From Gammaproteobacteria bacterium (GTDB taxonomy: Bacteria > Pseudomonadota > Gammaproteobacteria > Xanthomonadales > SZUA-36), in contig JAJFLB010000032.1 of NCBI GenBank assembly GCA_021772915.1, positions 1 through 64,000 of the forward strand: 64,000 nt of DNA. Direction: 5' to 3'. Both the position numbers and the translations under genes were made by a program. Shown here piece after piece: positions 1 through 64,000 of the stretch; within the stretch, counting starts at the first letter, position 1; each line of letters opens with the position of its first letter. A model generated the notes under the pieces. That model did not search any database, was not told the DNA's origin, and saw only the letters and a program-made list of their open reading frames with translations.

Positions 1-1809
1 TAACTGCCCGATCTGGGTCTCGGTCGGATCGGCCCGTTGCAACAGGTGGGTGAGCCCGATGATGGCGTTCATGGGCGTACGTATCTCGTGGCTCATATTG
101 GCCAAAAAGGTACTTTTCGCCTTGCTGGCTGCCTCGGCCGCTTCCTTGGCCTTGCGTAGTTCAAATTCTGCCAGCTTAGTTTCAGTTATATCCTGGAAAG
201 TGCCCTTTTCACCAACTAAGCTGCCGTTATCGTCAATTACTCCTTCGTAGTACTTACGCACGTGTTTTACACTGCCGTCCTTCGCGATTATTCGGTATTC
301 CAGGTATCCTTTATCTTGACGGTCATAAGCGGCATTAACATGTTCACGATCCTCCGGATGGGTGGCTTCCGCATTAGCTTCCATAGTTCCGAAGCGCCGC
401 ATATACTCATCCACCGTGTAACCGTAAATACGCGCATATTCCTCCGAGATAGTAGTAAATTCACCCGTGCTCGTGTCCAGATACCAATGACCCAGGCGGG
501 CAGCACGGGCCGCATCCTTGAAGTGTACTTCGCTGTCAATCAATGCCTGATTTAGGGCTTTCTGGCTCTCATGGGCTTCGGTTAGTTGCTTGGTGCGTTT
601 GGCCACCTGTTCCTCAAGTTGGTTACGGTGATTTTCAAGCTCGGCCTCTGCCAATTTTCGCTTGGTAACATCCACATAGGAAATAATTGCCACTTGATCA
701 TCACCCATTTCAAGCATGGACGCATGAGCACGCAGATGTCGGATCTCCCCTGCTTTGGAAAAAATCTCGATCGGATAATTATGCAACTCCCCTTCATCCA
801 GGAGTTGTTGTACCGAGTCTGCCTGTTTGCCCGAATCCACCCAGGCGTTGTTGTCAAAAATGTTTTCATTGAGCTCTGCCAAACTACTGACCTCGTAAAC
901 ATCGAGACATCTTTGATTGATTTCCAGTCTTTGACCGGTCGCAAGATTCAGGATCTGCATTGCGATGGGGTGAGAGTGGAAAGCCCCGGAGAATTTTTTC
1001 TGGCTTTCCTGCAACTGTTCTTCAACGTGCTTGCGCTGTTTAAACCGGTTGCCAATCTGCTCGCTCATTTCGTTAAAGGCTGCACTGAGATCAGCGAGTT
1101 CACCATGTCCCCGAATTCGAGAAATCACACCTGCCTCACCGTCACTGAACGCCTTCGTTTTACTTGCGAGATGCCGGATCGGGATGCTGACAAAACACTG
1201 TAAAAAAACAAGCAGGATAATCAAAAAGGCAACTATCAACAACCAGATTACATAGTGGAGACGCAGCACTGAGCTCCAGATTCCGGCGTGCTCAGGCCCG
1301 AGGTCATACACCGCGTACAACACCTCAAAAGCTGATGAATCCTCTGCTCCGTCAGTGCTCGCCGGCACCACCGGCAAATAAGCCACTATCCTGAGGTTCG
1401 CAACATCATAGTGGAGCTCGATCTTCTGGTTACTTAGCGAGCTGTTAAACCGCTCAGTCTCAAAAAAAGGCAGAATTTCTCCCTTTTGAGATTTCGGGTC
1501 TGTCTGACCAGCCGAGTGCAGGATGCGCCCCTCATCATCTGCCACCGCCAATATTTCGTAACCCGAAGCGTCCTTTCGCTGAACAATAATATCCCGAGGA
1601 TCAAAAGATTTGTTACCGGCAAGCCCGCGACTCAATTCGGCCTGCAGCGAACCAAGATCGTGATCCGCAAAATGCAAGCTTGAGGTAATTAGTTCTGACT
1701 CAAAATCCCAATACGTTCGCCAAGCCATGAGTGAAAGCATCAGACCAAATGTGCCCACCAAAGTCACGGTCAACCACAACCGCAATGGTACCGAGCGAAC
1801 TCCTATCAT
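1..1809 (-). CDS. Hybrid sensor histidine kinase, membrane-bound (3' end beyond the window)
   Basis: Membrane sensor kinase of a two-component or phosphorelay system. The ATG is at 1809 and the frame stays open to base 1, giving 603 codons; the ATPase domain and any receiver lie outside the window. A first membrane helix (residues about 8-28) is followed by a periplasmic sensing stretch of about 150 residues and a second helix (about 183-206). A HAMP linker begins at VSIPIRHL (about 207). Two PAS domains (about 270-385 and 425-545) are joined by a coiled coil. The phosphoacceptor motif [12 protein letters not shown] puts the histidine at about 574. The H-box region is very similar to that of the kinase at 4484-7411, so the two look like paralogues. 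Signal and partner regulator are unknown. It is divergent from trhP across about 190 bp. Confidence 0.9.
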
Positions 1810-2003
1810 GGTGTAATTCGTCGCATGATGGACTGTATCATCCCCTTAATCAGATACATGGGCAACACCCACCTGATCAAGTCTATTTTGGCCGAGCATC
1901 TGCATATGGTAGCTCAAACAAGCGGCAGCAACCTTGATTCAGGTCAGGTCGCAAGTCCGGCCAAAACACGCCGGATGGAAGTGAATCCTGTAGACTGGAA
2001 CGA

Positions 2004-3329
2004 ATGAAAAAACCAGAACTCCTCTCCCCGGCTGGCTCATTGCAGCATATGCGATTCGCCTTTGCTTATGGTGCAGATGCAGTTTATGCGGGCCAACCAC
2101 GCTACAGCCTGCGGGTGCGCAATAACGAATTCAGCAAACACGAAATACTCACGGCCGGCATAGAGGAAGCTCACAAACTGGACAAGCTATTTTTTCTCGC
2201 CAGTAACATAGCACCGCATAACGCCAAGTTGAAAACCTACATTGCCGACCTTGAACCCGTCGTTGAAGCAGGCCCTGACGCATTGATCATGTCCGACCCG
2301 GGTCTGATCATGATGGTACGTGAGCGCTGGCCTGACCTACCTGTGCACCTCTCGGTGCAAGCCAACGTAGTCAACTACGCCGCGGTCAAGTTTTGGCAGG
2401 GTTTGGGGCTCAGCCGCATTATCCTTTCTCGCGAACTGGCCTTGTCTGAAATCGCGGAAATCCGTACGCAGTGCCCGGATATGGAACTTGAGACCTTCGT
2501 ACATGGTGCCTTGTGCATTGCCTATTCCGGTCGTTGTTTGCTATCCGGTTACATGTCTCATCGTGATTCCAACCAGGGCGCCTGCACCAACAGCTGCCGT
2601 TGGAAATATGATGTTGTGGAAGCCCGTGCAACCGGTAGCGGTGACATCGTGCCCAGTACCCCGCCAATCACGGACAGCAGCGACGAATCTCCACTGGTGC
2701 TACTCGAAGAGCAAAACCGACCGGGTGAATTGATGCCGGCGTTTGAAGATGAGCATGGTACCTACATCATGAACTCAAAGGATCTGCGTGCAGTCCAGCA
2801 TGTCGAGAGACTCAGCCACATGGGGATTGACTCTTTCAAGATAGAAGGCCGCACCAAGTCCGTTTACTATGTCGCCCGCACCACACAAGTCTATCGCCGG
2901 GCCATTGATGACGCGGTCGCAGGACGTCCCTTCGATCTGGGTCTAATGAATTCTCTTGAAGGCATGGCCAGCCGTGGATTTACCGAGGGCTTTTATCGAC
3001 GCCATCCACCCGGTGAGTATCAAAACTATGAACGGGGTACTTCAAGCAGTGATAAGCAACAGTTTGTAGGTGCGATTCTGGAGTGCGATGAAAGCTGGTT
3101 AACGGTGGATGTCAAAAACCATTTTGAGACGGGTGACCAACTGGAGCTGATGACGACCAATGGAAATATATCCTTCAAGTTGCCTGAAATTGTTAACCGC
3201 CAGGGCGTGACCACCAACGTTGCGCCCGGATCCGGTCACATTGTCCGGATCCCGACCCCGGGGAATATCGAATCGGCTGACATCGACGAATTTTCCCTGC
3301 TGGTCCGCAATCTGCCCGATCCTCACTGA
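2004..3329 (+). CDS. trhP: tRNA 5-hydroxyuridine hydroxylation protein TrhP (YegQ, peptidase U32 family)
   Basis: A U32-family protein that in E. coli takes part in prephenate-dependent hydroxylation of uridine 34 in tRNAs. The 441 residues match YegQ along the whole length. Recognised blocks are KPELLSPAGSLQHMRFAFAY at the N-terminus, GQPRYSLRVRNNEF, ALIMSDPGLIM, SVQANVVNYA, the Cys-containing FVHGALCIAYSGRCLLSGY, NQGACTNSCRW, AFEDEHGTYIMNSKDLRA and KIEGRTKS. The four cysteines in the two central blocks are the likely Fe-S ligands known for this family; that assignment comes from the family, not from this sequence. It is cytoplasmic, with no signal peptide. It is the first gene of a plus-strand pair with ppk2, about 115 bp apart. 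Despite the family name, no protease role is expected. Confidence 0.95.
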   Translation: MKKPELLSPAGSLQHMRFAFAYGADAVYAGQPRYSLRVRNNEFSKHEILTAGIEEAHKLDKLFFLASNIAPHNAKLKTYIADLEPVVEAGPDALIMSDPGLIMMVRERWPDLPVHLSVQANVVNYAAVKFWQGLGLSRIILSRELALSEIAEIRTQCPDMELETFVHGALCIAYSGRCLLSGYMSHRDSNQGACTNSCRWKYDVVEARATGSGDIVPSTPPITDSSDESPLVLLEEQNRPGELMPAFEDEHGTYIMNSKDLRAVQHVERLSHMGIDSFKIEGRTKSVYYVARTTQVYRRAIDDAVAGRPFDLGLMNSLEGMASRGFTEGFYRRHPPGEYQNYERGTSSSDKQQFVGAILECDESWLTVDVKNHFETGDQLELMTTNGNISFKLPEIVNRQGVTTNVAPGSGHIVRIPTPGNIESADIDEFSLLVRNLPDPH

Positions 3330-3443
3330 CCTCCCCTGGGGCAAGTAAACCCATTTGCCAAATACCAAACCTAGCGAGATGATTTGCATTCGTTTTCATC
3401 CAATGTAATAGTGGGGATACCGACGTACCCGGGAGGTAAAACC

Positions 3444-4439
3444 ATGACCTCGGATTTGAAAATTGTGGATTCTGAACACCCTGAAAAAGAGATTGTGGAA
3501 TCTGAACACCCTGAAAAAGAGGCTGAGGAAGGTACACAGGAACCTGAAATACATGAGGCCTACCTGGGTGGGGAGTATTCTTCGGCAACGATAAAAAAAC
3601 TACGGCAAAACCCCCACGAGATCAGCAAACTTTTCAAGGAAGGGAAATTTCCGTATACCGATAAGATCCCAAAGGCGAAATACGAAACTGAAAAGAAAAA
3701 ACTTCAGATCGAACTATTGAAGGTCCAGAACTGGGTCAAAACAACCGGTCAGAAAATCGTTCTCATTTTTGAAGGCCGCGACGCAGCCGGAAAAGGTGGG
3801 ACGATCAAGCGGTTTATGGAGCACTTGAACCCCCGTGCCGCCAAGGTTGTGGCACTTGAGAAACCGACTCCCCGTGAGCAGGGTCAGTGGTATTTTCAAC
3901 GCTATTTTGAACACCTGCCCACCCGTGGTGAAATCCTGTTCCTGGACAGATCCTGGTACAACCGTGCCGGTGTAGAGCGGGTGATGGGTTTTTGCGACCA
4001 GATCGAATACCTTGAGTTCATGCGCCAGTGCCCGGAGGTGGAGCGCATGCTGGTAAATTCCGGTATCCAGTTGTTCAAGTACTATTTTTCCGTCACCAAG
4101 AAAGAACAAAAACTACGATTCGCCGCCCGCGAACGGGACCCACTCAAACACTGGAAAATGAGCCCCGTAGACGCAGTTGCCCTGAGTTTGTGGAGCGAAT
4201 ACAAACGGGCCAAGGAAGCCATGTTTTTCTATACGGATACTGCGTCGTGCCCATGGACAATCATCAAATCGGACGACAAGAAACGCGCCCGTCTGAACAG
4301 CATGCAACACTTCCTGATCAACCTGGACTACCCAGATAAGGATCTGGAGGTCGTATCAGCACCGGACCCGTTAATTGTAGGATCACCCAGCCAGGCGATT
4401 CGTAAGGATACTCATCTGGATGACTGGCCACACAAATAG
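3444..4439 (+). CDS. ppk2: Polyphosphate kinase 2 family protein
   Basis: Transfers phosphate between polyphosphate and nucleotides in the cytoplasm; PPK2 enzymes usually phosphorylate GDP or ADP from polyP. The core carries the Walker A motif FEGRDAAGKGGTIKRFMEHL (about residue 110), the Walker B/lid-side motif LDRSWYNRAGVERVMGF (about 165), and the family block RDPLKHWKMSPVDAVALSLW. The start is set at 3444 because GGGAGGT lies 7 bases upstream; an in-frame ATG at 3384 has no such site. The product is 331 aa, normal for a one-domain PPK2. The acidic N-terminal tail contains a perfect-phase 30-bp tandem duplication at 3462-3521. Class (ADP, GDP or AMP specificity) cannot be settled by eye. 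Confidence 0.93.
   Translation: MTSDLKIVDSEHPEKEIVESEHPEKEAEEGTQEPEIHEAYLGGEYSSATIKKLRQNPHEISKLFKEGKFPYTDKIPKAKYETEKKKLQIELLKVQNWVKTTGQKIVLIFEGRDAAGKGGTIKRFMEHLNPRAAKVVALEKPTPREQGQWYFQRYFEHLPTRGEILFLDRSWYNRAGVERVMGFCDQIEYLEFMRQCPEVERMLVNSGIQLFKYYFSVTKKEQKLRFAARERDPLKHWKMSPVDAVALSLWSEYKRAKEAMFFYTDTASCPWTIIKSDDKKRARLNSMQHFLINLDYPDKDLEVVSAPDPLIVGSPSQAIRKDTHLDDWPHK
3462..3521 (+). repeat. 30-bp tandem duplication inside ppk2
   Basis: Two adjacent 30-bp units (3462-3491 and 3492-3521) differ at one base (gat versus gaa). They encode IVDSEHPEKE then IVESEHPEKE in the acidic N-terminal tail ahead of the kinase core. The repeat keeps the frame, so it looks like a recent slippage or unequal-exchange event that the protein tolerates. 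Confidence 0.95.
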
Positions 4440-4483
4440 AAGTTTGGTTGTAGAGACCCGGAGTTGGATCCCCAGCCCTGACC

Positions 4484-7411
4484 TTATGCCTCGGGCTCTG
4501 TTAACCATTTAACAAGCAGTTCAAACAGGTCCTTTGGATTAACCGGTTTGGCGACGAAATCGTTCATTCCGGCCTCCTCGCAGGCTCGACGGTCCTCCGC
4601 AAACACATTGGCGGTCATTGCCAACACGGGCAAATCTGCGTTTTCCGTACGAATGACGCGGGTTGCCTCCAGGCCACCCATCACGGGCATCTGCACATCC
4701 ATTAATACCAGGGCATAATCACCCTCACCCACCATTGCCACCGCCTCGGCACCGTCTTCTGCGGTGTCCACCGTCAAGCCCACACCACCTAACAGCGCCA
4801 GTGCCACCTCGCGGTTGATGGCATTGTCTTCAGCCAGCAGGATGCGGGTACCCGCAAACTCAGAGCGCAAGTGTGTTTCGGCATCCACTGCGTCTTCCGC
4901 TGTGGTGGTCAGTGTCTCCCCTTGACCACGACCCAGTCTGGCGGTAAACCAGAATGTACTGCCATCACCGGGCTCACTTTCTGCCCCCACTTCACCGCCC
5001 ATCAATTCTGCAAGATGTCGATTGATTGCCAGACCCAGACCGGTGCCACCATGGGTGCGCGTCGTGGAGGCATCGGCCTGCTCAAAGGCCTTGAACAAAC
5101 CCGCGAGCTTGTCGGGCTCAATTCCCATACCCGTATCCTGTACCTCAAAACGCACCAGTATCTCATTCTCACCGTCTTCGAGTATCTTGGCACGTAAAGA
5201 TATTGTCCCGTCCTCGGTAAACTTAATGGCATTGCCGGCGTAGTTGATCAGGATCTGTCGCAGACGGGTGGGATCCCCTTTGAGCCAGCTCGTGACATCG
5301 TTTTGGGCCACTTCGATGCTCAGACCCTTGGCGCTGGTTTGCCCTAACAACAATGACCGGACATTATCGAAAATAGCATCCAGGTTGAAATCAACCCGCT
5401 CAAGAGTCAGCTTTCCGGCCTCGATCTTGGAGAGGTCCAGGATGTCATTGATAATGGACAAGAGATGCTCGGCTGAGGAGTCAATCTTGGACAGACGGTC
5501 GACCTGCTCCGTGGTTGGTTTGGCTTTTTGCATCAGGTGGGTAAGCCCGATAATGGCATTCATTGGTGTGCGGATTTCGTGACTCATATTCGCCAGAAAT
5601 ACACTCTTGGCCTGGTTTGCGATTTCGGCCTTTGCCTGTGCCTCGGACAGTTGCTGGGTGCGTTTTTTCACCAGGCTTTCCAGGTGATCACGGTGCTCTG
5701 ACAGTTCTTCGGTCAATCGCCTTCGCTCGGTGATATCCCGTACAATTGCCACAAATACCGGTAATTCGTCATCCGTCATCTGCAGATACACTTCGACCGG
5801 ATATTCAGAACCATCCTTACGGCGGTGGATCGTTGTCATTGCAATTTCTTGCTGGACCCCGGTACGCAGTGGCTCCAGTAGTTTTTCAAATGACTTGAAA
5901 GTGTACTCAGGTTTCAGATCCACCGGGGTCAGTGAGTACATTTCTTCCATGGAATAACCGAGATTTGCCCGCGCAACGCGATTTGCATCGACAAAACGAA
6001 TCGTCTCGCTGTCAAAAATATAGATTTCGTTCAGTGAACGTTCCAGCACCTTGCTAAAGCGGTTGAGTTCGTTTTCGGTGCGACGTCGCTGCACGATGCG
6101 CCAGACTTCCTCACCAATCTGCTGTACCGACTCAGTGTCCAGATCTGTGTAGTCCTTGTTTTTATTAGCCACGCCGGCCAGCATTACCACCTTACCGTCT
6201 TCTACTAACGGCACGCTGATCAACCGTTTCAAGCCGCTTTGTCCCTGCAGCAAATTGCCTTGATCCCTGTTTTCGGGGTAGGCATTGATTGTCACAGGTT
6301 TGCGTAAACGCACAGTATCCTTCCAGATACTATCTCCACTGACCGGATAGTGTTTGTCATAATTCGTTCTGTCAGACCAGGTGATCAGCTCAATGACTTC
6401 TTCATCGTGCACGACATGCATGAATGAAGCACTACTGTCGGTCAGACCCTCCATCTGCTCCAGACCAAACTGAATGAAAGCTGCTTCACCCATCTGTTCT
6501 TCACTCTGGGCAAGTGCCAACAAAGCCTGGGCCCGGTGACCCGTGAGGGTTTTAATGACTTCTTTTCGCTTGTACAGTGTCAGGTCATGACCAACCCCAA
6601 GCACGCCCATGAGACCGCCATCGGCCATGTGTATTGGCACTTTGATGATTTCGAGCGTTTCCAAGTGCCCGTCATCCTGGAACATAACTTCCGTTTCGTG
6701 CCTGTGTGGTTTGCCTTCGAGCATGACTTTCCGGTCATGCTCCGTAAATGAATCTGCTTCCTCTTCGTCAACAAAATCGTAATCTGTCTTGCCAATAATC
6801 TCGGCTTCGCTTGCGTTGTAGTAACTTGAGTATCTGTGGTTGCAACCCAGATACACACCATCGGCATCCTTCAACCAGACAAGATCAGGCAATGTGTCGA
6901 TTAATGCACGTAATTGTGTCTCACTTTGTAATAACTTTTCCTTGACCCGTACACGCTCGGTGATATCTACCAGTGTGGAATATATGCCCACTATTTTGTC
7001 ATCACTGTCGCGCGAGGCCTTGACCGTCACTTCAGACCATAGGGACGAGCCATCCGCACACTTGAGTTGTATCTCATCAGCAACAACTTCTTCACCGACC
7101 ATAAAGCGCTTGAAGACCTGTTGAGCCTGTTCTTTGGCCGCCGTCGAGTCGGGATGCAAATGAAAGATTGGTTTTCCGATCAACTGGTCCTTGGAGTAGC
7201 CCAGCATGTTGCAGATAAACCCGTTGCAACGGCGGATAATGAAATCAATGCCAACGGACAAGAAACCAACCGGCGCATTTTCATACAGGTCACGGTAACG
7301 CTGCTCGCTCTCGACCAGCGCTTCCTCGACCTGCTTACGTTGCTCGTCATGGTTGACGATTGCCGTGCTCATATCGCTGCGCAACTCAGCCAGCCCATTG
7401 CTCTGTTTCAA
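4484..7411 (-). CDS. Hybrid sensor histidine kinase, PAS-PAS-GAF-PAS-HisKA-HATPase-REC
   Basis: Soluble hybrid kinase of 975 aa without membrane helices, so it senses a cytoplasmic or diffusible signal. Order: PAS 1 (about 35-155, starting ESEQRYRDLYENAPVGF), PAS 2 (about 165-285), GAF (about 310-450), PAS 3 (about 465-580) and a coiled coil. HisKA follows with [20 protein letters not shown] (His 611), then HATPase with DTGMGIE and GGTGLGLAI. A C-terminal receiver has LLAEDNAINREVA and the phosphoacceptor region LVLMDVQMPVMGGLEATR. No output domain follows the receiver, so phosphate probably passes to a separate Hpt or response regulator not seen here. It is convergent with ppk2, 44 bp apart. 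An ATG 13 codons downstream (MSTAIVNHDE) is an alternative start. Its H-box segment closely resembles that of the kinase at 1-1809. Confidence 0.95.
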   Translation of the reverse strand: MKQSNGLAELRSDMSTAIVNHDEQRKQVEEALVESEQRYRDLYENAPVGFLSVGIDFIIRRCNGFICNMLGYSKDQLIGKPIFHLHPDSTAAKEQAQQVFKRFMVGEEVVADEIQLKCADGSSLWSEVTVKASRDSDDKIVGIYSTLVDITERVRVKEKLLQSETQLRALIDTLPDLVWLKDADGVYLGCNHRYSSYYNASEAEIIGKTDYDFVDEEEADSFTEHDRKVMLEGKPHRHETEVMFQDDGHLETLEIIKVPIHMADGGLMGVLGVGHDLTLYKRKEVIKTLTGHRAQALLALAQSEEQMGEAAFIQFGLEQMEGLTDSSASFMHVVHDEEVIELITWSDRTNYDKHYPVSGDSIWKDTVRLRKPVTINAYPENRDQGNLLQGQSGLKRLISVPLVEDGKVVMLAGVANKNKDYTDLDTESVQQIGEEVWRIVQRRRTENELNRFSKVLERSLNEIYIFDSETIRFVDANRVARANLGYSMEEMYSLTPVDLKPEYTFKSFEKLLEPLRTGVQQEIAMTTIHRRKDGSEYPVEVYLQMTDDELPVFVAIVRDITERRRLTEELSEHRDHLESLVKKRTQQLSEAQAKAEIANQAKSVFLANMSHEIRTPMNAIIGLTHLMQKAKPTTEQVDRLSKIDSSAEHLLSIINDILDLSKIEAGKLTLERVDFNLDAIFDNVRSLLLGQTSAKGLSIEVAQNDVTSWLKGDPTRLRQILINYAGNAIKFTEDGTISLRAKILEDGENEILVRFEVQDTGMGIEPDKLAGLFKAFEQADASTTRTHGGTGLGLAINRHLAELMGGEVGAESEPGDGSTFWFTARLGRGQGETLTTTAEDAVDAETHLRSEFAGTRILLAEDNAINREVALALLGGVGLTVDTAEDGAEAVAMVGEGDYALVLMDVQMPVMGGLEATRVIRTENADLPVLAMTANVFAEDRRACEEAGMNDFVAKPVNPKDLFELLVKWLTEPEA

Positions 7412-7534
7412 ACGCCGGATGATCTTTCACACTTACTCCCACAATTAAGTGTAGATTCGCGTGCGGGATGCGTTAAAGGTGCACATGACCGCAGAGCGCT
7501 GATAGATATTCCTCTACCATAGCCACCAACCACG

Positions 7535-7554
7535 GCAGCCCGGGGACGGGCTGC
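7535..7554. other. Perfect 8-bp hairpin in the 338-bp divergent gap 7412-7749
   Basis: The inverted repeat gcagcccg / cgggctgc with loop ggga lies between two divergent genes, the kinase (minus) and the HAD phosphatase (plus). No T-tract follows on either strand, so it is unlikely to be a simple terminator at that position. It could be a leader-RNA structure of the kinase transcript. I see no gene in the rest of this gap. Confidence 0.5.
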
Positions 7555-7749
7555 GGGGGTCGGCGTTTTACTCTGCGGCAAATAAAACAAAAACCTTTCT
7601 ATGGTTACAGTGTATACCGAATTCGGGCCAAATGTATACAAAATGGGGCATTGTGAAGTTCAATGGGTATACTGGGATTAATTCTGAAAAAATCAAAAAA
7701 GTCGGTAGCCTGACCAACGTCTGATAGACGATCAATCTGAATAATAAAT

Positions 7750-8475
7750 ATGCCACATATCAACAAACACACTCAAATTGATGCCCTGATGTGGGACTTC
7801 GATGGCACCCTGGCCAACTCCGCAACAAAGAATATCTCTGTCACCAGGCAGATTCTGGCGCGTGTGGCGCCACGACTGACAGGCAGCAATCTGCCTCAAT
7901 GTCTGACCAGTGAAACCGATTATCACGTCGCCGTCCATGGTGCCAACAACTGGCGTGAGCTATACCGTGACTTCTTTGGCATGACCATGGCCGAAATTGA
8001 AGTGGCCGGACCACTTTGGGAGACCTATCAATTGCAGGACCAAACCCCGGTTGCATTGTTCGATGGCGTTATCGACACGGTCTCGCGCCTGGCGCATATT
8101 CGACAAGGCATCTGTTCGGCAAATGAATCTCGCACCATCAGGAGAGTTCTCGAGAGCCATGGTATCGGTGCAGTCTTTCAGTCGGTGATTGGCTACGAGG
8201 ATCTGCCCCTTGAGGCACAGAAACCGGCAGCGGAAGGTGGATTGCGGTGCTTGCAGGATTTACTGGGCAATAGCAACGTGAAAACAGTCATTTACGTCGG
8301 TGACCACGTTTCTGACGTCCTGTTTGCGAGAAACTTGGCCGCACGACTGGAACCGGCCGTTACGGTCCTCTCCATCGCCGTAACCTATAGTGGTGCCGAC
8401 CCGACCACCTGGAGCGCACAGCCGGATAAAGTCATCGGGAAACCGTCAGATTTGGCAGCCTGGTTGACGGCGTAA
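7750..8475 (+). CDS. HAD-superfamily hydrolase, phosphoglycolate phosphatase-like
   Basis: Predicted cytoplasmic phosphatase of 241 aa. HAD motif I is WDFDGTLANS at the N-terminus (nucleophile Asp and Asp+2). Motif II is the Ser of CSANES (about 120). Motif III is a Lys within LEAQKPAAEG (about 157). Motif IV is the acidic pair in YVGDHVSDVLFARN (about 180). The inserted helical segment between motifs I and II is a type-I cap, as in Gph/PGMB-like enzymes. The exact substrate cannot be read. No clear Shine-Dalgarno precedes the ATG at 7750, and a second ATG at 7792 would start directly at the nucleophile motif. It stands alone. Confidence 0.85.
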   Translation: MPHINKHTQIDALMWDFDGTLANSATKNISVTRQILARVAPRLTGSNLPQCLTSETDYHVAVHGANNWRELYRDFFGMTMAEIEVAGPLWETYQLQDQTPVALFDGVIDTVSRLAHIRQGICSANESRTIRRVLESHGIGAVFQSVIGYEDLPLEAQKPAAEGGLRCLQDLLGNSNVKTVIYVGDHVSDVLFARNLAARLEPAVTVLSIAVTYSGADPTTWSAQPDKVIGKPSDLAAWLTA

Positions 8476-8680
8476 ACCAGATTTCAGGGGCGTAGAAAAA
8501 AGGGTCTGACTGACTGAATTAGCATCTAACAAACGCGCTAAAATAAGCCCATGTTCCGGTCAATATCCTGTTGCCAAAACAAATTTGCCGTGTCATGTGC
8601 TACGCTATGCCACCGACACCGCTACAAACCAACAAGGTGTCGTACAAAAAACCAAGCAATTTAAATCGAGGGAGAGTCTT

Positions 8681-8992
8681 ATGGATTTAACAAAAATCAT
8701 TCGCATTGTTGCACTAATTGTGGCTATTGTCGCGGCCTTTGTGGCAATTCCTTACGTCGGATTAATCATGGTAATCCTGGGTCTTGCTATTGGATTTATG
8801 GGGGTGTCCGAGGATCGCCGTTTGATGTTTCTGGTTGTCGCAGTAGCCCTTTCAGGGGTTACCGGTGCGTTGGGGCCAATCCCGGCGGTCGGCGAACACC
8901 TCACCGCCATACTGGGCAACACAAGCACCATTATTAATGCAGGTGCGGTAGCGGTTATTCTGATGCACATCAAAGATCGCGTTACGGAATAG
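8681..8992 (+). CDS. Small integral membrane protein, function unknown
   Basis: 103 aa, almost wholly hydrophobic, with about four membrane helices: IVALIVAIVAAFVAIPYVG, LIMVILGLAIGFMGV, LMFLVVAVALSGVTGALG, and a C-terminal segment around INAGAVAVILMHI. The start at 8681 follows GGGAGAG by a few bases; a longer open frame from 8585 lacks such a site and has a polar non-membrane prefix. No recognised family. A strong bidirectional terminator follows at 9047-9080, so the gene is probably monocistronic. Confidence 0.75.
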   Translation: MDLTKIIRIVALIVAIVAAFVAIPYVGLIMVILGLAIGFMGVSEDRRLMFLVVAVALSGVTGALGPIPAVGEHLTAILGNTSTIINAGAVAVILMHIKDRVTE

Positions 8993-9046
8993 TCTTTACC
9001 AAAGACCCACGTCCAGGTTGCGGCTACTACCGCACTGAGTGGGACG

Positions 9047-9080
9047 AAAAAAAACCCAGCTGAATCAGCTGGGTTTTTTT
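9047..9080. terminator. Rho-independent, bidirectional terminator
   Basis: Stem cccagctg / cagctggg with loop aat, preceded by an 8-base A-tract and followed by a 7-base T-tract. Both strands therefore read as GC stem plus U-tract. It sits about 55 bp after the small membrane protein gene and about 200 bp past the end of the convergent CNNM/CBS gene, and can serve both. The rest of the gap 8993-9276 holds nothing I can identify. Confidence 0.92.
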
Positions 9081-9276
9081 ATCGGAAACACATTTGTCAT
9101 ACGCCCCAAAACCTGGCATTGGCTCACGACGAACTACGAAACTGATTACTTCACCGGCATTTCGAGCTATTCACATACCCAGGCGCGAGCCACTCTTCCC
9201 GGATTCTACAGCCCGAGCCCGAGGATAAAATCGACCCATGCGTTGATCACATTAGCCGAACCCGGTTTAGCAGCGG

Positions 9277-10332
9277 TCAATTGTCCCCGTCAATTTTCAG
9301 ACCCATTTTTCGCGCACGCCGCCGCCACCGACTACGTGCCAGTTTTTGCATGTCCACCGTGGCATCACTCTCATCCACTATTTCAAGACCCAGTAAGGTT
9401 TCGAAAATATCCTCAAGTGTCAACACGCCCTGCATGTCTCCGTACTCATCCACCACCAGCACGATGTGGGCCTGTGTGCGTTGCAATTCATTAAAAGCCC
9501 TGGCCAGGGTGATGGTTTCCGGCAGCGAGGTCATGTCTCGCCGATAATTGTCCAGTGTTTTCTCGTGGTGACCACAAGCTTGCGCCAGCAACAAGTCGCT
9601 ACGTAAGACAAAGCCGGTCACCAAGTCATGGTCACCGTGGTAGATGGGAATGCGGGAAAACGGTTGCTGTTCGTGCTCAAGATAAAACTCTCCGACGGTT
9701 AGTGCATCGGGGAGTGCAAAAACCACAGTGCGGGGGGTCATCGCCTCGGTCACAGGGGTTGTACGCAACTCAAGCAAATTCCTCAGCACTTCAGATTCTG
9801 AGTGAGCCAGCTGTCCCTCACTGGCGCTGAGGTCAGCCATGGCTGCAAATTCCTTGCGACTGAATCCTCGCAATGTCGGGCCATCGACCAGCCCGCCGGT
9901 CAGGTACTCGGATAACTTCACAAAAGGATACAGCACCCGTATCAGGAACTTCAGTCCATGCGCCGTGACCGGTGCAAGTCGTCGCCAGTAGTGCGCCCCC
10001 AGTGTTTTGGGGACGATCTCTGAAAAAATCAGAATCAACAGTGTCAAACCCGCTGAGATCACGCCCAGGTAGACGTTACCGAATACCTGCGCCGCCTGCG
10101 CACCCGCCCCTGCCGCACCCATGGTGTGAGCTATGGTGTTCAGCGTAAGAATCGCGGCCAACGGCTGATTCATATCTGCTTGCAGTTTTCTCAAGATGAT
10201 ACCGGATGCCTTGTGCTCTTCTACCTGCAGTGCGACATATGCGGGGGTAACACTCAGGATGACAGCTTCTGCAATAGAGCAAAGGAAAGAAAAACCCAAC
10301 GCGATAAAAATGTATGTAACAAGCAGTAACAT
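9277..10332 (-). CDS. CNNM (DUF21) and CBS-pair membrane protein, CorC/HlyC-like
   Basis: Inner-membrane protein of a family linked to Mg2+/Co2+ efflux or resistance. The N-terminal CNNM domain (about residues 1-170) holds three to four membrane helices and the family segments SIAEAVILSVTPAY, LTLNTIAHTMGAA and FSEIVPKTLGA. A cytoplasmic CBS pair follows (about 195-325), including MTPRTVVFALPD, FSRIPIYHGD, IVLVVDEYGDMQGVLTLEDI and ETLLGLEIVDE. The protein ends soon after the second CBS in a basic tail. It lacks the C-terminal CorC_HlyC transport-associated domain of many longer relatives, at 351 aa against roughly 400-440. Shorter CNNM proteins without this domain are known, so it need not be truncated. 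Confidence 0.9.
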   Translation of the reverse strand: MLLLVTYIFIALGFSFLCSIAEAVILSVTPAYVALQVEEHKASGIILRKLQADMNQPLAAILTLNTIAHTMGAAGAGAQAAQVFGNVYLGVISAGLTLLILIFSEIVPKTLGAHYWRRLAPVTAHGLKFLIRVLYPFVKLSEYLTGGLVDGPTLRGFSRKEFAAMADLSASEGQLAHSESEVLRNLLELRTTPVTEAMTPRTVVFALPDALTVGEFYLEHEQQPFSRIPIYHGDHDLVTGFVLRSDLLLAQACGHHEKTLDNYRRDMTSLPETITLARAFNELQRTQAHIVLVVDEYGDMQGVLTLEDIFETLLGLEIVDESDATVDMQKLARSRWRRRARKMGLKIDGDN

Positions 10333-10407
10333 AGAGGTCGGATTTGCGAGGCCAGATTACATAGTACCCTGTCAGGGAACGGCTGACACTTGCCAAGATA
10401 ATCAATC

Positions 10408-11121
10408 GTGGGCAAATTGCGTTACCCTAATGGGATGCAGCCACACGTCTCCAGTTCCGGTCCGTGCCTCGACAAGCAGGGAAGACCAACAGCACATCCG
10501 GGCGAGTGTGCTTATCTGAAAGCGATCAATGTCACCGCGGCCGGTGCATTCATGGAGTGGCGTACCGGCAATGACCTGTTGGTGCCGGTATCTCAGCAAC
10601 AAGCACCAATGGAAGCAGGCAAAAGCTATGTGGTGTACCTGTTTCAAGACCCTCAACAACGAGTTGTTGGTAGCAGTAAACTCTATCGCTTTCTGGACGA
10701 ACGGGCCAAGAGTATGGCCGCCGGCGAAGAGGTCGAACTGTTGATCGTCGACGGAACTGCCCTCGGATACAAGGCCGTGGTCAACGGCACTCACCTGGGC
10801 CTGCTCTACAGGGACGAAGTCTTTCGACCATTGAACCCGGGCGACAAAATCAGGGGCTACATCAAGACGATCCGCGCAGACCGGAAAATCGATCTCAGTC
10901 TGCAACGCCAGGGCAAAAAGGCGCGGGAGGAACTAACCGACCGCATCCTGAACTTCCTCAAAGCCAACGATGGGTGCTCCAGCCTGACAGACTACAGCTC
11001 ACCCGAGGCCATATATCAACAGTTTGGAGTCAGCAAGGGCAACTACAAAAAGGCGTTAGGGGCACTTTACAAACAGCGTTTGATCGTGGTGACAAAAACC
11101 AATATCAAGCTCCAAACTTAG
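10408..11121 (+). CDS. S1-like RNA-binding protein, CvfB/YitL-like, short N-terminus
   Basis: Cytoplasmic RNA-binding protein with tandem OB folds and a winged-helix C-terminus, as in CvfB. Domain 1 (about 30-90) reads ECAYLKAINVTAAGAFMEW then DLLVPVSQQ. The next OB (about 105-165) has GYKAVVNGTHLGLLYRDEVF, GDKIRGYIKTIR and DRKIDLSLQ. The winged helix spans about 175-237 with the family segment VSKGNYKKALGALYKQRLI. CvfB proteins of roughly 280 aa have one more S1 domain at the N-terminus. Here an in-frame TAA at 10399 rules out an upstream extension. The start is GTG at 10408 or ATG at 10435; neither has a good ribosome-binding site. It is divergent from the CNNM gene across 75 bp. Confidence 0.8.
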   Translation: MGKLRYPNGMQPHVSSSGPCLDKQGRPTAHPGECAYLKAINVTAAGAFMEWRTGNDLLVPVSQQQAPMEAGKSYVVYLFQDPQQRVVGSSKLYRFLDERAKSMAAGEEVELLIVDGTALGYKAVVNGTHLGLLYRDEVFRPLNPGDKIRGYIKTIRADRKIDLSLQRQGKKAREELTDRILNFLKANDGCSSLTDYSSPEAIYQQFGVSKGNYKKALGALYKQRLIVVTKTNIKLQT

Positions 11122-11190
11122 TCTTACCGACCGACACGCATATTCGCATGAAAACTGCAAATGGCTGGCATTAATTTCCTTTCCTGTTTA

Positions 11191-11199
11191 TGGTATGAC
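11191..11199 (+). promoter_or_regulatory. Extended -10 element for the DoxX gene
   Basis: TGG-TATGAC matches an extended -10 (TGn-TATnnn), 22 bases before the DoxX start codon at 11222. No convincing -35 is seen. Similar TTGGTATGATG elements occur before the amidohydrolase and FGE-sulfatase-domain genes. Confidence 0.35.
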
Positions 11200-11221
11200 G
11201 TTCCCCCTGAAGGAGAATGAA

Positions 11222-11590
11222 ATGAATTTCCTCGCACCCCTTGCTCCCCATGCTCACTGGGCACTACGCCTCTCGTTAGCTGCTACTTTTCTTTATCACG
11301 GAATTATGAAACTCCCGGTCCCGGCTGCCGGTGCCATGGGTATGCCCGCAGCAGTGGTGTGGGCGATCGCGGTGGCTGAAGTTATTGCCGGTGTGGCATT
11401 GCTTGTTGGCTCATTCGGAAAGGAAGCACTGACGCGGCTTGGCGGCTTGCTCGTTATCATCATCATGATCGGCGCTATTGGGATGGTTCATTTCAAGAAC
11501 GGCTGGAACGTAATGAATGGTGGTATGGAATTCCAGGTTCTGATGCTGGCCGCGGGTTTATATTTTGCCGCGCGTGGTAACGAAGTCTAG
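11222..11590 (+). CDS. DoxX family membrane protein
   Basis: A 122-aa inner-membrane protein with four helices: LRLSLAATFLYHGIMKL, AAVVWAIAVAEVIAGVALLVG, LGGLLVIIIMIGAIGMV and FQVLMLAAGLYFAA. The FLYHG(I)MKL segment near the N-terminus and the overall layout are those of DoxX/SURF4-like proteins. Their roles are poorly defined; some act in oxidative or thiol stress. The start at 11222 has AAGGAG 6 bases upstream. It lies ahead of the M48 lipoprotein gene by 38 bp on the same strand and could be co-transcribed. Confidence 0.82.
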   Translation: MNFLAPLAPHAHWALRLSLAATFLYHGIMKLPVPAAGAMGMPAAVVWAIAVAEVIAGVALLVGSFGKEALTRLGGLLVIIIMIGAIGMVHFKNGWNVMNGGMEFQVLMLAAGLYFAARGNEV

Positions 11591-11628
11591 CCGACTGCCG
11601 TAGCCCACACCTACATGTGAGAACTCCG

Positions 11629-13197
11629 ATGCGTCGCATATTAGCGGTACTGCTCAGCCTGTTTTTCGCACTGGTTGGCTGTAGTGTCAATCCAGTCACC
11701 GGGAAAAATGTTTTCATCCTTCCCAATCTTGACGAAAGCTGGGAACGCGAGGTAGGCCAGGAAATGTACGCACCCATGCGTCAATCCCAGGGTGGAGATT
11801 ACATACTGGATCCGGCTCTCAGTGACTACGTGACCACGGTAGGCAACCGACTGGCCGCACAGGCCAGCCGTGATCTGGCCTATGAATTCCGCGTGCTGAA
11901 TGATTCTGTACCCAATGCCTGGGCGCTGCCCGGTGGCAAAATTGTAGTGAACAGGGGGTTATTGACAGAATTGGGTTCCGAGGCCGAACTCGCCGCTGTG
12001 TTAGGTCATGAAATTGTACATGCCGACGCGGCCCATGGCGCACGCCAGCAATCCAAGGGACTACTCACCCAGGTGGGTATGATGGCGGTCATTTTGTACG
12101 GCAGCAGCAAAGCCGAGACCGAACTGGGCCAGCAAATTGCCGTGATCGTGCCGCAATTGGGCGCACAACTGATCAGCAGCAAATATGGACGGGATGCCGA
12201 ACGTGAATCTGACCTCTACGGGATGAACTATATGTCGGCCGCAGGCTACAACCCGCAAGGTGCAGTGGAATTGCAGGAAACCTTTGTCAAGTTATCTGAA
12301 AACAACCGCAGTGATTGGCTTTCCGGATTATTTGCCTCACATCCTGCATCAAAAGAACGCGTGGACAACAACCGGGCTACTGCGGCGAACTTACCTGAAG
12401 GCGGTGAGTTCGGAAGAGACGTTTTCATACGCAAAACTGCCCATTTGCGCAGGCTAAAACCCGCTTATGAGGCCCATGACAAGGCCCGTGAGGAACTGGA
12501 GCAAAACAATATCAGACAGGCCCGGGTGCTGGCAACCCGGGCGATAGAGCTGGAACCACGGGAAGCTTTGTTCTTTGCCTTGTCCGGTGATATTGACGCC
12601 GCCAGCAAGGATTTTCGACGTGCGGAGCGTGCATTTGACAGCGCCCTGCAGCGCGATGACAGTTTCTTCTACCACTACCTGCGCCGCGGTCAGATACGAC
12701 ATGAACTGGGAAATTATGCTGCGGCAAGGAGCGATCTGGAACGCAGTATTGAATTGTTGCCTACTTCGGAAGCCAATCTGGTTCTCGGCAATCTGGAAAA
12801 ACGCGCGGGTAACATGGATTCTGCCAGCAGGTACTATCAAGCGGCCGCAAATCCCAATACACCCACCGGCAAACAAGCCCAAAAGGAACTGGTGCTCATT
12901 GAGCTACCCCGTAACCCTGGCAAGTACATTCAGACGGGCGCCGTGCTGGCACAAAATGGGAACGTGGCCGCAGTCGCACTGAACAATGCACCGATCACAC
13001 TGAACAACATCAGGCTGAAGGTGGAATACTACGATGCTAACGGCCGTTTACAACAGTTCTCACGCTACGTGCGTGGATCACTGGGCCCGGGGGAGCAAAC
13101 CGCTGTCCCCACAAATATACGCGACATCCTGGACAGTGATGAACTCGCAAATCGGGTTCAGGTCACTGTGCTGAGTGCACAAGTGGCCAACCCATAA
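11629..13197 (+). CDS. M48 family zinc metallopeptidase lipoprotein with TPR repeats (BepA-like)
   Basis: Predicted periplasmic lipoprotein protease and chaperone of 522 aa. The lipobox LVGC follows a short signal peptide (MRRILAVLLSLFFALVGCS). The zinc site is HEIVHADAAH (His 127/131), with the third ligand in DAERESDLYG. The C-terminal half carries tetratricopeptide repeats (about 290-420: REELEQNNIRQARVLATRAI, ALQRDDSFFYHYLRRGQ, GNYAAARSDLERSIELLP), as in BepA, which surveys LPS-transport and beta-barrel assembly. It continues past the TPR region for about 100 residues, longer than E. coli BepA. A GTG at 11617 (MRTPMRR...) is an alternative start. It is convergent with the His/Gly-rich gene, with an inverted repeat between. 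Confidence 0.9.
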   Translation: MRRILAVLLSLFFALVGCSVNPVTGKNVFILPNLDESWEREVGQEMYAPMRQSQGGDYILDPALSDYVTTVGNRLAAQASRDLAYEFRVLNDSVPNAWALPGGKIVVNRGLLTELGSEAELAAVLGHEIVHADAAHGARQQSKGLLTQVGMMAVILYGSSKAETELGQQIAVIVPQLGAQLISSKYGRDAERESDLYGMNYMSAAGYNPQGAVELQETFVKLSENNRSDWLSGLFASHPASKERVDNNRATAANLPEGGEFGRDVFIRKTAHLRRLKPAYEAHDKAREELEQNNIRQARVLATRAIELEPREALFFALSGDIDAASKDFRRAERAFDSALQRDDSFFYHYLRRGQIRHELGNYAAARSDLERSIELLPTSEANLVLGNLEKRAGNMDSASRYYQAAANPNTPTGKQAQKELVLIELPRNPGKYIQTGAVLAQNGNVAAVALNNAPITLNNIRLKVEYYDANGRLQQFSRYVRGSLGPGEQTAVPTNIRDILDSDELANRVQVTVLSAQVANP

Positions 13198-13205
13198 AGG
13201 CGGAA

Positions 13206-13249
13206 AGTGGGTGGAGAAGGATTTGCGACAACCCTTCGGACCACCCACT
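13206..13249. terminator. Long inverted repeat in the convergent gap (possible terminator structure)
   Basis: Outer stem agtgggtgg / ccacccact (9 bp) and inner stem gaagg / ccttc form one long hairpin in the 60 bp between two convergent genes. There is no T-tract, so factor-independent termination is uncertain. Confidence 0.45.
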
Positions 13250-13257
13250 CGCAAGGA

Positions 13258-13743
13258 TTAGCGGCAATAGGAAGCGTCTACGTATGTCCAGACTTCCTGA
13301 CCGTCGCGATTCATCCTGACTTCAACACACTGGCCGTCTGAATCGACACGATACCAGTAATCCTGTGCTCTGCTCACGGGCTTTGATCGATACACGATCT
13401 GACTGGGTTGCCGGTGATTGATTGAGTGGATGAGCGAACCCACAACCAGGGCACCTGCCACGTAACCTAGCCCGTTGCTGTACCCATGGTGTCCGTAGCC
13501 ATAGGGTCTGTAACCGCGATGTCCATAGCTGTAGGGCCGATAACCATGATGCCGATAAGCACCACCATAGTAATGTTTACCGCGCCTGTTGTGATTGCGA
13601 AAGTGCTTGGACTGATGGTGGCCGCTGCTGTGACCACGTGAGTGATTGCTGCGGTGACCCCGGTCTGAGTCTTTGGCCTGGGTCACTCCGGCGATAGTCA
13701 GCAAGGCGGTTGCGAACAGTGCAATAACAATCTGCTTTCTCAT
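13258..13743 (-). CDS. Secreted His/Gly/Tyr-rich protein
   Basis: 161 aa with a clear signal peptide (MRKQIVIALFATALLTIAGV, cleavage near TQA-KDS). A His/Gly/Arg-rich segment follows, then imperfect repeats around residues 60-95 built from GYRPYxYGHxGY. Next is a short hydrophobic glycine-rich segment (GLGYVAGALVVGSLIHSI). The C-terminal domain has two cysteines (DGQCVEV and DASYCR), probably a disulfide. The start at 13743 is fixed by GGAGGT 6 bases upstream. The layout recalls small envelope proteins with an RcnB-like or glycine-zipper segment, but I do not recognise a specific family. The histidines suggest metal binding; that is inference. Confidence 0.75.
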   Translation of the reverse strand: MRKQIVIALFATALLTIAGVTQAKDSDRGHRSNHSRGHSSGHHQSKHFRNHNRRGKHYYGGAYRHHGYRPYSYGHRGYRPYGYGHHGYSNGLGYVAGALVVGSLIHSINHRQPSQIVYRSKPVSRAQDYWYRVDSDGQCVEVRMNRDGQEVWTYVDASYCR

Positions 13744-13902
13744 CTTGTACCTCCAGATAGTACGTTGAATTTGATTGCAGTTTATTTCAGACACACTGAA
13801 TAGCCGCTGAATCGAAAATCCTCAGCTCACTATCACCAGCGTCACGCGCGAAACTCGCATCCGACGGGCGAGCGTTGGCAGTTTGTCCGACCGGCGCCTT
13901 TT

Positions 13903-14292
13903 TTACTTCATCACCTGCCAGGCGATACACAAAATACTGCCCCAGGCCACCAGAAACGCCAGCGTGCGTACCCATGGTATTCCAGCCGTATGGGCTCCTG
14001 CATGGACAATTCGGCTCCAGAAATAGACTGCTGCCGCTGAGGTCGTCGCGTTGTTACTGATTTCAAGAGTATTGGCAATTAACACGAATACGGCAAAAAT
14101 TACCAGGTTTTCAATCGCGTTATAGTGAGCCTTCTTCAATCGTTCGGCCCAGGGCGCCATTACCAGTGGTGTTTCGGGGTAACCTACCGCGTCACCAATT
14201 TTGTTACGGCTGAGCAGGTTAATAACATAAGGAACCCACATCAACACCGTTAGAATGCAGGTCATTGCAAGGTATTTTAGTTCCGGCGTCAT
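13903..14292 (-). CDS. MAPEG family membrane protein
   Basis: 129 aa with four membrane helices, of the membrane-associated eicosanoid/glutathione metabolism family. Visible blocks are an N-terminal helix YLAMTCILTVLMWVPYVINL, the loop-helix ERLKKAHYNAIENLVIFAVF with the conserved N..EN pattern, and AVYFWSRIVHAGAHTAGIPWVRTLAF. Bacterial members of this type are often uncharacterised; glutathione-linked activity is a family guess only. GAGGAG lies 7 bases before the start. Confidence 0.88.
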   Translation of the reverse strand: MTPELKYLAMTCILTVLMWVPYVINLLSRNKIGDAVGYPETPLVMAPWAERLKKAHYNAIENLVIFAVFVLIANTLEISNNATTSAAAVYFWSRIVHAGAHTAGIPWVRTLAFLVAWGSILCIAWQVMK

Positions 14293-14370
14293 GGCTTATC
14301 TCCTCTTCAAGTATTCAAGTTGGATTGGCTGCTGAAAGTTGCAAACAAAGTATAAACAGATTCAGGTGAT

Positions 14371-14637
14371 TCAGCGCAACTGGCTGTCCTTGCTGCCCCG
14401 TCGATTGTAGCCACTATTAAGTTTTTGTTTATTATCATGTTCTTCCTGGCAGCCGACACATAAACGTACACCACGCACGGCTTTGCGGCGTGCCGCGGGA
14501 ATGCTGGCCGAACATTCTGCGCAGTCACTCAGGCTTTCGCCACACGATAATTGGCTGCGCGCATACTGAATTGCGTCCTCAATGGTCGCATCAATTTGGT
14601 CTTGTACTGCACCATCTTTCGCAAAGCCACCGGCCAT
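14371..14637 (-). CDS. ybiI: DksA/TraR-type C4 zinc-finger protein, YbiI family
   Basis: 88 aa, the same length as E. coli YbiI and alike from end to end. It has the N-terminal MAGGFAKDGAVQDQIDATIE, the family string GESLSDCAECSASIPAARRK, the second Cys pair in VRLCVGCQEEHD, and the identical C-terminus GYNRRGSKDSQLR. The four cysteines form the DksA-like zinc finger. The long coiled coil of DksA is absent, so action on RNA polymerase like DksA is not assured. The start at 14637 has AGGGG upstream; a 10-codon longer frame has none. Confidence 0.92.
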   Translation of the reverse strand: MAGGFAKDGAVQDQIDATIEDAIQYARSQLSCGESLSDCAECSASIPAARRKAVRGVRLCVGCQEEHDNKQKLNSGYNRRGSKDSQLR

Positions 14638-14806
14638 GTCAGTAACCCCTGATCCATTGCTGCCCAATCTTCCATACCTGCCAATTCACATGTTGGCAAG
14701 TCAGACATTATCGCGCTCTTTGACCACATTTTTCATCAACTATCGAAATTCAATTGAAATGACTTTATGCTTCCGTTTTGGATTTTCAAACATAGTGAGG
14801 TAAACG

Positions 14807-15322
14807 ATGACGAGTTCCAGGGCAAACCGATACTTTGAAGATTACGTTATCGGTATGGAGCAAGAGGTGGGATCCGTGAGCCTGAGCGAAGCTGAAATGA
14901 TTGAGTTTGCGAGCAAGTATGACCCACAGGACTTTCATGTTGATCCGGAAAAAGCGGCAGTCAGTCACTTCGGTGGCCTTATCGCCAGCGGATGGCATAC
15001 AACAGCGGCGGTTATGCGAGTGTTGGTCGATAGCTATCTTGACAGTGCTTCCAGTCTTGGATCACCCGGTGTTGATGAGTTGCGCTGGCTGGCGCCCGTA
15101 CGTCCCGAAGACGTGTTAACGGTGCACCCGAGAATTACTGACGCGCGACGTTCAACCAGCAATCCCGACCGTGGACTCCTGCACACAACGACCGAAATTT
15201 TCAACCAGGATGATGCGCTGGTCATGACCATAAAAGCGGTGAACCTGGTTGCCTGCCGCGAAGCTGAAGACTCTAAAGGAGTAAACGCAGACATCACTAC
15301 CCCCGACGCGACCGGTCAATAG
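14807..15322 (+). CDS. MaoC-like (R)-specific enoyl-CoA hydratase/dehydratase
   Basis: 171-aa hot-dog-fold protein. The hydratase-2 motif is present: YDPQDFHVDPEKA followed by SHFGGLIASGWHT (about residues 40-68), where the Asp and His of D-P-Q-D-F-H are the catalytic pair. The segment WLAPVRPEDVLTV is also typical. It probably hydrates trans-2-enoyl-CoA or a related thioester. A good ribosome-binding site (GTGAGG) precedes the ATG. It is followed 6 bp later by selO, so the two are probably co-transcribed. Confidence 0.87.
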   Translation: MTSSRANRYFEDYVIGMEQEVGSVSLSEAEMIEFASKYDPQDFHVDPEKAAVSHFGGLIASGWHTTAAVMRVLVDSYLDSASSLGSPGVDELRWLAPVRPEDVLTVHPRITDARRSTSNPDRGLLHTTTEIFNQDDALVMTIKAVNLVACREAEDSKGVNADITTPDATGQ

Positions 15323-15328
15323 AGGCCA

Positions 15329-16816
15329 ATGAACGCTAAACTTTCTGTGGACTTTGATAACAGTTTTGCACGTCTCGGCGAGCGGTTCTACACACGTCAA
15401 CTGCCAGAGCCCGTCTCAGCACCCGGTCTTATCCGCATAAATTCAGCCCTCGCCATTCATCTTGGCTTCGACCCCAACTGGTTGGAGTCCAAAACCGGGT
15501 TGGAGTTTATCGCCGGCAACTGTATACCAGCAGGAGCCGACCCGCTCGCGACGGTTTACGCCGGCCACCAGTTTGGCAACTGGAACCCACTGTTGGGGGA
15601 TGGCCGGGCCGTCCTTCTGGGTGAAGTCATTGCTGTCGACGGCCTGCGATTCGATATCCAACTCAAAGGGTCTGGCCGCACACCCTATTCCCGTGGCGGA
15701 GACGGGCGTGCACCGCTGGGTCCAGTGCTACGTGAATACATTGTCAGTGAAGCGATGGCGGCCCTGGTTGTGCCGACAACCAGGGCGCTTGCAGCGGTCA
15801 CCACGGGTGAGAATGTGATGCGCGAAGGCCCTCTGCCAGGCGCCGTGCTTGCACGTGTCGCGCAAAGTCATATTCGTTTCGGTACCATTCAGTTTTTTGC
15901 CGCCAGCCAGGACATCAGTGCGCTCAGATTTCTCGCAGAGCATGCCATTCAGCGTCACTACCCAGAAGCAGCAAAGACCGATAACCCAGTCCGGGCCATG
16001 CTCGACGGAGTGGTTGAGCACCAGGCCAGTCTGATTGCCCGATGGCAATTGCTGGGCTTTATACACGGTGTAATGAATACGGACAACATGCTGCTTTCAG
16101 GTGAAACCATCGACTATGGTCCCTGCGCGTTCATGGATAAATATGACCCCGGAACGGTGTTCAGCTCCATCGATCAAGGCGGTCGTTACAGCTACCGCAA
16201 TCAACCTCACATTGCACACTGGAATCTGAGTGTGCTTGCCCAGGCGCTGCTTCCGCTTTTGAGCGGTGACCGGGATCGGGCAATCAGTTCGGCCCAGGCA
16301 GCGATCGATGCTTTCCCGGATTTGTTTCTGGCCGCATATCAACACGGTATGCGCAGGAAACTGGGTTTGACACAAAGCAGGGCTGACGACGAGATACTCA
16401 TTCGGGACCTGCTGACACTCATGCAAGAGGAAGGCACCGATTTCACCCTGACCTTCCGTCGCCTGTCTGACCTTGCTGACCCAGGACATGCATCGAATGG
16501 CGGTGTAGAATTGATTTTTGATCTGCCCGTGACTTTCAACCCCTGGCTGGAACGATGGCAACAGAGGTTGCGCAACGACCCGCAGGATAGCGAGACACGT
16601 CAAGCCGACATGTATGTCGTCAACCCGGTCTATATCCCACGTAATCACCTGCTTGAAGAAGTGATCAGCGCTGCCGTAACGCAACAGGATTTTGGACCAT
16701 TCCACACACTTGTTGACGTTCTTGCGCGGCCTGGTAAATTTGACAAGAACCGTGCCCGATATGCCATGCCACCACGCCCCGGCGAGGTCGTCAAACAAAC
16801 TTTTTGTGGTACCTGA
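15329..16816 (+). CDS. selO: Protein adenylyltransferase SelO (YdiU)
   Basis: A pseudokinase-fold AMPylator that transfers AMP to Ser/Thr/Tyr of proteins and is linked to redox homeostasis. The 495 aa fit the family length. Recognised blocks are FYTRQLPEPV, TVYAGHQFGNWNPLLGDGRA, the glycine-rich LKGSGRTPYSRGGDGRAPLG, LREYIVSEAMAAL, the metal-binding GVMNTDNMLLSGETIDYGPC, and the C-terminal QTFCGT with the conserved near-terminal Cys. It is cytoplasmic, within the maoC-selO-S9 peptidase run; its stop lies 14 bp before the next start. Confidence 0.95.
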   Translation: MNAKLSVDFDNSFARLGERFYTRQLPEPVSAPGLIRINSALAIHLGFDPNWLESKTGLEFIAGNCIPAGADPLATVYAGHQFGNWNPLLGDGRAVLLGEVIAVDGLRFDIQLKGSGRTPYSRGGDGRAPLGPVLREYIVSEAMAALVVPTTRALAAVTTGENVMREGPLPGAVLARVAQSHIRFGTIQFFAASQDISALRFLAEHAIQRHYPEAAKTDNPVRAMLDGVVEHQASLIARWQLLGFIHGVMNTDNMLLSGETIDYGPCAFMDKYDPGTVFSSIDQGGRYSYRNQPHIAHWNLSVLAQALLPLLSGDRDRAISSAQAAIDAFPDLFLAAYQHGMRRKLGLTQSRADDEILIRDLLTLMQEEGTDFTLTFRRLSDLADPGHASNGGVELIFDLPVTFNPWLERWQQRLRNDPQDSETRQADMYVVNPVYIPRNHLLEEVISAAVTQQDFGPFHTLVDVLARPGKFDKNRARYAMPPRPGEVVKQTFCGT

Positions 16817-16830
16817 GGAGCTTATTGAAA

Positions 16831-18930
16831 ATGTATACAAGAACCCTGGTTTTACTGGTCAGCCTCACTGTTACCCTGCTCGCCTGGGCCGAGGATGATC
16901 CGTATCTTTGGCTTGAGGGCATTGACGACGAGAAGGCCCTGAAATGGGTCCGGTCAGAAAATGCGTCAACCGCTGAACGATTGCAGTCCGGTCCCTTATT
17001 CGGTGAACTCTACGCCGAAGCTAAAGCAACCTTGAACGCCGCTTCCCGTCTACCGAATGTCTATCAGGAAGAAGGCTGGCTGTACAACTTCTGGCGGGAT
17101 GAGAAAAACCCAAGGGGTGTATTGAGAAGAACGACGTTGGCCGGCTTTGCCGCCGACGAACCCGCATGGGAGGTCGTCATTAGTATTGATGCCCTAAACA
17201 GAAAGGAAAATAAACAGTGGGTATTCAAGGGCATGAGTTGCTTGCAGGACGGCCCTGAGCATTGCCTGGTCCGCTTGTCCCCGGGTGGAGGAGACGCGGT
17301 TGTAACACGTGAATTTAACTCGGTGAGCAAAAGCTTCCGAAAGGGTGGTTTTTATTTACCATTGGCCAAAGGATCTACAAGTTGGGTAGATGCCGACACC
17401 CTATTTGTCGCCACTGATTTTGGTAAAAATACAGTAACGGAGTCCGGTTATCCGAGAGTCGTGAAACGTTGGCAGCGAGGAACACCACTGGCTGCTGCTG
17501 AGTTGGTCCATAAGGGTGAATCCAAATCCGTTGCCGTAAGTGCGGCCCGTCTGCACTCGGCAGATGGCGACATTGACATGGTTCGTGAGAGTAAGACATT
17601 CTGGACAGCGGAACGCTACCAGTTGTTAAACGGTGCTAAACACCCACTCGATATACCACTTAGCGCCAGCGTTAACGGTTTCTTCCAGGGCCGTCTGATA
17701 ATCTCACTCAAGGAAGACTGGGCACGCGCCAACAAGACCTACCACCAGGGTGCCGTGCTGATTGCCGACCCTGCGGCATTGCGCACTGGCAGCAAAAGCG
17801 TGATCGATGTCCTGATTGAACCCGACGACACCACTATCGTGCAGTCGGTGACCACCACCGATACAACGGTTCTGGTCACGGTGCTGGAAAACGTGCGTGG
17901 GAAGATCTATCGCTACATACCCGGATCTGAAGGTCGTTGGGAGCGGGTGCAGGTGGACTTCCCAGACAACGGGTCACTCGAAATTACCAGCACGGATGAC
18001 ACCACTGGCAATTTTTTCGCACGTTATGAGTCATTCACGAGTCCACCCGCCTTGTACTACGTTGCATCCAAGGATTGGCAACCACAAAAAATCAAGAGTC
18101 AGTCACCAAGTTTTGATGGCAGCCGATATCAGACAGAACAGTATTTCGCCACCTCCGCAGATGGCACCAAAGTGCCGTATTTTGTGGTTCTGCCCAAGGG
18201 AGCGAAACGGGATGGAAGCAACCCAACGCACATTTTTTCCTACGGCGGATTTCGCAATTCACTAACCCCGTCATATTCCGGCTCTTACGAAAGCCTCTCG
18301 GGTGCCTACGGCAAGCTCTGGTTGGACCGGGGCGGGATTTTCGTGCTGGCCAACATCCGCGGTGGTGGAGAGTTTGGGCCGGCGTGGCACGCTGCAGCCC
18401 TGAAAGCGAACCGGCAGCGGGCATTTGAAGATTTTGAGGCGGTAGCGGAGGACCTGTTCAAGAGAAACATCAGCACACCCGAACATCTGGGAATCGAGGG
18501 CAGATCCAATGGTGGCCTGCTGGTTGGTGCAACCATGACCCGCCGCCCGGATTTGTACTCGGCAGTCATTTGCGGGGTGCCCTTGCTGGATATGAAGCGT
18601 TATCACAAATTGCTGGCCGGGGCCAGCTGGATGGCCGAATACGGTGATCCGGATGTGCCGGAGGAATGGGAGTTTATCAAGCAGTACTCTCCTTACCACA
18701 ACCTTTCCAGGGGTATCGAATACCCGGCGGTATTTTTCTACACTTCCACGCGTGATGACCGGGTTCACCCCGGTCATGCGCGCAAGATGGCTGCTCGTAT
18801 GCGAGAGTATGGTCAGGAGGTTTGGTATTACGAAAACCTGGAAGGCGGACATGGAGGATCCAGCACCAACGACCAGCTTGCCTACCGGTTGGCACTGGCC
18901 TACAGCCACCTCTGGACCCAGCTGAAGTAA
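16831..18930 (+). CDS. S9 family prolyl oligopeptidase, secreted
   Basis: Serine peptidase of 699 aa with a signal peptide (MYTRTLVLLVSLTVTLLAWA), so it probably acts in the periplasm. The N-terminal family block is DDPYLWLEGIDDEKALKWV. A long beta-propeller region follows. The catalytic domain holds the Ser nucleophile in EGRSNGGLLVGA (about 559), Asp in TSTRDDRVHPGHARKM (about 642) and His in LEGGHGGSST (about 673). S9A enzymes cut short peptides, often after proline. GAGGAG at the end of selO is a distant ribosome-binding site. It is convergent with the decahaem cytochrome gene. Confidence 0.92.
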   Translation: MYTRTLVLLVSLTVTLLAWAEDDPYLWLEGIDDEKALKWVRSENASTAERLQSGPLFGELYAEAKATLNAASRLPNVYQEEGWLYNFWRDEKNPRGVLRRTTLAGFAADEPAWEVVISIDALNRKENKQWVFKGMSCLQDGPEHCLVRLSPGGGDAVVTREFNSVSKSFRKGGFYLPLAKGSTSWVDADTLFVATDFGKNTVTESGYPRVVKRWQRGTPLAAAELVHKGESKSVAVSAARLHSADGDIDMVRESKTFWTAERYQLLNGAKHPLDIPLSASVNGFFQGRLIISLKEDWARANKTYHQGAVLIADPAALRTGSKSVIDVLIEPDDTTIVQSVTTTDTTVLVTVLENVRGKIYRYIPGSEGRWERVQVDFPDNGSLEITSTDDTTGNFFARYESFTSPPALYYVASKDWQPQKIKSQSPSFDGSRYQTEQYFATSADGTKVPYFVVLPKGAKRDGSNPTHIFSYGGFRNSLTPSYSGSYESLSGAYGKLWLDRGGIFVLANIRGGGEFGPAWHAAALKANRQRAFEDFEAVAEDLFKRNISTPEHLGIEGRSNGGLLVGATMTRRPDLYSAVICGVPLLDMKRYHKLLAGASWMAEYGDPDVPEEWEFIKQYSPYHNLSRGIEYPAVFFYTSTRDDRVHPGHARKMAARMREYGQEVWYYENLEGGHGGSSTNDQLAYRLALAYSHLWTQLK

Positions 18931-19019
18931 ACGGTTGCCGGTGACAGGGACTGCATAGTCGACCGCGCCAGGCCAACTTCTGTTACAGGTTACCCACCAG
19001 ACGCGGCTATCGCTGTGGG

Positions 19020-21050
19020 TTAGAGGCTGCCGGTCCGCTTATCCCGTGCGGTCTTTTTTTTAACCAGGGCTTGTCCCGGCGGTGGCGGGGCTGAAAAATC
19101 CTGCCAGTGATAGCTGTGACAATGTGTACATTGCTGTTGCACGCGGTTGCCATTGTGGCAGCCGGTGCACTGATCATTTTTGATCGGGTGATGGTCAGCT
19201 AAAGCGACAGGGTCCGGTTCTTCGCCGTCTTTTAGTTGGTGGCATTGGTCACAACTTTGACCAACGGCAATATGCGAAGCATGGGTGAATTCGGTTTTGC
19301 GTGGCGATACTTCGATCAACAAACGTAGCGCATACACGCCATCTGGCGTTGCAATGCCATGGCATTTCGCACATTGGAATTGTGCGTCTTGCTGCAGGTC
19401 TTGGGGGTAGTCTGAAATAACTTCTGCCAGACTTTTCATCAGCGTGTCCCGATGCTGCTGTGAAACGTACGACAAGGCCATGTACGACGATTTAGCCTGC
19501 AGATACCAACCTGAATTGCCACTGATGTGTTTCTTCTTTTTCTCAATGAAACCACGCATTGCGGACCATTCTTTTGAATCCGGGCAACTGCCGCCATGTA
19601 TTTCCGCTTCGGGTTGTAATTCCTCATCAAGACTGGGGAACCAACTCTCCGCCAACCGGCGACGTATGTCAGCAGGTACCTGGGCAATCACCCGTGCCAG
19701 GCGCGAATTACTGATTTTGCGGTGTTGGGAACCTGGTGAAAACCGCTCCACCGCATTGTCGGCCGCAAAATCCTGCACCATGGCCTTGATCGACCAGGCC
19801 AATTGCGTGGCCGCGGCACGCTCTTTGTCGCTGGATTTTTTCATCAAGTGAAGCCTGGTCTTTTGACTTTCCAGCAAAGCAATTGCCGCACTGGCCGCCA
19901 CGTCGGTTTCCAACATTGCCCGCATTACCAGTGGCATGTCGCTCAACCGTTTAAAACGAGTGGTGCGGCAATTGGGCCAGTAGCCGATGGCCAGTTGTTT
20001 TGTGTCCAACCGGGGTATGGCAATCAAACTGGTCGGACCGATAGCATCCAATTGTTTGTCGATAATATCCGGACGTAAATGGCAATCCGCGCACATCAGA
20101 TCAAAACCGGTAAATTGCAGATCGTCATTGCTGTCGATCCGGTGACAAGTCGTGCAATTTGCAGGGACATGCTCAAGCAGGTTGTTCTTGGCAAAATGTT
20201 CCCTGTCGTGTCGTTGATGATCGAATAGTATCTGTGGTGTTATTGCCGGTAGCCGCTTAAAGGCCGGATGATCACGCGCAAAGGACATGTGCTTGCTGAG
20301 GTGGCAAACCTGACATTGACCATCTGTCAACGCCTTGATTCCATTGGGTTCATCCTGTTGATGTATGCTGTGGCAAGTTGCGCAGGCCACCGGCCTATCA
20401 CGCATGTATTCCTGGTCGGAGGTCTGTGCAAGCCGGATGCTTATGGCATTCAATACGCTGACCGCTTCGCCGTGGGGCACAAATGCATTTTCAGCGGTGA
20501 CATGACAACCCAGACATTTCCTGCCGACATCCTGATGTTCGTTATTGAAACCCGCCACACCCATACCGAACAGCTCCGAGAGATTTGTGGCAACCTGTGT
20601 ATGGCATTGGCTGCAATCCTCAATAAATACGTGCTGACGGTTCGCAGGCCCGGGATCAATAAAACTCATGAACTGTTGGCCCGCGCTCAGCAGTGCGATC
20701 AGACCCAGGGCAATGGCAACACACCATCCTACAAATCGTCCCCGTATCTTGCGTTGACTCAGTTGGGGACTGCAAGGCGGCAACTGCCGGCAGCAATGAC
20801 CACTCGAATCCGGACCAGTGATGCAGGGCCCACCCGCCGATTGCGGCAGTCCACACTGCCACTGTTTGCTCTTGCGTACCGGTTCGCACAGACACCTGGG
20901 TGCTGCTCCTTTTTGCGCGTACGGGCAGCGACCTTTTCTATCTGGTCCCTGATTGCAGACCTGCCCACCACGCCCGCCGCCACATACCCATTTCTGGGTT
21001 ACACGGTCATACTGGCTCTCATCGTAGTTTATGGACTGTATGCGTTTCAG
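19020..21050 (-). CDS. Decahaem c-type cytochrome with cytoplasmic Cys-rich N-terminal module
   Basis: Last gene of the redox operon. Ten CXXCH sites follow a single membrane helix: CSQCH, CLGCH, CATCH, CQVCH, CTTCH, CADCH, CAKCH, CDQCH, CTGCH and CTHCH. Before the helix (GWCVAIALGLIALLSAG, about residues 107-123) there are two copies of a Cys motif, WVCGGGRGGQVCNQGPD and WQCGLPQSAGGPCITGPD, each ending GxC (about 21-42 and 64-86). By topology this module is cytoplasmic and the haem part periplasmic. A helical stretch of about 220 residues splits haems 6 and 7. The start is uncertain. No ATG, GTG or TTG suits. CTG at 21050 overlaps the upstream stop as CTGA and has AGGAG 8 bases before it; that gives 676 aa. 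The frame is open further back inside the cytochrome b gene. Confidence 0.9.
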   Translation of the reverse strand: MKRIQSINYDESQYDRVTQKWVCGGGRGGQVCNQGPDRKGRCPYAQKGAAPRCLCEPVRKSKQWQCGLPQSAGGPCITGPDSSGHCCRQLPPCSPQLSQRKIRGRFVGWCVAIALGLIALLSAGQQFMSFIDPGPANRQHVFIEDCSQCHTQVATNLSELFGMGVAGFNNEHQDVGRKCLGCHVTAENAFVPHGEAVSVLNAISIRLAQTSDQEYMRDRPVACATCHSIHQQDEPNGIKALTDGQCQVCHLSKHMSFARDHPAFKRLPAITPQILFDHQRHDREHFAKNNLLEHVPANCTTCHRIDSNDDLQFTGFDLMCADCHLRPDIIDKQLDAIGPTSLIAIPRLDTKQLAIGYWPNCRTTRFKRLSDMPLVMRAMLETDVAASAAIALLESQKTRLHLMKKSSDKERAAATQLAWSIKAMVQDFAADNAVERFSPGSQHRKISNSRLARVIAQVPADIRRRLAESWFPSLDEELQPEAEIHGGSCPDSKEWSAMRGFIEKKKKHISGNSGWYLQAKSSYMALSYVSQQHRDTLMKSLAEVISDYPQDLQQDAQFQCAKCHGIATPDGVYALRLLIEVSPRKTEFTHASHIAVGQSCDQCHQLKDGEEPDPVALADHHPIKNDQCTGCHNGNRVQQQCTHCHSYHWQDFSAPPPPGQALVKKKTARDKRTGSL

Positions 21051-21877
21051 AGACCGTACTCCTGGCGGAATGTATAAATTACAAATGCATGCAGCAGGAT
21101 AAATACCCAACTTGTGTAGTTCAATGCGATGTGGACGTAAGTCCATTTCCTTAACAGCATTTGCAATGCATATTGTCGATCAAGATTCTGCTTGATCTGG
21201 ATGATCTCCTCCAATTCTGCCACGTACTTCCTGGAATCAGGGTCGACATGACGATCGATACTCTTCAACTGCTGCAACAATCGGCCAGCGTGCTCTGCTC
21301 TGTTGACACAGTGCCGAAAGTACTCACGGGAACGACTCAAGTACGACCTCAGATGGAGGTTATGAAATTCAAGGAGCGGCAGACCACCACCAGTAGCAGA
21401 AGCTGCAAGGACCACGTACTCAGCGCGTCGATACTGGGCTTCGCGCAAGTGGGGGACACGCTCGAACTGAATTCGCTCACCACCTGCAGCGATACGCGGC
21501 GGCAAGGTCAGCGTGAACCACAACCCGAGAATACCGCTGAGCAACAACAACATATACATCAGCCACAATGACAGATTTAACCAACCAGCGGGTGGCACGA
21601 TACCCGCATGGATGAGAAAGAACGTCACAGTCAGCCAGCCAAGAAAACTGTGTACTCTGCGCCAGTACCAGACGCGGCCCATCGGTAAGCTGGATATTTT
21701 TTTACGCAAATTGTAGGTCGCCAGCAAAATGTGCAATCCAACCAGCAACCAGCCGGAAAAAAGCGCAACATCGACCAACCGGACGTCGTTGTACCATTGC
21801 CCGTACAAAATGACGGCCAATACTAACACCAGGAACACGGTACCGCGCCAACGTAATTTCACTACCGATTCAGCCAT
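21047..21877 (-). CDS. Membrane cytochrome b-like protein, probable dihaem
   Basis: 276 aa with about five membrane helices (about 12-28, 35-55, 72-92, 100-122, 247-270). Two of them carry histidine pairs 14 residues apart: His76/His90 (RRVHSFLGWLTVTFFLIHAG) and His249/His263 (YVHIALNYTSWVFILLHAF). This is the spacing of ferric-reductase/NOX-type helices that hold two stacked b haems. A large loop (about 125-245), rich in Arg, Glu and His, sits between helices 4 and 5. It would pass electrons across the inner membrane. Its start overlaps the ferredoxin-fusion gene by 16 bp, and its stop overlaps the presumed CTG start of the decahaem gene, so translation is coupled. Family assignment is by pattern only. 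Confidence 0.8.
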   Translation of the reverse strand: MAESVVKLRWRGTVFLVLVLAVILYGQWYNDVRLVDVALFSGWLLVGLHILLATYNLRKKISSLPMGRVWYWRRVHSFLGWLTVTFFLIHAGIVPPAGWLNLSLWLMYMLLLLSGILGLWFTLTLPPRIAAGGERIQFERVPHLREAQYRRAEYVVLAASATGGGLPLLEFHNLHLRSYLSRSREYFRHCVNRAEHAGRLLQQLKSIDRHVDPDSRKYVAELEEIIQIKQNLDRQYALQMLLRKWTYVHIALNYTSWVFILLHAFVIYTFRQEYGL

Positions 21878-23613
21878 CGCACCAGTGCTTCACGATCGGC
21901 GGTATCAATGCGTACGAGTGCATCATGCGGACAAGCCCGTTGGCAGGCAGGCCCCCCTAGCTGATTGATACACAGGTCACATTTTGAGGCTTTTCGTACC
22001 GCTTGTCCGGTTTGCTCATTGATGATGGTCCTGCCTCTTCGGTCGCGAATTTCCACCATGCGGATATTGTCGTAGGGACAAGATTGGGCACAACTGCCGC
22101 AACCAATACAGGCGCTGTCATCAATCGTGATCACCTGCTCCCCGGAATTACGCACGATCGCCCCGGTGGGGCAATCCACAATGCATACATTATCCCGACA
22201 ATGCATACAGGCATTGGCGAACTGAAGGTTGCCGTGCTGCAATCCATGGCGTATGAACCTGGGATTATTATCATGGGCCACGGCACAGGCGCGGACACAC
22301 TCATCACAGCCGACACAGCGATTAAGGTCTATCAACATCGTGGCCGTGCCGTTGACGACACGCTTGTCCAGCAGGTCCTCCATTAGCGATTGGTCAAGTT
22401 CGCCCCGATCGTTAAACGTCGGTGCAATTTCACGTAGACGTTGCTCATCTTTTATCCAGCCACCAGTGACCAGTGCCGGCACAATATGGCTAACCACCAA
22501 ATGTGTGGGAATTCGTATCAGGTCGACATAGCCGATTGCCTTGAGTGAGAAGGGTGAGATCAATGGCCTGTCAGGATCGTTGACATGCGCGATGACGCCG
22601 TCCAGACCGAACATCTGGTTTTGAGTCAGGTAAGCAACGGTACGTTCGCCACCGCCATAGGTTTCCAGCACACGCGCGAACCCACCGCGAATCAATAACA
22701 CCCCATCAAGATACGCATCTTTCTTAATGATATGTATTTCGTCGCCTGACTCATCTGGCAGTTCCTCAAGCTTGCCCAAAGCCCGGTACCAGTAGGTGTC
22801 ACCAAACTGTTCAAAACTGGACTGTCTGGCGATTTCAGCGAGTTGATTCTCCGGCAGCAACTTGAGCACGGGATTCTCCGCCAGCAACGGCAACATTGAC
22901 CGCCCGGACAACAATTTATCCACCCAGCTACGAAACTTCGTGCTGAACTTGCGCAAATCCCTGAGCCCCTGCCAACGCAACTCATACAATTCGATTTCTG
23001 TCGCTGCGAAGATCATCGCAGAACGAGGCGCACGCGTCAGGGCGCTGATCTCACCAAAAAAAGCACCTGGACCCATGACTTTCGTATTATTTTGCCCAAC
23101 AATTTCTTCGATATTTCTCAGTACGTGAATAACCCGACCATGACTTTCACGGGTATTGACTGAATTCTGCTTCCCGTAACCAGCCGTATCCCTGCTTTCA
23201 GGGCAGGCGTTGTTCTTCAGGTGTTGCCTGATGGCATCCAGAACTCCCGTAATCTTCCGCTTTTTGTTCTCAATGGCCGCCCTGTCAATGGGTGATAGCA
23301 GGATTCTGCACTGTCCTGTCAACAGCAAAAAACAACTGGTTCCATAATCGCCAATATGGGTAATCACGTCGCCCGGCTTATGGTGGGTGATACGACCGTC
23401 GAATTTGAGAATATCCTGCATGGCCAAACCAGACCTGAATTGTCCTTCATCAAGCAAACTGAAGGGTTTGTTCGCGCTTATTAAGGCCAGTTTTTCAACC
23501 CCCAAACTGTCGGGGTCGCCAAACGGTTTGTCCCACCGGGCCGGTGGTGGAATACGGTGAATACGATCAGCAGAGCTTTTTGGGCTGCCCGCTGTTATTC
23601 TTGCTTCACCCAT
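21862..23613 (-). CDS. Two cyclic-nucleotide-binding domains fused to a four-cluster 4Fe-4S ferredoxin
   Basis: 583 aa, no signal peptide, cytoplasmic. CNB domain 1 (about 60-230) has the phosphate-binding cassette GAFFGEISALTRAPRSA (183-199), with Glu and Arg in the canonical places, and a long insertion (about 107-165). CNB domain 2 (about 245-380) has a degenerate cassette around MFGLDGVIAHV. The C-terminus (about 425-575) is a DmsB/HybA-like polyferredoxin with sixteen cysteines in four groups: 433/436/439/443, 469/472/477/481, 502/505/508/512 and 545/548/557/561. It may deliver electrons to the cytochrome b encoded next, with cyclic nucleotide as a gate; that is inference. It lies 8 bp after the tetrahaem gene. 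Confidence 0.92.
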   Translation of the reverse strand: MGEARITAGSPKSSADRIHRIPPPARWDKPFGDPDSLGVEKLALISANKPFSLLDEGQFRSGLAMQDILKFDGRITHHKPGDVITHIGDYGTSCFLLLTGQCRILLSPIDRAAIENKKRKITGVLDAIRQHLKNNACPESRDTAGYGKQNSVNTRESHGRVIHVLRNIEEIVGQNNTKVMGPGAFFGEISALTRAPRSAMIFAATEIELYELRWQGLRDLRKFSTKFRSWVDKLLSGRSMLPLLAENPVLKLLPENQLAEIARQSSFEQFGDTYWYRALGKLEELPDESGDEIHIIKKDAYLDGVLLIRGGFARVLETYGGGERTVAYLTQNQMFGLDGVIAHVNDPDRPLISPFSLKAIGYVDLIRIPTHLVVSHIVPALVTGGWIKDEQRLREIAPTFNDRGELDQSLMEDLLDKRVVNGTATMLIDLNRCVGCDECVRACAVAHDNNPRFIRHGLQHGNLQFANACMHCRDNVCIVDCPTGAIVRNSGEQVITIDDSACIGCGSCAQSCPYDNIRMVEIRDRRGRTIINEQTGQAVRKASKCDLCINQLGGPACQRACPHDALVRIDTADREALVRWLNR

Positions 23614-23621
23614 TTAATTGC

Positions 23622-24596
23622 TTATTGTTGGGGTTCACCAAGGTACTCGCCCCAGGACTCGATCAGCGCATCCAGTTCCCCCAGATCAGCCCCTTTCTCT
23701 GACAATGCCATTGCACTGGTCGCAATCGCAGTGACCGCGGCGGTCACGATTGCATTATCCATCGGCAGGGTCATATTCATATCTTCAACTTCCGCATAGA
23801 TAGCCTGAACCTGTGCAACCCCGGTTTTTGCGGCCATATTCCCGAGCGTTGACCTGGCTTTTTGTAAGCGCTTCAGCAAGGCTTGGGCGTACTTTCCGTC
23901 TTTATCTTCGATTCCAGCGATGGCCTTCAATCCGATTTCCAACTCAGCTGCGACTCCCATGACGGCCATCATTCTTTTGCGCTCGGCAGAGGCTTCATTG
24001 TTATCAACAGTGTAAAACGTATTGTGCCTGATTTTACCCTGGCTCCATGTGACCAGATTAAATTTGCTGCCCGCAGCATGGCCGCCGGTATTGACCAGGG
24101 CCTCCTGTGGCACCAGGTGGCAACCCAGGCAGTTTCTTGCAAAGGCATACACATTTCCGGGACGTATCAGGCCTGCTGCCTCCGCTGCGGCCCAGAGTTC
24201 TATTTCCTCCTCTGAGGTCTTGTTTTCCTTGCCGTGCGGCTTGTTCCAATCCACACTCGCTCCGTGGCAGGAATCGCAACTAACCCCGGCAATAACATCT
24301 GCTGGCTCGTCTTCACCTTCAGATTGTAGTGTCAGGTGGCAAGTTTGGCAGAGCTCAGCTTCCACCACGTCATCCAGGTCCATTTTTTCGCCAATGGCAA
24401 CGCCATCTTCAGAATCAGGCATGCTTTCATACGTTAGAGAATGCGGAGTTTCCTCCCAGATTCGGTATTCAACTCGATGGCACTCCGCGCACTCTTCCGG
24501 TCCCGTCACCCGCCATGGATCCGGCGATGCCGGGCTTGATTCAATACCAGCCACACATAACAGCACAAATCCGATCTTTACTAATCTTCCCAGCAT
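23622..24596 (-). CDS. Tetrahaem c-type cytochrome, c554-like
   Basis: 324 aa with a signal peptide (MLGRLVKIGFVLLCVAGIES). Four CXXCH sites lie in the N-terminal half: CAECH (in GPEECAECHRVEYRIWEETP), CQTCH, CDSCH and CLGCH. Further histidines such as TPHSLTY and PHGKENK can act as distal ligands, as in the cytochrome c554 family. The C-terminal half is a haem-free Ala-rich helical region. It is a probable periplasmic electron shuttle. The start at 24596 follows GGGGGA by 6 bases; a longer frame to 24686 would overlap the reductase gene and has no such site. Confidence 0.88.
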   Translation of the reverse strand: MLGRLVKIGFVLLCVAGIESSPASPDPWRVTGPEECAECHRVEYRIWEETPHSLTYESMPDSEDGVAIGEKMDLDDVVEAELCQTCHLTLQSEGEDEPADVIAGVSCDSCHGASVDWNKPHGKENKTSEEEIELWAAAEAAGLIRPGNVYAFARNCLGCHLVPQEALVNTGGHAAGSKFNLVTWSQGKIRHNTFYTVDNNEASAERKRMMAVMGVAAELEIGLKAIAGIEDKDGKYAQALLKRLQKARSTLGNMAAKTGVAQVQAIYAEVEDMNMTLPMDNAIVTAAVTAIATSAMALSEKGADLGELDALIESWGEYLGEPQQ

Positions 24597-24678
24597 AGTT
24601 TTTCCCCCATGTAGTTTGACTTGCCTGACCAGCGTTCCACATCTCGTAATTGCCAAAGATTTCTGACTATGGGAGTCA

Positions 24679-25974
24679 CTATGCATCTAGAACCAAATTG
24701 GTTTTTGGCACACCGATACAGACCAGACAATTACCGGTATGCACGTCAAACCGGGGCTCTTTGTCGGGATACTCCACCTCACCACTGATTATAGCAATTT
24801 CACAGGTACCGCAGTCGCCGCAGCGGCAACCGCAATCGAGAGGTACATCATTGGCCTTGGCAACTTCCAGAAGGGACCCGCTGGCGGGTTGCCAGTCGAT
24901 AGTTCTGCCACTGCGGCGGAATTTGACAGTGTGTTGTACCTTCGTTTCTTCGGCGGTCACTTCGACACGCGACTTGAGTTGTTTGATTGATTCCGGTCCA
25001 AAGGCCTCATAATTTATCATTTCTACAGGTACACCCCATGCCTCGAGGTCACCTTTGATGGCTTGTATCATCGGCGGCGGACCACAAAAATAGAACTCGG
25101 GCTGCCGGTGGTCGCTAACATCAATGAATTGGTCCGGCAGATTGAGTTCTTCTTTTATCCACGCAACTTCAATGTAACCCTTGCGGTGGTAATGTCTGGA
25201 GAGTTGGCAGGACGAAGTCGGATCACTGAACGCAAAACGCAGGTGAAATCTGCTACTTTGACTGACCGCCCCCAGCAACTCCTCCCGATTGAGTACCTGG
25301 TGTTGGTTCATCACGCCGTAAAACAACCACACCTCCCGACTGGCGCCGGTATTGGCCAAGTGACGAAACATGCTCAACAATGGGGTGATCCCAACCCCAC
25401 CAGCGAGCAACACCACAGGGCGGTTTGATAGTTCATTCAGGTGAAATGACCCTTTCGGAGCGCGTACATCGACCAGATTGCCCTCGGATATTCCCGCATG
25501 CCAGAACCCGGAAACCAGACCGGCTGGAACATCGGGCTTACCTCTTGGCGCCGGAATGCGCTTTACCGAAATCCGGTAGCCCTCCTGATGATTGCCCAGG
25601 GGAGCGTCGGACAGCGAATAACAACGAATGCCTGGTTTCGTCTGGCCGGGAATCTGCAATCGAAATGTAAGGTGCTGGCCCGCTTTAAAATCAGGTACCG
25701 GCAGACCGTCGTGGGGCCTCAGATAAATGGAAACGATGTCCTCACAGGCATCCACTTTTTTCTCTACAATAAATTTGCGATAACCGTCCCAACCCAGGCA
25801 CTGTTGGCGCTGACGTGATGACAGAACTTTTATTTGCAGTTCCAGGTTTTGGGTGCGCAATTGCAGTTCGCGCAACCTGTAACGCCGTTGCCGCCAAGCC
25901 GACACCAGGGCTGTCAGGACCCCTGTAAAAGCCAGGGTCAGTAACGCTGCGCCTCCCCATTGAAACAAGGTCAT
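24679..25974 (-). CDS. Membrane-anchored FAD/NAD(P) oxidoreductase with C-terminal 2Fe-2S domain
   Basis: 431 aa. An N-terminal helix (about 6-27) anchors it, followed by a coiled coil (about 30-58). The FAD-binding motif is RCYSLSDAP (117-125). The NAD(P)-binding parts are LLAGGVGITPLLSM (about 189-202) and FYFCGPPPMI (about 294-303). The plant-type 2Fe-2S domain at the C-terminus has C383, C388, C391 and C419 or C416, in CGCRCGDCGTCEIA and GNCLVC. The order FNR-then-ferredoxin resembles Hcr or flavohaemoglobin-type reductases. It would oxidise NAD(P)H on the cytoplasmic side and feed the operon's carriers. It lies 9 bp after the beta-barrel gene. Confidence 0.92.
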   Translation of the reverse strand: MTLFQWGGAALLTLAFTGVLTALVSAWRQRRYRLRELQLRTQNLELQIKVLSSRQRQQCLGWDGYRKFIVEKKVDACEDIVSIYLRPHDGLPVPDFKAGQHLTFRLQIPGQTKPGIRCYSLSDAPLGNHQEGYRISVKRIPAPRGKPDVPAGLVSGFWHAGISEGNLVDVRAPKGSFHLNELSNRPVVLLAGGVGITPLLSMFRHLANTGASREVWLFYGVMNQHQVLNREELLGAVSQSSRFHLRFAFSDPTSSCQLSRHYHRKGYIEVAWIKEELNLPDQFIDVSDHRQPEFYFCGPPPMIQAIKGDLEAWGVPVEMINYEAFGPESIKQLKSRVEVTAEETKVQHTVKFRRSGRTIDWQPASGSLLEVAKANDVPLDCGCRCGDCGTCEIAIISGEVEYPDKEPRFDVHTGNCLVCIGVPKTNLVLDA

Positions 25975-25983
25975 GGTGCTTGC

Positions 25984-27435
25984 TTAGAATGTGAAGTTAA
26001 TTTCCGTACGTATGACAATATCAGTGCCCCGTTCATCCCCATCGACTGCAAACACATTGGTGTGTAACAGCCAGCGTTGTCCCAGGGCATGCTGATAACG
26101 CAAACCCACGCCCCCCAGGTTATCGTTTGCAGAACCCGTACGATCATTACGCACACCCAGTTCCAGAATCAGGTTACTTCGTTCATGCTTAAAAAACCAC
26201 TGATAACCGATGGCCAGACCAATAGCCTCGCTGGATTGGTTTGACATCGGTGCGGCCAGACGCCCCAGACCCGGCGAAGCAAACAGTATACCGGTCCTGC
26301 CAAGGGGCCCACCGGTAGTCTCACCTCTGGATGCCGAGGTATAGTCTTCGAAGGCAGCAAACCCGTTGATGTAAACAAGGTTGTGGGTACCCAATGGAGA
26401 CCGGGAAAGTTCAAAAAACAACAATAAACCATCACCGACCGCGGCAGATTCCTCGTCCAGGGCATGGGAGGCGTTGACCCTGATAGTCGAATTCCAAAAC
26501 CCAAAACGTTGGGTGGAACCATAGCCCAGGTAGAGACCATCGCCGGTCTTGTCACTGTGTACGTAAACAGCATCAAACTCGATGGTGCTGTGCAGGGTAT
26601 CTGTCTCACTAAACAAACCCAGTAAACGGGCATCGTCATCGTCGCGGTTGTCGGCGCGATTAACATCATTCCATGCGAACAAAAATGTCACTCGGGTCGA
26701 GGGGGACTTGTCAAACAGCTGCAGGTTGTTCCTTACAATGCCAACGGCGTCCATGGTGTCATCAATCAGGATGCCATCTTGAAAATTGAGAGGTTGGCGA
26801 CCGATGGAAAAACCGTAATCATGATTTTTTTCCAATCGTGGGTCATGGTCACTTTTCTGTAGATTGGGAAACAGCTCACCGAAATCACCCTCAAACCACA
26901 ACTGTTCAATATTGCCGTTGAAGACGCCGTTGTAACCATCACCTGAATCAGGGGTGAATTGATAGTTGGTAAACTCGGCGTTGTCATTTAGGGGAGTGAA
27001 GCCCAGGACGATCCGTTCGGTTGCGGACAACTGCAAGTTGAACGCTAACTGTGCACTGACGGCAATTTCCCCAAGCTTGATGTCAGCATCTGAATCCGCC
27101 CAGTTCAGTGTGCTGCGCAGACCACCGAACAAATAGAGCGCCGGTTGCCAAACAGCCCCCGTGGGGAGTTCAAAGCCGGGATGCAACTTGCCCAGACCCA
27201 GCAGATCCGGTCCCCACTCCAACGGTGGGCCTGTTCGTGTCATTGCGCATGGATTGGCGATGGGTGGCAAGGACTCATCTTTGCTGGGGTCTTTGGTCTC
27301 ACAATCCCCAGGCTGGAACGGTTCAGGAAGCCTGACGACCTCATCGGACAGCGCCGCACCTGACCCCGCCTGGCCGATAGCGGGCATGGCGAGGACCAGC
27401 ACCGTGTAAAAAACCCCCATGATGTTCTTAGTCAT
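25984..27435 (-). CDS. Outer-membrane beta-barrel protein of the redox operon
   Basis: 483 aa with a signal peptide (MTKNIMGVFYTVLVLAMPAI, cleavage near GQA-GSG). The mature part is rich in alternating aromatic/polar strands (FGFWNSTIRVNAS, GLLLFFELSRSPLG, NLILELGVRNDRT, GVGLRYQHAL) and ends in the aromatic residue of INFTF, the usual C-terminal signature of barrel proteins. An alginate-export/porin-like fold is plausible, with the pattern YGFSIGRQPLNFQDGILIDD seen in such barrels. It is much smaller than MtrB-type barrels. The preceding gene's stop overlaps a possible GTG start at 27465 (GTGA); the ATG at 27435 gives a better signal peptide. Its place between cytochrome genes suggests a conduit or substrate pore; that is inference. 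Confidence 0.85.
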   Translation of the reverse strand: MTKNIMGVFYTVLVLAMPAIGQAGSGAALSDEVVRLPEPFQPGDCETKDPSKDESLPPIANPCAMTRTGPPLEWGPDLLGLGKLHPGFELPTGAVWQPALYLFGGLRSTLNWADSDADIKLGEIAVSAQLAFNLQLSATERIVLGFTPLNDNAEFTNYQFTPDSGDGYNGVFNGNIEQLWFEGDFGELFPNLQKSDHDPRLEKNHDYGFSIGRQPLNFQDGILIDDTMDAVGIVRNNLQLFDKSPSTRVTFLFAWNDVNRADNRDDDDARLLGLFSETDTLHSTIEFDAVYVHSDKTGDGLYLGYGSTQRFGFWNSTIRVNASHALDEESAAVGDGLLLFFELSRSPLGTHNLVYINGFAAFEDYTSASRGETTGGPLGRTGILFASPGLGRLAAPMSNQSSEAIGLAIGYQWFFKHERSNLILELGVRNDRTGSANDNLGGVGLRYQHALGQRWLLHTNVFAVDGDERGTDIVIRTEINFTF

Positions 27436-27461
27436 CTGACAATTGCCACGATCGTTTGCGG

Positions 27462-29360
27462 TCACAAGACGCGACAGACGTTGTTATTAAACTGACATTC
27501 ACCCTTTTTAAATGCCTCTGCGGTACATTGGTCCTGCTTATCGGCGACCGGCATATCGGTCAGTATCCGACCATCCCGAGCGATGCTGAGTCTACGCTTC
27601 CACAGGGTTTCGGCACCACTAACCACCTGCTCGGCGACACTTTTTGGACTCATTTCATAATCAAAACCGGCGGCTGCAACAGCCGCGACCAGGTTAACCG
27701 GCACCATTTGTATGATCAGCGAAATTTCTGCGCTTAGCGGCCAGTTGACTGCCACTGTATCCACCTTGTAAACCGCTTTCCGGGAGCCATTGGCCTTTAA
27801 CACCCGCCGATGTTTTCGGGCGCCCGCCGGTCTGCCATAGAGGGTGCTGGGTCTTAGCTCTGGACGTATGAAGGGCAATGCGCTGAGTGACCAGTTCACT
27901 GCCAGCACCTGCTCGCGTTCACCGCCACGCGCCAGTTTGACAAGAAATTTGGACTGTAAATTGAACAGGTCTTTATCCAACGGGATATCACCGTTTGCGA
28001 CATGTAAGGAATGCGTGTCTCTCAAATCTCCATTGGGATCCCGGTCTCCGGATATATAAATCTGCCGTCCGTGGCTGTCCTTGATATCGACCTCGAGAAA
28101 GATAATCCGCTCGGCATCAAAGCCCGTAGGGACATTGTGTCCGTCGGTGCCATTGCTTACGATGGCGCTCAACCTCAATTTGTCACCCTTCAGACTGGAG
28201 TCCAGCTCTCCCAGCACAAAGCCATTGCGCAAAACTTCAAGCCTTTGCTCGCGGGCCCAGTCCAGGGTTTCACATTGCTCTACAATCAGGCGTCGGGCCG
28301 CCTTACGGTGACTGGTTGTTCTCCAGGCCCGCGGAAACCTGGTGTTTTTGGCGGTTTGTTTTTCAAAACCTGTCTCACCCCACCCCGCTGCATAGTCGAA
28401 CAATATCCAATCCCGCAAAGTTTTTTTGCGCAGGTTCCTGGGTGGATTCAATTTGTGCGGGAAAATGCCCGGATGGATGATGGAATGATCCGGTCCGGCA
28501 AAATAGTGGTTCGTGACTTTACGTTCAGGCGTATCCGTATTGACGATTCGCGCTGCAGGCCCGTACTCGTACCCCTCGTCCCTGCCTTGCACGCGGCCCA
28601 TATGGCAATCCTGGCAAGTTACGCCACGTTGGATGGCCGGTGAAGTCTTGTAATCGCTAAAGGCCTCTTCAAGGCGGAATCCGTTCACCAGCAACACGTC
28701 ATGACAGCTGGCGCAGAATCGTGAGGATGTCAGTTCAAAAAAGTGATCGACTGCAGCGTGGACCTTCTTACCCCGGGTATTATTGGGATCAGTTGACAGG
28801 TTGCGATAGGTTTCACGGTCCGCGAGTACGGCTTGCAGACCGGCGTCCCCTTGCGGGCCTTTTACCGGCGCAACCAGGGAGCCTTCATCAAGTGCCAGAC
28901 GTCCGGATATTTTTCCATAAGCCTGTGACACCCGGTGGCAGACTATACACGTGACCCCTTCCCTGGAAGCAGGGTTTCGGTCAAGGTTGGTTAATGCCAG
29001 CGGCTCCTCGATGTCGGTCCCAACGGGGTTATGACAACGCAGACAGAAGTCACCATTAGAGACACTGGTCTTGAGATTGATTGTGGACTGCATGGCCATG
29101 TACACCGGACTTAACTGCGCGTACGCATGTTGGGATACTGACCACTCCCGGTATTGCTTTGGATGGCAACTCGCACACCTGGCCGCCGGCGGGTAACGGT
29201 CTTCCAGGGCAATTTGCTCGTGTGCAGTCCGGGTATCCACGGCTGTGGCAGCAGCAATGCTGAAAGTTGCGAAGACAGAAAGTACGGCCAACGTGGCAAG
29301 CAAATGGGGCAAAGAAAATCCTCGACCCAATATTAATTGGTCCGCTTGATCAGAGCACAT
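27462..29360 (-). CDS. Pentahaem c-type cytochrome, first gene of the redox operon
   Basis: 632 aa. The N-terminal hydrophobic segment (LLATLAVLSVFATFSIAAAT, about 20-40) is a signal peptide or anchor. Five CXXCH sites follow: CASCH (ARCASCHPKQYREW), CLRCH, CIVCH, CASCH and CQDCH, all within the first half. Histidine-rich linkers such as HNPVG, DHSIIHPG and FPHKLNPP may supply distal ligands. The C-terminal half has the motif GTDGHNVPTGFDAERIIFLE and beta-rich sequence seen in large c554-type multihaem proteins. The ATG at 29360 is chosen over TTG 29408, which lies too close to a candidate promoter. The last residues overlap a possible GTG start of the barrel gene, so the operon begins coupled. 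Confidence 0.88.
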   Translation of the reverse strand: MCSDQADQLILGRGFSLPHLLATLAVLSVFATFSIAAATAVDTRTAHEQIALEDRYPPAARCASCHPKQYREWSVSQHAYAQLSPVYMAMQSTINLKTSVSNGDFCLRCHNPVGTDIEEPLALTNLDRNPASREGVTCIVCHRVSQAYGKISGRLALDEGSLVAPVKGPQGDAGLQAVLADRETYRNLSTDPNNTRGKKVHAAVDHFFELTSSRFCASCHDVLLVNGFRLEEAFSDYKTSPAIQRGVTCQDCHMGRVQGRDEGYEYGPAARIVNTDTPERKVTNHYFAGPDHSIIHPGIFPHKLNPPRNLRKKTLRDWILFDYAAGWGETGFEKQTAKNTRFPRAWRTTSHRKAARRLIVEQCETLDWAREQRLEVLRNGFVLGELDSSLKGDKLRLSAIVSNGTDGHNVPTGFDAERIIFLEVDIKDSHGRQIYISGDRDPNGDLRDTHSLHVANGDIPLDKDLFNLQSKFLVKLARGGEREQVLAVNWSLSALPFIRPELRPSTLYGRPAGARKHRRVLKANGSRKAVYKVDTVAVNWPLSAEISLIIQMVPVNLVAAVAAAGFDYEMSPKSVAEQVVSGAETLWKRRLSIARDGRILTDMPVADKQDQCTAEAFKKGECQFNNNVCRVL

Positions 29361-29417
29361 ATTGCATTTTCTCACTGGTTCCCATGTCCATGACGAGCAC
29401 TTTCTCAATCTACCACC

Positions 29418-29423
29418 AGTATA
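29418..29423 (-). promoter_or_regulatory. Candidate -10 box for the redox operon
   Basis: On the minus strand TATACT lies about 58 bp before the chosen ATG at 29360. The -35 is weak (TTGAGA with a 19-base spacer). This is the only near-consensus -10 that I see in the 277-bp divergent gap 29361-29637. No FNR- or CRP-like palindrome was noticed. Confidence 0.35.
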
Positions 29424-29567
29424 GTCAGGGATCGTACGAAAATCTCAAAGTACCGCTGAACCCAAAAAATTCGGGCCCGGGCAATAATTGTATCAATGGT
29501 TCAGATGACTTGTGTTAAGCCCGTTCATTTTTGCAAGAACCACTGGTGCCCTCCCTTTGCCCCGGAC

Positions 29568-29596
29568 TTGCACCCACCCCACCAACACGCAATACT
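29568..29596 (+). promoter_or_regulatory. Candidate promoter for the secreted protein at 29638
   Basis: TTGCAC and AATACT are separated by 17 bases, about 41 bp ahead of the start codon. Partial matches only. Confidence 0.3.
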
Positions 29597-29637
29597 GATA
29601 AGTGCGTCATCCCAGTTTTTCAAATCGAGGGACACCT

Positions 29638-30396
29638 ATGTCTACCGCGCGCCGAATGTTATTGATCTGCATACTGGGCTTCTCAGCCAACGCCTGGGCC
29701 GAATCATTTTTCGATTTCGATGCATCAACGCCAAGGGGTAGCTGGGCCGTGCGCGAAATTATGACGACCGATCATAAAGGGCGACGGAGCGTCTCGATCA
29801 TCCGACAGAAGTTTCTCGGAAGTGAACAACGTCAGGGCCAGACCCATTACTGGCTGGAAACTGAAATGGATAATTACAAACTCAAGAAGAAGGGCAAACG
29901 CAAGCGCGATGGCGAGCACACGGTGATGAAAGTTCTGGTGTCAAAGGAGGCAATGCGTTCAGATCCCGCCAATGTCGTCAACAATCTGCAGGGCTTTGGC
30001 CAGGAGATCATCATGCAGACAGGCGACAGTCAGCCGATGAGAATATCCGGAGGGGGGATGCTGGCCGGGGCAGCTTTGCAGGCCATGGGTATCGAGATCA
30101 ATTATAAGTTCACCGTGGAAGGCGCAGAAACCGTTGACACCGCCGCCGGGCAATTCAAAGCCAGGCGCGTAGCTGGATTGGGCAGCTCCAGTGGCAAGGT
30201 TCTTTTTAAGAAGATCGAAATAAAGAGTCAATCGCTAATGTGGATTTCAGAAAAGGTCCCTTTTGGCATTGTGAAGGGCGAGAGCACCGACCTCATCAAT
30301 GGCAAAGAACAGCACTCGCAAACGGTGCTGATTGAGTACGGCCGCTCCGGGGCTATGACGGCTATTTCCGGCGAAGTGAGGCAGATGCCGTTTTAG
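29638..30396 (+). CDS. Conserved secreted protein, unknown function
   Basis: 252 aa with a signal peptide (MSTARRMLLICILGFSANAW, cleavage near AWA-ESF). The mature protein is beta-rich and basic, with a Lys/Arg cluster (KLKKKGKRKRDGEH, about 85). It contains segments such as MRISGGGMLAGAALQAMGIE and TVDTAAGQFKARRV, then WISEKVPFGIVKGES near the end. The last two resemble the pattern of DUF3108/DUF4412-like periplasmic proteins, in which a thresholding segment precedes V.FG.V; I am not certain of the family. It is divergent from the redox operon and might share regulation with it. Confidence 0.7.
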   Translation: MSTARRMLLICILGFSANAWAESFFDFDASTPRGSWAVREIMTTDHKGRRSVSIIRQKFLGSEQRQGQTHYWLETEMDNYKLKKKGKRKRDGEHTVMKVLVSKEAMRSDPANVVNNLQGFGQEIIMQTGDSQPMRISGGGMLAGAALQAMGIEINYKFTVEGAETVDTAAGQFKARRVAGLGSSSGKVLFKKIEIKSQSLMWISEKVPFGIVKGESTDLINGKEQHSQTVLIEYGRSGAMTAISGEVRQMPF

Positions 30397-30430
30397 CGAT
30401 GTCAGGCCGCGAGGCCCCAACCAAGTGCAA

Positions 30431-30757
30431 TCAGACCAAAACGCTACGTCCCTGCCAACGATCCTGGTTACAGGCCTGTATGCAGTCCCTGCTCGTACAG
30501 GTTTTGCACTTCTCGGTCAATTCGTTCCGAATCGCCAGCATGCCGCCACGTCCGTAGGTCCCAAGTAACAGGCCAACCGGACAGAAGCCCCTGCAAAAGG
30601 CGCAGTCCTTGAATACAAATTCGACAATCGCAGCCGTACCCAGTAATACAGCGGCCCAGACCATCGCGGGCCACCACAGACCCCAAACAAAAAGTTGTAC
30701 CTGGCGACTTCGCCGACAATTCTCCTTGAATTGGTGAATCCAACCCCGGAAATGCAC
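30431..30757 (-). pseudogene. Remnant of a membrane polyferredoxin (NapH/NosR/CcoG-like)
   Basis: 108 codons hold one membrane helix (GLWWPAMVWAAVLLGTAAIV). After it come CAFCRGFCPVGLLLGTYGRG and CKTCTSRDCIQACNQDRW, the 4Fe-4S signatures of NapH-type membrane ferredoxins. Full-length relatives have several helices before this segment. After DRWxxRS they continue with a CPS segment and a further Fe-S cluster. Here the reading ends at GRSVLV just after that point, and no matching sequence follows. I read it as a fragment left by deletion at both ends, although a short expressed protein cannot be excluded. It lies on the same strand as the redox operon about 1.1 kb upstream. The rest of 30397-31009 has no gene that I can support. 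Confidence 0.6.
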
Positions 30758-31009
30758 CTAAAGCAAGCGCTATTCTGCCAGAAATCCTGGCCTATTGGGA
30801 CTGTTTCTGACGAGGGACTTGGGGCGGACACTGCTTTGTAAAAAATTGACTTTGCGCGTTCAATCGGGGCGACCAAGGCAATGCTTTTGGAGGGGGAAAA
30901 TGCAACAATGCAGGTGTTTAGACTGCACACCCAAATAGTTTGCACTCCGACCCCATTTGTCCATGGGTTCAGTTAGAATTAACCCCGCCACCGATTTTTA
31001 GGGACGATC

Positions 31010-31747
31010 ATGGATAGCTACCTCATATCAATCGCAGGGAATATCGCTGCGGGGAAATCCACCCTGACCAAGGCCCTGGAAAAGAGGAGCAACGGCAAGA
31101 TAGTTTCCTTTTTGGAGCGGGTTGATTATGTCAAGCAGCATGGCTATCTGCAGCAGTACTACAAAGCCGTGAACGCCTATGACCAACTGAAAGGAGAGAA
31201 GCTGGATGGCAAAGACCCCGGTGGATTCCTGAAGGTAAAGGAAGAGGCCGAGTACTGGGGCTACAAGATCCAGGAAACCTATTTCCTGTCACGCTTGCTG
31301 GACCTCGGCGTCCTGAATGAACTCCTCCGCGAGGGCCAGTCGGTTGCCCAGGACCGAAGTATTTATGAAGATCAGATTTTTACCAAGAACTCCAACAACT
31401 ACGAATATATTACCGACGAGGATTACAGAAGGTACCAGGATCTGTTCAAATTGGTGATGAACAACAAGCCAACACCTGACCTCATCATCTATCTCGAGAG
31501 CGACGTGGCAACCCTCAAGGCGCGAGTCGTGGAACGAAGCCGGGGGGAGGAGTCAGAACTTGCCAGCCCGGAGAACGCCTATCTTGCCAATCTCAATATC
31601 CTCTACCGGCCATGGATCATGAGATGCGGCTACCCTTACCTCATCATCGACACCGAGGCTGTCGACTTCAGAAGTGATGACGGCTTGGAACAGGTTGTCC
31701 AGGGCATCATCCAGGCCGTGCCGGGGACCGGGAGACTGTTCGAATGA
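31010..31747 (+). CDS. Deoxynucleoside kinase, first of a tandem pair
   Basis: 245 aa. The P-loop is ISIAGNIAAGKSTLTKAL (about 6-23). The DRS motif is AQDRSIYEDQIF (about 114-125), and the Arg-rich lid is ARVVERSRGEES (about 170). These are the marks of the dNK/dCK/dGK family, which phosphorylates deoxynucleosides in the salvage pathway. The usual substrate-side E-P motif reads ERVDY here. The stop overlaps the start of the next kinase by 4 bp (ATGA). AGGGA precedes the ATG. Such kinases are patchy in Proteobacteria. Confidence 0.88.
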   Translation: MDSYLISIAGNIAAGKSTLTKALEKRSNGKIVSFLERVDYVKQHGYLQQYYKAVNAYDQLKGEKLDGKDPGGFLKVKEEAEYWGYKIQETYFLSRLLDLGVLNELLREGQSVAQDRSIYEDQIFTKNSNNYEYITDEDYRRYQDLFKLVMNNKPTPDLIIYLESDVATLKARVVERSRGEESELASPENAYLANLNILYRPWIMRCGYPYLIIDTEAVDFRSDDGLEQVVQGIIQAVPGTGRLFE

Positions 31748-32406
31748 AGCATATCATCGGGATAATGGGGAACATCTCTGCAGGTAAGACCACACTGTGT
31801 AAACTGATTGAAAAAAGATGGGATTATGTCTTCTACCCTGAAGAAGTGGATGAACTGGTGCTCAACTTCTACTATGGTGACCGTAAAGAGCATGCCTATA
31901 ACACCCAGGTATTTTTTCTCTCCAGCAGATTCAGAAACTGGTGGCACATGACCATCTCACCGAACTCGGGTGTAACCGACCGCATCAAGGAAGAGGATAT
32001 CCACATTTTCACGGAGAAGAACTACCGTGACAAGTTCCTTTCCAAATCGGAAAAAATGATTCTCACGCACCAGTTCGATGCGATGAAGCACAATATCCCG
32101 GAGCCTGACCTGGTGATCTATCCACACACGGAGGTCGATGAACTCAAAGCCAGGATAGAGAGAAGACTTCTCAAGGAAGGCAAAGTACGTGAAGGAGAGA
32201 GAGGGTTGCTCGCGACTGGCGATAATTACCTGGAAGACCTGAACGTCCTCTATGAGGAGTTCTACCCTCGTTACCAGGGTAATAAGCTCTGGATTGACAG
32301 CAAGGATTGGAAACTCGTCGATGACGAGGGATCAATCAGGTATGAGAGCGAAGAGGCCGACAAGTTGCTCCGGCTAATCAAGGTAACCCTCGACCAGTCC
32401 GGCTAG
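31744..32406 (+). CDS. Deoxynucleoside kinase-like protein, second of the pair
   Basis: 220 aa. P-loop IIGIMGNISAGKTTLCKLIE (about 4-23). The counterpart of the DRS motif is VTDRIKEEDIHIF (about 78-90). The lid-like segment is KARIERRLLKEGK. It is clearly related to the upstream kinase in layout but diverged in sequence. Paired, overlapping deoxynucleoside kinase genes that work as heterodimers are known from lactobacilli (dAK/dGK); a heterodimer here is inference from the ATGA overlap and the family. It could instead have a distinct specificity. Confidence 0.85.
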   Translation: MKHIIGIMGNISAGKTTLCKLIEKRWDYVFYPEEVDELVLNFYYGDRKEHAYNTQVFFLSSRFRNWWHMTISPNSGVTDRIKEEDIHIFTEKNYRDKFLSKSEKMILTHQFDAMKHNIPEPDLVIYPHTEVDELKARIERRLLKEGKVREGERGLLATGDNYLEDLNVLYEEFYPRYQGNKLWIDSKDWKLVDDEGSIRYESEEADKLLRLIKVTLDQSG

Positions 32407-32511
32407 ACTGAATCAACGGCTGGTTGCGTGACCCGCTAATGTTCCAGATGAATCAGAACCCGAAACTCCATACCTGCCACGGCGCCTGCCCTGCAGACGA
32501 TCTGAGGGCAC

Positions 32512-32910
32512 CTAACGGACACCAAACAATTTGATCCTCGCACCCTTCCAGCCCTTGCTGCGGGCTTCATAGCGGAAAACTACCTTGTCAATAAGGCGTG
32601 TATCGCCATCCAGGTCGACCACACGTGATTTATTCCCCTTGCGCACCAGACGGTTTTTCTCGAGCACCTGCTCAGATCCATTTTCGAAATGGATCACGAT
32701 GCGTTTGAATTCGACCGCAGCCCCCATCACCTTCACGCGCAAGCCCGTAAAAGACCCACGGCCCTTACCCACACTGATCGTGTCGTACTCGGTCCGGTCA
32801 CTGACATTTCTTTCGCCGAGCAAGACCTGGTTCTTTGCCAAGGCGTTTGCAGTCATTCCCACGCCCGCCGTCATTAAAACAGAAATTACAAGTACTTTTA
32901 GGTGTTTCAT
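32512..32910 (-). CDS. Secreted DUF2541-like protein
   Basis: 132 aa with a signal peptide (MKHLKVLVISVLMTAGVGMT, cleavage near ALA-KNQ). The mature part begins LLGERNVSDRTEYDTISVGK and continues as a compact beta-rich, basic domain. It has the pattern GLRVKVMGAAVEFKRIVIHF, then VVDLDGDTRLIDKVVFRYEA, ending KLFGVR. That pattern fits DUF2541 proteins; function unknown. It is convergent with the second kinase gene and followed by a 100-bp spacer. Confidence 0.65.
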   Translation of the reverse strand: MKHLKVLVISVLMTAGVGMTANALAKNQVLLGERNVSDRTEYDTISVGKGRGSFTGLRVKVMGAAVEFKRIVIHFENGSEQVLEKNRLVRKGNKSRVVDLDGDTRLIDKVVFRYEARSKGWKGARIKLFGVR

Positions 32911-33145
32911 CAGTGTTCCTCGTAGTCCGTTGGTTTGCTTATCAGCCTGTCATTTAGTTGCTGAACCGGGGCTTAACGCCACTGGCATTTACATTTCTTT
33001 ACACCATCGAAAGCAAACCCATCCTGGGTGGGGTCTGCGTTGGCCTGGCCGGCTCGTAAGGCGCGTCAGAGTTTAACACCCGCCGCTTTTGAGCCTTCAG
33101 TGTGTAACAATAAGTATTGTACTCCATAGCAAATCCGTGAGCGCA

Positions 33146-33853
33146 ATGACCGAAACCGTATTTAACCAGGATGCCTACCGCAAGGAGATCTCAGCCACCG
33201 TGACCGCGGTCAATGATACCTGGATTGAACTTGATCGAACCATTTTCTATCCCCTGGGTGGTGGCCAACCGGGTGATACCGGAGTTTTTACCACCTCCAA
33301 CGGTCAGTCCTGGCAGGTGATCGACACCCGCAAAGGTGCGACACCCGGCAGCATCGTGCATCAGCTTGAATCTACCGGAGATGAAATCCAGGTGGGTGAT
33401 GTGCTGGCAACATCGATCCACTGGGAGCGGCGCTACACGCTGATGAAAATGCACACCGGTATGCATCTGTTGGGCTCCTTGATCCCCGTCGGTGTCACGG
33501 GTGGTGCGGTTGGCGAGGCCAAGAGCCGTCTGGATTTCGACCTGGGTCAACACCAGATTGACAAGGAAGAGTTAACCGAAAAACTCAATCAACTGGTGGC
33601 TCAGGCCCACGAAGTCACGCTCGAGGCCATCACGGAGGCCGAACTTGAGCGTAACCCGGAGCTGGTCAGGACGATGTCAGTGCAACCGCCCCGCGGGGTT
33701 GGTGATATTCGCATGGTGCGTATAGGAGATGTGGACTTCCAGCCCTGCGGCGGTACCCACCTGCGTAATACCAGTGAGATTGGCACGATCCGGGTCAAAA
33801 AGATCGAGAACAAAGGCAAACGTAACCGCCGTGTCCACGTTGTGCTGGATTAG
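33146..33853 (+). CDS. Alanyl-tRNA editing protein, AlaX type
   Basis: 235 aa, a free-standing editing domain that hydrolyses mischarged Ser- or Gly-tRNA(Ala). It carries both zinc-binding halves: HTGMH (MKMHTGMHLLGSLI, about 107-117) and CGGTH (VDFQPCGGTHLRNTSEIGTI, about 200). The N-terminal barrel has the segment TIFYPLGGGQPGDTG. The first methionine of the conserved domain at 33146 is preferred over ATG 33089. It is cytoplasmic. It lies ahead of the DNA glycosylase gene by 38 bp and may be co-transcribed. Confidence 0.92.
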   Translation: MTETVFNQDAYRKEISATVTAVNDTWIELDRTIFYPLGGGQPGDTGVFTTSNGQSWQVIDTRKGATPGSIVHQLESTGDEIQVGDVLATSIHWERRYTLMKMHTGMHLLGSLIPVGVTGGAVGEAKSRLDFDLGQHQIDKEELTEKLNQLVAQAHEVTLEAITEAELERNPELVRTMSVQPPRGVGDIRMVRIGDVDFQPCGGTHLRNTSEIGTIRVKKIENKGKRNRRVHVVLD

Positions 33854-33891
33854 CACCTGCAGCTTCCCTCCGTTCTGAGCCGGCGTATGTA

Positions 33892-34410
33892 ATGACCGAA
33901 ATTTACAGCCTCTCACCAATATCCAGTCCAGCGGCAAAAGTACTGGTTTTGGGCAGCATCCCGGGCAAGCGCTCGCTTGAGGTACAGCAGTATTACGCCC
34001 ATCCGCAAAACACGTTCTGGCCCATTATGGCGGCATTGCTCGGATTTGATCTTCAGCTACCTTACCCCACACGCGTTCAACACCTTCAGGAATCCGGTAT
34101 TGCCCTGTGGGATGTACTGGCCACGTGCGAACGTCAGTCCAGCCTGGACGCGGATATTGTCGAATCATCGATCATTGCCAATGACTTCACCGCTTTTTTA
34201 GGCGCACATTCGCCAATCCAACATATTTTCTGCAACGGTGCGAAGGCTTATGATTCATTCCTACGACATGTCCGCCCCCGTCTCGGGGACAAAAAACCGG
34301 AGATCCCACTGACGCGTTTACCCTCGACCAGCCCGGCGCACGCGGCCATGAATTTTCAAGCCAAACTTGCCGCCTGGAACGTCATTTCAGACTTTGTCAC
34401 ATCGCGTTAG
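33892..34410 (+). CDS. Uracil-DNA glycosylase superfamily protein, probable DNA-deoxyinosine glycosylase
   Basis: 172 aa, single domain. Motif 1 is LVLGSIPGKRSLEVQQYYAH then PQNTFWPIM. Motif 2 is LPSTSPAHA near residue 145. This combination is typical of the hypoxanthine/uracil glycosylase branch (TIGR04274-like), which removes deaminated bases from DNA. The TAG stop overlaps the TAA stop of the convergent helicase gene (34407-34410). Confidence 0.85.
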   Translation: MTEIYSLSPISSPAAKVLVLGSIPGKRSLEVQQYYAHPQNTFWPIMAALLGFDLQLPYPTRVQHLQESGIALWDVLATCERQSSLDADIVESSIIANDFTAFLGAHSPIQHIFCNGAKAYDSFLRHVRPRLGDKKPEIPLTRLPSTSPAHAAMNFQAKLAAWNVISDFVTSR

Positions 34411-36476
34411 AACATAGTGCGGGCACGCTCTCGCAAGTCCATGACCGGTTGCTGGTTGCGGGTACCGTAACGGGCTTCTGCTTGTACTCCTGCGTGAGTA
34501 CGAACCTGAAGATACTCCATGACCGCGGGGGTCAGGAAGCGAGACTTGGCACCGTAAACATGTTTGTCACCATGGCGGGCTTGCTCCGGAACCCAGTATT
34601 TCAAGGGCCGGATCAGCGCCAACGACTCCCGGGCCCGTGTCATGGCAACATAGAGCAGACGCCGCTCCTCTTCGATACGCTCCGGCTCACCACAGGCAAA
34701 TTCGTTGGGGAAATTGCCATCATTCACGTTGAGAACAAAAACATGCTTCCATTCCTGCCCTTTGGCACTGTGGATGGTGGAAAGGATGAGAAAATCATCA
34801 TCGAGGTGTGGTGATCCGGCCAGGTCCCCCGTAGCAACCGGCGGATCCAGGGTCAGCTCAGCCAGGAACTGTCCCCGATCAGCATACTGTCCTGCGATCA
34901 TCTCAAGCTGTTCTATATCCCCGCCGCGTACGTAATGGTCGTCGTAGCTTAGCTCGAGCACTGGCAGATACCACTTACGCACCAGCTCCAGCTGACCGTG
35001 CCAGACCTGTGTATGTCGGGTTAATTGCATCATCACATCCACCAATTCCAGCCAACTTTCGCAGTTTCCGGTTGCTATGCGGTAGTCAACAAAAGCATTA
35101 AAGTTTTGACCATTTTCCGCCAGGTGGTCCAGTGCTGTTGCAGCCCGGGCAGGGCCGACTCCGGGCAGCAATTTCAGCACCCTGAAGCCAGCCACTCTGT
35201 TCCTGGGGTTTTCGGCCCAACGCAGGATGGATAAGGCATCCTTGACGTGGCCGGATTCCAGAAACTTGAGCCCGCCATACTTAACGTAGGGAATGTCGCG
35301 CCGCACCAACTCTACCTCCAGCCGATCACTGTGATGGCCATTGCGAAATAATACGGCCTGCTCGCGCAGGTTTGCCCCGGCCTCCCTTTCTGAAAGTATG
35401 CGCTCTACAATGTACAGTGCCTGCTCGCGATCAGATTCCACGCTGATCAGCTCGGGAGTACAGCCCCCTCCCCGGCTCGCACGGAGCGTCTTTCGATAGG
35501 CGCAGGAACTCTCTGCCAGCAACGCATTGGCAAGGTCCAGAATGGGTTGGTTGGAGCGGTAATTCTGCTCCAGGGGAATCACGCTGGCCGGCGGCTCGAA
35601 GGTTTTGGGAAAACTCAGAATATTCTCAACCTCTGCGGCCCGAAAGCTGTAGATACTTTGTGCGTCATCTCCGACCACGGTCAGACCACTGCCCGTGGGG
35701 CGTAGCAGGGCCAGTATTCTGGCCTGCAGCACATTTGTGTCCTGGTACTCATCCACCAGGATGTGATCGAATTGTGTAGACACAGCTGCAGCCAGACCCC
35801 GATCCTCGCACAGCCACATCCAATGCAACAGCAAGTCGTCATAATCGAGTAGTGATTGATGCTGCTTGGCCTCCACATATGCGCAAAACAGTTGTGTCAG
35901 TTCCTTTTTCCACTCAACGCACCACGGATAGTGGGTGTCGAGTACTGTCGTAATGTCCAGCTGCCGATTGACGCATTGGCTATAAATCCCCAGGCAGGTC
36001 ATCTTCTTAGGAAAACGCCGGTTGGGCTTGGTGAGTCCATGCTCATGACGCAGCAAGTCCATGAGATCGGCGGAATCCGACTGATCGATAATCGTAAAAC
36101 CCGAATCCAGACCGATACTCGGCGCATACATTCTCAATAAACGGTTACCGATAGAATGAAAGGTACCGGACCACGCAAGCTTGAGCGGCACGGTACCGCC
36201 ACGTGCATTGCCCAGGTGTGCTGCTGTCACCCTGATCGCCCGGTCAGCCATTTCCCGTGCCGCGCGGCGACTGAATGTCAGCATCAGAATGCGCTCGGCA
36301 GCAACACCTTTGACCAGCAAGAATGCGGTACGGTGGGCAAGCGTCATGGTTTTACCGGTACCGGCGCCGGCGATAATCAAAACCGGACCGGATTTGACAC
36401 CCCCCTGCACGGGCTGACCGTGGGTTGCAGCTTCATGCTGCTGTGCGTTGAGCGTGGCAAACAACTGTTGCCCCAT
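34407..36476 (-). CDS. UvrD/Rep-family superfamily 1 DNA helicase
   Basis: 689 aa ATP-dependent 3'-5' helicase. Motifs in order: AGAGTGKTMTLAHR (I), LTFSRRAAREM (Ia), VDEYQDTN (II), GDDAQSIYSFRAAEV (III), LEQNYRSNQPIL (IV), STIHSAKGQEWKHVFV (V) and RRLLYVAMTRARESL (VI). The N-terminal Q-motif region is LFATLNAQQHEAA. It is similar in size to Rep and UvrD, but the C-terminal tail is short and unlike theirs, so no gene symbol is given. It is convergent with the glycosylase, so both neighbours handle DNA damage but are not in one operon. Confidence 0.92.
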   Translation of the reverse strand: MGQQLFATLNAQQHEAATHGQPVQGGVKSGPVLIIAGAGTGKTMTLAHRTAFLLVKGVAAERILMLTFSRRAAREMADRAIRVTAAHLGNARGGTVPLKLAWSGTFHSIGNRLLRMYAPSIGLDSGFTIIDQSDSADLMDLLRHEHGLTKPNRRFPKKMTCLGIYSQCVNRQLDITTVLDTHYPWCVEWKKELTQLFCAYVEAKQHQSLLDYDDLLLHWMWLCEDRGLAAAVSTQFDHILVDEYQDTNVLQARILALLRPTGSGLTVVGDDAQSIYSFRAAEVENILSFPKTFEPPASVIPLEQNYRSNQPILDLANALLAESSCAYRKTLRASRGGGCTPELISVESDREQALYIVERILSEREAGANLREQAVLFRNGHHSDRLEVELVRRDIPYVKYGGLKFLESGHVKDALSILRWAENPRNRVAGFRVLKLLPGVGPARAATALDHLAENGQNFNAFVDYRIATGNCESWLELVDVMMQLTRHTQVWHGQLELVRKWYLPVLELSYDDHYVRGGDIEQLEMIAGQYADRGQFLAELTLDPPVATGDLAGSPHLDDDFLILSTIHSAKGQEWKHVFVLNVNDGNFPNEFACGEPERIEEERRLLYVAMTRARESLALIRPLKYWVPEQARHGDKHVYGAKSRFLTPAVMEYLQVRTHAGVQAEARYGTRNQQPVMDLRERARTMF

Positions 36477-36520
36477 TACCCTGCTCCGCTTTTTACCAGG
36501 ACCAGAGTGTGCTTGACGAC

Positions 36521-36539
36521 ATTCTCAGAAAGTGAGAAT
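36521..36539. promoter_or_regulatory. Inverted repeat in the helicase/amidohydrolase divergent gap
   Basis: attctca / tgagaat, 7-bp arms with loop gaaag, about 45 bp upstream of the helicase start. TTGACG lies just beside it at 36513. It may be an operator or a short hairpin; no T-tract follows. Confidence 0.35.
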
Positions 36540-36599
36540 TTAAAAGCTGCCACAAAGCCGAATTTTGAAATGGGTGATGAGTTATTTTGACTGGACAAT

Positions 36600-36608
36600 T
36601 GGTATGAT
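36600..36608 (+). promoter_or_regulatory. Extended -10 element for the amidohydrolase gene
   Basis: TGG-TATGAT, 31 bases ahead of ATG 36639. Transcription would start near 36615, which argues against the GTG at 36609 as start codon. The 11 bases TTGGTATGATG recur at 62685-62695. Confidence 0.45.
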
Positions 36609-36638
36609 GTGGTCATGTCCATCGGTGAGAGTCCTCCC

Positions 36639-37877
36639 ATGACACCAAAAACCATACTCCGCTCCGGCCTGATCCTTGGTCTGATATTGGCCAGCACTTT
36701 TGGCGTCAATACCCACGGCAGTGATCAACAGGGCTATGCCCTGGTAAATACCCATATTTTCAATGGCTTGGAGAATAAAGTTGTCTCCGGAAGGACCGTG
36801 TTGGTGCGCGACGGTGTCATCCAGGACATTATCAAGACACGAGACACGGTGCCGGCGGGTTTTACCACCGTTGATTGTGAAGACAACTACCTGATACCGG
36901 GGTTGTTCGATGTCCATACCCATCTGGCAAACCTGGAGCAGGCCCGGCGTGCCCTTGAATCGGGTGTAACAACTGTGCGCACAGCCGGTGTACCCGCCTA
37001 CCAGGATGTATCGCTGGCGGCACTGTCAAAAGCCGGTAAAGTGCCAGGCCCTGACGTGGTAGCGGCCGGAGTTTACGTTACGCCCAATCTTGAAGGGTCA
37101 GTATTGGCCGACCCCCGGTTAGTTGAACTGGCCAATGGTGTGGAGAGCGATGAGGCCCTGCGGCACCTGGTTAAAGTCAACATAGACCGCGGTGTGGGGG
37201 TGATCAAAACCCGGGGCACCGAACGCGCAGGCAGGGCGGACACCGATCCTAGGGAACAGACCTATACCCAACACCAACTGGAGGTCGTAGTAGACGAGGC
37301 CACCAGGGGTGGTGTTCCCGTCATGGTTCATGCCCACGGTGATGAAGGCGCCCGCGCTGCTGTTCTGGCCGGTGCCCGGAGTATTGAACACGGCAGTTAC
37401 CTCACAATCGACACCCTGAAACTGATGCGGGCGCGGGGAACCTTCCTGGTGCCGACCTATATCACCATGGTCGAAATGCTTGAACAAGAGTACGAAGGGG
37501 TACTACGTGTGCGTGGAACCTACATGGTGCCCAAGCTGGAAAAGGTAATCCGCCAGGCACACAAACTGGGTGTAGCCATGGCCACGGGTGCCGACAACTA
37601 CTACGACTCGCAGTCCGTTAACCGAATTTCACTTGAAGTGTGGCACCTCGTGCGTCTGGGTCTGAGCCCGTTTGAGGCCCTCCAGGCAGCCACAGTCAAT
37701 GCCGCTGAACTGCTGATGCTGGGCGACCGGACCGGTCGGATCGATGTGGGCTTTGAGGCTGACCTGATCCTGGTACCTGCCAACCCACTCAAAGATATCT
37801 CGGCGCTACAGGATGTATTGCTGGTGATGAGCAATGGGCAGATCGCCTTGCAAAGGATTCCATTTGCAAAACACTAG
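36639..37877 (+). CDS. Secreted metal-dependent amidohydrolase (imidazolonepropionase-like)
   Basis: 412 aa from ATG 36639, with a signal peptide (MTPKTILRSGLILGLILAST, cleavage near the GVNTHG region). Amidohydrolase marks are LIPGLFDVHTHLANL (HxH metal site, about 85), GVTTVRTAGVPAY, the carboxylated-Lys candidate in GVGVIKTRGTER, VMVHAHGDEGA, ARSIEHGSYL, and the late Asp in ATGADNYYD. The C-terminal dihydroorotase-like beta segment is TGRIDVGFEADLILV. Secreted relatives hydrolyse Xaa-Pro or cyclic amide peptides; the substrate is not determinable here. The long upstream frame from GTG 36609 is less likely. Confidence 0.88.
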   Translation: MTPKTILRSGLILGLILASTFGVNTHGSDQQGYALVNTHIFNGLENKVVSGRTVLVRDGVIQDIIKTRDTVPAGFTTVDCEDNYLIPGLFDVHTHLANLEQARRALESGVTTVRTAGVPAYQDVSLAALSKAGKVPGPDVVAAGVYVTPNLEGSVLADPRLVELANGVESDEALRHLVKVNIDRGVGVIKTRGTERAGRADTDPREQTYTQHQLEVVVDEATRGGVPVMVHAHGDEGARAAVLAGARSIEHGSYLTIDTLKLMRARGTFLVPTYITMVEMLEQEYEGVLRVRGTYMVPKLEKVIRQAHKLGVAMATGADNYYDSQSVNRISLEVWHLVRLGLSPFEALQAATVNAAELLMLGDRTGRIDVGFEADLILVPANPLKDISALQDVLLVMSNGQIALQRIPFAKH

Positions 37878-37915
37878 GATGAACGACTAAAGGATGTCGA
37901 CTCCAAAAATCGATT

Positions 37916-38407
37916 CTAAAACTCTATAAGCACCTCGCGATTACCACCCCGGAAAGTCGCACTTCTCACACCGTCCTCCCGTTCCACGTTGACCAGGTTG
38001 ACCTGATCCGGCCACAGGTCACGGAGCGCACTGTGACTAATACGCAAGGCGGTCAGCCCTGCAGGAATCGCGGCTTCCTCATAGACCCATAAAAAGCGTC
38101 CTTCGACCTCATGACCCACAGGTGTGAGTTCAATCTCGTGGCCACGCTGGTCTGAAATTGAAAAGTGCCGGTAAACATAAGTTGAAAACGACTCACGGGC
38201 TTGCTCCGAACCCAGGATATCGGCACCGGCATCGATCAGTTGCTTGACTGCATGTTCAGCATCGTGCAGCAGGAAGCGGTGCATCACTTCAATGTTATCG
38301 GTTCTGGCATTGAACAGTACCCTGGTTACGGCTTCCTTCTGCTGGTGTGCGCCCGCCAGGCTCAGCCAAAACAGCATTACTACAGCCAACCAACGCAGCG
38401 GAATCAC
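37916..38407 (-). CDS. DUF6702-like secreted protein
   Basis: 163 aa with a signal peptide (MIPLRWLAVVMLFWLSLAGA, then HQQKE). The mature domain begins with VTRVLFNARTDNIEVMHRFL and contains HDAEHAV and YVYRHFSI. It ends with a beta segment of the type seen in DUF6702, a family often found beside M1 peptidases. Its start overlaps the stop of the M1 peptidase by 4 bp, so the two form an operon. Function unknown. Confidence 0.75.
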   Translation of the reverse strand: MIPLRWLAVVMLFWLSLAGAHQQKEAVTRVLFNARTDNIEVMHRFLLHDAEHAVKQLIDAGADILGSEQARESFSTYVYRHFSISDQRGHEIELTPVGHEVEGRFLWVYEEAAIPAGLTALRISHSALRDLWPDQVNLVNVEREDGVRSATFRGGNREVLIEF

Positions 38408-40848
38408 CTTTCCTGATCCCCTTCTTCCCCGGTATCAATCTCGGTTTTTATGTCCTGCATGATGTCACGGTACTCCGGGTCTTCTTTTTCAGGGGTTTTA
38501 AAGACCTCGATTCGTGAGGGAATAATCCGACGCGGATAGTGGTTGTTCTCGACGTCCCCATCGGCCGTCTCCCAGCGTGGATCCATCACGACCTGGGTCA
38601 ACTCCCGGTCGGTGACGATCATTTTCATTACAGATTTGGACTTACGTCGCCAGATTTCGGCCGGAATCCGCATCATTTCCTGCTCGCCGTCGGCATAGGT
38701 CAGTTCAAGAATGATGGGCATGACCAGTCCGCCGAGATTGGAAAACTTCAACACATAGTAATGTTTGTCCTCCTTGACCGCACGGTCCAGGGCTGCTTTC
38801 TCCCAGTCTTCAAGTTCATCAACAAACTCCCGGTATTCATTGCGCTCCTTATTGGTGACGGTAAAGCGGTCATGCTTGTCGTAGAAGTCACGTACCTCCT
38901 CGTTGCGGTCCACCCACAGCTTGAAATCGGCGCGATTGCGCTCGACTATGATGGATAAGGGCTTGTCTTCTTCTTCCAAACGTCGGCGTTCGAAATCAAT
39001 ATCGGGATCCAACGTGTCCATACGCAGTTTCCAGATCCGGTCAATGGACAGGTCAACGTGGTCGGTGGTGTAAAACCAACCCCGCCAGAACCAGTCCAGG
39101 TCTACACCTGATGCCTCTTCCATGCTGCGAAAAAAATCGGCCGGAGTGGGTCGCTTAAACATCCAACGCCGGGAGTATTCACGGAAGGCAAAATCAAATA
39201 AATCACGCCCCAAAATGGTTTCCCGCAGAATAAACAAAGCAGCGGCGGGCTTGGAGTAAGCATTTGGACCCAATTGCAGCACGCTGTCTGACTGGGTCAT
39301 TATGGGAACCTGCTGATCGGACTTCATGTAATCCACCACGTCACGTGGCTCGATTTTCCAGGGAACATCTGGGTCCCACTCCAGACCGGCGATGGCATCG
39401 AGAAAACTGTTTAGCCCCTCATCCATCCAGGTCCACTGGCGTTCGTCGGAGTTTACCGTCATGGGAAAGTAGTTATGGCCAATCTCGTGGATGACCACGC
39501 CAACCAGGAAGCGCTTTTCTGCCTGGCTGTATGTGCGGCTACCGTCATCCTGCTCATCGGTACGCGGGCCATTAAACGTGATCATGGGGTATTCCATACC
39601 ACCCACCGGTCCGTTGACTGATTGAGCGACCGGATACGGGTAGTCAAATGACATCCGTGAATACACTTCCAGGGTGTGGAGAACGGCCCGGGTAGAGTAT
39701 TTCGACCACAACGGATCACCTTCTTTGGGAAAGAAGGACATCACCATTACAAAAGGCTGGGCTTTACCACCTTGATGGTAGCCCTGGGCATCCCACATGA
39801 ATTTGCGAGAGGACGCCCAGGCAAAGTCACGAACGTTTTCAGCCTCGAAGCGCCAGGTCTTTGAGTCCGCCGTACCGGCTTTCTCATTTTCCAGCGCCTC
39901 CTGGGCCGTTACAATATATATGGGTCTTGTGGCGCTCTCGGCTTGCTTCAGACGTTTGCGTTGTGTGGGGGTAAGCATGGCCTTGGCGTTTTGCAACACA
40001 CCGGTGGATGCAACGATGTGATCGGCCGGAACGGTAATGTCCACGGTATAATTACCGAATTCGAGCGTGAATTCACCACGCCCGAGGAACTCCTTGTTGG
40101 TCCAGCCTTCGTAATCGGTATAGGCGGCCAAACGCGGAAACCACTGAGCCAGCAGGAAAATATCGTTGCCGCCCTCTCGGGCGTCGTCCGAAAAATGCTC
40201 ATAGCCCGCGCGTGCGGCCACTGCATTTTCCTCCATGATGTTAAACGCGAAATCAATTCGGAAAGAAACACTTTTGCCGGTGTTAAGAGGCTCCGGCAGA
40301 TCCAACCGCATCAAGCTGCCCACAACCGTGTGGGCCAGCGCCTTACCACGGGTGTCAGTGACGCCAGAAATCTCATAGCCCGCCTGGTTGTCCGCCATGA
40401 ACTGCTGCCGCCGTAATTCATCAATACTGATGCGGGGTGGGTTCCCGTCCTTGGCCGCCTCGGTCTTGGCACCGCGAATGCTTTTATCCGCGAAAGCCCG
40501 GGTCAATTCCGCGATGGAGTCTTTGCGAAAACGGTTCTGGTCCAGTTGTAACCACAAAAAACGCAAGGTATCCGGACTGTTGTTGGTGTAGACAATCTGC
40601 TCGCTGGCCTCCACGCGGCGCTGATCCTCGAGCAATGTGACATCGATGTCGTAATCGACTTTTTGCTGCCAGTAACGGTGGCCAGGTTCACCTCCGGCCG
40701 TACGATAAATATTGGCCGTTGGCAGAACTTCATCCAATTGACGGAATTTATCCTCGAAGTCGCCCTTGGTTTGCCTGATGGCTGCGGTACTATCAAGGGA
40801 AATAAAAATCAGGACTGCACCCAGCAGCCGACAAGAGTTTAAAGTCAT
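38404..40848 (-). CDS. M1 family zinc metallopeptidase, secreted
   Basis: 814 aa aminopeptidase-like protein with a signal peptide (MTLNSCRLLGAVLIFISLDS). The N-terminal beta domain (about 40-330) is followed by the substrate motif GPVGGMEYPMITFNG. The zinc site is VVIHEIGHNYFPMTVNSDER with the third ligand in WTWMDEGLNSF. A charged C-terminal domain of about 250 residues follows (for example LEEEDKPLSIIVERNRADF), longer than in classic PepN-like enzymes' first half. It probably works in the periplasm on peptide N-termini. It is co-transcribed with the DUF6702 gene. Confidence 0.92.
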   Translation of the reverse strand: MTLNSCRLLGAVLIFISLDSTAAIRQTKGDFEDKFRQLDEVLPTANIYRTAGGEPGHRYWQQKVDYDIDVTLLEDQRRVEASEQIVYTNNSPDTLRFLWLQLDQNRFRKDSIAELTRAFADKSIRGAKTEAAKDGNPPRISIDELRRQQFMADNQAGYEISGVTDTRGKALAHTVVGSLMRLDLPEPLNTGKSVSFRIDFAFNIMEENAVAARAGYEHFSDDAREGGNDIFLLAQWFPRLAAYTDYEGWTNKEFLGRGEFTLEFGNYTVDITVPADHIVASTGVLQNAKAMLTPTQRKRLKQAESATRPIYIVTAQEALENEKAGTADSKTWRFEAENVRDFAWASSRKFMWDAQGYHQGGKAQPFVMVMSFFPKEGDPLWSKYSTRAVLHTLEVYSRMSFDYPYPVAQSVNGPVGGMEYPMITFNGPRTDEQDDGSRTYSQAEKRFLVGVVIHEIGHNYFPMTVNSDERQWTWMDEGLNSFLDAIAGLEWDPDVPWKIEPRDVVDYMKSDQQVPIMTQSDSVLQLGPNAYSKPAAALFILRETILGRDLFDFAFREYSRRWMFKRPTPADFFRSMEEASGVDLDWFWRGWFYTTDHVDLSIDRIWKLRMDTLDPDIDFERRRLEEEDKPLSIIVERNRADFKLWVDRNEEVRDFYDKHDRFTVTNKERNEYREFVDELEDWEKAALDRAVKEDKHYYVLKFSNLGGLVMPIILELTYADGEQEMMRIPAEIWRRKSKSVMKMIVTDRELTQVVMDPRWETADGDVENNHYPRRIIPSRIEVFKTPEKEDPEYRDIMQDIKTEIDTGEEGDQER

Positions 40849-41034
40849 AATGATCCTGGTTGTCTGTTGTCTTAGGCGTTAGACCACGGGTTCGGCAGGA
40901 GATTATAGAGCAAGCGCCCGGACGGAGAAAATTTTTGCATCAGGAAGCTGTTACGTTTGTTGTCTGGATCATCTTATTCAATCCAAGCTTTTGTTGGTAA
41001 CATGTACCTGGCCCCTTTTGGAAAGGAATTCGTA

Positions 41035-41781
41035 ATGACCCATCCATTGAAACTCAATCACACGGTCCTGCTGGCCGTTACAGTCCTCGTATTGATATCG
41101 GGCACCGTCGCCTGTGCTGCTGAAAACGGCCCATATCCCCGCATTCTGGTCACCGGGCAAGGTCGCGTCGATGTTGCACCGGACATGGCTGTTCTAACGC
41201 TGACGGTAACACGTGAAGCAGAGACAGCCCGCGCCGCGTTAAGTGCCAATTCATCGGCCATGAGTGACGTGCTGGCCGCCATGACCGCCGAGGGAATTGA
41301 GGCGCGTGACCTGCAGACCTCAAACTTATCAATTCAGCCCAAGTACGTCTATCCGTCCTCAAACTCGGCAAACAAAAATGAACCGCCAAAAATAGTAGGT
41401 TACACGGTGCGTAACAGTCTCACCGTGCGAGTGCGGGATATCAACTCAGTGGGTGTAATTCTGGACAAATCCGTCACACTCGGGGTCAACGAGGGTGGCA
41501 ACTTCATTTTGACCAATGCAGACCCCTCTGCTGCAATAACCCAGGCCCGTAGTAATGCCGTGAAGGACGCAATTGCCAAAGCCGGAACCCTGGCCGAGGC
41601 AGCGGGTGTAAAAACAGGTGATTTGCTGGAAATTTCCGAGCGATCGTCCAACCCGCAACCCGTAACCATGGCAAGGATGGAGATGGCCAGGACCCGGTCA
41701 GTTGGTACCGTACCCATGGCTGCCGGCGAAAACACCTATAAAGTGACGGTCAACGTCTCGTTTGCGATAGATCAGCAATAG
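41035..41781 (+). CDS. SIMPL domain (DUF541) secreted protein
   Basis: 248 aa with a signal peptide (KLNHTVLLAVTVLVLISGTV, cleavage near ACA-AEN). The SIMPL domain starts ILVTGQGRVDVAPDMAVLTL and includes TSNLSIQPKYVY, GYTVRNSLTVRVRDI and an alpha-helical AQARSNAVKDAIAKA-type stretch (here ITQARSNAVKDAIAKAGTLA). It is an oligomeric envelope protein family with E. coli YggE as a member, linked to oxidative-stress tolerance. AAAGGA lies upstream of ATG 41035; a longer frame from 40957 has none. It is divergent from the M1 operon. Confidence 0.9.
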   Translation: MTHPLKLNHTVLLAVTVLVLISGTVACAAENGPYPRILVTGQGRVDVAPDMAVLTLTVTREAETARAALSANSSAMSDVLAAMTAEGIEARDLQTSNLSIQPKYVYPSSNSANKNEPPKIVGYTVRNSLTVRVRDINSVGVILDKSVTLGVNEGGNFILTNADPSAAITQARSNAVKDAIAKAGTLAEAAGVKTGDLLEISERSSNPQPVTMARMEMARTRSVGTVPMAAGENTYKVTVNVSFAIDQQ

Positions 41782-41938
41782 ACCCGTCAAACCGCCACGA
41801 CAACACATGGATGTGTACAGGAATTGGCCCCTGTGTAGGCCGGTCATTTTCCACTAACTTTCCGGCTGGCACATTCTTTGGTCTGGCAGCCTTTGCGTGA
41901 TAACCTGACCTTACATGTCTGGAACTACGTGGATATCA

Positions 41939-42733
41939 ATGAAAATAGGAAAGCTCGTAGTCCCCTTGTGTCTCCCGTTTCTTTTGGTGGCCTGCACCAC
42001 ACAGGACGGTAGTGAAAAATCACCCGATCTGGGCGCCCTTTGGGTCCAAAACTCCGCCGAGTATCATGCAGTGTCCAGGCAGGTTTACCGGACTGCGTCG
42101 ATGGCATTGCCGGCATTGATCGCCGATAAAGCGTGGAGTGCGATTCCGTACCAAAACAATGCAGAAAACCTGCCGCCTGCAATCATCATGGATATCGACC
42201 AAACCGTGGTGAACGGTATCGATTTTGAGTTGGGGTACGAGCGCCCGTTTACCAGCACCAAGCATGATGCATGGAATGACTCACACGTCGCCATGCCCGT
42301 CCCCGGCGCGTCGGAGTTTGTAGAGTTGGCGCGGGCATCAGGTGTGCAGGTGTTTTTTCTGACAGGTCGTCCGTGTAGCACCACGGCAGAAAGTTCTTGC
42401 CCACCAAAATCGATTGCAGTGCAAGATCTCATTGAAGCCGGAATTCCGGCAGACGAAGCCGACGTAAGCCTGGCAGGCGAACAACAGGACTGGGGTTCCG
42501 AGAAAAAGGTGAGACGCGACTACATTGCCCGGAATCATCGTGTCATTATGTTATTTGGTGATGATCTGGGGGATTTTGTCCCCTGCGTCCGACGCTCACC
42601 GGTTGCTCCTTGCGAAACGGGAGCTACGATCGCAAACCGACTGGCCTTAGCGACTGAACACGACGCTTACTGGGGGGCCGGCTGGTACATTTTGCCAAAC
42701 CCGATGTATGGCTCCTGGACGACTGTTAAATAA
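41939..42733 (+). CDS. 5'-nucleotidase lipoprotein e(P4)-family acid phosphatase
   Basis: 264 aa. Lipobox LVAC after MKIGKLVVPLCLPFL. HAD motif I is IIMDIDQTVVNG (about 81-92), motif II VFFLTGRP, motif III around SEKKVRRDYIA, and motif IV MLFGDDLGDF. The e(P4)-type segment W....YH (ALWVQNSAEYHAVSRQVY) follows the lipobox. These lipoproteins release phosphate from nucleotides at the outer membrane. It could act in nucleotide scavenging; the link to the deoxynucleoside kinases about 10 kb away is only thematic. Confidence 0.88.
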   Translation: MKIGKLVVPLCLPFLLVACTTQDGSEKSPDLGALWVQNSAEYHAVSRQVYRTASMALPALIADKAWSAIPYQNNAENLPPAIIMDIDQTVVNGIDFELGYERPFTSTKHDAWNDSHVAMPVPGASEFVELARASGVQVFFLTGRPCSTTAESSCPPKSIAVQDLIEAGIPADEADVSLAGEQQDWGSEKKVRRDYIARNHRVIMLFGDDLGDFVPCVRRSPVAPCETGATIANRLALATEHDAYWGAGWYILPNPMYGSWTTVK

Positions 42734-42797
42734 GCGATGGGCACCCGCAGTTTGGAATAACGGGTATCCCGGTTTGTTACTGCGCATTGTTGTTGAC

Positions 42798-43208
42798 CTA
42801 ATCCGGGTACTCGCTGAATCCCGGCAAACCTGCCTCATCACAGGACCAGTCTGTACCTGAACCGGTAAAAATTCGCGCCTGCGGGGCAAGGTCCGGTTCT
42901 ACGTCCAGCGATCCTGCCGGAATAAAAACTATATCGAGTGACTCGACAAAACGCGGAACACGGCCACCACAAGTACCACAAAACGTATTGGTGAAACGCT
43001 CAGCCTCAGGCAACTTGTAGGATTTGACCAAATCCTCACCACCTTCCCAACTCAGTGTACCTTTCAGAAACAGATTACTGGCATGACCGGTCCCCGAGGC
43101 CTTGCGACAACGCTTGCAATGGCAATGATAGAACCGTTGCGTCTCACCGGTAGCGATGAAACGTACCTCGCCACAAAGACAACTGCCTGACAACATTGAT
43201 GTGCTCAT
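42798..43208 (-). CDS. GFA family (Mss4-like) zinc-binding protein
   Basis: 136 aa. The first Cys set is GSCLCGEVRF, then FYHCHCKRCRKASGTGHASN, and FCGTCGGRVPRF further on. This is the zinc-binding arrangement of glutathione-dependent formaldehyde-activating (GFA) proteins. The original activity claimed for the family is disputed, so the role is uncertain. CAGGAAAAT precedes the ATG. It is followed 36 bp away by the alpha/beta hydrolase on the same strand. Confidence 0.9.
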   Translation of the reverse strand: MSTSMLSGSCLCGEVRFIATGETQRFYHCHCKRCRKASGTGHASNLFLKGTLSWEGGEDLVKSYKLPEAERFTNTFCGTCGGRVPRFVESLDIVFIPAGSLDVEPDLAPQARIFTGSGTDWSCDEAGLPGFSEYPD

Positions 43209-43244
43209 ATTTTCCTGACTCCTGTAAGGATCCAGCTGATAAGG

Positions 43245-44099
43245 TCAGCAGGGTGTATCTATCTTACTGTCTTGCACCTGGATCGTACATTCATCGATTT
43301 CATCCACACTCAAGGCAGATCTGGCTGCCTGGAGCACCAATGGCCAGGTCGAGGACTCTGGATCAATCATTTCAAAATGACCCGATTGCCCGGCATTGAT
43401 AATTTGCGGTGAGTTGCCCGCCTGGCGGGCCTTTTCAAGGTACAGTCGACCGACCGGCCCCCAGGTTTCATCGTGCTCTCCCATCACGATGTGCTGGGGA
43501 ACGCTCAGGGGCAACCGCTGCGTCGCGGATACCAGTTGGTATCGCTGCGGATACCGCGAAGGTGAACCACCCATAAGTTGCTCCACAACATTCCCGCAGA
43601 ACTCCTGCCCATGTAGGTAGGCCAGATCCGCAGCAGGTGCGAGTGCCAGAACCGCTTTGGGCTTGAGCCTGGCTGGCCACCGGGGAGGTCTGTTAGTCAG
43701 CCAGATGGCAAGTTGCCCCCCGGCCGAGTGTCCGGCAACAACAACACGAGCAAGGTCGAGGTCAAACTTCCCGGCCAGCGGCACAAGGTGATCAGCACCC
43801 GCGGCCACGTCATCAAATGTACCCGGCCAACCGCCTCCCGGATCACCCACCCGCCGGTACTCAACTGTCCAGGTGGCAATGCCGGCAGCAGTTAATGCGG
43901 CTGCCAGGTTTCGAATATGCGCGATATCGAATTCCGCCAGCCAGCAGCCCCCATGAATCAGCACCATGGCAGGAAAAGGTCCTTCTCCCGATGGCAATCT
44001 CAGCTCGCCAAATTGCAGGCCATCTTCTCCGTAGGAAATAATATGATCAGCCGCCGGATTCGGGAAAGTTGCCAGTGCCGATGAGTCCATGATGTCCAT
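43245..44099 (-). CDS. Alpha/beta hydrolase (esterase/lipase-like)
   Basis: 284 aa, no signal peptide. Oxyanion-hole motif MVLIHGGCWLAEFD (about 44-57). The nucleophile elbow is VVVAGHSAGGQLAIWL (Ser about 121). Probable Asp in the segment IVMGEHDETWGP and His near GQSGHFEMIDPES. It has the HSL/BD-FAE-like layout that hydrolyses short-chain esters or formylkynurenine-type substrates. Starts at 44099 and 44090 are both possible. It overlaps the 5' region of divergent yjbQ only in non-coding terms if yjbQ begins at 44185. Confidence 0.88.
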   Translation of the reverse strand: MDIMDSSALATFPNPAADHIISYGEDGLQFGELRLPSGEGPFPAMVLIHGGCWLAEFDIAHIRNLAAALTAAGIATWTVEYRRVGDPGGGWPGTFDDVAAGADHLVPLAGKFDLDLARVVVAGHSAGGQLAIWLTNRPPRWPARLKPKAVLALAPAADLAYLHGQEFCGNVVEQLMGGSPSRYPQRYQLVSATQRLPLSVPQHIVMGEHDETWGPVGRLYLEKARQAGNSPQIINAGQSGHFEMIDPESSTWPLVLQAARSALSVDEIDECTIQVQDSKIDTPC

Positions 44100-44184
44100 G
44101 GCGAGAGCCTACCATGTCAGCCTGACGATACCCGGAGATTTTACTCCGGCCCCTCTTATTGGCTACCCTAGAGGAATGCTGCAA

Positions 44185-44592
44185 ATGACGCATTCCCTGA
44201 GCACCACCACAAACGGTCCTGGTCTATATGAAATAACGGAGTCCGTGGTGAATTGGTGTCAACAACAAGGTCTGCAGTTTGGTCTACTCACTTTGTTTAT
44301 CCGTCATACATCTGCATCTCTGACCATTCAGGAAAACGCCGATCCTGATGTATGTCTGGATTTGCAGGATTTTTTCAATCGCATAGCGCCGCACCACGGT
44401 CCTTATCGCCATTCCGCTGAAGGGCCTGACGATATGCCGGCACATATCAGGACTGCCCTGACTCAAACCCAACTCACAATTCCGCTGCACCAGGGTCACC
44501 TTGCATTGGGAACCTGGCAGGGGATCTACGTGTTTGAGCATCGGGACCACCAGCAAAGACGCCAGGTGGCCATGCATTTAATGGGGGAGTGA
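44185..44592 (+). CDS. yjbQ: YjbQ family protein (UPF0047, secondary thiamine-phosphate synthase-like)
   Basis: 135 aa, matching E. coli YjbQ in length and order. Blocks are GLYEITESVVNW, LFIRHTSASLTIQENADPDV, HSAEGPDDMPAHIRTALT, TIPLHQGHLALGTWQGIYVF and EHRDHQQRRQVAMHLMGE. The conserved His, Asp and Glu of the beta-barrel active site are kept. The family has weak thiamine-phosphate synthase activity in vitro; the physiological role is unsettled. AGAGGA lies 9 bases before ATG 44185. Upstream in-frame ATGs would overlap the divergent hydrolase. Confidence 0.92.
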   Translation: MTHSLSTTTNGPGLYEITESVVNWCQQQGLQFGLLTLFIRHTSASLTIQENADPDVCLDLQDFFNRIAPHHGPYRHSAEGPDDMPAHIRTALTQTQLTIPLHQGHLALGTWQGIYVFEHRDHQQRRQVAMHLMGE

Positions 44593-44611
44593 GCCGGGAA
44601 GTATTAACTTC

Positions 44612-44980
44612 TCACCGCCGCTTGCCCAAGCGTGCACGCCGCAGCTCCATCGGGCTTGCCGCCAGGCGTAGTTTGTCGAATAGGTGCCCAAATGCCCGCC
44701 ACGGGTGGCGCCAGGTCATTCGCGGTCCGGCGTAGCGCATTACCTGGCGAACCTGCTCGCGCTGTTGTTGTTTGTAGCAATGGATGGGACAGTTGGTGCA
44801 GGTTGGCTTGGATTGGCCGTAGGGGCATTTGGCCAGACGGGTCTGTGAATAACGCATCAGCCCGGCGCAGGCAGTGCACAAGCCGTCACTGTCTTGCTGG
44901 TGATGGTGCTCGCAATATATTGCGGTCATACACACCAGGGTCTGGTGCTCACGCTTTAGTCTGCCGGTCAAACTATCCAT
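44612..44980 (-). CDS. ygbA: YgbA family protein (nitrous oxide-stimulated promoter family)
   Basis: 122 aa. Family features: N-terminal REHQTLVCMTAIYCEHHH, a CTAC motif, then KCPYGQSKPTCTNCPIHCYK and the strongly conserved VMRYAGPRMTWRHPW. E. coli ygbA is an NsrR-controlled gene linked to recovery from nitrosative stress. Here I see no neighbouring NO-responsive gene or obvious NsrR site. It is convergent with yjbQ, 19 bp apart. Confidence 0.92.
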   Translation of the reverse strand: MDSLTGRLKREHQTLVCMTAIYCEHHHQQDSDGLCTACAGLMRYSQTRLAKCPYGQSKPTCTNCPIHCYKQQQREQVRQVMRYAGPRMTWRHPWRAFGHLFDKLRLAASPMELRRARLGKRR

Positions 44981-45071
44981 GGATAAACTTTAGCGTATCT
45001 TCGACGCTGCCAAGCTGACCGGGATCAAGTAAGATGCATTTTGTTATGGACAGCGTGAGCACTTTCGAATT

Positions 45072-45437
45072 GTGATTTTCCTGAGATTATTACCCGTCTT
45101 CATCAGTTTCCTGCTGCTGGCTGCACACTTCTACAGGGCCGGTCATCTGGTACTCGTGTTGCTCTCACTATTGATGATCTTCATGCTTGCGCTAAAGCGA
45201 TCCTGGCTGCCTCGCCTGATTCAAACGGCCTTGGTGCTGGGCGGGCTGGAGTGGCTTCACACGTTGTACAACATCGTACAATTAAGGATCCAATACGACC
45301 TGCCATGGACACGCTTGGCCGTGATCCTCGGCGGCGTTGCTTTGTTTACAGCAGCTTCTGCGCTTGTTTTTCAGGGCCGCTCGCTGCGAAACAGATATCT
45401 TGAAAAGAATCCCGATTACTGGGTTTCACGGACTTGA
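45072..45437 (+). CDS. Small membrane protein, unknown
   Basis: 121 aa with about four membrane helices: LLPVFISFLLLAAHFYRAG, LVLVLLSLLMIFMLAL, LIQTALVLGGLEWLHTLYNI and LAVILGGVALFTAASALVF. A basic tail follows (QGRSLRNRYLEKNPDYW). The GTG at 45072 is the likely start but lacks a clear ribosome-binding site. Not recognised; similar 4-helix proteins are common in Gammaproteobacteria. It lies 58 bp ahead of the M14 gene on the same strand. Confidence 0.65.
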   Translation: MIFLRLLPVFISFLLLAAHFYRAGHLVLVLLSLLMIFMLALKRSWLPRLIQTALVLGGLEWLHTLYNIVQLRIQYDLPWTRLAVILGGVALFTAASALVFQGRSLRNRYLEKNPDYWVSRT

Positions 45438-45495
45438 GCAGATTCTGATCTGTCTGTATTTACTCGTTCTTAACCCCATAAGGTAAGCTAATAAT

Positions 45496-46437
45496 ATGAT
45501 TGATGCACAAACCTACCCAATTGGTACTCCTGGGAAAAAATGGGGTGAGGACGAAAAGACCGCGTGGCTCGCTGAACAAACAATCAGACGTTCCTATGCA
45601 GAAGAAGTTGTTGCGCAAATCGATACGATAAGGGGGGCTTTTGAGGTTGAGCAATATGGTGCTTTGTCTTGTGCCCCTAATCAATATCCGCTTTTTGCGG
45701 TCAAATCACGCCACTGGGAGGATGAAAAACCAGGCTTGCTGGTCACCGGCGGCGTCCACGGGTATGAAACCAGTGGTGTGCAAGGGGCAATCCGTTTTCT
45801 TTTGACCAAAGCCGAGGCTTATGCCGGGCAATTCAATATTGTTGTTGCGCCATGCGTGAGCCCCTGGGGATATGAAACCATCAATCGCTGGAACCCTCTT
45901 GCGGTCGATCCCAACCGCTCTTTTACTTCCGCCAGCCCATCTGAGGAAGCTGCAGCACTGATACAGTACCTGGATTCAAATTCGATGGGTTTTCTGGCCC
46001 ATTTCGACCTGCACGAAACCACTGACACCGACAACAGCGAATTCAGACCTGCCCTGGCTGCACGTGATGCGGTGGTGCAAGACAACTGGAACATACCAGA
46101 TGGTTTTTACCTGGTTGGTGACCTTGAAAAACCGGCCGCTGACTTTCAAACGGCTATTATCGGGTCGGTCGAAAAAACTACGCATATTGCACCACCGGAT
46201 GAAGATGGAAGAATTATCGGCGAAACGCTTGAGCAATGGGGTGTCATCAGCTATCCCGCCAAAGCGTCAGGACTCTGTATGGGTGTCACCGGTGGCAGGT
46301 TCGTAACCACTACAGAGATGTACCCGGATAGCCCCCAAGCAAGCGACGAAATCTGTATAGCCGCGCAGGTAGCGGCCGTCACCGGTGGCCTTGAATACCT
46401 ATTGAGCCGACCGGAGCACATCGGAAGGAATCACTAA
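45496..46437 (+). CDS. M14 family metallocarboxypeptidase
   Basis: 313 aa, no signal peptide. Zinc ligands: HxxE in VTGGVHGYETSG (about 80-90) and His in FLAHFDLHETTD (about 165-175). The substrate segment is AVDPNRSFTSASP. The catalytic Glu candidate is in FVTTTEMYPDSP. These fit a succinylglutamate desuccinylase/carboxypeptidase-like M14 enzyme. The stop codon TAA shares its last base with the ATG of the next gene (TAATG), so translation is coupled. Confidence 0.88.
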   Translation: MIDAQTYPIGTPGKKWGEDEKTAWLAEQTIRRSYAEEVVAQIDTIRGAFEVEQYGALSCAPNQYPLFAVKSRHWEDEKPGLLVTGGVHGYETSGVQGAIRFLLTKAEAYAGQFNIVVAPCVSPWGYETINRWNPLAVDPNRSFTSASPSEEAAALIQYLDSNSMGFLAHFDLHETTDTDNSEFRPALAARDAVVQDNWNIPDGFYLVGDLEKPAADFQTAIIGSVEKTTHIAPPDEDGRIIGETLEQWGVISYPAKASGLCMGVTGGRFVTTTEMYPDSPQASDEICIAAQVAAVTGGLEYLLSRPEHIGRNH

Positions 46438-46769
46438 TGAAAATGATGCTTGTTTTTATTCTTGGCCTGGCAATGCTGTCAGGCACTACCTATTCCAGTG
46501 AAACTGAGGGTCAGCAAGGCAAGGGAATGCCCGGCCGCCCTGATCGACTGACCAGGATGCAGAAAAACCTTGGTCTCAGTGATGAGCAGGTAGAGCAAAT
46601 CCGGGAAATCCGCAAAAATGGCGGTCAACGTAAAGAAGTACTGGCAGTCTTGACCGAAGAGCAACGCGCATTGATGAAAGAAAACCGTGGCAAACAGCGG
46701 CGTCAAGGCCGAAAGGGCGGCGGCCGCGGTCAAGGCAAGGTGCCTGGCAAAAAGCAACAGGGCAACTAA
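46437..46769 (+). CDS. Small secreted basic protein, Spy/CpxP-like helical
   Basis: 110 aa with a signal peptide (MKMMLVFILGLAMLSGTTYS). One short helical segment (RLTRMQKNLGLSDEQVEQIR then VLAVLTEEQRALMKENR) has the LTxxQ-type pattern of Spy/CpxP periplasmic proteins. The C-terminus is very rich in Lys, Arg and Gly (RRQGRKGGGRGQGKVPGKKQ). Coupled to the M14 gene by TAATG. Role unknown. Confidence 0.7.
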   Translation: MKMMLVFILGLAMLSGTTYSSETEGQQGKGMPGRPDRLTRMQKNLGLSDEQVEQIREIRKNGGQRKEVLAVLTEEQRALMKENRGKQRRQGRKGGGRGQGKVPGKKQQGN

Positions 46770-46908
46770 GCCAACAAGGCAGGGTACCCACGGGGCAGCA
46801 CTCGCAACCACCCAAAAAAAACCACTCCCCCACCCTCTTTACAGATAATATCACTTGTCTCTGGGTACCAAGGTGCCTCTCAAACCTAAGGCCATCGAAT
46901 AGCGGTAG

Positions 46909-47829
46909 ATGCCAAAAGAAAGCTCAGCAAACGATCACCAGGAGCACGTCATCAGGGGCATGACCGCTGCGATGGGTGCGTTTTTAATGTTTACGGTCAT
47001 GAGCATGTTTGCCAAATTGCTGAGCGTGAACCACTCGGTCATCGAAATTGCTTTCTATCGAAACCTGATCGCAAGCATGCCTTTTCTGGTAATGGTATTT
47101 GCATTCGGCCGCCGCGAAATCCTCGTACTCCGTTCCAAACCTGTGCTGGTTGGCGTTCGCGCCGTCATCGGCACACTTAGTCTGATCACAACTTTTACCG
47201 CGTTCACCCTGATGCCGATGGCCGATACAACTGCCCTGCTGTTTGCATCATCATTATTTATCCCGGTCCTGGGTGTGATATTCCTGAAGGAATCCGTAGG
47301 TCCCTACCGTTGGGCCGCCGTCGCCATTGGGTTCATCGGTGTCGTCATCATGTCGCACCCATCCGGTGAGGTGTACACATTAGGTATTGTGATCGCTATT
47401 TGTGCCGCCCTGATGCACGCAATTCTGCAGATCATCTTGCGCTATTTGGGTCACTACGAGAGCCCGGAAACCATCACCTTTTACTTTTTTATTATTGGAA
47501 CTTTTCTCACCGCGCTGCCACTGCCTTTCATTGCCGTCAGACCCACGCTGGCCGAGATTCCACTACTGCTCGGTGTCGGTTTATCGGGTACCGCCGCACA
47601 ATGGCTGTTGTCCATTGCTTTTCGCAACGCACGTGCCGCCATTGTCACGGTGTTCAATTACAGCAGTATCGTCTGGGCGACATTATTTGGGTGGATGATA
47701 TGGAACGACTGGCCGCTGCCTACAGTGATCGCGGGCGGCGCCATTGTGATTGCCTCCAATATGCTGATCATCTGGCGAGAGAGTCGATTGAAAAAGATTT
47801 CTGACGCCCGATTCCGGGCAAAACTCTGA
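46909..47829 (+). CDS. EamA/DMT superfamily transporter
   Basis: 306 aa inner-membrane protein with ten predicted helices in two EamA repeats. The first repeat starts GMTAAMGAFLMFTVMSMFAK and the second around IVIAICAALMHAILQIILRY. Typical segments include MPMADTTALLFASSLFIPVL and GLSGTAAQWLLSIAFRNARA. These transporters export metabolites such as amino acids or purines; substrate not readable. It is convergent with the GNAT gene, 26 bp apart. Confidence 0.9.
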   Translation: MPKESSANDHQEHVIRGMTAAMGAFLMFTVMSMFAKLLSVNHSVIEIAFYRNLIASMPFLVMVFAFGRREILVLRSKPVLVGVRAVIGTLSLITTFTAFTLMPMADTTALLFASSLFIPVLGVIFLKESVGPYRWAAVAIGFIGVVIMSHPSGEVYTLGIVIAICAALMHAILQIILRYLGHYESPETITFYFFIIGTFLTALPLPFIAVRPTLAEIPLLLGVGLSGTAAQWLLSIAFRNARAAIVTVFNYSSIVWATLFGWMIWNDWPLPTVIAGGAIVIASNMLIIWRESRLKKISDARFRAKL

Positions 47830-47855
47830 TGAAAAGTCACTCCGGCACTCGAAGG

Positions 47856-48659
47856 TCAGCCAAGATGACCGCCCACGCGATTAAACACCATGTTCTGGTC
47901 CAGTGGATCATCGCCGTTGCGAACCATGCGGGCAGCTGAATGTTCGGGCTTGAGCCCTGAACCAAGCAATAGCTCGTTTGCCGCGTGGTTACCCGACGGT
48001 AAAACCGGAGCTGTTTCGACCGTGGCCAAACGCAACCTCTGCAAGGCAGTACCGGCCTCGACGTCCTGAGCCACGATGATTCCTTCTCCCAGGTCCGGGA
48101 GGAAATAACCCCTAATCTCACTAGCTTCAGGACCGGCATACACCCAACCCGAACCAACATAACTGGAAAGCAGTGCACTCCTGTCTTCTCCTGAGGCCCG
48201 TTGGTCCATTGCCAAAATTTCCGCAGTGTCCGCCGGTCCCGATGAACGAACCTGATTCGACACATCGGCGGCTTCGTAGACCGACTGTTGGTAGAAGGTG
48301 TAGTCACAGGACTGCCGGAATCCCAATTGCTCATACAACTGCTCTCCCTCACGGGTGGCAATCAGCAACTGGATGTTGCGGCCATTGTTTTCTGCCGTTG
48401 CGATAAGTTCCTGTGTGATCAGGGATCCAAGACGCTTGCGACGCATTTCAGGCTCAACAATGATGTGCGCCAGCCATGCAGTTTGCCGGTGCAGGATCAC
48501 GCTGCCAATCGCCACTATATGGTTCTTGTCCTCTATCTTGAGTGGCAGGCAAAACCGCGCATTGAGATAAAACCGAAAGGACACCAGGATGTTTTGCCAG
48601 CCCTCCGGCTGCAGATGAGCAATGCGCTCTAAATCAGTTGCTGTAAACGACTGGATCAA
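47856..48659 (-). CDS. GNAT family N-acetyltransferase
   Basis: 267 aa. The N-terminal GNAT domain has the acetyl-CoA loop VEPEMRRKRLGSLITQEL (about 72-90) and LIATREGEQLYEQLGFRQSC. A second, more diverged domain (about 140-267) follows, with GYFLPDLGEGIIVAQDVEAG, as in two-domain GNATs. The start is TTG at 48659, with GGGG 6 bases before it; I see no ATG or GTG in a better place. It lies 104 bp after the acyl-CoA dehydrogenase gene. Substrate unknown. Confidence 0.82.
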   Translation of the reverse strand: MIQSFTATDLERIAHLQPEGWQNILVSFRFYLNARFCLPLKIEDKNHIVAIGSVILHRQTAWLAHIIVEPEMRRKRLGSLITQELIATAENNGRNIQLLIATREGEQLYEQLGFRQSCDYTFYQQSVYEAADVSNQVRSSGPADTAEILAMDQRASGEDRSALLSSYVGSGWVYAGPEASEIRGYFLPDLGEGIIVAQDVEAGTALQRLRLATVETAPVLPSGNHAANELLLGSGLKPEHSAARMVRNGDDPLDQNMVFNRVGGHLG

Positions 48660-48763
48660 ATGAACCCCGGTTGGGGCAACCTGAACAGGTGGTCGTCCGG
48701 ATCGCTGGCACTCTCCTGGCTACCCGAGCAGGCCAACCCGCTACACCGTTTGGTCGTGGTCAT

Positions 48764-50506
48764 TCAGATCGTATCCCAACGAAAACGCTCAACTTCAAAG
48801 GCGTCATCCGCCAAAGCCTTCAACAGTTCATCGTTATTGTTGTCGATGCGTCGAAAGTTCCGCTTCATTCTTACGCGTGCTTCTCGCGTGAACAACCTCA
48901 AAATATCAATTTCCCGTGAGGCCTCGTCTACACCGTGTACTTCGATTGAAGCCTGTACCCGGCTCAGCGTACACGCCAGCACGAACAGGTCGATCATGAT
49001 ATCCGCGAGGCGCTTGGTGGCAAGCTGCATGTTGATGATGTTCTTGCCGTGTTTGCGCAGTATACGGTCAGTCGCCTGGGCCAGGAAGCGTGTCTCCTTC
49101 TCGAAGGCCTCAACCTGGGGCTGAAGAACCGGGTCCAGGTCCTGTAGTCTTGCCGCAGCGCCGATTCCAGTCTGCAACTGTGCGTGTTTACGTGCATAGT
49201 CGGAGAGTAAGCCAAAGCCCTTGATTGGGTCATTGAGCACGTCCTTCATCGTCGCAGCGAGTTCCTGTAACTGGCAGCCAACATCATTCATTGCCGTGAG
49301 GGCAATGAACAGACGCAGGATCTCATTGGTACCCTCAAATATGCGGTTGATGCGGGAATCACGCACGATGCGTTCGTAAGGGTACTCGCGCATGAATCCA
49401 TTGCCACCGGCGATCTGAAGGGCCTCATCCGCAGTGCGTGACAGGCACTCGGTGGCATAGACTTTAGAGATCGCGGCTTCAACTGCGTATTCCTGATAAC
49501 CGGCATCAATCAGGCCACCTACCATCGTGACCACCGCTTCTGAGGTGTAACAGTCCACCAGCATGCGGCCGACTTTCTCCTTGATCAGGCCGTAACTGGA
49601 AATGGACTGGCCAAAAGTCTTGCGTTCATTCGATTGCCGTGTTGCCAGCTCGATCAGACGCTTCATGCCCCCCACTGAACCACCCCCCAGTCCGGTGCGT
49701 CCACTGTTCAGGATTTGCATCGCGACCTTGAAGCCCTTACCGACCTCACCCAACACGTTTTCGTCGGGCACTGACACATCGTCAAACAATACGGTGGTGG
49801 TGGGGTTGGCACGCAGACCCATCTTGTCTTCGTGCGGACCAACGCTCACACCGTCCATGTCTCGGGTGACAATAAATGCCGTCATCTTGCCATGTCCAAG
49901 TTCAGGATCGGTACGGGCAAAAACGGTGAAAAAGTCCGCAATCCCACCGTTGGTTATCCACAATTTGCTGCCATTAATTAACCAGCTATCCCCTTTCTTC
50001 ACAGCCGTGGTCGTGAGCGCTGCGGCGTCTGATCCGGCACCCGACTCTGTGAGACAGAAAGCCGCGATCATCTCGCCGCTGGCGAGTTGTGGCATATAGC
50101 GGCTTTTTTGTTCCTCGCTGCCCAACAGTAACAGGCCACGCATACCAATCGAGCTGTGCGCACCGATCGTGACCGCAACCGAGGCATCATAACGGCCGAC
50201 CTCCTGCAGCGTGCGGGAGTAGGCCATATTGCCAAGCGCCACACCACCGTGAGCTTCAGGAATAATCAGGCCAAAAAGCCCAAAATCCTTGAGCTCGTCG
50301 ACGAATTTGGAAGGCATATCACCCGCAACATCCCACTCGCGAAAGTTCTCGGCCCGGGGACCGAACAAATCATCCAGTGCGGCGACAATCTCGTGGAGTG
50401 TATCTTTTTGATCCGTCTTCAGCGTGGGGAAAGGGAATACCACATCCTGCTCAATCTGTCCCATACACAGGGAGCGCATGAAACTGGTGGTCAATTTGTC
50501 AGACAC
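48764..50506 (-). CDS. Acyl-CoA dehydrogenase (VLCAD/ACAD9-like, long C-terminus)
   Basis: 580 aa flavoprotein of fatty-acid beta-oxidation. Signatures: GLIIPEAHGGVALGNMAYSR, FCLTESGAGSDAAALTT (FAD loop), INGSKLWITNGGIADFF, QILNSGRTGLGGGSVGGMKR, QIAGGNGFMREYPYER and RINRIFEGTNEILRLF with the catalytic-region Glu. The additional C-terminal domain of about 150 residues is like that of VLCAD-type enzymes. The start is GTG at 50506 (VSDKLTTSF), preceded by AGGAGAAGG; a 20-codon upstream extension from 50566 lacks a site. No ETF or thiolase genes lie next to it. Confidence 0.92.
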   Translation of the reverse strand: MSDKLTTSFMRSLCMGQIEQDVVFPFPTLKTDQKDTLHEIVAALDDLFGPRAENFREWDVAGDMPSKFVDELKDFGLFGLIIPEAHGGVALGNMAYSRTLQEVGRYDASVAVTIGAHSSIGMRGLLLLGSEEQKSRYMPQLASGEMIAAFCLTESGAGSDAAALTTTAVKKGDSWLINGSKLWITNGGIADFFTVFARTDPELGHGKMTAFIVTRDMDGVSVGPHEDKMGLRANPTTTVLFDDVSVPDENVLGEVGKGFKVAMQILNSGRTGLGGGSVGGMKRLIELATRQSNERKTFGQSISSYGLIKEKVGRMLVDCYTSEAVVTMVGGLIDAGYQEYAVEAAISKVYATECLSRTADEALQIAGGNGFMREYPYERIVRDSRINRIFEGTNEILRLFIALTAMNDVGCQLQELAATMKDVLNDPIKGFGLLSDYARKHAQLQTGIGAAARLQDLDPVLQPQVEAFEKETRFLAQATDRILRKHGKNIINMQLATKRLADIMIDLFVLACTLSRVQASIEVHGVDEASREIDILRLFTREARVRMKRNFRRIDNNNDELLKALADDAFEVERFRWDTI

Positions 50507-50645
50507 AGTCCTTCTCCTGCTTGCAAAGCACCTATACTGCGCCAGAAAGAGGGCGTCGTCCATCACCCATCAGTTGGGGTCAAAATCTGCTTACGGCGTG
50601 TGGGTCTGACGGATTCTTTCAAAAAAAAGATAATGCACTTTCGGG

Positions 50646-50674
50646 TGACCAAAAAATTTTGAAGCGACTATAAT
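50646..50674 (+). promoter_or_regulatory. Promoter of the DUF885 gene
   Basis: A perfect -10 TATAAT at 50669-50674 with a poor -35 (TGACCA at 50646-50651) 17 bases upstream. The start codon lies 27 bases after the -10, and GGAG is 9 bases before it. Confidence 0.5.
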
Positions 50675-50701
50675 TTCGGTTCGATTCTGGAGTGACACAC
50701 T

Positions 50702-52552
50702 ATGAATAAGCCAAATGTTATTTCCATACTGCTACTTGCGTTGTTCCTCAATGCATGTGAGCGCACACCCGAGACCACCGGTACGGTCGCCACGGCACCC
50801 GGCGCAACGGCTAATACGGCCCAAAAAGACCAGCGTCTGGCAGCGTTTTTTGATGAACTGTTTGAACGCGATGTAAACCAGAGTCCGGAATTTCAGGCCT
50901 ATCTGGGTCGCAAGACCGACGACTACGGCCGCTGGAATGATTACTCGGATGAATACGCCCAAACCCAAAATCAACAGACTGCTGCAGACCTTGAGCGCCT
51001 GCACAGTGAATTTGACTACAACGCGCTGAATGAGACTTCAAAGATGAGTTACCGTATCTTTGAATACAACCAACAACGGTCACTACGCAATTTCAAGTGG
51101 CGGCATCACAACTATGCCGTTTCACCCATGAATGACATCGCGTCAAATCTGCCCACCTTTCTGCAAAACATACACAAAATCGATACCGACGAGGATGCTC
51201 GAGACTACATATCAAGGTTGATTGGCGTCCAGCTTGTTTTGCAGCATGTCATAGAAGAGTTACGTCTGGGAGAATCAATCGGTGTCATCCCACCCATGAT
51301 GGTGTACCCGAAAGTTCTGCCGAGTGCGCTGAATATGTTGCAGGGTGCTCCTTTTGAAGAGTCCGCTGCGGATGGCGTACTGCTGGCAGATTTTCGCGCC
51401 AAGGTGACATTACTCGAGTTGGATTCCGAAGCAACAGCAATGCTAATCAACGATGCCGCCAACGCACTCAGCGGACCATTTCGCGATGGCTACCAGGCAC
51501 TCATTGCCGAACTCCAGCGTTTGCGCTCAATTGCTGACAACGATCACGGCGTATGGAATTTGCCAGATGGCGAGGCATTTTATGCCAATCGTATACAAAA
51601 CTGGACCACCGTGGAGAAACCGGTTGACGAGATCCATCAACTGGGTCTGTCAGAAGTCGAACGTATCCGCACCGAAATGCAGCAGATTATGACTGAAGTT
51701 GGTTTCAAGGGCGATCTGGCCGCATTTTTTGAGCACGTACGCAATAACCCCGAAAACTACTATGAGAACACCACAGCGGGCCGGGAGGAGTATATTCGCG
51801 ATGCAACCGCCCTTATCGATGGTATTTACGACATTGCCGATGATTACTTCAACGTCCTGCCACAAGCACCGTTGGAAGTTCGGCGGGTCGAACCGTGGCG
51901 CGAAGAAGGGGCCTCGACGGCATTTTATAACCGTCCGTCTCCAGACGGTTCGCGGCCGGGGATTTACTACATCAATCAGAAAAACATGAACGCAGTGCAA
52001 AAGCACATTATGAATTCCCTGGCCTACCACGAGGGGGCTCCCGGGCATCATTTTCAAATTGCGATCCAGCAAGAGTTACAGGGCATCCCCAAGTTCCGCA
52101 TGTTTGGTGGCTACAGTGCCTATTCGGAAGGCTGGGCGCTGTATTCTGAACGACTGGCCTACGAAGCGGGATTGTATAAGGGTATGCCGATGCGCAACTT
52201 TGGCCGATTGGCTGAAGAAATGAAAAGAGCAGTACGCCTGGTTGTGGATACCGGCATGCACGCCAAACAATGGCCGCTCGAGCAGAGCATCGCCTACATG
52301 ACCGCCAATACACCCATGGCGCCGGCCGATATCGAACGACAAATCAAACGCTACTATGTTCTCCCTGGCCAGGCACTATCGTACAAAGTCGGTATGCTGA
52401 CCATCCTGGAACTACGCCAACGAAGCCAGGAAGCGCTGGGTGAAGCCTATGATATCCGTGAGTTTCACGATGTTGTTTTAAAAAATGGCGCTGTACCCAT
52501 GCAGGTTCTGGAACAGGTGATCAGTGCCTATATTCGGTCCAAGAAGGATTAA
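50702..52552 (+). CDS. DUF885 family lipoprotein (probable metallopeptidase)
   Basis: 616 aa. Lipobox LNAC after MNKPNVISILLLALFLNACE. The family HExxxxHH motif is SLAYHEGAPGHHFQIAIQ (about 440-457), followed by a conserved EGWALYSERLAYEAGLY and MGxP region. The N-terminal part is alpha-helical and holds the domain start LAAFFDELFERDVNQSPEF. DUF885 members are predicted zinc carboxypeptidases related to M32. It resembles the lipoprotein gene at 58797 and is probably a paralogue. It is divergent from the acyl-CoA dehydrogenase. Confidence 0.92.
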   Translation: MNKPNVISILLLALFLNACERTPETTGTVATAPGATANTAQKDQRLAAFFDELFERDVNQSPEFQAYLGRKTDDYGRWNDYSDEYAQTQNQQTAADLERLHSEFDYNALNETSKMSYRIFEYNQQRSLRNFKWRHHNYAVSPMNDIASNLPTFLQNIHKIDTDEDARDYISRLIGVQLVLQHVIEELRLGESIGVIPPMMVYPKVLPSALNMLQGAPFEESAADGVLLADFRAKVTLLELDSEATAMLINDAANALSGPFRDGYQALIAELQRLRSIADNDHGVWNLPDGEAFYANRIQNWTTVEKPVDEIHQLGLSEVERIRTEMQQIMTEVGFKGDLAAFFEHVRNNPENYYENTTAGREEYIRDATALIDGIYDIADDYFNVLPQAPLEVRRVEPWREEGASTAFYNRPSPDGSRPGIYYINQKNMNAVQKHIMNSLAYHEGAPGHHFQIAIQQELQGIPKFRMFGGYSAYSEGWALYSERLAYEAGLYKGMPMRNFGRLAEEMKRAVRLVVDTGMHAKQWPLEQSIAYMTANTPMAPADIERQIKRYYVLPGQALSYKVGMLTILELRQRSQEALGEAYDIREFHDVVLKNGAVPMQVLEQVISAYIRSKKD

Positions 52553-52584
52553 TATCTTCCTCAAGGATTGTACTCCAACCCCAT

Positions 52585-53034
52585 TTATTCCTCTGCAGCC
52601 GGCAACGGGATGGAAGCATGGTCCGCAACATACAGCCAGTTACCCTCGATGTTTCTGGCGATATCCATGTAGCGACCCTTCATTTCAACCACATCACCAC
52701 CCGCTGCCGGCTCCGCCATGATTGTAAACAAACCCCAGGCAATCGCCGTATCACCGTGGACCTCCAAGTGCTCGGCGGAAAGCTTGGCATCGACAACCCT
52801 GTAGGCCGCAAAAAAGCCACCCCAGGCTTCTAATACAGACTGCGGACCGGTCCCAACCAGTGAGCTGACCGGGAAATTCACCGCGTCACTCGTGTAACAA
52901 TCTGCAAGACCCTGTACATCATTGGCCCGCAAGGCATCCATAAAGGCTTCCTGCAAAGCCTGTGGAGTCTCATTGGCCAGTAATGACAATGGCCAACAAA
53001 CAAGGCAAAAGAACAAGTACGACAATTTTTTCAT
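52585..53034 (-). CDS. Secreted SnoaL/NTF2-like protein
   Basis: 149 aa with a signal peptide (MKKLSYLFFCLVCWPLSLLA). The alpha+beta barrel has EAFMDALRANDVQGLADCYT, FPVSSLVGTGPQSVLEAWGG and a C-terminal YMDIARNIEGNWLYVADHAS, as in DUF4440/SnoaL-like domains. Function varies in this fold. It is third in a minus-strand set with the cupin and SDR genes, 103 bp after the SDR. Confidence 0.75.
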   Translation of the reverse strand: MKKLSYLFFCLVCWPLSLLANETPQALQEAFMDALRANDVQGLADCYTSDAVNFPVSSLVGTGPQSVLEAWGGFFAAYRVVDAKLSAEHLEVHGDTAIAWGLFTIMAEPAAGGDVVEMKGRYMDIARNIEGNWLYVADHASIPLPAAEE

Positions 53035-53137
53035 GACAATTTCCGCTTGAAGGTATCCCGAGTATACAACTCTGGCGCAAGCCTTTTGATCTGAATTAGG
53101 CCTGCGTCCCCTTTCAGCTGAGAGATAGCTGCCGGGC

Positions 53138-53848
53138 TTAGAATTTTTCCGCCCAGGGGCGCAGGTCCATTTCCTGGGTCCAGGCAGTTCTTGGCTGGTT
53201 GACCAGGTGCAGGTAGCTTTGTGCAATGTGGTCCGGATCGAGAAGTGAATCCGGTCCTCTGTTCTCCTGCAGGTGCGCGTAGCGCTCGGACAGGATTTGG
53301 CCATCGATTATCACGTGGGCGACGTGAATATTGTCGGGGCCCAACTCCCGGGCCATACTTTGTGACAGGGACCGCAGGGCGAATTTTGGTGACGCCAGGT
53401 TCGCAAACCCCGCCCCACCACGCAGTGCTGCCGTGGCGCCGGTGAATATGATCGAGCCTCGCCCGGCCTGTTTCATCCGCCGGGCCGCTTGCTGGCCAAC
53501 CAGGAACCCACCAAAGCAACCGACCCGCCAGCAGCGCTCGAATTCGGCCGGTTCAATATCAAGCACACGACCAGGCACAAAAGCTCCGGCGTTGTACACC
53601 ACCACACCCGGTGCGCCAAAAGTTTGATCGGCAAATTCAAATAGCCCGGCCACCGAACCTTCGTCGGTCACGTCACAGGCTTTTGAGGTGACCGCCTCGC
53701 CGGATTCTTCAAGCTTCAGTCCGGCGAGATTATCGGCATTACGTGCCGCCATCACGACATTAAAACCGGCCTCATTAAACACCTTGACCAGTGAAGCTCC
53801 TAATCCGGGACCGACCCCGACAATGATTGCTGACCGACTAGTACCCAT
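53138..53848 (-). CDS. SDR family protein lacking the usual catalytic Tyr and Ser
   Basis: 236 aa Rossmann-fold protein. Nucleotide-binding motif IIVGVGPGLGASL (about 8-20), then VVYNAGAFVPG (NAG, about 83-93). The catalytic region is FTGATAALRGGAGFANLASPKFAL. Lys155 is present, but the position four before it is Leu, not Tyr, and no Ser is where the catalytic Ser is expected (Gly-Ala-Thr). Close relatives I remember have Phe at the Tyr place. So it is probably a non-classical SDR, perhaps not a normal dehydrogenase. AAGGA precedes ATG 53848. It starts 13 bp after the cupin gene. Confidence 0.85.
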   Translation of the reverse strand: MGTSRSAIIVGVGPGLGASLVKVFNEAGFNVVMAARNADNLAGLKLEESGEAVTSKACDVTDEGSVAGLFEFADQTFGAPGVVVYNAGAFVPGRVLDIEPAEFERCWRVGCFGGFLVGQQAARRMKQAGRGSIIFTGATAALRGGAGFANLASPKFALRSLSQSMARELGPDNIHVAHVIIDGQILSERYAHLQENRGPDSLLDPDHIAQSYLHLVNQPRTAWTQEMDLRPWAEKF

Positions 53849-53861
53849 AAGTATTCCTTTA

Positions 53862-54272
53862 TTATTTGATCCCATCGAGAAGTGGCTTGCCCTTATCTAC
53901 GATATGGACGGTGAATATTTTTAGCGTCTTTTCCCCCACCACCGTGGCGCCCCCATGCAACACACCACGCAATTGGAAAATGTTCGTACCCTCAGCCAAC
54001 TGCTGAGGCTCCGACCCAGGGTTTTCAAGCATGCCACCTTCAAGCACCATACCTGCCTCAATGCCATTGTGAAAATGACGCGGAATCGTTGCACCAGGCT
54101 GAACTTCCAATATGCTGCTGATGACTTCCATGCCCTCCGCACCACTCAAATCGGCGCGGTGGAGTGTTGTTCGTTTTATCTCTTGCTGCGCGCTAAGAGG
54201 CATTGCAATCAGCAATCCGACTAAACACGATATAACAAAAAATGGTATGCGAGGCAGCAACGTAAAATTCAT
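53862..54272 (-). CDS. Secreted cupin-domain protein
   Basis: 136 aa with a signal peptide (LPRIPFFVISCLVGLLIAMP, cleavage near LSA-QQE). Cupin motif 1 is GATIPRHFHNGIEAGMVLEG with the metal ligands H-x-H-x3-E. Motif 2 is around LRGVLHGGATVVG. The barrel runs to KLLDGIK-like end (KPLLDGIK). It is the first gene of a cupin-SDR-SnoaL set; AGGAC precedes the ATG. Role unknown. Confidence 0.82.
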   Translation of the reverse strand: MNFTLLPRIPFFVISCLVGLLIAMPLSAQQEIKRTTLHRADLSGAEGMEVISSILEVQPGATIPRHFHNGIEAGMVLEGGMLENPGSEPQQLAEGTNIFQLRGVLHGGATVVGEKTLKIFTVHIVDKGKPLLDGIK

Positions 54273-54361
54273 GGTTTTGTCCTTGATTTGATTTTCAAGT
54301 ATAACCTCCGGTCGCAATATATCGACTTGCTTCATTTTCGTCGCAAAATGTTTTCGTTTTG

Positions 54362-54451
54362 TCTGATCTGGCGTTTTGATCAGATTGTTGGCATCAATTG
54401 GTGTCTAAACTGGCAAGATGAAAAACCATGCCAATGGCCTCCGCAAGGAGG
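54362..54451 (+). other. Structured leader upstream of the TonB-dependent receptor
   Basis: Three short helices can be drawn in the 264-bp gap 54273-54536. These are tctgatc/gatcaga (54362-54368, 54378-54384), tggca/tgcca (54411-54415, 54429-54433), and cctcc-gcaa-ggagg with a GNRA tetraloop (54438-54451). A possible flanking pair gctg/cagc lies near the start codon. I do not match it to a known riboswitch. Confidence 0.4.
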
Positions 54452-54536
54452 AACCGTCAGGCACTTAACGCGGGGAGAGCGGATACGTGTGTATTGCTGA
54501 GGCAAAAAGCAGCGACGATTTATTGAAGTCTACAAT

Positions 54537-56678
54537 ATGACGCCTGCGAAAATCAGAATTTCCGCTACGCTTGTGATGCTGGGTCTGGGCACGAGCCCTG
54601 CAGTAACTTTAGCCGCCGATCACAGCGGCGAGTTGGAAGCTTTACCAAATTCCAATGTTAACCTCAATACAGCCGAGTCCAGCACGATTGTCTACGGTAT
54701 GGATTTTATCGCACAGCAATCAGGGGTCGTTTCTGTTGCCGATCTTATTCTGCGTATCCCGGGTGGAGCCGCACTTCTCAATCAAGACTCAAACAGCCAA
54801 CGTGGTTTTTCAAATGGTAACGATCGAATCCTGATTAACGGCAGGCGACTGTCTGGTAAGCAAAATGACAGTCGCTCAGCGCTGGAACAAATATCTGTTG
54901 CCCGAGTGGAACGCGTTGAGGTCATTCGCGGCTCTTCTCCCGACATTAAGGTTTCGAGTCAGGATTCCATGGTAAATGTGGTGCTGCGTGAAGGTGTGGG
55001 TGGCTCAGGTGCATGGAGCGCCGGGGTGTTTTTGGGCACCGGTGCAGATGCCGCTCCTCGTGGACTTGCTTCTTATGCCAACAAAAGGGGAATGATGGAT
55101 TATACAATGGCCGCGGAGTATACCAGTGTCGATATCAGCGACCATTTCGATACGCTATTCACCGATGGCAATGAAGTACCGACCAAACGCTTGATCGAAA
55201 CAAGAGCCTTGAACGAAAAAGCGCGCGAGTTGCGAACAGGTCTATCCTTCAACTATGAGAGCGGTGACCAACTCAATATCAATGCTCTCTATTACGACAA
55301 CAAGCTGACACTACCTCGGCCTGGAGACTTTCTGCTACCTGATGCCACAGGCGCCTTGAATATACCAGGTGTTGGTGAGCGCCGCCGGGATCGATCTTTG
55401 AGCAAATGGGAGGTCGGGGGTGATTATGGAACCACCTTGACTAAAGGTTGGGACCTTAAGGTTTTAGGGCTTTATACCGAGGAAAAAATCGACGATATTT
55501 CAAGTGAGGATGCCGATATTCTGGCGAATGGTTATGAAGCAGACTTCCGTTCATTAAGCGCTGAATTTTCATCTGAAGCAATCATCAGAAGCTCCGTGGT
55601 TTGGCAGGCCCATGAAAACCATCGCCTGGAACTGGGAACCGAGGTCGCACTTAATAAGCAAATCGTAGGCTTTCAGTTTTTTGACCGTGTTGGCGGCATC
55701 CTGGTGGAGCAAGACGTCGACAGCAGTGATGTAATCATCAAAGAAACACGCGATGAAAGTTTTGCCATTCATTCATGGCAGATTTCAGGAGACTTAAGTC
55801 TCGATACGTCTTTGTTCTTTGAGTATTCCAGGATCAGCCAGACAGGCAGTATTACGAATTCGCGCACCTTCAAGTTTCTCAAGCCGAGCTGGGATGTACG
55901 TTACAACCTGTCGCCCGATGATCAAATACAGCTTTCGGTGCGGCGCCAGGTTTCACAACTGAACTTTGGTGACTTTGCGTCATCGGTAAATGGCGAGAAC
56001 GATGTGATCGGTGGCAATACCAATTTGAAGCCGGAAAAGTCCTGGACGCTGGAGGCGAGTTACGAGCATCGTTTACCCGATGACAAGGGCTCCATTAAAC
56101 CCACTTTTTTGTATCAGCGTTTTACGGACAATTTGCAACCGATCGAGACCAGCCCGGGGATTTCCGGGGTTGGGAATGGGGGCGTTGGAACCAGACTGCT
56201 AATTCAACTTGAGGGTGCCATACGATTGTATTTCATTGGCATGCCGAATTTACAGGTTTCAGCAGACCTCAACTGGCAGAAAACCAAGGCTACAGACGCG
56301 TTTGCCGGTGGCTCAATCCCTTTTGATGGCAACGGCATGGGCTTTGGTGGCCGCATTGAGATTCGCCATGATATTCCGGATCACGGTATTTCGTGGGGCC
56401 TGACCAACTGGATAAACCGCAGAAACGAGTTTCGCGATTTTGATGAGTTGAGAATAAACCAGAATGCCGGAAGGAACTGGACAAACGTCTTTGTTGAAAG
56501 ACAATTGTTTGGGAATATTGTCGCAAAATTTGAAATTGAGAACCTCATAGACGATGTGTGGAAGCGGGAACGGAATATTTTTGCGGCAGGCCGCGCTGGT
56601 GGCATTCTGACCAGTCGCGAACTGCGCGATGCGCAATGGTCCCGGCGCTTTCTGTTTTCGGTGCGCGGAACTTTCTAA
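54537..56678 (+). CDS. TonB-dependent receptor-like outer-membrane protein
   Basis: 713 aa with a signal peptide (RISATLVMLGLGTSPAVTLA). Plug domain (about 50-150): SVADLILRIPGGAALLNQDS, RILINGRRLSG and RVERVEVIRGSSPD. The 22-strand-type barrel that follows has repeated alternation such as WEVGGDYGTTLTKGWDLKVL and ends RFLFSVRGTF, an aromatic C-terminus typical of barrels. No obvious TonB box is seen in the short N-terminal stretch. Substrate unknown; no adjacent transporter genes suggest one. It is divergent from the cupin operon. No strong ribosome-binding site. Confidence 0.88.
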   Translation: MTPAKIRISATLVMLGLGTSPAVTLAADHSGELEALPNSNVNLNTAESSTIVYGMDFIAQQSGVVSVADLILRIPGGAALLNQDSNSQRGFSNGNDRILINGRRLSGKQNDSRSALEQISVARVERVEVIRGSSPDIKVSSQDSMVNVVLREGVGGSGAWSAGVFLGTGADAAPRGLASYANKRGMMDYTMAAEYTSVDISDHFDTLFTDGNEVPTKRLIETRALNEKARELRTGLSFNYESGDQLNINALYYDNKLTLPRPGDFLLPDATGALNIPGVGERRRDRSLSKWEVGGDYGTTLTKGWDLKVLGLYTEEKIDDISSEDADILANGYEADFRSLSAEFSSEAIIRSSVVWQAHENHRLELGTEVALNKQIVGFQFFDRVGGILVEQDVDSSDVIIKETRDESFAIHSWQISGDLSLDTSLFFEYSRISQTGSITNSRTFKFLKPSWDVRYNLSPDDQIQLSVRRQVSQLNFGDFASSVNGENDVIGGNTNLKPEKSWTLEASYEHRLPDDKGSIKPTFLYQRFTDNLQPIETSPGISGVGNGGVGTRLLIQLEGAIRLYFIGMPNLQVSADLNWQKTKATDAFAGGSIPFDGNGMGFGGRIEIRHDIPDHGISWGLTNWINRRNEFRDFDELRINQNAGRNWTNVFVERQLFGNIVAKFEIENLIDDVWKRERNIFAAGRAGGILTSRELRDAQWSRRFLFSVRGTF

Positions 56679-56712
56679 CCAAAATGTATCTGTCCCCACT
56701 GGCCTGACTCTT

Positions 56713-57234
56713 TCAGTTTTGCAGTTTCTCGTCGGCCTTATCAACCACGGACACGTCAAACTCTCGCCCATTGGGACCAGTTTTTAGAGCGGTGACGATG
56801 GTTTGATTTTGCTCTACTATGCCCAGGTCAATTTCCCTATCGGGGACCACTGCAGTCACACCAGTAACTTGATTTACGACCACCAGACCTTTGCTTTCTG
56901 TTACCGGACCAGCCCAGGATTTGATTTCTGAGTAATACGGCTCTTTGCGCCAACCATCCATTCGCCCGGGATCAACATGAATAGCAAACAGGTTATGGTC
57001 TGGCTCGTAGGACAGAACCATCTTTGACTTCAACGGATTCCAGTGTTCACCCAGGTTTTCATCAAGTAAATAGAGACAGAAAAATTGCCGGCATTCTTTG
57101 GGTCGGTTCTCGTAAATCCCGCAACCAACGCCGACGTCACAATGCTCACACCACTTCATTGGTGGTTTTTGTAATTCTTTAACAACCATCAACTTACAGC
57201 ATAATGTGCAAGTCCCACATTCGCGTTTTTGCAT
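56713..57234 (-). CDS. YkgJ family cysteine-cluster protein
   Basis: 173 aa. The cysteine cluster is ECGTCTLCCKLMVV near the N-terminus, WCEHCDVGVGCGIYENRPKE and CRQFFCLYLL. This is the Fe-S or zinc binding pattern of YkgJ/UPF0153. The C-terminal part has no recognised domain. Cytoplasmic. It is convergent with the TonB-dependent receptor gene, 34 bp apart. Confidence 0.9.
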   Translation of the reverse strand: MQKRECGTCTLCCKLMVVKELQKPPMKWCEHCDVGVGCGIYENRPKECRQFFCLYLLDENLGEHWNPLKSKMVLSYEPDHNLFAIHVDPGRMDGWRKEPYYSEIKSWAGPVTESKGLVVVNQVTGVTAVVPDREIDLGIVEQNQTIVTALKTGPNGREFDVSVVDKADEKLQN

Positions 57235-57288
57235 TACAGCATTCCCTTTCCAATGACGGAGTAACCAATCAAAGTATTCCGAACCTCG

Positions 57289-57831
57289 TCAGTCGGCTTC
57301 TTCCAACGGCATCAGCAGTGTCAGGCTAAGGTTGGGGGATTGCCTGACGGATCCCATGGGACACCTGGGTCTTTTCTTGGTATTGCGTACGCGCAGACGC
57401 GCCAATACTTGTTCGTGGAATTGTTCCACCAGTTCACAGTCAGTGTCACCCAACCCGCGGGGTCTGTTTCTGCCGATGCGGACCTCACGCCACTCGGCTG
57501 GAAAAGTTTCCTCCCTGAGGTCATCGCTCTGTTCAGCTACCGGAACCGCAAAAGCAAGCAGAAGACGGTGGTGTTGCTCCAGTTCTGAACTCGAACCCAT
57601 ACATCTGGCTTCCACACGTGCGTCATCACGCGCACCAAACGCTATCAACAGACGTCTGACCGCGTCGCTGATGCCGTCACAGGTATATACCGAGTTAAGT
57701 CCAAAAAAGTTGAATCTTACCTGGTGTGCCTCCCATTTCGCCGGGACAGTTTCAGCGAGAACAGGAAGGCTCACGGTCAACGCTCCTGCAAACAGGAATG
57801 TGATGGAGTGAATTTTAAGTTTGCCTGACAT
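57289..57831 (-). CDS. Secreted protein, unknown
   Basis: 180 aa with a signal peptide (KIHSITFLFAGALTVSLPVL, cleavage near LAE). The mature domain starts AKWEAHQVRFNFFGLNSVYT with cysteines in TCDGISD, ARCMGS, TDCELV and RPRCPMG, likely two disulfides. Segments such as GARDDARVEARCM recall periplasmic assembly-type domains, but I do not recognise a family. It follows the TPR-like gene by 19 bp in a small minus-strand operon. Confidence 0.68.
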   Translation of the reverse strand: MSGKLKIHSITFLFAGALTVSLPVLAETVPAKWEAHQVRFNFFGLNSVYTCDGISDAVRRLLIAFGARDDARVEARCMGSSSELEQHHRLLLAFAVPVAEQSDDLREETFPAEWREVRIGRNRPRGLGDTDCELVEQFHEQVLARLRVRNTKKRPRCPMGSVRQSPNLSLTLLMPLEEAD

Positions 57832-57850
57832 TTTTATTCGATACACTACA

Positions 57851-58591
57851 CTAGTATTTGTAAGCCAGTTCGGTCGGGCAAGTTCCCTGCTCTGGTAAGG
57901 CATCTTCACAACAGGCCTCATACCAGAAACACATCGCAAGTCTGTCATCGTTCGTGCAGTTTCTGACAATACTAAGGGCCTGATCAAATAATGACTCGGC
58001 CACTTTAAAGTGTGCCCCGAGCGAACGCCCCGTTTCCTTGTTGTAGGCCTCCAAATGCCATTGTCGGATTCGCTCCAGAACAGATAAAAGACGTGGGTCA
58101 TCCGGGGCGAAATTCTTAGCATAGAGCCAACGCATGTTGTCGTAAGCGTCGGTAACTTTTTCCCATGCCTCGATTGCAATATTGCTTTCAATAATGAGCT
58201 CAAGCAGTGGTATTTGGTTGATGCTGTGCAGGCCTTCATTTATCCGCATGATCAATATTGCGCGCTGAATCGCGTCTACCGCTAGATGATATTCGCCATT
58301 TTCCTGCTGCAGTAATCCCAATCCGATCAATTCCGGAACAATATCGTAATTGTAAGCACCCGCCTCCGTTTCCAGTTGCTCAATATGGTACTCATAATCG
58401 CTGTCGCGACCCATTGGTTGGTAATTGATCCAGGGCCGCATGGTTGTCGCGAGCCCGATTTCATTGAAAGAATCACCGCTGAAACAATGCAGTTTGGTGA
58501 GATCACTTCCGGGTTCCAGAAAATCTGACTGCTCAGCCCAGGCACCAGCCGTAATGACAACCATTATCAACACTGTAAGTAATCTGCGCAT
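57851..58591 (-). CDS. Secreted TPR-like helical protein
   Basis: 246 aa with a signal peptide (LLTVLIMVVITAGAWA). Helix pairs LGLLQQENGEYHLAVDAIQR, HSINQIPLLELIIESNIAIE and AWEKVTDAYDNMRWLYAKN look like tetratricopeptide repeats. Two Cys-containing segments lie near the end (CFWYEACCEDALPEQGTC). An upstream ATG at 58612 is an alternative start. Partner unknown; it may work with the gene that follows. Confidence 0.7.
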   Translation of the reverse strand: MRRLLTVLIMVVITAGAWAEQSDFLEPGSDLTKLHCFSGDSFNEIGLATTMRPWINYQPMGRDSDYEYHIEQLETEAGAYNYDIVPELIGLGLLQQENGEYHLAVDAIQRAILIMRINEGLHSINQIPLLELIIESNIAIEAWEKVTDAYDNMRWLYAKNFAPDDPRLLSVLERIRQWHLEAYNKETGRSLGAHFKVAESLFDQALSIVRNCTNDDRLAMCFWYEACCEDALPEQGTCPTELAYKY

Positions 58592-58796
58592 AATTTTATG
58601 GGGAGGTTGCATTCGCACTCTGCCAAACAAGGGGCGGGCCAAAATACGTTTGACCAGCCAGATAATAGGTATCCGATCTTACCCCTTTATTACTGTGCTT
58701 TTCAGAAAAGAGCATTGCCCCGTTAATTTCGTTTAAACAAAAATCCGCATTTGTATTAAACTCCGTGCTCCCCACGTCACGACCACACAGGTTCAA

Positions 58797-60557
58797 ATGA
58801 AAAACTTTTTTGTCCTCGTAGCCATTTCAATCACCGCGCTTGCCTGCAACCAGGAAGCAGACAAATCGCTGTCGACAGCTGGAACAAAAGAGCCAGACGT
58901 GCAAAGAAGTATTGAGGTCATTGCCGATGAATACCTGGCTGCCCTGATTGAGCGTTTCCCACAAATGGGTACTTACTACAGTCTGCCGGACGTCCGGCAC
59001 GATCGGCTGGAAGATAAATCATTACAGGCGTTGTCGGCGTGGCAGGAGCGCGAGAACGACTGGTTGATGGAATTGGAAGAAATTGGTGCTCCCTGGGACA
59101 TTGGCAGCCGGGACTGGGTAACTTTTGGCATCCTCTACGAGTCCCTGGTCGCTTCCCGGGCAAACCGGGCTTGCCGCAATGAACTGTGGCAGGCAAGCAC
59201 CACCACCGCCTGGTACAACGAAATCCCTCCACTGTTCGAAATCCAGCCGGTTGACTCACCACAACGGCAACAGGAGGCCCTGGACCGGCTCGGGGCACTG
59301 GTAGCCTACATTGACCAGGAGATTGAGAATTTACGCGAGGGTCTGGCTCTTGGATACAGCGCACCCAGACTAACTTCTGAGCAGGTACCAGAGGCAGTAC
59401 GTGCCCTACTGTCGGATGACAGCCCACTGTTGAGCCCGGCACTGCGGGCGCAGGACTCCGCATATAGTGAAAAAATTCACGCAGTTTTTGCCGGCGAGGT
59501 CACACAGGCCATTAACCGGTTTGCTGACTTTATGAACGAGGAGTACCTGCCTTCTGCACGGCTGGAAATTGCGCTCAGCGCACACCCCGGTGGCGCCGAC
59601 TGCTACCCGGCACTGGTGCGTTACTTCTCGACCATAGAACCAACTGCCGCAGAGATTCACCAACTGGGCCTTGAACAAATCGCCGGCATTCGGGCCGAGA
59701 TGCAAGCCATTATTGACGTGCATTTCGAGGGGGAGACCATCGAGTCCCTGATGAAGAACCTGAACATTAATCCTGAGTACACCTTTGTAACCCGCGATGA
59801 TGTGCTGAACTATGCTCTCAATTCCCTGGATGCTTCGAAAACCGCAATGGCCAGCGCCTTTGGCATCCTCCCCAGGGCAGACCTCCTGATCAAGCCCTAC
59901 CCCGCTTACCGCGAAGCCAGCGGCACGGGTGAATATCATTCGTCATCTGAAGATGGTAGCCGGCCGGGTGTTTATTACATCGCTGTTGTCGACCCTACCC
60001 ACCGCTCCATCGCCGGCCAGCAATCGGTGCTCTATCACGAGGGTTATCCGGGACATCACCTCCAGGGTGCCATTGCACTTGAGCTCGGGGACAGCGTGCA
60101 CGCCCTGGCCCGTTACCTGTGGAACTCTGGCTATGGCGAGGGCTGGGCACTGTACTCCGAACGCCTGGCGGACGAACTGGGTCTTTACACCGGGCCACTG
60201 GATAAAATCGGTCTGTTGTCAGACCAGGCCGCCCGCGCCGCAAGGCTGGTGGTAGACAGCGGAATTCACACCATGGGCTGGACCCGGCAGCAGGCAGTCG
60301 ACTACATGCTCAGTAATACCGCCTGGCCCCCCGGAGATATCGAGGCAGAAATTAATCGCTACATTTCCTGGCCGGGTCAGGCCAATTCCTACACGCTGGG
60401 GATGCTTGAAATCAGGCGGCTTCGCGATCTGGCCGAAGCTGAATTAGGACCTGATTTCAACATCAGGTCCTTTCACGACCGCGTGCTCGGATTTGGCAGC
60501 ATCACACTGCCCATGCTGGAGGAGTCGGTCCAGGCCTGGATCTCGGAACAGCGTTAG
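58797..60557 (+). CDS. DUF885 family lipoprotein (second copy)
   Basis: 586 aa. Lipobox ALAC after MKNFFVLVAISITA. The zinc-site motif is SVLYHEGYPGHHLQGAIALE, then EGWALYSERLADELGLYTGP, the same layout as the lipoprotein at 50702. RFPQMGTYYSLPD and YISWPGQANSYTLG are further family blocks. A predicted periplasmic metallopeptidase. It is divergent from the TPR-like operon. Two copies within 10 kb suggest duplication with divergence. Confidence 0.92.
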   Translation: MKNFFVLVAISITALACNQEADKSLSTAGTKEPDVQRSIEVIADEYLAALIERFPQMGTYYSLPDVRHDRLEDKSLQALSAWQERENDWLMELEEIGAPWDIGSRDWVTFGILYESLVASRANRACRNELWQASTTTAWYNEIPPLFEIQPVDSPQRQQEALDRLGALVAYIDQEIENLREGLALGYSAPRLTSEQVPEAVRALLSDDSPLLSPALRAQDSAYSEKIHAVFAGEVTQAINRFADFMNEEYLPSARLEIALSAHPGGADCYPALVRYFSTIEPTAAEIHQLGLEQIAGIRAEMQAIIDVHFEGETIESLMKNLNINPEYTFVTRDDVLNYALNSLDASKTAMASAFGILPRADLLIKPYPAYREASGTGEYHSSSEDGSRPGVYYIAVVDPTHRSIAGQQSVLYHEGYPGHHLQGAIALELGDSVHALARYLWNSGYGEGWALYSERLADELGLYTGPLDKIGLLSDQAARAARLVVDSGIHTMGWTRQQAVDYMLSNTAWPPGDIEAEINRYISWPGQANSYTLGMLEIRRLRDLAEAELGPDFNIRSFHDRVLGFGSITLPMLEESVQAWISEQR

Positions 60558-60681
60558 TAATCGGTTTCAAAGGAAACACGACCCGTTGTATGCACAAAAA
60601 TACAGGAACCGGTCCTTTCACAATGAAACTAAATGCCATGGCAGTACTCATACTAGGGACAATCACGCATGAGGAGACATG

Positions 60682-61068
60682 ATGAGAACACAGCTTACCC
60701 TACTATCAATCGTCCTGTGTCTCGTCACAAATGTCTCGATGGCTGCCGTAACACCTACGCCGGAACACCTTGCAACGGGTCTGGAAACAAGTAAAGCAGC
60801 CGCCACAGAATTATCCGAAATCGCCGACCTTTGTGCCGAGGAAAAAGAGGAGAAATTCGAGAAGAAATGGACTACCTATGTCGCCCAGAATGACCTTAAG
60901 GGCACCGAGCTCGTTGACACCATCGACTGGGTGAGCAGTGAAGCGGCAAGCCGGCGTGACAGTCACAATGGCAAAAATGGTAGTAAAAAGGACCTCGAAG
61001 CCTGGAAAGCCAAGCGTAAAAAGCTGATGGAAGAAATTGCCCGAAAAGCCATGAACCCCGTGTATTAG
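60682..61068 (+). CDS. Small secreted protein, unknown
   Basis: 128 aa with a signal peptide (MRTQLTLLSIVLCLVTNVSM, cleavage near MAA-VTP). The rest is charged and helical with many Lys/Glu (EEKEEKFEKKWTTYVAQNDL, KDLEAWKAKRKKLMEEI). GAGGAG lies 5 bases before ATG 60682; an ATG 3 bases earlier is too close to it. Not recognised. Confidence 0.65.
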   Translation: MRTQLTLLSIVLCLVTNVSMAAVTPTPEHLATGLETSKAAATELSEIADLCAEEKEEKFEKKWTTYVAQNDLKGTELVDTIDWVSSEAASRRDSHNGKNGSKKDLEAWKAKRKKLMEEIARKAMNPVY

Positions 61069-61193
61069 GGTATGCAAATTCAAATACCCTGTTTAAAGAT
61101 TTGACGCATGCCGACGATTGGCTGGCCACTTCATTCCCTGCTCAAGGTGAGTTTCAGCACCTGCTGTGACCCCTTACACTTTACTCTGACGCC

Positions 61194-61502
61194 TTAATTT
61201 ACCCGGGTCGGTTCGAGCGAGACCAATTCACCGGTCCGTCGATTTACCTCGCAGTACGAAGTAAACGCACCGCCCTGGGGTGGGACTACCCGCAGTCTGA
61301 GCCGCTTGTTTTTCTGATGCCTTTTGACATTGACCAGTCTTACGTGCGGCGCCTGCTCAAGGGATCCGTACGCGACTCTGGCTTGCTCCTTACAAGTGGT
61401 GTACATATTTGAGAGCGACGTGCTTGCAAATACGTTGGAAGACATACTGACACTGAGGGTGAGGCTTAGAATGGCGAAATAGATCGGTTTCATGGTTTTC
61501 AT
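61194..61502 (-). CDS. Small secreted protein, unknown
   Basis: 102 aa with a signal peptide (IYFAILSLTLSVSMSSNVFA). The mature part has two cysteines (TTCKEQARVAYG and TSYCEVNRRTG), likely a disulfide. It contains RLVNVKRHQKNKRLRLRVVP, which is strongly basic. Not recognised. It is divergent from the LysR regulator and could be its target; that is inference from position. Confidence 0.6.
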   Translation of the reverse strand: MKTMKPIYFAILSLTLSVSMSSNVFASTSLSNMYTTCKEQARVAYGSLEQAPHVRLVNVKRHQKNKRLRLRVVPPQGGAFTSYCEVNRRTGELVSLEPTRVN

Positions 61503-61517
61503 CCTGTTGTTAAAAAG

Positions 61518-61530
61518 TGAATTGCATTCA
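61518..61530. promoter_or_regulatory. LysR-box-like palindrome
   Basis: tgaat-tgc-attca, a perfect dyad that also fits the T-N11-A rule for LysR-type operators. It lies in the 104-bp gap between the divergent small secreted gene and the LysR gene. A second inverted repeat, ttgca N9 tgcaa (61586-61604), overlaps the LysR ribosome-binding site and could mediate self-repression. Confidence 0.5.
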
Positions 61531-61606
61531 CATTTGTGGTGTCAGTTAAGATATAGTGTGCATAAGTGCAGGTAAATAGACATTTTTGCAATGCAGAGGT
61601 GCAAAT

Positions 61607-62548
61607 ATGCAGGTAATGAATTGGGATGACCTACACATCTGTCTGATAGTCGCGCAGGAAGGGTCGGTCACGGCAGCAGCCAAAAAGTTGAACGTCCACC
61701 AAACCACTCTGTCGCGCCGCATCACGGCCCTGGAAAAAAACCTCAATGCTCACTTGTTCGACCGCTCAACTAGCGGCTGGCTGGTCACACCGGTCGGTGA
61801 ATCGGTGATGGCTTTAGCTGAAACAATGGCCGAGCAAGCAATGAGTATTGAGCGACTGGTGCGGATAGACCGACAGGAATTGAGCGGCAAGCTGCGGGTC
61901 ACTGCGCTGGACATCTGCATCCAGCGTCTGCTGTTACCCGGTCTCAATGAGTTTTCGCGACAAAACCCGGAAATTGACATCGAACTGATTGCCTCTGACG
62001 AGACCCTTGACCTGTCTGTGCACGACGCGGACGTCGCGTTTCGTGGCACCAATGAGCCGCCAGCAAACGTGCTCGGCACACACATCGCCGATTTTGCCCA
62101 TGCGGTTTATGCCAGCCACGAATTGTACGCTCGCTACCTGGACGAGCCGGATAGCGTTGGTGGCATCACCTGGTTGGGGGACGGGACCACGGTCCCGCAA
62201 TGGATGCAGCTGAGTTTTCCGAAAATGCCGGTGCGCTACCGTGCGAATTCTCTGGGTGTCGCCTTCAATATGACCAAACAGAGTCTGGGAATTGCGCTGC
62301 TACCTTGCGGTCTGGGCGACACCTCAGCACGTCTGCGGCGAATTCCGATCGACTACAGTGCACCAAGCATGGGTTTCTGGTTGTTATCGCACATCGATCT
62401 GCGCACCACGGCACGCATCCGAATTTTCCGGGATTTCATGCTCGAGGCGATTAAACCCTATGTCCCATTGATCGAAGGAAGACGCGAACGCTTTTACGAA
62501 AATCGACTCGCCGGAGGCCTGGATGATAAACGCCCTGCCCCGTCCTGA
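61607..62548 (+). CDS. LysR family transcriptional regulator
   Basis: 313 aa. The N-terminal winged helix (about 4-65) has LHICLIVAQEGSVTAAAKKL and NVHQTTLSRRITALEKNLNA, the typical HTH. The substrate-binding domain follows, with LRVTALDICIQRLLLPGLNE and IDIELIASDE. The pattern of the effector domain is like LysR proteins of the GcvA/DsdC-type. ATG 61607 is preferred (MQVMNWDDLH) over 61586. The ligand is unknown. Confidence 0.93.
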   Translation: MQVMNWDDLHICLIVAQEGSVTAAAKKLNVHQTTLSRRITALEKNLNAHLFDRSTSGWLVTPVGESVMALAETMAEQAMSIERLVRIDRQELSGKLRVTALDICIQRLLLPGLNEFSRQNPEIDIELIASDETLDLSVHDADVAFRGTNEPPANVLGTHIADFAHAVYASHELYARYLDEPDSVGGITWLGDGTTVPQWMQLSFPKMPVRYRANSLGVAFNMTKQSLGIALLPCGLGDTSARLRRIPIDYSAPSMGFWLLSHIDLRTTARIRIFRDFMLEAIKPYVPLIEGRRERFYENRLAGGLDDKRPAPS

Positions 62549-62685
62549 TAGGACGTTGAGCGGCTGACTTAACCCAATACGTCCAACGAGGGAATTTCAT
62601 CCTTGATTGGCTTAGGATAGAAACTAAATGTGGCTGTCCGGGTTTTCTTCAGGGTTTTCTGCGTACTGTAGTAGGGGTTCCGACT

Positions 62686-62694
62686 TGGTATGAT
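62686..62694 (+). promoter_or_regulatory. Extended -10 element for the FGE-sulfatase-domain gene
   Basis: TGG-TATGAT, about 40 bp before the start codon at 62734. It shares 11 bases with the element at 36599-36609. No clear -35. Confidence 0.4.
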
Positions 62695-62733
62695 GCAAGA
62701 ATTGTCACCTGGGTGGCTTCTGGAGAATACCGG

Positions 62734-63654
62734 ATGAAATCTAAAGAGACATCAGTGACCATACCGATTGCGGCCTATCTGCTGGGTATTGGAGTCGCTG
62801 GCGCGGACACTGTTGGCAAGAACCCCGGCGATGTGTTTCGCGACTGCAAAGAGTGCCCGGAGATGGTGGTCATACCCGCAGGCGACTTCCGTATGGGAGA
62901 TATTGCCGGCGACGGATTTCCTGACGAACTCCCCGTGCATCGGGTGACCATCCCCCAAATCTTTGCTGTTGGTCGCTATGAGGTGACCGTCGGCCAGTTT
63001 CGCGAGTTTGTTGATGAGACGGGTTATCGAACCGATGGAGGGTGTAACGACTGGACCGGTAGTGCCTGGGAATTGGATGGCGCCACGTCCTGGCAAAATC
63101 CTGGCTTCCCACAATCAGATCAACATGCGGTGGGCTGCATGAATTGGAACGACGGACAATCCTATGCGGTTTGGCTGGCGCGTAAGACCGGTCAGAGCTA
63201 CAGATTGCTGAGCGAGACGGAATGGGAGTATGTGCAGCGCGCAGGCACCGGCACGCTGTGGTTTTTTGGCAACGATGAAACGGACCTGTGTCGATACGGG
63301 AATATTCGTGATAATACCTATCGGTCGTATACCGGCAATACACTTGGTGCCCGATGCGACGATGGCAACTACCTCAAGGCACGCGTGGGGAGTTATCAAC
63401 CGAATGGGTTCGGCCTCTATGACCTGATCGGAAACGTTTATGAATGGACTCAGGACTGCTGGAACGACAGCTACTCCGGTGCACCTGCGGACGGGTCCCC
63501 CTGGACAGCCGGTAACTGCAACCGCCACATTCTCCGAGGTGGATCGTGGCCCAGTCAACCAAGGGGTTTGCGTTCTGCTTTCCGCAGAAACTTCGAAACC
63601 GAAAACCGCAGCAACAACTTCGGCTTTCGTATAGCCAGGACGATCAGTCCATAG
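62734..63654 (+). CDS. Formylglycine-generating enzyme (SUMF1)-domain protein, secreted
   Basis: 306 aa with a weak signal peptide (TIPIAAYLLGIGVAGADT). Domain marks: MVVIPAGDFRMGD, VGRYEVTVGQFREFVDETGY, CMNWNDGQSYAVWLARKTGQ, YRLLSETEWEYVQRAGTG, GLYDLIGNVYEWTQDCW, ILRGGSWPSQPRGLRSAF and NNFGFRIAR. These fit the C-type-lectin-like FGE fold. The cysteine pair of true sulfatase-activating enzymes is not evident, so it may be a non-catalytic or other-substrate member. TGGAG precedes ATG 62734. No sulfatase gene is nearby. Confidence 0.85.
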   Translation: MKSKETSVTIPIAAYLLGIGVAGADTVGKNPGDVFRDCKECPEMVVIPAGDFRMGDIAGDGFPDELPVHRVTIPQIFAVGRYEVTVGQFREFVDETGYRTDGGCNDWTGSAWELDGATSWQNPGFPQSDQHAVGCMNWNDGQSYAVWLARKTGQSYRLLSETEWEYVQRAGTGTLWFFGNDETDLCRYGNIRDNTYRSYTGNTLGARCDDGNYLKARVGSYQPNGFGLYDLIGNVYEWTQDCWNDSYSGAPADGSPWTAGNCNRHILRGGSWPSQPRGLRSAFRRNFETENRSNNFGFRIARTISP

Positions 63655-63735
63655 AGCGGAGGGATGCAATGACCAAGAAACCATCCACTGTGGTTGATGC
63701 CCAGGGTAATCATAAGTCCACACGCGGGCGGGCGA

Positions 63736-63843
63736 TCTGACAAGAGCCGGGATCGCTTGTTCATGCTGGTGCAGGAAAACCTGAGGCGCTACGTAGCCGG
63801 TGAGCCGATGCTGTCCGTGGTTAATATTGAGCGCGGTTACTAA
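63736..63843 (+). pseudogene. C-terminal remnant of a D-2-hydroxyacid dehydrogenase
   Basis: The frame encodes about 35 residues, SRDRLFMLVQENLRRYVAGE and then PMLSVVNIERGY before a TAA. This is the typical tail of NAD-dependent D-2-hydroxyacid dehydrogenases (helix ENLRRYVAGE and the V-D/N-x-E-R-GY end). Nothing upstream matches the rest of such an enzyme, and a short frame at 63669-63740 (23 codons) in another phase overlaps its start. It is therefore a broken gene end next to the GntR start. Confidence 0.65.
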
Positions 63844-63909
63844 TTTCTGATCCCTTTATTGGAAATAGCGATTTTTGATGATTGTATGTTTGTATGATAC
63901 TTTAAGTCA

Positions 63910-64000
63910 ATGCTTGTCATCGATTTACATTCTGCGATCCCTCTAAATGACCAGATCACTGCAGGTTTGCGTCTGGCGATCGCGCGAGGCATCGTCGAGC
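63910..64000 (+). CDS. GntR family regulator, N-terminus only (cut by window end)
   Basis: The frame from ATG 63910 reads LVIDLHSAIPLNDQITAGLR then LAIARGIVE up to the last base. This is the start of a GntR winged helix of the YtrA type (residue pattern D.hS.hPl.dQI...lr.aIa.G). The rest lies beyond the window. A possible -10 TATGAT lies at 63893-63898. Confidence 0.55.
   Translation, partial: MLVIDLHSAIPLNDQITAGLRLAIARGIVE

Follow-up and report, generated by a model that had tools for sequence, protein, structure and literature searches.

What would a bacterium do with seven adjacent genes that combine 19 c-type haem sites with a flavin reductase, a ferredoxin carrying cyclic-nucleotide-binding (CNB) domains and an outer-membrane barrel? 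The question is posed by an operon, here named A–G, at positions 19020–29408 on the minus strand of a 64,000-nucleotide stretch (the window) of a Gammaproteobacteria contig (JAJFLB010000032.1). As the preliminary description stated, it comprises seven consecutive ORFs on one strand with short gaps or overlaps: A and B overlap by 4 bp and E and F by 16 bp, while the B–C and D–E gaps measure 9 and 8 bp, and C and D are separated by 82 bp when D is started at ATG 24596. The start of G is uncertain, either ATG 21146 (inside F) or CTG 21050 (the start site in G relatives). The 5, 4 and 10 haem motifs reported earlier were recounted as CXXCH in A, D and G, with nine more scattered over all six frames of the remaining window. 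In alignments of relatives filtered by length and score (A, n = 78; D, n = 39; G, n = 34; E, n = 31; F, n = 47), retention was at least 96% of rows for every Cys and His of the haem motifs in A, D and G, for E's 16 ferredoxin Cys and for the four His of F; since these residues are conserved across relatives, the motifs are real.

A scan of species genomes yielded 507 relatives of A, and full operons were counted in the 80 closest, 50 of which have enough DNA around A (“roomy” loci). All seven genes occur together in 31/80 loci (27/50 roomy ones), usually in the order A-B-C-D-E-F-G, and these 31 belong to Pseudomonadota (16), Planctomycetota (10), Verrucomicrobiota (3), Lentisphaerota (1) and one unassigned lineage. 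Far from being peculiar to this contig, the operon thus spans at least four phyla. A itself reaches 13 phyla, nearly always adjoining B, and E-F-G are found together in 41/80 loci from eight named phyla. Pairs of loci that differ more in A also differ more in C, D, E, F and G (pairwise divergences, r = 0.69–0.85; 0/999 shuffles for each). The notion of a single electron-transfer unit is accordingly upheld in the form of a conserved set. On the further question of whether the genes also occur apart in relatives, the answer is mixed: the full set is often kept, but A-B stand without the other five genes within ~10 kb in 5/50 roomy loci, and E-F-G-like modules also occur beside other outer parts.

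The flanks of these loci revealed no recurrent eighth partner, as the top flanking families appear in at most 9/80 loci, many of them common to related Planctomycetota; the only flanking families that make sense are the FHA and reductase families of loci lacking C. Around the operon itself, the prolyl oligopeptidase on the left has a close relative in 8/9 congeners (66–83% identity), and because the right neighbour is kept in just 2/9, an empty insertion site could not be defined. A promoter scan was uninformative, with 4 promoter-like sites where shuffled sequences averaged 9.1. Plasmid carriage was rejected for A, which has distant relatives in 6 of 72,556 plasmid records (21–26% identity, none spanning 80% of A), and likewise for E, where none of 484 matched records spans 80% and the ten matches listed correspond to its ferredoxin part.

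Gene A (27462..29408, minus strand; likely start ATG 29360, judged from start codons) encodes a pentahaem c-type cytochrome related to PHC, c552 and ExtKL proteins, with a conserved C-terminal domain bearing a GHNVPTG motif. It matches Pfam Cytochrome_C554, and a profile built from 70 relatives found PDB entry 5ze8 (E = 1.1e-15) with five haem motifs aligned, which places A in the PHC family; the PTG region of its C-terminal part is also common to 5ze8. The PHC family, as proposed in PMC11976967, includes Thermochromatium tepidum c552 (5ze8), the sPHC/lPHC of cable bacteria and ExtKL. A is longer than 5ze8 (648 vs 435 aa), extends ~380 residues past its last haem motif and is coupled to the barrel B. 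Against the ExtKL equivalog NF040886 it scores 32.5 bits, under the curated cut-off of 250, while 69/70 relatives match this model at E ≤ 1e-5 (best 2.6e-12). The N-terminus of A resembles a signal peptide and, by eye, has no lipobox, and where A and B are fused, in three genomes (L107, L121 and L114), A comes first, at the N-terminus. For these reasons A is more likely periplasmic than the outer-membrane cytochrome envisaged in the preliminary description.

The barrel of the preliminary description is B (25984..27465, minus strand), which AlphaFold2 modelled as an OprD/AlgE-class porin of ~18 strands; it was detected at ≥60 bits in 75/80 loci, the other five being the three fusions and two contigs that end soon after A. 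Neither B nor F matched a Pfam model at E ≤ 0.1, and 67 B proteins gave no NCBIfam match at E ≤ 0.01, including to ExtI. The model does not support an MtrB-like barrel, having ~18 strands against 26–28 in the MtrB class (28 predicted for MtrB itself); of 809 PDB matches at E ≤ 10, the 50 listed include no MtrB.

Two further cytochromes accompany A. D (23622..24596, minus strand) is a tetrahaem protein of the c554 family (Cytochrome_C554, 3.4e-15), whose ORF opens at 24686 and whose likely start, ATG 24596, is preceded by a purine-rich stretch; four additional His are invariant beside its four CXXCH (39 rows). G (19020..21050, minus strand; ORF open from ATG 21146) is the sole decahaem of the set and matches Cytochrome_C7/Paired_CXXCH. 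It combines a Cys-rich N-terminus, which would lie in the cytoplasm, with one membrane-anchor helix and, by eye, no lipobox. All ten CXXCH are kept in 34 rows, and ten non-motif His are conserved at 1.0 for its ten haems. For the five haems of A, four non-motif His are conserved at ≥0.99 and one at 0.94, with two more in the C-terminal domain. Judged from these alignments, there are enough conserved His for every one of the 19 haems to be bis-His ligated, which argues for a wire rather than an enzyme.

The inner-membrane and cytoplasmic parts agree with their first descriptions as an FAD/NAD(P)/2Fe-2S reductase, a 16-Cys polyferredoxin joined to CNB domains and a membrane protein with two His pairs 14 residues apart. 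The reductase C (24679..25974, minus strand), apparently anchored by an N-terminal hydrophobic helix seen by eye, contains NAD_binding_1 (2.1e-17), Fer2 (4.8e-8) and FAD_binding_6 (1.2e-4) domains; Cys 383, 388, 391 and 419 are invariant and Cys416 is present in 97% of 38 rows. E (21862..23613, minus strand) joins CNB domains (cNMP_binding, 62.8 bits) to Fer4 domains with four predicted [4Fe-4S] clusters, and it is probably cytoplasmic, as neither a Tat nor a Sec signal was seen by eye. In its first CNB domain the consensus FGE-AAL-R-PR-A, which we take to be of the phosphate-binding cassette type (FGE...R-A), is kept in 31 rows, and the second domain is degenerate in the same alignment. A class III cyclase is encoded in 7/7 sampled genomes with E (eight genomes in all) and is lacking in Nitrospira G808, the sole sampled genome with the operon but without E. 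Cyclic nucleotides may control the operon via CNB1. F (21047..21877, minus strand) is a candidate di-haem b-type cytochrome with five long hydrophobic helices and a helical insert (residues ~121–240). Its HX13H pairs, 76/90 and 249/263, lie on two helices of the model and are conserved at 0.96 for H76 and 1.0 for the others (47 rows), and recur in a 38-row alignment. The predicted structure is a helical membrane protein (pLDDT 91.6) for which Foldseek found no PDB match at E ≤ 0.001.

Substitutions at the input end are informative. Eight loci have E-F-G without C, and 6/8 carry, downstream of G, a reductase-family gene of one family; the one scanned (L068) contains Pyr_redox_2. In sister type III clusters, both scanned members have Pyr_redox fused to CNB-CNB-Fer4. 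That a flavoprotein reductase is kept where C is replaced supports NAD(P)H as donor, as the preliminary description had proposed.

We consider it fairly probable that A–G encode a CNB-gated electron-export chain with a cytochrome and a porin resembling ExtKL and ExtI at its outer end; its outward direction, transfer order, gating and acceptor class are what we infer from the parts. NAD(P)H would reduce C through FAD and 2Fe-2S, and C would pass electrons to E, whose activity a cyclic nucleotide on CNB1 would tune. From E they would enter F and cross the inner membrane over two stacked b haems to the anchored decahaem G, the tetrahaem D serving as shuttle to A, docked on the periplasmic face of porin B. 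A would then reduce an acceptor at the outer membrane, with or without substrate supply via B, probably a small and soluble one such as a metal complex, a metalloid or another oxyanion. Such a chain is supported by co-inheritance, the reductase swap, the His pairs of F, sufficient His for bis-His ligation, the A-B fusion, the CNB1 motif with cyclase co-occurrence and the ExtI precedent. Weighing against it, E (at 60 bits) is absent from 6/80 loci having F and G, of which three are from Nitrospirota and have a C of 155–162 aa (Fer2-only in the one scanned), and A-B sometimes stand alone; likewise, B has no NCBIfam ExtI match and F no solved structural relative.

The same parts could be read otherwise. 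If A (or D) sat within B, electrons might reach solid or external acceptors, or O2 to give superoxide, as in MtrCAB/Pcc. The A-B fusions and the position of B beside A in 50/50 roomy loci fit this arrangement, yet the modelled barrel is narrow for an MtrA-like insert and no surface lipoprotein cytochrome was recognized among the seven genes, so that we hold it to be unlikely. We give somewhat less credence to A as a catalytic multihaem reductase, for example of the sulfite, nitrite or hydroxylamine type, which the chain would supply with electrons and B with substrate. The A profile is weakly similar to MccA (E = 0.003), B resembles substrate-specific porins in the structure matches of its model, and A shows stronger conservation than B or F; however, the five haems have five or more conserved His as candidate distal ligands, so that none is obviously open, and A matches no catalytic multihaem family above its curated cut-off.

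Comparably improbable is a flow in the opposite sense, in which an outer donor (Fe(II), Mn(II), reduced sulfur or an organic compound) is oxidized at A/B and electrons move inward via D, G and F to E and C, giving reduced ferredoxin or NAD(P)H. Every part is an electron-transfer module that could run both ways, and the related Geobacter ext conduits are linked to iron and manganese oxides (PMC6148476). On thermodynamic grounds, though, the uphill push to NAD(P)H would speak against it, as no quinone-linked module or energy-coupling protein was recognized in the seven genes, and the kept reductase and CNB regulation fit a drain on cellular reductant.

Among known systems the closest is Geobacter extHIJKLMNOPQS, which was missing from the earlier list of relatives and has a different inner-membrane part. 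As described in PMC5877670 and PMC6148476, it comprises the porin ExtI, pentahaem ExtKL, cytochromes ExtM/N/S, Rieske protein ExtO and cytochrome b ExtP, and its extHIJKL part has no outer-membrane cytochrome. Both clusters place a PHC-family pentahaem near a porin-like protein, together with ten-haem and four-haem cytochromes and a membrane cytochrome b. However, our seven proteins contain neither a rhodanese (ExtH) nor a Rieske (ExtO) domain, having instead a flavin reductase, a CNB-polyferredoxin, a family-less candidate cytochrome b and a decahaem with a Cys-rich N-terminus. A search of 398, 7 and 140 genomes for an ExtKL locus above the cut-off, as a source of ExtI, returned none. PMC5877670 reports that Geobacter without ExtI reduces less selenite and tellurite while Fe(III) citrate and fumarate reduction is unaffected, so this precedent leaves the acceptor unfixed.

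MtrCAB/Pcc systems also pair multihaem cytochromes with an outer-membrane barrel, but here the barrel is smaller and porin-class, its partner is a pentahaem, no surface cytochrome is recognized and the flavoprotein input is the operon's own. The inner part would function much as NOX and ferric reductases do, passing electrons from NAD(P)H over flavin to two bis-His b haems across the membrane; their His spacing is like that of the HX13H pairs of F. It would differ in that an Fe-S protein, E, stands between flavin and haem and electrons go on into c haems. As to homology, only 2/38 F relatives match Ferric_reduct (PF01794), weakly (best E 2.1e-4), and the window protein matches no Pfam model.

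Among the papers listed in our literature searches, none describes the seven-gene set, in line with the original statement that no known system has it. Two of its proteins, B and F, belong to no described family. Tentatively, and with less confidence than in the export chain itself, the operon may exemplify unnamed multi-phylum export machines, present also in O2-respiring bacteria, in which CNB domains, or FHA domains in sister subtypes, gate NAD(P)H flow through a new b cytochrome family to interchangeable outer modules (PHC plus porin, or an ExtM-like decahaem). The operon offers a testable case of second-messenger control over electron flow. Outer-membrane electron transfer has been studied mostly in anaerobic metal reducers; here, haem-copper oxidase genes are present in 7/8 sampled host genomes, which leaves a part in anaerobic respiration less than obvious. 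The operon and such oxidase genes also occur together in the isolates Tistlia consotensis, Thalassobaculum litoreum and Oceanospirillum sediminis, and cultured isolates of this kind may allow knock-outs.

Seven open reading frames, genes A to G, occupy 19020-29408 on the minus strand of the window. The preliminary description of a seven-gene electron-transfer operon with 19 c-type haem motifs holds as a solid observation: the reading frames, the motif count (five CXXCH in A, four in D and ten in G) and the Pfam domains agree. Cytochrome_C554 matched both A and D; C carries NAD, FAD and 2Fe-2S domains, E carries cyclic-nucleotide-binding (CNB) and 4Fe-4S domains, and G carries Cytochrome_C7 and Paired_CXXCH_1, while neither B nor F had a Pfam match at E ≤ 0.1. 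Gene D probably starts at 24596; the start of G is either position 21146 or a CTG codon at 21050, the latter being the start position of its relatives. Among the papers listed by literature searches, none was seen to name the seven-gene operon, and as far as searched the system is undescribed. Nearby, short overlapping frames at 30431-30945 (minus strand) contain, by eye, a Cys-rich 4Fe-4S-like stretch and look like the remnant of a NapH/FixG-type ferredoxin gene; two neighbouring, overlapping genes at 31010-32406 (plus strand) resemble, also by eye, deoxynucleoside kinases.

Among genomes related to that of the window the operon occurs patchily, few of them having matches over most of F or E. 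A search of 369 genomes of the same class with F returned 23 matches at E ≤ 0.001, among which only its own genome and two others (G155 and G357) matched across most of F at E < 1e-20. Among the matches listed for gene E in 61 relatives, more than 90% of its length was covered only in its own genome and G412; nine congeners matched the ferredoxin part alone, four of these nine genomes being less than 90% complete.

Farther afield, the seven-gene system is widespread. Scanning A against genome_contigs, described as 84,980 species, gave at least 507 confirmed relatives. We compared the best 80 of these (L048-L127), so that the counts describe close kin rather than all 507, using HMMs built from proteins of the window, G412, G155 and G357 at a threshold of ≥60 bits. 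Where at least 8.5 kb of sequence followed A (50 loci), B was found in 50, D in 42, F and G in 41 each, E in 37 and C in 34, and E, F and G occurred together in 35. All seven occurred together in 27 of these 50 loci, and A and B stood alone in five. Across the 80 loci, many ended early by contig ends, all seven genes were present in 31 (hosts: 16 Pseudomonadota, 10 Planctomycetota, 3 Verrucomicrobiota, 1 Lentisphaerota and 1 unassigned), E-F-G in 41 (eight named phyla and one unassigned) and A in 13 named phyla. The most frequent order, A-B-C-D-E-F-G, accounted for 20 of the 80 and three more with a second A; elsewhere D-E-F-G lay ahead of A-B-C or on the opposite strand. A second full-length A immediately precedes A-B in L083, L085, L103 and L076, and L118 has two A pieces resembling one split gene.

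The identity matrix of A correlated with those of C, D, E, F and G (r = 0.75, 0.75, 0.85, 0.69 and 0.82; n = 37, 37, 30, 42 and 33 loci); none of 999 shuffles was as high, with the hosts' shared ancestry contributing. All phylum labels together required 17 changes on the A tree (78 rows) versus a minimum of 11, so transfer between phyla is possible, if unproven.

With a profile of 70 A sequences, the structure of pentahaem c552 from T. tepidum (5ze8) was matched at 1.1e-15; a second, weak match to it spans the PTG region. MccA was matched at 0.003. The AlphaFold2 model of B (pLDDT 86) has about 18 strands, and its best PDB matches were chitoporin (4e-13), MOMP, the OprD/Occ family and AlgE; no match in NCBIfam or Pfam was found for 67 B proteins at E ≤ 0.01. 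Three loci (L107, L121 and L114) encode A and B as a fusion, either half covering nearly the whole of its own profile. Since A is the N-terminal domain ahead of the barrel, it would most simply stay periplasmic. In the model of F (pLDDT 91.6), five long helices are hydrophobic and a helical insert spans roughly residues 121-240; judged by eye from the positive-inside rule, the insert is cytoplasmic. With this topology the inner haem b would be held by His76/His249 and the outer by His90/His263. F had no PDB fold match at E ≤ 0.001, and 38 F relatives gave weak Pfam matches (six DUF4405, three Ni_hydr_CYTB, two Ferric_reduct and one Cytochrom_C_asm).

There are enough conserved non-motif histidines for each of the 19 haems to be bis-His ligated, which argues for cytochromes acting as wires rather than carrying catalytic haem. 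According to PMC5877670, the Geobacter extHIJKLMNOPQS cluster encodes the porin-like ExtI, the pentahaem ExtKL, cytochromes with 12, 10 and 4 haems, a cytochrome b and a Rieske protein. The pairing of a porin with a pentahaem cytochrome (PHC, a family proposed in PMC11976967) is common to both systems, whereas the inner-membrane part of the present operon is not shared with the cluster as described there. The best reading, in our view moderately probable, is that electrons from NAD(P)H are exported to the PHC-porin pair.

Type I loci, as in the window, contain C and a Cys-rich N-terminus on G. Type II comprises eight loci with E-F-G and without C (L059, L060, L068, L075, L080, L098, L107 and L121), hosted by Acidobacteriota, Rhodothermota, Myxococcota and Bacteroidota, in which the D reading frame has 7-8 haems. 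In six of the eight, a gene of one reductase family lies downstream of G on the same strand; the member scanned (L068) is a Pyr_redox_2 protein with an FHA domain at its end. An FHA-family gene (L080 scanned) lies behind G in four of the eight and before A in two, and a seventh member lies far upstream in the type I locus L055. Six of the 80 loci have F and G without E (L073, L118, L120, L087, L091 and L117). The last three are from Nitrospirota and encode a C of only 155-162 aa, solely a 2Fe-2S domain in L117, the one scanned; with E absent and C short, their electron donor must presumably differ. E itself conserves 16 cysteines of its ferredoxin part and, in CNB1, a cassette-like motif; its second CNB is degenerate. 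In an anecdotal sample of eight genomes, a class III cyclase was present in all seven with E and absent from the Nitrospira genome with an E-less operon; seven of the eight had a haem-copper oxidase.

Sister clusters, type III (L024:1-12301, L025:665-13001, L026:312-13116 and L044:1-12217; L045-L047 in part), also contain a cytochrome b, a decahaem G and two large haem-less proteins, and may be further electron-export operons, for which we found no name. Their CNB-ferredoxin carries a fused Pyr_redox domain in both loci scanned (Pyr_redox-CNB-CNB-4Fe4S in L024 and L044). An N-terminal FHA on G was found by Pfam in L024 and by eye in L025, L026 and L046, and was not obvious in L044. The outer part comprises an HbpS-like protein, a protein of ~630-740 aa with a weak porin match at most, and an ExtM-like decahaem (~900-1280 aa) matching part of the ExtM model in 4/4 scanned (E-values 1.8e-18 to 1.9e-20), well under the cut-off of 800 bits. 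The HbpS-like protein was recognised by Pfam in 2/2 (L022 and L024). Both outer modules stand side by side in G155 (L022). Comparison of the subtypes suggests that a flavoprotein link to the CNB-ferredoxin tends to be kept while the flavoprotein fold varies, and that the outer part is interchangeable. At L022:482-19501, the ExtM-like/HbpS-like module lies directly behind the seven-gene operon on the opposite strand, and its 1280 aa decahaem has LVIVD repeats close to its end.
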